Source: a bacterium
GTDB taxonomy: Bacteria; Babelota; Babeliae; Babelales; JABDEC01
Direction of reading: 5' to 3'
DNA length: 15,781 nt
Assembly: GCA_947486885.1 (NCBI GenBank)
Contig: CANKVQ010000004.1
Coordinates: 1 to 15,781, forward strand
Below, one piece after another: positions 1 to 15,781 of the stretch (within the stretch, counting starts at the first letter, position 1; each line of letters begins with the position of its first letter). Position numbers and translations under genes: made by a program. The notes beneath the pieces are model-generated. The model saw nothing but the letters and a program-made list of their open reading frames with translations, was not told the DNA's origin and made no database searches.

Positions 1-2
1 AA

Positions 3-659
3 CTTAAACATGCACAATACACTGCTTTATTATTTTTATTAATTAACACAAACTTAAATTTATTTGCAGCTGATGCAACAGCATCTGACTATCGTGGCAA
101 AATTTATACAGCTTTATTTGAAGCAATAAGAACTAGCGTTCCAGACAAAGTGACTGTAGCAATAGCTGATTTAAAACCTAAAGATGAAAGCCGCGCTAAA
201 AGAGACACGTTAGCAAGAAAAATCAATAAACGTAATCACGACCACGATGGCGAAACAGCAATTTTTCAACTACAACCACTACCATCAGAAGCTAGTCTGG
301 CTGGCTCACCGAGAGCTCGTAAAACAGAACTCAATTATGAAAAAGTTGCTCGTTTAAATATCTTCGATCAGCTATTTGCGGCTGGTTTCAAGTCTGGCAG
401 TACTGTGACTGATTCTGGGTACACTGCAGTGGAACATTTTATTAAAATTTACTCAGGCCATCCAGAATTTGCAGCGGAAATGGTTGGCAAATTATTAGAT
501 CATAAAGCTGAGATGCCCAAAGATTTAGCCGATCACCCAACTGTCACTGCTGCAAAATTAATTTGCACTGAACGTTTAGCAACTGGTGTAGCTAGCGCAA
601 AAACCCCAAGTCATGTACGTGCGACTAGCTTCAGAACTTCACCGGTTTCAGTAAAATAG
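3..659 (+). CDS. Exported protein of unknown function, 5' end outside window
   Basis: The frame is open to the left edge and ends at TAG 657-659, leaving 218 visible residues. The first 25 or so read LKHAQYTALLFLLINTNLN followed by LFAADA. This is the charged and hydrophobic part of a Sec signal peptide with a cleavage site near FAA/DA, so only a few N-terminal codons, including the start, should be missing. A GTG at 150 is a possible internal start, but using it would discard the signal peptide. The mature part has a lysine/arginine-rich stretch (about residues 55-80). Around residues 120-165 a segment with GYTAVEHF, SGHPEF and GKLLDHKAE loosely resembles one degenerate ankyrin repeat; that resemblance is inference. 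I see no catalytic motif and cannot assign a function. The coding call is firm because the frame is long, ends cleanly and begins with a signal sequence. Confidence 0.8.
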   Translation, partial: LKHAQYTALLFLLINTNLNLFAADATASDYRGKIYTALFEAIRTSVPDKVTVAIADLKPKDESRAKRDTLARKINKRNHDHDGETAIFQLQPLPSEASLAGSPRARKTELNYEKVARLNIFDQLFAAGFKSGSTVTDSGYTAVEHFIKIYSGHPEFAAEMVGKLLDHKAEMPKDLADHPTVTAAKLICTERLATGVASAKTPSHVRATSFRTSPVSVK

Positions 660-701
660 TATTTTAAAATATACAAGTAAAGTCGAGGGGTTACTAATAA
701 T

Positions 702-730
702 TTGTCAAAAAATTGGTTCTCTCGTATTTT
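702..730 (+). promoter_or_regulatory. Candidate sigma-70 type promoter for glyS
   Basis: TTGTCA at 702-707 (5 of 6 to the -35 consensus) is followed after exactly 17 bases by TATTTT at 725-730 (4 of 6 to the -10 consensus). It lies in the 145-base gap before glyS and would give a leader of roughly 65-70 bases. The rest of the leader is very AT-rich and has no clear hairpin or T-box-like element. Confidence 0.45.
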
Positions 731-804
731 AAGTCTTGTAATTAAATTTAGAGTTAATTTTAAAATAAAATTTTTGAAAATTAAAAAGCTGAAAACTAAA
801 AACT

Positions 805-2127
805 ATGTCAATTAGTGCTAATACCGTCTCGCTAGAAAAAATAATTGCTTTATGTAAACGCCGTGGCTTTGTCTATCAAGCCGCAGAGATTTATGGTGGC
901 TTAAACGGCGTCTATGATTTTGGTCCGTTAGGTGCTGCTATGAAGGCTAATATTCGCGCAGCTTGGACTAAAGCGCTTAAGCAAAGTGGCAAAGACGTAG
1001 TATTCTTTGAAGGTGCAATTCTCGGGCCTGAAGCCGAATGGGAAGCCTCTGGGCACCTAGAAGGCTTTCATGATCCAATGGTCGATTGCACTAACTGTAA
1101 ACATAGATTCAGAGCTGACCATATTGATTTAGCTAAATCATGTCCTGACTGTGGCTTAAAAGCTTGGACATCGGTGCGTAATTTTAATTTAATGTTCAAA
1201 ACAGCAGTTGGCGCTACAGCTGAAAGTACTAGTCATGCTTATTTGCGCCCAGAGACTGCGCAAGCGATTTTTGTAAATTTTAAAAACATCATGACTTCTA
1301 GTCGTAGCAAAATACCATTTGGGATTGCCCAGATTGGTAAAGCATTTCGTAACGAAATTACACCGCGCCAATTTTTATTTAGAACCCGTGAATTTGAGCA
1401 AATGGAGCTAGAATATTTTTGTCAGGGTGCGCATGCATTACAAGATTTAGAATTTTGGCTAGAGCAACGTAAACAGTTTTATAATAACTTACAGATCGAC
1501 ATGACCAAAATTAGATTTCGCGAGCATGCTAGTGACGAACTAGCACACTATTCCTCGCGCTGTTTAGATGTCGAATATGAGTTCCCCTTTGGTTGGAAAG
1601 AGCTCGAAGGAATCGCTTATCGTGGTGATTACGATCTATCACGGCACACCAAATTCTCCGGTAAAGATTTAGCTGTCTTCGATGAAGAAAGCAAACAAAG
1701 TTTTATGCCACATGTTGTAGAATGTTCTGTTGGTGTTGATCGTTTATTTTTTACTTTATTATTCGATGCTTATCGTGAAGAGATTTTAGATGGCGAAACT
1801 CGCGTAGTTTTAAAATTAGCGCCAGAGATTGCGCCAGTCAAAGCCGCAATTTTGCCCTTACAAAAACAGTTAAATTCACAGGCTGAGTTATTATATAAAC
1901 AATTAAGTTTAAACACTGACTACAATCTTGATTTAGATAACTCTGGTTCAATTGGCAAACGTTATCGTAGACAAGATGAGATTGGTACGCCACTCTGCAT
2001 TACTTATGATTTTGAATCTGAAGCAGATCAGACTGTAACTGTACGTAATCGTGATACTATGGTGCAAACTAGAGTGAAAATTTCAGAACTTAAAAATATC
2101 TTAGATCAAGCTTTACGCAAAAATTAA
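805..2127 (+). CDS. glyS: Glycine--tRNA ligase, homodimeric class II type
   Basis: Charges tRNA-Gly with glycine in the cytoplasm. The single 440-residue chain is of the alpha2 (GlyQS/eukaryote-like) type, not the separate alpha and beta subunits of many proteobacteria. Visible landmarks: the N-terminal block EIYGGLNGVYDFGPLG (28-43); a zinc-site-like pair CTNC (95-98) and CPDC (113-116); LRPETAQ (147-153); class II motif 2 from FRNEITPRQ through REFEQMELEYF (181-205); motif 3 around VGVDRLFF (309-316); and a C-terminal anticodon-binding domain from about 333, with SIGKRYRRQDEIGTP (382-396). Length fits the compact bacterial form, without the long eukaryotic insertions. The ATG start has no clear Shine-Dalgarno sequence, only an A-rich leader. 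The type argues against a typical alphaproteobacterium, which would use the tetrameric enzyme (family knowledge). It appears to be transcribed on its own. Confidence 0.97.
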   Translation: MSISANTVSLEKIIALCKRRGFVYQAAEIYGGLNGVYDFGPLGAAMKANIRAAWTKALKQSGKDVVFFEGAILGPEAEWEASGHLEGFHDPMVDCTNCKHRFRADHIDLAKSCPDCGLKAWTSVRNFNLMFKTAVGATAESTSHAYLRPETAQAIFVNFKNIMTSSRSKIPFGIAQIGKAFRNEITPRQFLFRTREFEQMELEYFCQGAHALQDLEFWLEQRKQFYNNLQIDMTKIRFREHASDELAHYSSRCLDVEYEFPFGWKELEGIAYRGDYDLSRHTKFSGKDLAVFDEESKQSFMPHVVECSVGVDRLFFTLLFDAYREEILDGETRVVLKLAPEIAPVKAAILPLQKQLNSQAELLYKQLSLNTDYNLDLDNSGSIGKRYRRQDEIGTPLCITYDFESEADQTVTVRNRDTMVQTRVKISELKNILDQALRKN

Positions 2128-2210
2128 ATTATAGTTATATAGTAAAAATATCTGTAAGTTAAAATTTTAAAATCTAATTAAAAAATTTTATCTGGAGATT
2201 TTAAATTTCT

Positions 2211-3545
2211 ATGATTAAAGCTGAATCATATTATAGTCTTTGGGGCCGCTTAGCACTGTTAGCACTGCCTATTATGATAACTTTGGGTACAATTTTATTA
2301 GCCCTTCCCATTTCTCGTAATGGTCCGATACATTTAATCGATCTACTATTTACTGCTACTTCAGCTAGTTGTGTCTGTGGCTTACTCACCATTGATTTAC
2401 ATCAATTCACATTCTTCGGACAACAAATAATTTTCTGGCTAATGCAGCTCGGCGGTCTGGGAATTATTACTCTATCACTCATGTTTGTTTTTATGTTAGC
2501 TGAAGTCAAAATGAGTACTCACTCAATTGCTGAAGATATTTTAGAGATCCATAGAATTGTAGATATAAAAAAAATACTTTTATTTATATTGGGTTTAACT
2601 ATTGCCATTGAATGCTTTGGCGCCTTAATCACTTTTTTAAATATTTATAATATTTACCCCTTACACAAAGCTATTTTTTACTCATTTTTTCATGCTACGG
2701 CTTCTTTTTGCAATGCTGGCATTTCTATTTTTCCAGATGGTGACGCCAGTTTTAATCAAAATTTTATCATGTTAATCACTACAGGCTTTCTAATTTTTGT
2801 GGGCGGATTAGGCTTTATTACCTGGCACGAAAAACTCAGTGCTTTACGTGGCTATTTTACTGGCCAAAAAATACGTATTTCGCTCAATAGTCGCATAGCG
2901 TTTTCGGTATCACTTTGTTTAATTTTAGGTGGCGCGCTATTATTTTGGTGCTTAGAGCATAATAATACTTTAAAGAATGACGATTTTTTAACTTCGATCA
3001 CTAACAGTTTATTTAATGCAATTTCAGTGCGTAGTGCTGGTTTTTTAACGGTAAATATTCATGCATTACGCTTATCAACTATTTTACTAATCTTAATTTT
3101 ATGCTTTATTGGCTCAGCCCCAGGCTCCACTGGTAGCGGTATTAAAACTTCAACACTTATGATTTTTTTAGCTACAACTAGAGCCGTAATTTCTGGACGT
3201 AATAGTATCGAAATTGGCGGCCGCACTATACCACAAACTCAAGTCTACAAAGCCATGACTATTATTGTGCTAAGTTTATCTTGGATCGCCTTTACCGCTT
3301 TTTGTTTATTAATCACGGAACTAAATGCTGATTTTCTCAGTGTGATTTTTGAAGCAACTTCAGCGTTTGCAGTTCTAGGCTTATCTCTAGGCTTAACCGC
3401 TAAACTCAGTTTAATTGGCAAAATTTTTATATTATTAAGCATGTTATTCGGTAGAATTGGTTCATTAACATTAATTTTAGTTTTATTAAAGAAACGCGAA
3501 ACCAAAGATTTTTCTCTGCCAGAAGAACGCGTCATGCTAAGCTAA
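2211..3545 (+). CDS. ktrB: Potassium uptake protein, TrkH/KtrB family membrane subunit
   Basis: Integral inner-membrane pore subunit of a KtrAB/Trk-type potassium uptake system. The 444 residues contain many hydrophobic segments and the four pore-loop signatures of the superfamily: TSASCVCGL (50-58), FCNAGIS (166-172), VRSAGF (273-278) and TSAFAVLGLSLG (383-394). Each has the conserved filter glycine. The sequence GSAPGSTGSGIKTST (301-315) matches the conserved loop near the third repeat that is characteristic of KtrB. Length is close to KtrB and shorter than E. coli TrkH (about 480). GGAGA at 2194-2198 could be the ribosome site, though its 12-base spacing is long. The gene for the nucleotide-binding partner follows 39 bases later, so the two probably form one operon. 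The first filter carries Cys (TSASCVCGL) where TrkH/KtrB often have Thr, a minor variation. KtrB versus TrkG/TrkH naming is uncertain; the function is not. Confidence 0.94.
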   Translation: MIKAESYYSLWGRLALLALPIMITLGTILLALPISRNGPIHLIDLLFTATSASCVCGLLTIDLHQFTFFGQQIIFWLMQLGGLGIITLSLMFVFMLAEVKMSTHSIAEDILEIHRIVDIKKILLFILGLTIAIECFGALITFLNIYNIYPLHKAIFYSFFHATASFCNAGISIFPDGDASFNQNFIMLITTGFLIFVGGLGFITWHEKLSALRGYFTGQKIRISLNSRIAFSVSLCLILGGALLFWCLEHNNTLKNDDFLTSITNSLFNAISVRSAGFLTVNIHALRLSTILLILILCFIGSAPGSTGSGIKTSTLMIFLATTRAVISGRNSIEIGGRTIPQTQVYKAMTIIVLSLSWIAFTAFCLLITELNADFLSVIFEATSAFAVLGLSLGLTAKLSLIGKIFILLSMLFGRIGSLTLILVLLKKRETKDFSLPEERVMLS

Positions 3546-3584
3546 CTTAGAGTTAATTTCTTTAGAAACTTGTTTGGAGAAACC

Positions 3585-4226
3585 ATGAAATTTTGTGTGA
3601 TTGGCATTGGGCATTATGGCTATGAAGTCGCTACAACTTTATCTGAGCGCGGCTTTGATGTCTTGGCGATCGATCGTGATGAAAATCGAATTGAGAAAAT
3701 TCGTGATCACGTAGCACAATCAATTTGTATTAATATACTAGACAGCAATTCACTTAAAACTATTAATATTGAAAATATGGATGGTGTAATTATTGGCTTC
3801 GGCAAAAACTTTGCCGACACAGCGATAATTACTAGAATTTTAAAAAAAGAGCTCGAACATCCGCTGGTTATTGCCCGCACTAATAGTGACATTAAGTCTG
3901 AAATTTTAAATTTAATTGGCGCTGATAGAATAGTCAGACCAGAATATTATTCCGCATTAAATCTAGCTGATAATCTAAGTTCACCTTTTCCAACTACAAC
4001 TAGATTCAATCATGATTATTCAGTAGTAGAGTTTGCCGCACCGCGCCAATTTATTGCCCAAAGCTTAGCTGAATTAGATCTATTAGGTAATTATAATGTA
4101 CATTGTGTCGCTGTCAGGCGTCATAGTGATATGCTTACGGCTACTCCTGATTTAGTAATTCATGAACAAGATACGTTATTTTTAGCTGGCGAAAATAATA
4201 ACTTAAAAAAATTAGCTAATTTATGA
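3585..4226 (+). CDS. ktrA: Potassium uptake regulator, TrkA/KtrA family (RCK)
   Basis: Cytosolic peripheral subunit that gates the KtrB/TrkH pore in response to bound nucleotides. The 213-residue protein has one RCK unit: a Rossmann TrkA_N domain with GIGHYG (7-12) and an acidic residue D30 ending strand beta2 (LAIDRDE), the conserved ARTNSDI and GADRIVRPEYYS elements near 104-130, then a TrkA_C domain from about 143 to the end. One RCK unit and this length match KtrA, not the duplicated ~458-residue TrkA of E. coli. I chose ATG 3585 over the upstream in-frame TTG 3570 because TTGGAGA at 3574-3580 is a well-spaced ribosome site and MKFCVIGIGHYG begins directly at the Rossmann strand. The stop TGA (4224-4226) abuts the stop of the convergent fic gene. 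No terminator is visible there, so transcripts from the two strands probably overlap. Confidence 0.94.
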   Translation: MKFCVIGIGHYGYEVATTLSERGFDVLAIDRDENRIEKIRDHVAQSICINILDSNSLKTINIENMDGVIIGFGKNFADTAIITRILKKELEHPLVIARTNSDIKSEILNLIGADRIVRPEYYSALNLADNLSSPFPTTTRFNHDYSVVEFAAPRQFIAQSLAELDLLGNYNVHCVAVRRHSDMLTATPDLVIHEQDTLFLAGENNNLKKLANL

Positions 4227-5120
4227 TAACCTGAGATAATCTTTTTGGGTTTCTTGTAACATCTGGGCCACAAAAATCACAAAATCACGATCTGCAATAT
4301 GGGCTTTTTCTAAACTAGAGATATACTCTGCGCGCATAATCGGCGGGATAATTACAATATTATAATCAGCTTGCAGTAAAGCTAAGTTTAGTAATAAGCG
4401 CGCTACTCTGCCATTGCCATCAATGAACGGGTGTATAAACACAAACTCTTTATGCAACTGGGCCGCAAACTCTACCGAATGTAATTTTGGGCGCAAATTA
4501 TTTAAACGCGCTACCATTTCGACCATTGCTGTATCTATTTTATCTGGGCTAGTAGTAGGATATTTAGAACCGGTAATCAATACTTTTACGGTACGATAAA
4601 CTCCAGCTTGTTGTTCGTTAATGCGATAGTAAAATAATTTGTGTAACTGCTTAATTTGTTCAATAGTAATCGTCTGGCTAGCAATCACAGTATACATAAA
4701 ATCATACGCTTCACTTAAACCCTGAGCCTCCAGATGATCCCTTAAGGGTTTGCCGCCGATCGTAATTCCCTCTTCTAAAACAATTTTAGTTTCAGATTCA
4801 GTTAACGTATTACCCTCTAGAGCATTCGAACTATAAGTTACGCTTATGCGATAATATTCTTTAACTTGTTGCTTCAATTCAGGACAACTAGCATGATACT
4901 GGTTAATTTTAACCTGTAGATCATCAATCTTGCTAAAAATATCCCACTCTAATACTAAGTTTTCAGATATTACATCTTGCTCTAAATACAAACTCAATGC
5001 ATCTACTATATTCTTAACTAAATCTTTTTTATTGTTGGCCTGAGTGCAACAACCGGGAAATTCTGCACATTCTGCCCAAAGCATATCGCCATCTTTGTGA
5101 ATTTTAAAATGATATTGCAT
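4221..5120 (-). CDS. Fic/DOC family AMP-transferase with N-terminal HicB-like domain
   Basis: Predicted to transfer AMP (or another nucleotide-linked group) to hydroxyl side chains of target proteins. The Fic core motif is intact: HPFIDGNGRVAR (230-241), with catalytic His230, acidic D234 and both arginines. SNALEG (98-103) fits the [S/T]xxxE[G/N] inhibitory helix, and its position before the core makes this a class II, self-inhibited Fic protein. The flap region GVYRTVKVLITGSKY (173-187) is typical. Residues 1-48 are unusual: MQYHFKIHKDGDMLWAECAE, then FPGCCTQ and an acidic/hydrophobic helix. This is the pattern of the HicB antitoxin fold (strand-strand, PGC, helix). The start is firm because AGGAG lies four bases upstream of ATG 5120. 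The gene lies 51 bases after a small exported-protein gene on the same strand, so co-transcription is possible. No HicA-like gene is visible nearby. The Fic assignment is secure; targets are unknown and the HicB-like call is pattern-based. Confidence 0.93.
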   Translation of the reverse strand: MQYHFKIHKDGDMLWAECAEFPGCCTQANNKKDLVKNIVDALSLYLEQDVISENLVLEWDIFSKIDDLQVKINQYHASCPELKQQVKEYYRISVTYSSNALEGNTLTESETKIVLEEGITIGGKPLRDHLEAQGLSEAYDFMYTVIASQTITIEQIKQLHKLFYYRINEQQAGVYRTVKVLITGSKYPTTSPDKIDTAMVEMVARLNNLRPKLHSVEFAAQLHKEFVFIHPFIDGNGRVARLLLNLALLQADYNIVIIPPIMRAEYISSLEKAHIADRDFVIFVAQMLQETQKDYLRLS

Positions 5121-5171
5121 ACTTCTCCTGAAACAAGAGAACTAGATTTATAAAATTATTTTGATTAAATT

Positions 5172-5591
5172 TTAACGTTTAGCACCACTCTTAATTAACT
5201 CTAAAAGACCACAGGCTGTAATTGCACCAACCAATACACCGGCTGTGTTTCCTAGCGAAATATAAGCTTTGTCGTAGAAATTTGCTTCATCATATGTTTT
5301 GGATAAACCAGCGATTATTTGATTGCGCTGATCAATAGCATAATTTATTTCAGGAATTTCTCTGTTGGCTCTAAATTCATGCGCGATAGCTGAAAACTCT
5401 GTGCCGTTATTTTCTATACAACTATCTAGCTCAGAGCGTTGTTTTAATACATAGTTTGGCGCAATCACACGTTCACATTGCCGTAAGCTTGCAAGATTTT
5501 CTGCAATTCTTGTAGCCCTATCAGAACTCGCATTTAAAGCACCAGAAATTACTAAATTTGAAATTAAAATTAGTTGTTTAAATTTACACAT
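5172..5591 (-). CDS. Small exported protein of unknown function
   Basis: The 139-residue protein begins MCKFKQLILISNLVISGALNA, a plausible Sec signal peptide with cleavage near residue 21. The mature region is mostly polar and predicted helical, with two cysteines (C39, C58) that could form a disulfide after export. Near the C-terminus, about residues 110-128 (from YISLGNTAGVLVGAITACG), is a hydrophobic segment followed by basic SGAKR. This would suit a C-terminal membrane anchor. I do not recognise a family. The ribosome site is weak (GTGAG about nine bases upstream). It precedes the HicB-Fic gene on the same strand by 51 bases and could be its operon partner, but nothing in the sequence links the functions. 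Coding is supported by the signal peptide and a clean stop; the short length leaves some doubt. Confidence 0.62.
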   Translation of the reverse strand: MCKFKQLILISNLVISGALNASSDRATRIAENLASLRQCERVIAPNYVLKQRSELDSCIENNGTEFSAIAHEFRANREIPEINYAIDQRNQIIAGLSKTYDEANFYDKAYISLGNTAGVLVGAITACGLLELIKSGAKR

Positions 5592-5680
5592 AAATATTAT
5601 CTCACTTGTATATCTTAAAGCCCCTAATGGCCTAGTTAAAATTGCTAGATTTAATCATACCAAATTTTTGATATTTTACT

Positions 5681-5691
5681 AAAAAGCCCCC
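5681..5691 (-). repeat. A-tract/GCCCCC motif, copy 1 (half-terminator)
   Basis: AAAAAGCCCCC on the plus strand reads GGGGGCTTTTT on the minus strand, which is the 3' half of a rho-independent terminator. The following GGATGTAA continues the likeness to the rplU terminator arm at 7441-7454. No matching GGGCT arm follows within 60 bases, so it cannot fold as a terminator as it stands. Confidence 0.45.
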
Positions 5692-5795
5692 GGATGTAAT
5701 ATCAATACAATGAACAGTTTTTGCTAGTCTATTGGAGAGATCGTTTTAAATATTGTCCACAGTATTGCCCTAAGATAACGAACTTTAAGTCATTT

Positions 5796-5808
5796 AAAAA
5801 AAGCCCCC
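5796..5808 (-). repeat. A-tract/GCCCCC motif, copy 2 (half-terminator)
   Basis: Seven A residues followed by GCCCCC. As with copy 1, the minus strand has a G-run then a T-tract, but no complementary arm is found nearby. It lies about 140 bases upstream of the AlbA_2/ATPase start. Confidence 0.45.
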
Positions 5809-5846
5809 TACCCTCTACTACATTAAGATTTTAATAACCTTACTTC

Positions 5847-5889
5847 GAGCTATGAACTTAACTATGAAACAATTTTGACTTCATAGCTC
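5847..5889. promoter_or_regulatory. Inverted repeat with three CTATGAA copies, possible operator
   Basis: GAGCTATGAA (5847-5856) and its exact complement TTCATAGCTC (5880-5889) form a 10-base perfect inverted repeat around a 23-base centre. The core CTATGAA occurs again in direct orientation at 5862-5868, 12 bases after the first copy. TTGACT at 5875-5880, a 5-of-6 match to a -35 box, overlaps the right arm. The -10 at about 5898 (TAACGT) is poor. The position 58 bases before the start of a gene whose product has a predicted winged helix would suit an autoregulatory site; that is inference. No T-run follows, so a terminator is unlikely. Confidence 0.4.
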
Positions 5890-5946
5890 TTCAGTGTTAA
5901 CGTCAGAGTTGTTTTATTTTTTAAAAAATTATCTAGATTGATCACA

Positions 5947-7332
5947 ATGTTAGACCATATTTTAACTGAGCATGAAGGCAAAACACTCGAATTTAAAGCA
6001 AATCTACAAGCACTGCCTAATATTATTAAAACTATTATTGCTTTTGCTAACACTGCTGGCGGCACAATTATTATCGGAATTGAAGATAAGACTAAAAGAA
6101 TTATTGGGATTAAAGATCCTTTAGCTGAAGAAGAACGTTTAGCTAGTGCTATTTGCGATAATATAGAGCCTCAAATTAGACCTGATATCGAGATTAAAAC
6201 TTATCGCGATAAAGAGCTAATAGTTATTAATGTGCCACATGTCACCGGCCCAATGTATCTTAAATCGCTAGGCCTAGAAAAAGGCACCTATGTACGTTTA
6301 GGGTCTACCAATCGGGTAGCAGATTCAGAAACTTTACAAGCTCTCAAAAACTTTGCACTCAATATAGTATTTGATGAGCTACCATCTATTCATAGTAAAG
6401 AGTCTGATTTAGACTGGCAGGTTATTGCGCAACTATTTACCACAGTTAATAAACAAGTCTCTAGTAATCATGCTAATAGCTTAGGGATACTCACTAATCA
6501 TGGCACTAAAGTTGTTCCTAGTTATGGTGGCATGATTTTATTCGGCAAAGATCGTTTAAAATTTTTTCCCGAAGCTAAGATCCGTTGTGTGCGTTTTTTA
6601 GGTGCCGATCGTACTGAGATTCTAGACCAATTAGATATAGATATTTATTTACCATTAGCACTTGAAGAAGCCATTAAATTCATTCGCCGAAATACTACCA
6701 TGCGTGCTGAAATTAAAACTTTAGTCCGTAAAGACATCCCAGAATATCCGCACATAGCTATCAGAGAAGCCCTAACCAATGCTGTATTACATGCTGATTA
6801 TGCTGTTCGTGGTGTTTATATTAGTGTAGCAATCTTTGATGATCGTTTAGAAATTACCAATCCCGGTGGACTACCATTTGGTTTTACCATGAGTAAAGCT
6901 TTAGCTGGCGCCTCTAAAATTCGAAATCGCGTAATTGCTAGAGTTTTTTATCAATTAAAATGGATCGAGCAATGGGGCACAGGAATCCAAAGAATAGTTA
7001 AAGAATGTAAAAAAGCAGGCTTAGCGGCACCAGTTTTTGAAGAATTAAACAACCAGTTTAGAGTTACACTTTATTCAATTAAATTATTGCCAAAATTATC
7101 ATCTAAATCTAAAAAAACTACTAAACAACTAGATGTTGAAAATTGGCAAAAAAAGTTACTTAGTTATTTAAAACAAAAAGAGCAAATTAGTACTAGTGAG
7201 GCGGCTATGTTATGGCAGATCACATCTCGCGCTGCTCGCTTACGCTTAATTAAATTAATTAATACTGGATTAATACGTAAAACAGGCACTTCTTTAAGAG
7301 ACCCATTTAGTTATTATGTTTTGAAAAACTAA
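5947..7332 (+). CDS. AlbA_2 / GHKL-ATPase / winged-helix protein, putative regulator
   Basis: Member of the family often labelled 'RecG-related helicase' or 'ATP-binding protein' (COG2865 type), which is not a helicase. Domains in order over 461 residues: AlbA_2 (Schlafen-type nucleic-acid-binding) domain at about 5-135, with TLEFK (13-17) and AFANTAGGTIIIGIED (32-47); a middle region; a GHKL/HATPase_c_4-like region with the N-box REALTNAVLHADY (273-285), DDRLEITNPGGLP (298-310) and EQWGTGI (341-347); and a C-terminal winged-helix region at about 405-458. These features suggest a nucleic-acid-binding, ATP-responsive transcription factor; direct functions are known for few relatives. ATG 5947 was chosen over TTG 5938 because it places AlbA_2 at the usual distance from the N-terminus; neither has a clear Shine-Dalgarno. 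It is monocistronic, flanked on both sides by A-tract/GCCCCC motifs, and preceded by an inverted repeat that it may itself bind. Confidence 0.88.
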   Translation: MLDHILTEHEGKTLEFKANLQALPNIIKTIIAFANTAGGTIIIGIEDKTKRIIGIKDPLAEEERLASAICDNIEPQIRPDIEIKTYRDKELIVINVPHVTGPMYLKSLGLEKGTYVRLGSTNRVADSETLQALKNFALNIVFDELPSIHSKESDLDWQVIAQLFTTVNKQVSSNHANSLGILTNHGTKVVPSYGGMILFGKDRLKFFPEAKIRCVRFLGADRTEILDQLDIDIYLPLALEEAIKFIRRNTTMRAEIKTLVRKDIPEYPHIAIREALTNAVLHADYAVRGVYISVAIFDDRLEITNPGGLPFGFTMSKALAGASKIRNRVIARVFYQLKWIEQWGTGIQRIVKECKKAGLAAPVFEELNNQFRVTLYSIKLLPKLSSKSKKTTKQLDVENWQKKLLSYLKQKEQISTSEAAMLWQITSRAARLRLIKLINTGLIRKTGTSLRDPFSYYVLKN

Positions 7333-7352
7333 TTATTTAATAGCATGTAGCG

Positions 7353-7447
7353 CGCCGGATTTTAATTACTTTAAAAAAGCCCCCTTCTACACTAAAGTTT
7401 CGCAGGGCTCGCCGGATATTTAGTTATATTACACATAAAAAGCCCCC
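7353..7447. repeat. Imperfect tandem duplication CGCCGGAT...GCCCCC
   Basis: CGCCGGAT at 7353-7360 is followed by an AT-rich run and AAAAAAGCCCCC (7373-7384). CGCCGGAT at 7410-7417 is followed by a similar AT-rich run and AAAAAGCCCCC (7437-7447). The copies differ mainly in spacer length (12 versus 19 bases). The first copy has only a weak AGCCC/GGGCT pairing with 7404-7408, whereas the second is the functional-looking rplU terminator. This looks like duplication of a terminator region followed by decay of one copy. Confidence 0.45.
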
Positions 7448-7466
7448 GGGTGTTACACCGAGGGCT
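7437..7466 (-). terminator. Rho-independent terminator of rplU
   Basis: Read on the minus strand, an AGCCCTCGGTGT arm pairs with the ACACCCGGGGGCT arm (one bulge and one mismatch, three-base loop) and is followed by five T residues. It begins 48 bases after the rplU stop codon, the only upstream gene on that strand, so it should end the rplU transcript. Confidence 0.75.
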
Positions 7467-7513
7467 AGAATTATAAAATTTAAGCGCTTAAATAATTAAG
7501 CTAAATTTATTTA

Positions 7514-7849
7514 TTAGATTGAAGTGACTCTAATAATCGTATGATTTTGACGGTGCCCACTCTTAACACGGGACTTTTTGCGACGTTTAAATCTGAAAAC
7601 GATGACCTTAGGGCCCTTCATTTGTTTCACGATCTCAGCTCTAACTGGAACACCTAAAAAAGGCTGGCCAATCTCGATCTGATCTTCACCCAATTTACGA
7701 AGCATAACTTCAGTAAATTCTAGAGGTGTACCTGGCAAACCTTCAATTTTTTCGATTTGAATCGTCTTGCCTTCTTCAGCTTGATATTGCTTGCCACCTG
7801 TGGCAAAAATCGCATACCTATTAGCTACCTGTGGTTTATTAATATCCAT
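7514..7849 (-). CDS. rplU: 50S ribosomal protein bL21
   Basis: Ribosomal large-subunit protein that binds 23S rRNA. The 111 residues carry the family landmarks: RYAIFATGGKQYQAEEGK (11-28), the central strand region with GQPFLGVPVRAEIV (61-74), then the basic loop VFRFKRRKKSRVKSGHRQNH (84-103) and the IIRVTSI end. About ten extra residues precede the usual MYAI start. I chose ATG 7849 because AGGA at 7857-7860 lies seven bases upstream; the in-frame TTG at 7855 would sit on top of that site. rplU is usually followed by rpmA (bL27), but here a terminator follows and no rpmA is present in the window. An upstream hairpin (GGTGC/GCACC, 7874-7891) lies in the likely leader and might serve feedback control, but it is short. 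Confidence 0.96.
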   Translation of the reverse strand: MDINKPQVANRYAIFATGGKQYQAEEGKTIQIEKIEGLPGTPLEFTEVMLRKLGEDQIEIGQPFLGVPVRAEIVKQMKGPKVIVFRFKRRKKSRVKSGHRQNHTIIRVTSI

Positions 7850-7873
7850 CCTCAAATCCTATCCCGTGCCTGG

Positions 7874-7891
7874 GGTGCCATTTAAAGCACC
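7874..7891 (-). promoter_or_regulatory. Small hairpin in the probable rplU leader
   Basis: Five-base inverted repeat GGTGC/GCACC with an eight-base AT-rich loop, ending 14 bases before the AGGA ribosome site of rplU. Its location would suit a bL21 leader element, but five pairs are easily found by chance and I cannot match it to a known leader family. Confidence 0.2.
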
Positions 7892-7963
7892 AATCGACGA
7901 TCTTGTATAACTAGAAATTTATGAAAAGTACCTCTTAATTCTAGCAAAAACCCCTAGCTTGTC

Positions 7964-8002
7964 TAGCAAAACTCCCCACACCTATAATCTGGCATGGGGA
8001 GT
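7964..8002 (-). terminator. Hairpin terminator after the cysteine-rich protein gene
   Basis: ACTCCCCA (7971-7978) and TGGGGAGT (7995-8002) form an eight-base perfect stem with a 16-base loop. On the minus strand it is followed by TTTG, a short T-run. It starts 56 bases after the stop of the 8059-8631 gene and should separate that transcript from rplU. A second T-rich stretch (GGGGTTTTTG, around 7945-7954) lies just downstream but has no matching arm. Confidence 0.6.
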
Positions 8003-8058
8003 AATTTAAAACTAGCCGTAATTACTACTTTTAGTTAATTTTGTTAGCTATTTTTTAA

Positions 8059-8631
8059 TTAGCTGACTTTAGCATCATCAGCTGGCATTACAGCATCTAA
8101 AGCCGAGTTACAAGCACCATAGGTAGCCCACGTTAAAGCCATATCGCCCATTACACCTGTTTTAGTGATTACATCAGCTAAACCGGCTGGAACATGCGGC
8201 AAAGCATTAGTTTTAATTTGATTAGCAGCCCAACAACTAGTCATTAATAAACAAGCTCTTTTTACCTGATGCATAATCGCATCTGTAGATGAAGTAGGCT
8301 TAGCGGCTTTTATAGGCATATCTGAAGAATTGTTATCGCAACAAAGATCTGTCGCGCCATCCATGAAAGAGGTCACTGCTAGCGCATCACTAAAATTACG
8401 CATGATACCTGCTGGAACCATTTCACGAGCTGCCCCTACAACACAACCTACTGCTATTTTAGCAAGGCCACGTTTAGGACAAGTACCACAAGATTTTCTA
8501 GTAACTGGGCAGCTTTCCATAGAATCACAAGCTGGTCTGGTAGCTGAGTTGCAATCCCCTAAATTACAAGCAGCTTGTAACATAGCACCAGAAAGTAGTA
8601 ATGCTACGGCAAAAAATTTCATGCTTTTCAT
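8059..8631 (-). CDS. Cysteine-rich exported protein of unknown function
   Basis: The 190-residue product starts MKSMKFFAVALLLSGAMLQA, a strong Sec signal peptide with likely cleavage at about residue 20 or 21. The first mature cysteine directly follows (AAC22), but the preceding LQAA is a poor lipobox because Gln takes the -3 position. Twelve cysteines (22, 27, 35, 41, 48, 51, 63, 97, 98, 127, 133, 174) are all in the mature part, six of them within residues 22-51 as C-x4-C-x7-C-x5-C-x6-C-x2-C. This suggests disulfide cross-linking in the periplasm or outer membrane. The remainder is small-residue-rich and may form weakly hydrophobic helices. AGGAGA with good spacing supports ATG 8631. It has its own terminator and probably its own promoter. 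I do not recognise the family; chlamydial cysteine-rich envelope proteins are an analogy only. Confidence 0.82.
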   Translation of the reverse strand: MKSMKFFAVALLLSGAMLQAACNLGDCNSATRPACDSMESCPVTRKSCGTCPKRGLAKIAVGCVVGAAREMVPAGIMRNFSDALAVTSFMDGATDLCCDNNSSDMPIKAAKPTSSTDAIMHQVKRACLLMTSCWAANQIKTNALPHVPAGLADVITKTGVMGDMALTWATYGACNSALDAVMPADDAKVS

Positions 8632-8668
8632 AAGAATCTCTCCTATTGGAAGAAAAATAAAGATATTA

Positions 8669-8688
8669 AAATACTAATCAAATACTAA
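8669..8688. repeat. 11-base-spaced direct repeat upstream of the cysteine-rich gene
   Basis: AAATACTAA occurs at 8669-8677 and again at 8680-8688, an exact nine-base repeat with an 11-base period, about one helical turn. It lies 38-57 bases upstream of the start codon of the cysteine-rich exported protein gene, in the expected promoter region. On the minus strand a TTGATT overlaps it and TATTTT follows after 16 bases as a weak promoter candidate. The AT-rich context makes chance repetition plausible. Confidence 0.3.
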
Positions 8689-8755
8689 CTATCCAATCGG
8701 GGTCACAAGCTATATAAAACTGAAATAAAAGTCAAAATTTGTGCGTTTTAGAAAA

Positions 8756-11449
8756 TTAAATTAAATCTGCGTGTAATTTCCAAAGTAAATCTAGCGCCTG
8801 ACGTGGCGTCAGATCGTTTAACTCAAGTGATTTTAATTGAGCTATAATTTTAGCTTGATTTAAGCTAGCAGGCTGAAAATCGACAAAAACCCCTTTATTG
8901 ATTTGTGAATTTAGCTCTGCACTTGAGTTATTAGAATTATTTTGATTATTAGTTAAATTATTTAAAATTGCTTGCGCTCGTACAATTACAGACTCTGGTA
9001 AATTAGCTAATTTGGCTACTTCAACACCAAAACTGCTATCTGCTATGCCCGGTATAATTTCATGTAAAAAAATTATGCCCTGATCAGTTTTTTTACATTT
9101 AGCATAATAATTTATAATTCCCGTATGAATTTTGTTTAATTCAGTTAACTCATGATAATGGGTTGCAAATAAACAACGGGCCCCAATAGTCTTATAAATA
9201 TATTCGACTACTGCTTGCGCAATTGCTAAACCGTCAAAAGTACTGGTACCACGACCGACCTCATCTAAAATTACTAAACTATTTTTAGTTGCTAACTGAC
9301 AGATTAAAGCCGTTTCTTCCATTTCTACTAAAAATGTACTTTTACCCTGCGATAAATAATCACCAGCCCCAATTCTAGTAAATATGCGATCTACTAAAGC
9401 TAAATTTGCTGAACTGGCCGGCACAAATGAACCACACTGCGCCATAATGGTAATTAGCGCTACTTGTCGTAAATAAGTCGACTTACCACCCATATTTGGA
9501 CCCGTAATAATATATAGTGCACTTTGATCTGTTAAATTAGTGTGATTGGGCACAAAAGTTTGGGTAACTAAATTTTCGACAATTGGGTGCCGCCCAGAGC
9601 TGATCATGATCTCTCGATTTAGATTAAATTCCGGACAAGTATAGTTATTTTCATGAGCAACTTGCGCAAAACTTAAGATCGCATCTAAATTAGCTAACGC
9701 CTGCGCAGCTTTACGTAGATTAGCTAAGTACAACTCAACTTCAGTTTTTATTTGACCAAAAATTAAATTTTCTAGATCGCCAATGGCGCTCTGCGCACCC
9801 TCGATTTCAGTTTGTAATTCTCGTAATTTAGGCGACACAAATCTTTCGCAATTTACTAAAGTTTGTAATCGCAAATAATCTGCTGGTGCTAAGTGCAAGT
9901 TAGCCTTAGTAAGTTCGATATAATAGCCATGAACAGTATTAAATCTAATCTTGAGCGAATTTAAACCAGTTCGTATTTGCTCTTGCTTTTCTAATTCTAA
10001 AATTTTTTGATTAGCTTGATTAATTAAATCACGTTTATAATCTAACTCTGGATTAAAGCCAGCTTTGATCATCCAGTTATTTTGCTGGTCTTGATTTAAA
10101 GAATTTAGTAATAAATTAATTAATAGATTAAACTCACCCAAATTATACTTGATATAACTCAAGAGACTATTACCAAAATTTTCACGCTCTTGAGAACCTT
10201 GCAATAAATTATTAATTTCTGGAATTACTTGTAAGCCAATTAATAATTGCAAATAATCCCATAGATTAGCTCTGCGTAAACCAATTCTACCAACTATGCG
10301 CTCTAAATCGCCAAGCTTAGTTAATTGGGCCCGTAATTTTATAGTCATACCCAAGTTAACTAATAATAGTTTAATAGCTAATTGACGCTGCTGAATCTGG
10401 GTTAAATTAACTAGTGGTCGAGCTAACCATTTAGCAATCATGCGAGCACCCATAGGTGTTACACTCTGGTCTAGTTGATCAAGTAAGCTGTGCTTACGAG
10501 TTTGATCGTAAGAATTTTTAAATAATTCTAAATTCTGCTGTGTACTATTATCTAAAATTAAAAAATCTTCGGGATTATAAAATTTAACTGATTTAAATTG
10601 TGATAATGCACTATTTTGGCGCTGAGCCAAATAATTATAAAAATTTAAGACCGCTAATTTTAAAGTTTGATTTTCTTGAATTAAGTTCTGAGTATTTTGA
10701 TCGAACTGAGTGTTTAACCAGCTCTCAAAATTTGATTCAGAATTTAGATCTTGTGTTTGAATATTAGAAAATCTTAGGGGCATTGCAGACCCAGAAGTTT
10801 CTTGTGCGCTAACTAAACTGGTAATATAGCCTAACTGCTTGAAGTAATTATTAAATTTTTGGCCCACTGGCGATTTGGGTAATAAAATCTCGTCGGGAAA
10901 AAAGCGACCTAACTCAGACTCAAGTGATTTTAATAAATTATTAGTAATTTTAGTAGCGTACAATTGGGCAGTCAGTAATTCTCCAAATAATAGTGCCCAT
11001 TCTCCGCTATTATTACTGCTATTATTATTACTATTGTTGTCACTTGGGAAAAAAGAGAGTAAATAAGAAGCAGTTCTATCGTCCAACAAATTAAGTTCTG
11101 TTAAAGTACCAGGAGTGAGCACACGTGTCACCCCCCGCTGCACAACTTTACCAACTTGCGCTGGTTCTAACTGGTCACAAACCGCAATCTGGAATCCAGC
11201 TTTAACTAGCTTGGCGAGATAATTGTCTAGTGCATGTACCGGCACGCCACATAATGGTATTGGCTCACCCTGATGCATACCCCGCTTGGTTAAAACAATA
11301 TTTAAAACTTTAGCTGCTTTAATCGCATCATCGAAAAACAGCTCGTAAAAATCACCCACCTGAAATAGTAACAATGCTTCCGGAAATTCAGACCTAATCC
11401 GAAAATATTGTTGCATTAAAGGCGTTGCATCACGAGCTGTTTCATACAT
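8756..11449 (-). CDS. mutS: DNA mismatch repair protein MutS
   Basis: Mismatch-recognition ATPase of methyl-independent or MutL-coupled repair, acting on cytosolic DNA as a dimer. The 897 residues show a complete MutS1: mismatch-binding domain with GDFYELF (32-38), including the Phe-x-Glu wedge F34/E36; lever/core around TPMGARMIAKWLARPL (331-346); clamp region; ATPase domain with Walker A TGPNMGGKST (649-658), GDYLSQGKSTFLVEMEE (696-712), Walker B SLVILDEVGRGTS (724-736) and ATHYHEL (762-768); and a C-terminal tail with LTPRQALDLLWKL (880-892). It is slightly longer than the E. coli protein (853), partly through Asn/Ser-rich linkers at about 137-149 and 831-847. The start follows the stop of the mutS-like gene after only three bases. 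No Shine-Dalgarno is visible, so translation is probably coupled to that gene. No clear terminator follows before 8632. Confidence 0.97.
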   Translation of the reverse strand: MYETARDATPLMQQYFRIRSEFPEALLLFQVGDFYELFFDDAIKAAKVLNIVLTKRGMHQGEPIPLCGVPVHALDNYLAKLVKAGFQIAVCDQLEPAQVGKVVQRGVTRVLTPGTLTELNLLDDRTASYLLSFFPSDNNSNNNSSNNSGEWALLFGELLTAQLYATKITNNLLKSLESELGRFFPDEILLPKSPVGQKFNNYFKQLGYITSLVSAQETSGSAMPLRFSNIQTQDLNSESNFESWLNTQFDQNTQNLIQENQTLKLAVLNFYNYLAQRQNSALSQFKSVKFYNPEDFLILDNSTQQNLELFKNSYDQTRKHSLLDQLDQSVTPMGARMIAKWLARPLVNLTQIQQRQLAIKLLLVNLGMTIKLRAQLTKLGDLERIVGRIGLRRANLWDYLQLLIGLQVIPEINNLLQGSQERENFGNSLLSYIKYNLGEFNLLINLLLNSLNQDQQNNWMIKAGFNPELDYKRDLINQANQKILELEKQEQIRTGLNSLKIRFNTVHGYYIELTKANLHLAPADYLRLQTLVNCERFVSPKLRELQTEIEGAQSAIGDLENLIFGQIKTEVELYLANLRKAAQALANLDAILSFAQVAHENNYTCPEFNLNREIMISSGRHPIVENLVTQTFVPNHTNLTDQSALYIITGPNMGGKSTYLRQVALITIMAQCGSFVPASSANLALVDRIFTRIGAGDYLSQGKSTFLVEMEETALICQLATKNSLVILDEVGRGTSTFDGLAIAQAVVEYIYKTIGARCLFATHYHELTELNKIHTGIINYYAKCKKTDQGIIFLHEIIPGIADSSFGVEVAKLANLPESVIVRAQAILNNLTNNQNNSNNSSAELNSQINKGVFVDFQPASLNQAKIIAQLKSLELNDLTPRQALDLLWKLHADLI
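11006..11040 (-). repeat. Trinucleotide tract coding an Asn/Ser run in MutS
   Basis: A stretch of ATT/ACT/GCT-type triplets (on the coding strand AAT, AGT, AAC, AGC and similar) encodes about twelve consecutive Asn and Ser residues near 137-148 of MutS. This is a linker between the mismatch-binding and connector domains. Length changes by slippage would keep the frame. Confidence 0.6.
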
Positions 11450-11452
11450 ATT

Positions 11453-13423
11453 TTAAATCAAATCTAAATTTGCCTCTGCCAAAATATCTTTAGCCACATT
11501 AGTTATATTAATACCCTGACCAATTACGAACGGATAAACTAGTTTGCCATTAACTTTAGTTGGTGGCAACATGCAATAATTAGCAAAACGTTTAGATTTC
11601 GCAGCTAATTTAGTTAAATCTTGATAATGCGTAGCAAATACAAAATTAGTATTAAGCTTATGACTCAATTTATTGATTAAATCTAATGCACAAGCTTCAC
11701 CTGCATCGGCCGCTGTACCTGTAAATAATTCATCAATGGCACAGAATCCAAATTGATTAGCTACCAAGCCATTAATGGTATTAACCAGCGTTTGCGCTCT
11801 CTCAACTTCAGCTTTAAACAACGATTTGCCGTTAGAAAGATCATCTGTAATATTTAAATAAGTAATCAGCTTAGTAAATGGGGTCAATGCAAATTTAGTT
11901 GCTGCAGCGATTCCAAAAGTTTGTGCCAATAAAATATTTTGGACGAACGCTTTAATTGTGGTTGATTTACCACCAGCATTAGCACCAGTTAAAATAATAT
12001 TTTTATCTGCTACCAAATTATTAATCACGACAGTTTTTGGATCGATCATTATATTCCAATAACCTTCCCCCATTACATTAGGAGCCTGTGCATCTAGATA
12101 GTCCACAAAACAGAATTTTGTTTTATGAGTAGTACCAGAATTATATAATTGGGCTGCTGAAAGATAACTGTCAACATAGCCAACTTGTACAAATATCTTA
12201 GCTAATTGTTCTTTAACTGCCTTAATTTGATTGTAACATTTTAAGACGCGACCTTCGAAATATAAATTAGAAGCACTATCGAAAGTTGCTCGGTGTAAAT
12301 CACTGATTAATTCTTGTGCTTCGCCTGATAAAACCACTGGTTCTAATTCTATACCAAGATCATGCTGGAAGATTTCACGAATTTCTTCCCATGATCTAAT
12401 GGCAGCGCTAACTGCCACCAATTGTGCCTGTAATTCATTGATTACTTTGCGACGGGCAAAATATTGCGAATAAAATATATATTTAGAAAACGTAGCCATT
12501 AAAGACATCAGCGCTTTGCTATTACTATCTTCTTCACGAATTCTGACTTCGTTGTTAAAAGTACTATTTTGAATATTTACTTTATAAGTCTCTAAAAATT
12601 TAGCTCGAATATCAGCTGCGATAGCCGATTGGCCAGCAGGCATTCTAGCTCCAATCCACTCTACTGAAGGCCCCCATATATTTCTAGGGTCAAGATTGTA
12701 TTTCACAAAACTTAAAGCTACAGGACCAAAACCGGTGATGCCTTCTCTAGCGTTTTTTTCCATTACGCGAGGAGCTTCTAATATATGACATGTCACCCAA
12801 TCATAAGTCTGAAAAACCGTATTAATAGTTGCTAACGCCATGGCACTTTTATTAATCGGTTTTAAAAAACCCACTTTATAATATAAATTTGCAACACTAT
12901 CTTTATCATTTAGCCATAATTTTAAAAAAGCTGCTTGATTAAGACTAACAGTTCTTAAAGATTGCTCGATCTTAGCAGCCGTTGCTGGATGATCAACTAA
13001 AGTCTTAACCAGAGCCTGATTTTTTAATAACTGCACACGATCAGTTGTCGGTGTTAATAAGTCATGAATTAAATGTATTTCACCAAAAATTGTTTTGGTA
13101 TAATTTAACTTACTAAATAGATTAGCTGATTGTTCATCACAAACCGTAAATAAATTTAAATCTGACACTAGATTTTCACTAATTATAGTTGAACAACTTG
13201 CCTGATTTAACTGAGAATATTGGTTATTAAAAAATAAATTTAATACGATTTCACGTTTTTTTAAATCACTTAGCTGTTCCGCAGCGGCAATTTTATTTGG
13301 TTGCTCTTGCGTTTCTGCATGCACAAAATTTTTCAAATGCGCTTCCAGCGCTACTGCCACAGGCTTAGCTGCTTGTGCTAAAACCGAGTTGCTAAATAAT
13401 AACCCCAATAATAATTTTTTCAT
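11453..13423 (-). CDS. MutS-family ATPase with predicted Sec signal peptide
   Basis: The 656-residue product ends in a MutS-type ATPase domain: Walker A TGANAGGKST (479-488), TDDLSNGKSLFKAEVERA (526-543) matching the conserved loop after Walker A, Walker B FCAIDELFTGT (560-570) and ATHYQDL (597-603). Upstream, HLIHDLLTPTTDRVQLLKNQ (117-136) resembles the start of the MutS core/lever domain. No GDFYELF-type mismatch-binding motif or connector is seen; the protein begins MKKLLLGLLFSNSVLAQAA, a textbook signal peptide (cleavage near 17-19). An in-frame ATG at 13459 would add twelve residues, but a perfect TATAAT (13445-13450) lies inside that extension, so ATG 13423 is preferred. Ribosome sites are ambiguous (AGGGA 11 bases, AGGGG one base upstream). 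It is directly upstream of mutS in the same transcription unit. Family membership is secure; export is predicted, and the role is unknown. Substitution of MGGKS by AGGKS leaves the P-loop intact. Confidence 0.9.
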   Translation of the reverse strand: MKKLLLGLLFSNSVLAQAAKPVAVALEAHLKNFVHAETQEQPNKIAAAEQLSDLKKREIVLNLFFNNQYSQLNQASCSTIISENLVSDLNLFTVCDEQSANLFSKLNYTKTIFGEIHLIHDLLTPTTDRVQLLKNQALVKTLVDHPATAAKIEQSLRTVSLNQAAFLKLWLNDKDSVANLYYKVGFLKPINKSAMALATINTVFQTYDWVTCHILEAPRVMEKNAREGITGFGPVALSFVKYNLDPRNIWGPSVEWIGARMPAGQSAIAADIRAKFLETYKVNIQNSTFNNEVRIREEDSNSKALMSLMATFSKYIFYSQYFARRKVINELQAQLVAVSAAIRSWEEIREIFQHDLGIELEPVVLSGEAQELISDLHRATFDSASNLYFEGRVLKCYNQIKAVKEQLAKIFVQVGYVDSYLSAAQLYNSGTTHKTKFCFVDYLDAQAPNVMGEGYWNIMIDPKTVVINNLVADKNIILTGANAGGKSTTIKAFVQNILLAQTFGIAAATKFALTPFTKLITYLNITDDLSNGKSLFKAEVERAQTLVNTINGLVANQFGFCAIDELFTGTAADAGEACALDLINKLSHKLNTNFVFATHYQDLTKLAAKSKRFANYCMLPPTKVNGKLVYPFVIGQGINITNVAKDILAEANLDLI

Positions 13424-13444
13424 GCCCCTAAAAATCCCTAAAAT

Positions 13445-13474
13445 ATTATATTCTTCCATTAATTTCTAACGTAA
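13445..13474 (-). promoter_or_regulatory. Probable promoter of the mutS-like/mutS unit
   Basis: On the minus strand a perfect -10 box TATAAT occupies 13450-13445; the best -35 (TTACGT, 13474-13469, 18-base spacer) is weak. It lies just past the terminator of the preceding gene, where a promoter is needed. Transcription would start near 13438, giving a leader of only about 15 bases before ATG 13423 and excluding the upstream ATG 13459. Confidence 0.5.
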
Positions 13475-13485
13475 CTAGTTTAAAC

Positions 13486-13516
13486 AAAAGCCCGCAAATG
13501 TCTACGTTTTGCGGGC
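13486..13516 (-). terminator. Strong rho-independent terminator
   Basis: GCCCGCAAA (13490-13498) and TTTGCGGGC (13508-13516) form a nine-base perfect stem with a nine-base loop. On the minus strand it is followed by TTTTGTTT. It begins 39 bases after the stop of the 13555-14535 gene and ends that transcript before the mutS-like gene. Confidence 0.85.
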
Positions 13517-13554
13517 AAAAACTTAAAGTAAATTATATAGTTAAGAATAGAAAT

Positions 13555-14535
13555 TTAAACTTTAGTTGCAAACTCTTTTAATTGCCTATTTAGCGTTACA
13601 TGAAGTTTATAAATTTTAGCACCTAAAAGCTCTTGGTCGGCTTGACTCTTTAAGTTGCCTAAAGCCTCTAAGACTGTCCTTAAAACATCATTACAATCAG
13701 CCTGTATTTTTACAGCTATAGCTCTAAGTGTTTTGAGTTTTTGCCCAATGTCTTTAGCCTGATTGGTTTCTATGCCAGTTGCCAAGTCATTTTGAGCATA
13801 TTCTAGATAACTTAAGACAGTTATCATAGCAGCTCTTAGATTAACTAATTTAAGTCGAATTTCAGGCTTCAAATCAATCACCACGCCATTATCAATTTGA
13901 TGATCGCCAAGCTCTTGCATAAAATCTTTAAGACTAGTCAGTTGATCATGAAAACCTGTTTGATATAGATAATAATCTAAATCACGAGTGCTCATAAATT
14001 TAAACGCCGGCTTAACAGTTTTATTGATCACCGGTAAAATAATCGGCTCTGCCACCACCCCAACTACCGCTAACCCAGCTGTGCCAATTGCACCAGTTTT
14101 AAGCTGTGATAAAAAAGTTTTGCTAGCAGTATCTCGCTGATTAATAGCAGCTTGATTAGCAGTATAACTGTGCCACATAGTAGCTACTTTTTCATGATCT
14201 TGCTTGGCATTAAACTCAATAGTCGAGCTGCTATCTTTTTGCCACCAAGCTTTAAGCGACTCACGCTTATTATAGATTAAACAACCAGCTGAGATAATTG
14301 CTGCTGTATAAATCCCTGTTTTTAGCCACCAGTCACGATTAATTTCACCGGCTACTAGAACGCTTTGCGCTTGAACTTCAGCACTGGTAATAGCATGAAT
14401 TATTTGAGATTCAGATGGATTTAGCGCTGGACTAAAATCTGGGATAGCGCTAGTTTGCACCTGTTGCGCTACGGTATTAAAAAATATTAGATTTAAAAAA
14501 GCTAGTTTTAAAATTCTCGCAATGAAAAATTTCAT
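13555..14535 (-). CDS. Exported/membrane-associated protein of unknown function
   Basis: The 326-residue protein starts MKFFIARILKLAFLNLIFFN followed by TVAQ, a Sec signal peptide with likely cleavage near 24. Two further hydrophobic segments follow: about 70-88 (WLKTGIYTAAIISAGCLIY) and about 148-170 (GAIGTAGLAVVGVVAEPIIL and following). Between them is a polar loop with WWQKDSSS. The C-terminal half (about 185-326) is polar and predicted helical, with heptad-like leucines (for example 225-250 and 265-320), suggesting a coiled-coil or helical bundle. ATG 14535 is chosen over an in-frame GTG at 14589 because it puts the signal peptide at the N-terminus. The ribosome site is weak; a CATAAT -10-like box at 14552-14557 would leave a very short leader. 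It ends at a strong terminator. I recognise no family or catalytic motif. Confidence 0.78.
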   Translation of the reverse strand: MKFFIARILKLAFLNLIFFNTVAQQVQTSAIPDFSPALNPSESQIIHAITSAEVQAQSVLVAGEINRDWWLKTGIYTAAIISAGCLIYNKRESLKAWWQKDSSSTIEFNAKQDHEKVATMWHSYTANQAAINQRDTASKTFLSQLKTGAIGTAGLAVVGVVAEPIILPVINKTVKPAFKFMSTRDLDYYLYQTGFHDQLTSLKDFMQELGDHQIDNGVVIDLKPEIRLKLVNLRAAMITVLSYLEYAQNDLATGIETNQAKDIGQKLKTLRAIAVKIQADCNDVLRTVLEALGNLKSQADQELLGAKIYKLHVTLNRQLKEFATKV

Positions 14536-14603
14536 AAAAATAACATCCAGAATTATGGCCCTAACAGGCAAGTTACAATTTAAGATCACTCTTTGACCCT
14601 ATC

Positions 14604-14658
14604 AAAAAACAACTCTCCCGTATATCCCCCACCCCTAGTTCAACACCCTATAAACGGG
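14604..14658 (-). terminator. Possible terminator after the NlpC/P60 gene
   Basis: On the minus strand CCCGTTTAT and ATATACGGG pair with one T-T mismatch around a long G-rich loop, followed seven to eight bases later by TTGTTTTTTG. The long loop and delayed T-run make it a poor terminator, but it is the only candidate between the NlpC/P60 gene and the next gene. Confidence 0.25.
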
Positions 14659-14746
14659 ACAAAGCGGCATTTTTTCAGTAAGCCATAAAACTATTTGCGA
14701 GTCAAATGGCTGATTTAAGCCCTAGGGAAAAATAGAACAATCTTGG

Positions 14747-15781
14747 TTAAATATATTTACTAGGCTCAAACTTCAATAATTTAAATTTAGCAATTTGCCC
14801 AAAAAAATTACCCTGATTATCCAATGTCCGGACTACTTGATTGCTTTTAATACAGTTTAGTAAATCAACATAACTATTAATCCCATAGAAAATTTTATTA
14901 ATAGGAATCTCGTGTAAACAACCAAAGCCTTGTCGATAACCCCGAGCTTCTACCATTAAGCCCCGCGCTACATCGCTAACTACCATTATATGTCCCACAT
15001 GCCAGATAAAATCACCGGCTTCTAATTGATTAATATCGCGAATTTCAATTAAATTACGTTCAATCGTAGCTGAATTTTTATAAAAATATGGAATCCCAAC
15101 AATCTGAGCCGCCCTAGAGATCAGGCAAGAACAGTCTAAGCCCGCACTTGGTTCCTGGATATAGTTTTCGCGAATATAGCCCGGCTGCCCTAAGATATTT
15201 TGTGAATTTTTAATAAGACACTGACCAGTAGCACAAGTATTAATTAAACTAGCACCAGAATAGACATATGGCACAAAACCAGTATTAAACTGTGTCCAAC
15301 TTTTAATTAAATTCACAAAATCTTGTTTTTGCGCTACAAAATTTTTAGGTGTGTGAACAATATAACTACCTGCTGGCAAAACAATCTGAGTTAATTTTAA
15401 AATATTATTACTGCTATTTTTCAGCACCCAAACAGGCAAACCCAAATTTTTGCTAGTGCGCGCATAATCACTTTCGAAATCAACAATCTTAAAGCTAGTG
15501 CCTACAGAATAGCTGCGTTGAGTTACAGGATCTATCACAGGCGTAATTAGCGTGACTTTATTAGTATCATCAATAGCTAAACTTGGTGTTTTAAAATTAT
15601 TTTTAAAATTAATGGGTACAGGCAACTTACTTAAATTTATACCTAAATCAGTTAAATCTTTAACTGGGATTAAATTAGTTTTTAGAGTCCAAAAGCTATT
15701 GCGATATTCTTGACCTAAACTCTCTAAGTTAACTATAAGATTATTGTCGGCTGAAATATTTTGTAAATTATTATTTTTATT
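14747..15781 (-). CDS. NlpC/P60 family cell-wall peptidase, 5' end outside window
   Basis: The frame runs off the right edge, leaving 344 visible residues with no preferred start inside the window (a TTG at 15625 is not needed). NlpC/P60 enzymes cut peptidoglycan stem peptides, typically the gamma-D-Glu to diamino-acid bond, in the periplasm. Visible residues: catalytic-site motif GLDCSCLISRA, with nucleophile Cys at visible residue 217 (codon 15131-15133); a downstream AGDFIWHVGHIMVVSD with His261; and VEARGYRQG, where Glu278 may fill the third polar position. The family usually reads DCSG, here DCSC. The upstream part contains FWTLK, LPVWVLKN and PAGSYIVHTPKNF, resembling the stabilising and SH3-like domains that precede NlpC/P60 in YkfC-type gamma-D-glutamyl-diamino-acid peptidases; that three-domain reading is inference. 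The signal peptide, if any, lies beyond the edge. Asn/Lys-rich residues mark the edge. Confidence 0.88.
   Translation of the reverse strand, partial: NKNNNLQNISADNNLIVNLESLGQEYRNSFWTLKTNLIPVKDLTDLGINLSKLPVPINFKNNFKTPSLAIDDTNKVTLITPVIDPVTQRSYSVGTSFKIVDFESDYARTSKNLGLPVWVLKNSSNNILKLTQIVLPAGSYIVHTPKNFVAQKQDFVNLIKSWTQFNTGFVPYVYSGASLINTCATGQCLIKNSQNILGQPGYIRENYIQEPSAGLDCSCLISRAAQIVGIPYFYKNSATIERNLIEIRDINQLEAGDFIWHVGHIMVVSDVARGLMVEARGYRQGFGCLHEIPINKIFYGINSYVDLLNCIKSNQVVRTLDNQGNFFGQIAKFKLLKFEPSKYI

Follow-up and report, generated by a model that had tools for sequence, protein, structure and literature searches.

A predicted exported MutS8-type ATPase family in Dependentiae, with a possible role on the host side

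The window, that is, the whole stretch of 15,781 nucleotides analysed here, contains on its reverse strand (11453..13459) the gene of a predicted exported MutS8-type ATPase, which was recognised from its open reading frame (ORF), its Pfam MutS_V and MutS_III matches and its homologues P0001-P0009. By the usual account, MutS proteins are DNA clamps that work in the cytoplasm. The reading favoured here, which we regard as fairly probable, is that this ATPase is exported by Sec and works on the host side, being a host-interaction factor and not a mismatch repair protein. From the ATG at 13459 the product has 668 aa, and from the in-frame ATG at 13423, the start taken in the original prediction, 656 aa, MKKLLLGLLFSNSVLAQAA.

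The MutS domain V ATPase was identified at residues 476-634 (11522..11998, reverse strand; Pfam PF00488, E=1.9e-20). MutS_III gave a weak match (E=1.9e-6, 28.8 bits, cut-off 34.1) and, together with profile-profile alignment, located the N-terminal part of the MutS core (domain III) at residues 88-160 (12944..13162, reverse strand). In that alignment, residues 80-647 correspond to MutS 298-811 with a probability of 99.9, the match starting after domain I (MutS residue 298) and omitting the clamp, and MutS_I, II and IV had no Pfam match up to E=1. The full MutS-type ATPase, the recognisable core and the missing mismatch-binding domain that had been read from the letters were all recovered, the core at a sub-cut-off level. 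Domains I and IV are the known DNA contacts of MutS. The two halves of the core are separated by a helical insert (residues ~165-299, 12527..12931, reverse strand), delimited by pLDDT and profile alignment, which is mostly unaligned to MutS and poorly conserved in its second half; the blocks between residues 221 and 300 have a mean pLDDT of 38-62, with values below 50 at 246-257 and 279-299. The window protein is below the NCBIfam cut-offs of mutS1 (76.0 against 641.7 bits) PRK05399 (86.7 against 480 bits) and mutS2 (53.8 against 400 bits), and MutS2 forms a separate clade in the quick tree. What the profiles and the predicted fold show is a core of MutS type, with levers and an ABC-type ATPase, from which the mismatch-binding domain and the clamp are absent. 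A hydrophobic 18-mer (mean hydropathy of at least 1.9) precedes the ATPase in 21/86 family rows, 1/31 canonical MutS and 14/14 membrane-anchored MutS, which is suggestive of a membrane hairpin within the insert of the family; the window protein has none before its ATPase, even at a mean hydropathy of 1.5. A PADLOC match to mad8 (E=2.6e-5) was set aside, as it covers the Walker A region alone (residues 471-501).

Walker A (TGANAGGKST, residues 479-488, 11960..11989), the signature serine (S534, 11822..11824), Walker B (D564-E565, 11729..11734) and the switch histidine of the TH motif (H599, 11627..11629), all on the reverse strand, are present in the window protein. When conservation was counted by alignment column over 85 aligned members (L106_1, which starts in masked bases, being excluded), G480, G485, K486, S534 and the Walker B Asp were found in 85/85, the Walker B Glu in 84/85 and N482 in 83/85, while the switch position was His in 81/85 and Gln in 4/85. 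The strict Walker A pattern TGxNxxGK[ST]T occurs in 70/86 family ORFs. The ATPase site therefore looks intact, its predicted catalytic residues being nearly invariant across the family. In addition, dN/dS was 0.10-0.30 in 19 rows from the 25 closest of 54 pairs, which correspond to 12 distinct pairs, some of paralogues and none including the window gene. A protein that is exported and still keeps its ATPase would be expected to encounter ATP once exported. At L095 (G078:C12), L090 (G074:C12) and L106 (G034:C20), three or four family genes stand in tandem. In L095_4 the Walker B Glu is replaced by Gly, and the switch His is replaced by Gln in both L095_2 and L095_4; these substitutions hint that tandem arrays may include inactive partners.

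A Sec signal peptide, MKKLLLGLLFSNSVLAQA, was predicted at 13370..13423 (reverse strand), with cleavage after residue 16 or 18, from the sequence, a home-made predictor (27.4, cut 22) and conservation in the family. This signal rule, which requires positive charge in the n-region, a hydrophobic stretch free of charges and small residues around the cleavage site, was applied to non-identical, 5'-complete ORFs above 300 bits, so that neither duplicates nor ORFs truncated at the end of a locus were counted. It was passed by 66/86 family ORFs, 0/31 canonical MutS and 5/14 anchored MutS, against a background of 77/1720 random internal 60-mers of family proteins; three weaker family members, tallied separately, all passed. 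A second home-made measure, an uncharged 9-residue stretch with a mean hydropathy of at least 2.0 within the first 45 residues, was passed by 79/86 family ORFs, 0/31 canonical MutS and 14/14 anchored MutS, with 14% of random internal 45-mers from family proteins as background. The window protein passes the signal rule and, with a hydropathy of 1.90, is one of the seven misses of the second measure, L106_1 being another. The signal peptide proposed in the original prediction is thus a family-wide trait and not a hydrophobic start that arose by chance, and most homologues, when checked for the same N-terminus, share it. A signal created by a miscalled start codon was ruled out, because the signal recurs throughout the family ahead of the conserved core.

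The flanks of the hydrophobic stretch indicate which side a protein faces, according to the positive-inside rule. Mean charges before and after it were +2.00/-0.25 in the family (83 rows) and +0.29/+2.50 in the anchored group (14 rows), so that the family is predicted to face out and the anchored group in; since five anchored proteins also satisfy the signal rule, it is the charge test alone that separates both groups. Export is well supported by these flanks and by the family-wide signal peptides, in lineages that are mostly intracellular, and Sec export of the family is very likely. Just past the signal peptide there is a conserved helix with a motif like YLKSF (residues ~31-38 of the window protein). 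A loose pattern around [YN][LIM][KR]S[FL], picked by eye from the same sequences in which it was then counted, was present in 54/100 exported rows, a total in which five Bacteroidota rows figure twice, against a shuffled background of 6.7%, in 11/120 of the P0007-type relatives described below (best 120 of 385) and in 3/64 other signal-like ORFs. The last count led us to reject this motif as a general sorting signal, and it looks like a family feature.

At E<1e-40, a cut set after the scores were seen, 84 or 85 of the 101 Dependentiae genomes have a family match, the ambiguous case being G008 (7.8e-43, near the best canonical MutS at 141 bits; the next weakest is G086 at 8.2e-52). The remaining 16/101 gave only matches of 1e-28 to 1e-35, which is the level of canonical MutS, and G055 and G056 have at least seven strong matches each. 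When GTDB genomes were scanned with A1, an alignment of nine rows, 34 loci were obtained, and relatives will have been missed because the scan relied on a single ten-residue pattern. As regards a clustering of homologues in one phylum, L003-L019 come from Babeliales/TM6, Amoebophilaceae, Cardinium and one Oceanospirillales bacterium, some being titled only bacterium or Bacteroidetes; the family is therefore found in Dependentiae and, besides, in Amoebophilaceae/Cardinium and a single Oceanospirillales genome. The latter, Hp36 (5.5 Mb), is the odd member of a mostly intracellular distribution, with two tandem divergent members (L018 4855-8917) that have signal-like starts, and it has no nucleotide-transporter match.

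Of 241 genomes sampled from the order to which the Amoebophilus genome G104 belongs, 16, all of 0.7-2.7 Mb, carry a strong family member (the weakest kept being G289, 2.4e-94), five of them (G101-G105) already known from the earlier family search. Eleven matches of 3.3e-41 to 7.0e-50 in genomes of 4.0-9.1 Mb were left out, as their matched range was judged to be that of membrane-anchored MutS. A strong ATP/ADP-translocase match (E<1e-40) was found in 20/241 genomes of the same order, namely all 16 family-bearing ones and four without the family, 13 translocase matches with E of 4e-11 to 7e-4 in genomes of at least 3.3 Mb being left out. These 16 and 20 genomes are close kin, so the counts are not independent events, and the association of family and transporter may reflect the shared ancestry of one clade. 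Among Dependentiae, 98/101 genomes have a nucleotide-transporter match, against 0/14 control genomes; the exceptions, G077, G078 and G082 (68-82% complete), all carry the family. A secretin match was detected in 96/101 Dependentiae genomes, including the window's own, and was absent from G008, G017, G073, G078 and G087, each of which matches the family at the chosen cut. Since G017 and G087 are 96-97% complete and contain the family, and since secretins also function in type IV pili, secretin presence supports an outer-membrane route weakly.

A search with P0007 recovered 385 proteins, of which the best 120 (P0007, P0008 and P0072-P0189), all metagenomic, were studied as P0007-type. They share domains III-N and V with the exported family and group with it. 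A hydrophobic N-terminus was found in 0/120 of them (best 120 of 385), and at least one hydrophobic 18-mer before the ATPase in 120/120, against 57/85 family rows. In free trees, for which the Dependentiae rows were sampled at random and 12 (quick tree) or 10 (careful tree) of the 120 were taken, the P0007-type proteins formed one clade nested among exported rows, beside two genes of genome G056, with an SH-aLRT support of 95 in the quick tree and 97/97 in the careful one. The careful tree kept 73 of 90 rows, after removal of seven because of their length or divergence and of ten near-duplicates. The AU test did not reject an arrangement in which all Dependentiae and Bacteroidota rows with a signal form a single clade (p 0.503), or one in which all Dependentiae do so (p 0.346). 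The P0007-type proteins are probably the MutS8 of giant viruses, and if they are viral, the signal-free state would be expected, since such a protein is synthesised in the host cytosol itself. In viral_contigs, scans with P0007, with A3 and with the window protein gave no relative, and the scan with A1 gave one Firmicutes-type locus, L037.

By Pfam, the window protein combines domain III (sub-cut-off) and domain V without domain I, which we take to be the set defining MutS8; the MutS8 of giant viruses was reportedly treated by Ogata et al. in 2011. Its assignment to MutS8 is indirect and goes through its apparent kinship to L017 of Cardinium sp. TP, a family member at 725 bits that also supplied one of the 25 profile rows, since the available text of PMC5698495 assigns the Cardinium homologues to this subfamily. 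In the same text (Mann et al. 2017), the MutS8 proteins CAHE_0017 and CAHE_0267 of Cardinium have predicted signal peptides and are proposed as candidate secreted, DNA-interacting host-interaction proteins, and the A. asiaticus homologues are reported without a signal; among the Bacteroidota members that we fetched, 13/15 look exported by hydropathy and the other two reach 1.52 and 1.54. The window protein is like both Cardinium proteins in being a MutS-domain protein of an intracellular bacterium with a predicted signal, but Cardinium belongs to the Bacteroidota and has two genes, whereas the window comes from another phylum in which some genomes have at least seven strong matches and with which the available text of that paper does not deal. 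Signal-bearing MutS8 was already published in 2017 for Cardinium, and what is added here is its spread through most genomes of Dependentiae and the contrast with signal-free, probably viral, relatives.

Unlike the window protein, canonical MutS and MSH possess domains I and IV and lack a signal peptide. MutS8 has been placed in giant viruses (PMC3749498 and PMC6459981, available text), and the probable viral counterparts, of P0007 type, lack the signal that the exported family has. Abundant signal-bearing proteins are described in the available parts of PMC4378268 and PMC6561590, the former proposing a T2SS as export route and mentioning AAA-ATPase and Ulp1 proteins with somewhat atypical signals. 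In the latter, 44% of Chromulinavorax proteins bear predicted signals, so that the presence of one does little to mark a protein as an effector. No report of an exported MutS family in Dependentiae was found in the open-licence literature, including the available parts of these two papers.

Just 3 bases downstream of the MutS8-type gene lies a canonical mutS (8756..11449, reverse strand), supported by NCBIfam and by Pfam MutS domains I, III, IV and V above cut-off, with II sub-threshold. The original prediction took this pairing as a sign of duplication followed by a new role, and a recent duplicate that gained its signal by chance would explain the adjacency, seen in the window only. The comparisons do not favour it. 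The nearest relatives of the window protein are of the exported type (P0002, 61%, and P0003, 47%), and canonical MutS is a separate clade in the careful tree (100/100), which leaves the exported-type family outside the mutS clade of Dependentiae. A family ORF stands beside canonical mutS in 1/30 fetched mutS loci, the window's own, these being the best-matching of 94 genomes with one and having flanks of ~1.5 kb, some clipped by contig ends. In the same-genus genome G039 (75% complete) the gene order is shared, the upstream gene is retained and stops 18 bp before mutS, and there is no MutS8-type gene at that place. Local duplication was consequently rejected, and we give it almost no credence. 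The upstream gene (13555..14589, reverse strand; positional counterpart L138:6218-7303) has, by eye, a signal-peptide-like start. Between it and the MutS8-type gene there is a terminator-like hairpin with a T-rich tail (13490..13516, reverse strand; fold z -2.88, 1/200 shuffles equally stable), absent from a pattern scan with a loop limit of 8, and the MutS8-type gene may have its own transcript. The mutS of the same-genus genome (L138:7322-10318) has a repetitive NNSPD-rich stretch near its C-terminus, in place of which the window's mutS has short N/S-rich runs.

As for how the protein would work on the host side, Sec would recognise the cleavable N-terminal signal, a step strongly supported by sequence, and the mature MutS-core ATPase would leave the inner membrane. 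In Dependentiae, a type II system, as has been proposed for B. massiliensis, might then carry it across the outer membrane, and the protein, presumably a dimer as in MutS, would have abundant ATP on the host side and act there as a lever or clamp switched by ATP. With the parts by which MutS is known to grip DNA missing, its target would be at least as likely to be a host protein or membrane as DNA. The earlier idea that an exported form acts outside the cell stands as far as export is concerned, on the signal and its charge flanks; from the near invariance of the ATPase residues, we infer an ATP-containing place of action there as the best available reading. A signal peptide by itself takes a protein no further than the periplasm, which counts against host-side action. 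So do Hp36 and the three Dependentiae genomes that have the family and no transporter match, the five genomes with no secretin match, the four transporter-bearing genomes of the Amoebophilus order and the 16 Dependentiae genomes in which no family member reached the cut, and the A. asiaticus homologues reported without a signal.

That periplasmic location, which is all that the signal alone explains, is the basis of an unlikely alternative, a periplasmic or envelope ATPase fed by host ATP on its way across the outer membrane toward ATP/ADP translocases. The original argument that the periplasm lacks ATP need not hold in a phylum where nearly all genomes have a nucleotide-transporter match, since imported host ATP would have to cross the periplasm and its presence there is conceivable; all 16 family-bearing genomes in the sample of the Amoebophilus order have a transporter match too. 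However, Hp36 has two members without a transporter match, the incomplete G077, G078 and G082 carry the family without one, and the signal-free relatives (0/120, best 120 of 385), if viral, would have no periplasm. We consider it improbable that the protein is a secreted MutS whose target is DNA, be it of the host, of an organelle or of a competing virus. The MutS fold and lever region would suit this, the Cardinium proteins are called putative DNA-interacting (PMC5698495, available text) and giant-virus MutS8 is described as mismatch repair (PMC3749498, available text), but neither domain I nor domain IV has a Pfam match and the aligned part begins past domain I and lacks the clamp. Still less credible is an uncleaved anchor or inert N-terminus with the ATPase in the cytoplasm, as in the MutS proteins that Firmicutes and Bacteroidota anchor in the membrane (L020-L033, P0060), which share MutS_V and a hydrophobic N-terminus. 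Such a hydrophobic start is present in 14/14 complete ORFs of that related group, drawn from L020-L033 and L037, 5/14 passing the signal rule. Nevertheless, the charge flanks of the Firmicutes rows, which predict a cytoplasmic ATPase, are opposite to those of the family, small residues occupy the cleavage positions in the 66/86 ORFs that pass the rule, and the anchored proteins form a separate clade (97/91).

If host-side action is correct, Dependentiae, a phylum of which few members are in culture, would possess a new class of machine for interacting with the host, in the form of a common exported family whose ATPase is conserved, and doubt would fall on the repair function that giant-virus MutS8 has been given. 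A rule would also suggest itself, namely that exported ATPases are to be expected wherever ATP is available beyond the inner membrane of the bacterium. A broader proposal, which we hold only tentatively and consider doubtful, is that MutS8 is a host-side ATPase common to unrelated cell invaders and not a repair family, the presence or absence of the signal marking its place of action. If true, intracellular bacteria of several phyla would use it with a signal and giant viruses without one, and the viral 'mismatch repair' label would be wrong.

Other genes of the window were also annotated. The product of 4221-5120 (reverse strand) is a Fic/DOC-domain protein (E=4e-19, residues 151-248), whose first 50 residues had no Pfam match and, by eye, presumably resemble a HicB-like antitoxin. 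The gene at 5938-7332 (forward strand) encodes a Schlafen AlbA_2 domain and a RecG-type C-terminal domain, and its product is likely to be a DNA-binding regulator. The protein of 14747-15781 (reverse strand) and its relative L138:4724-6166 had no Pfam match; both have a Cys/His pattern that by eye we take to be NlpC/P60-like, and the relative has a signal-peptide-like start.
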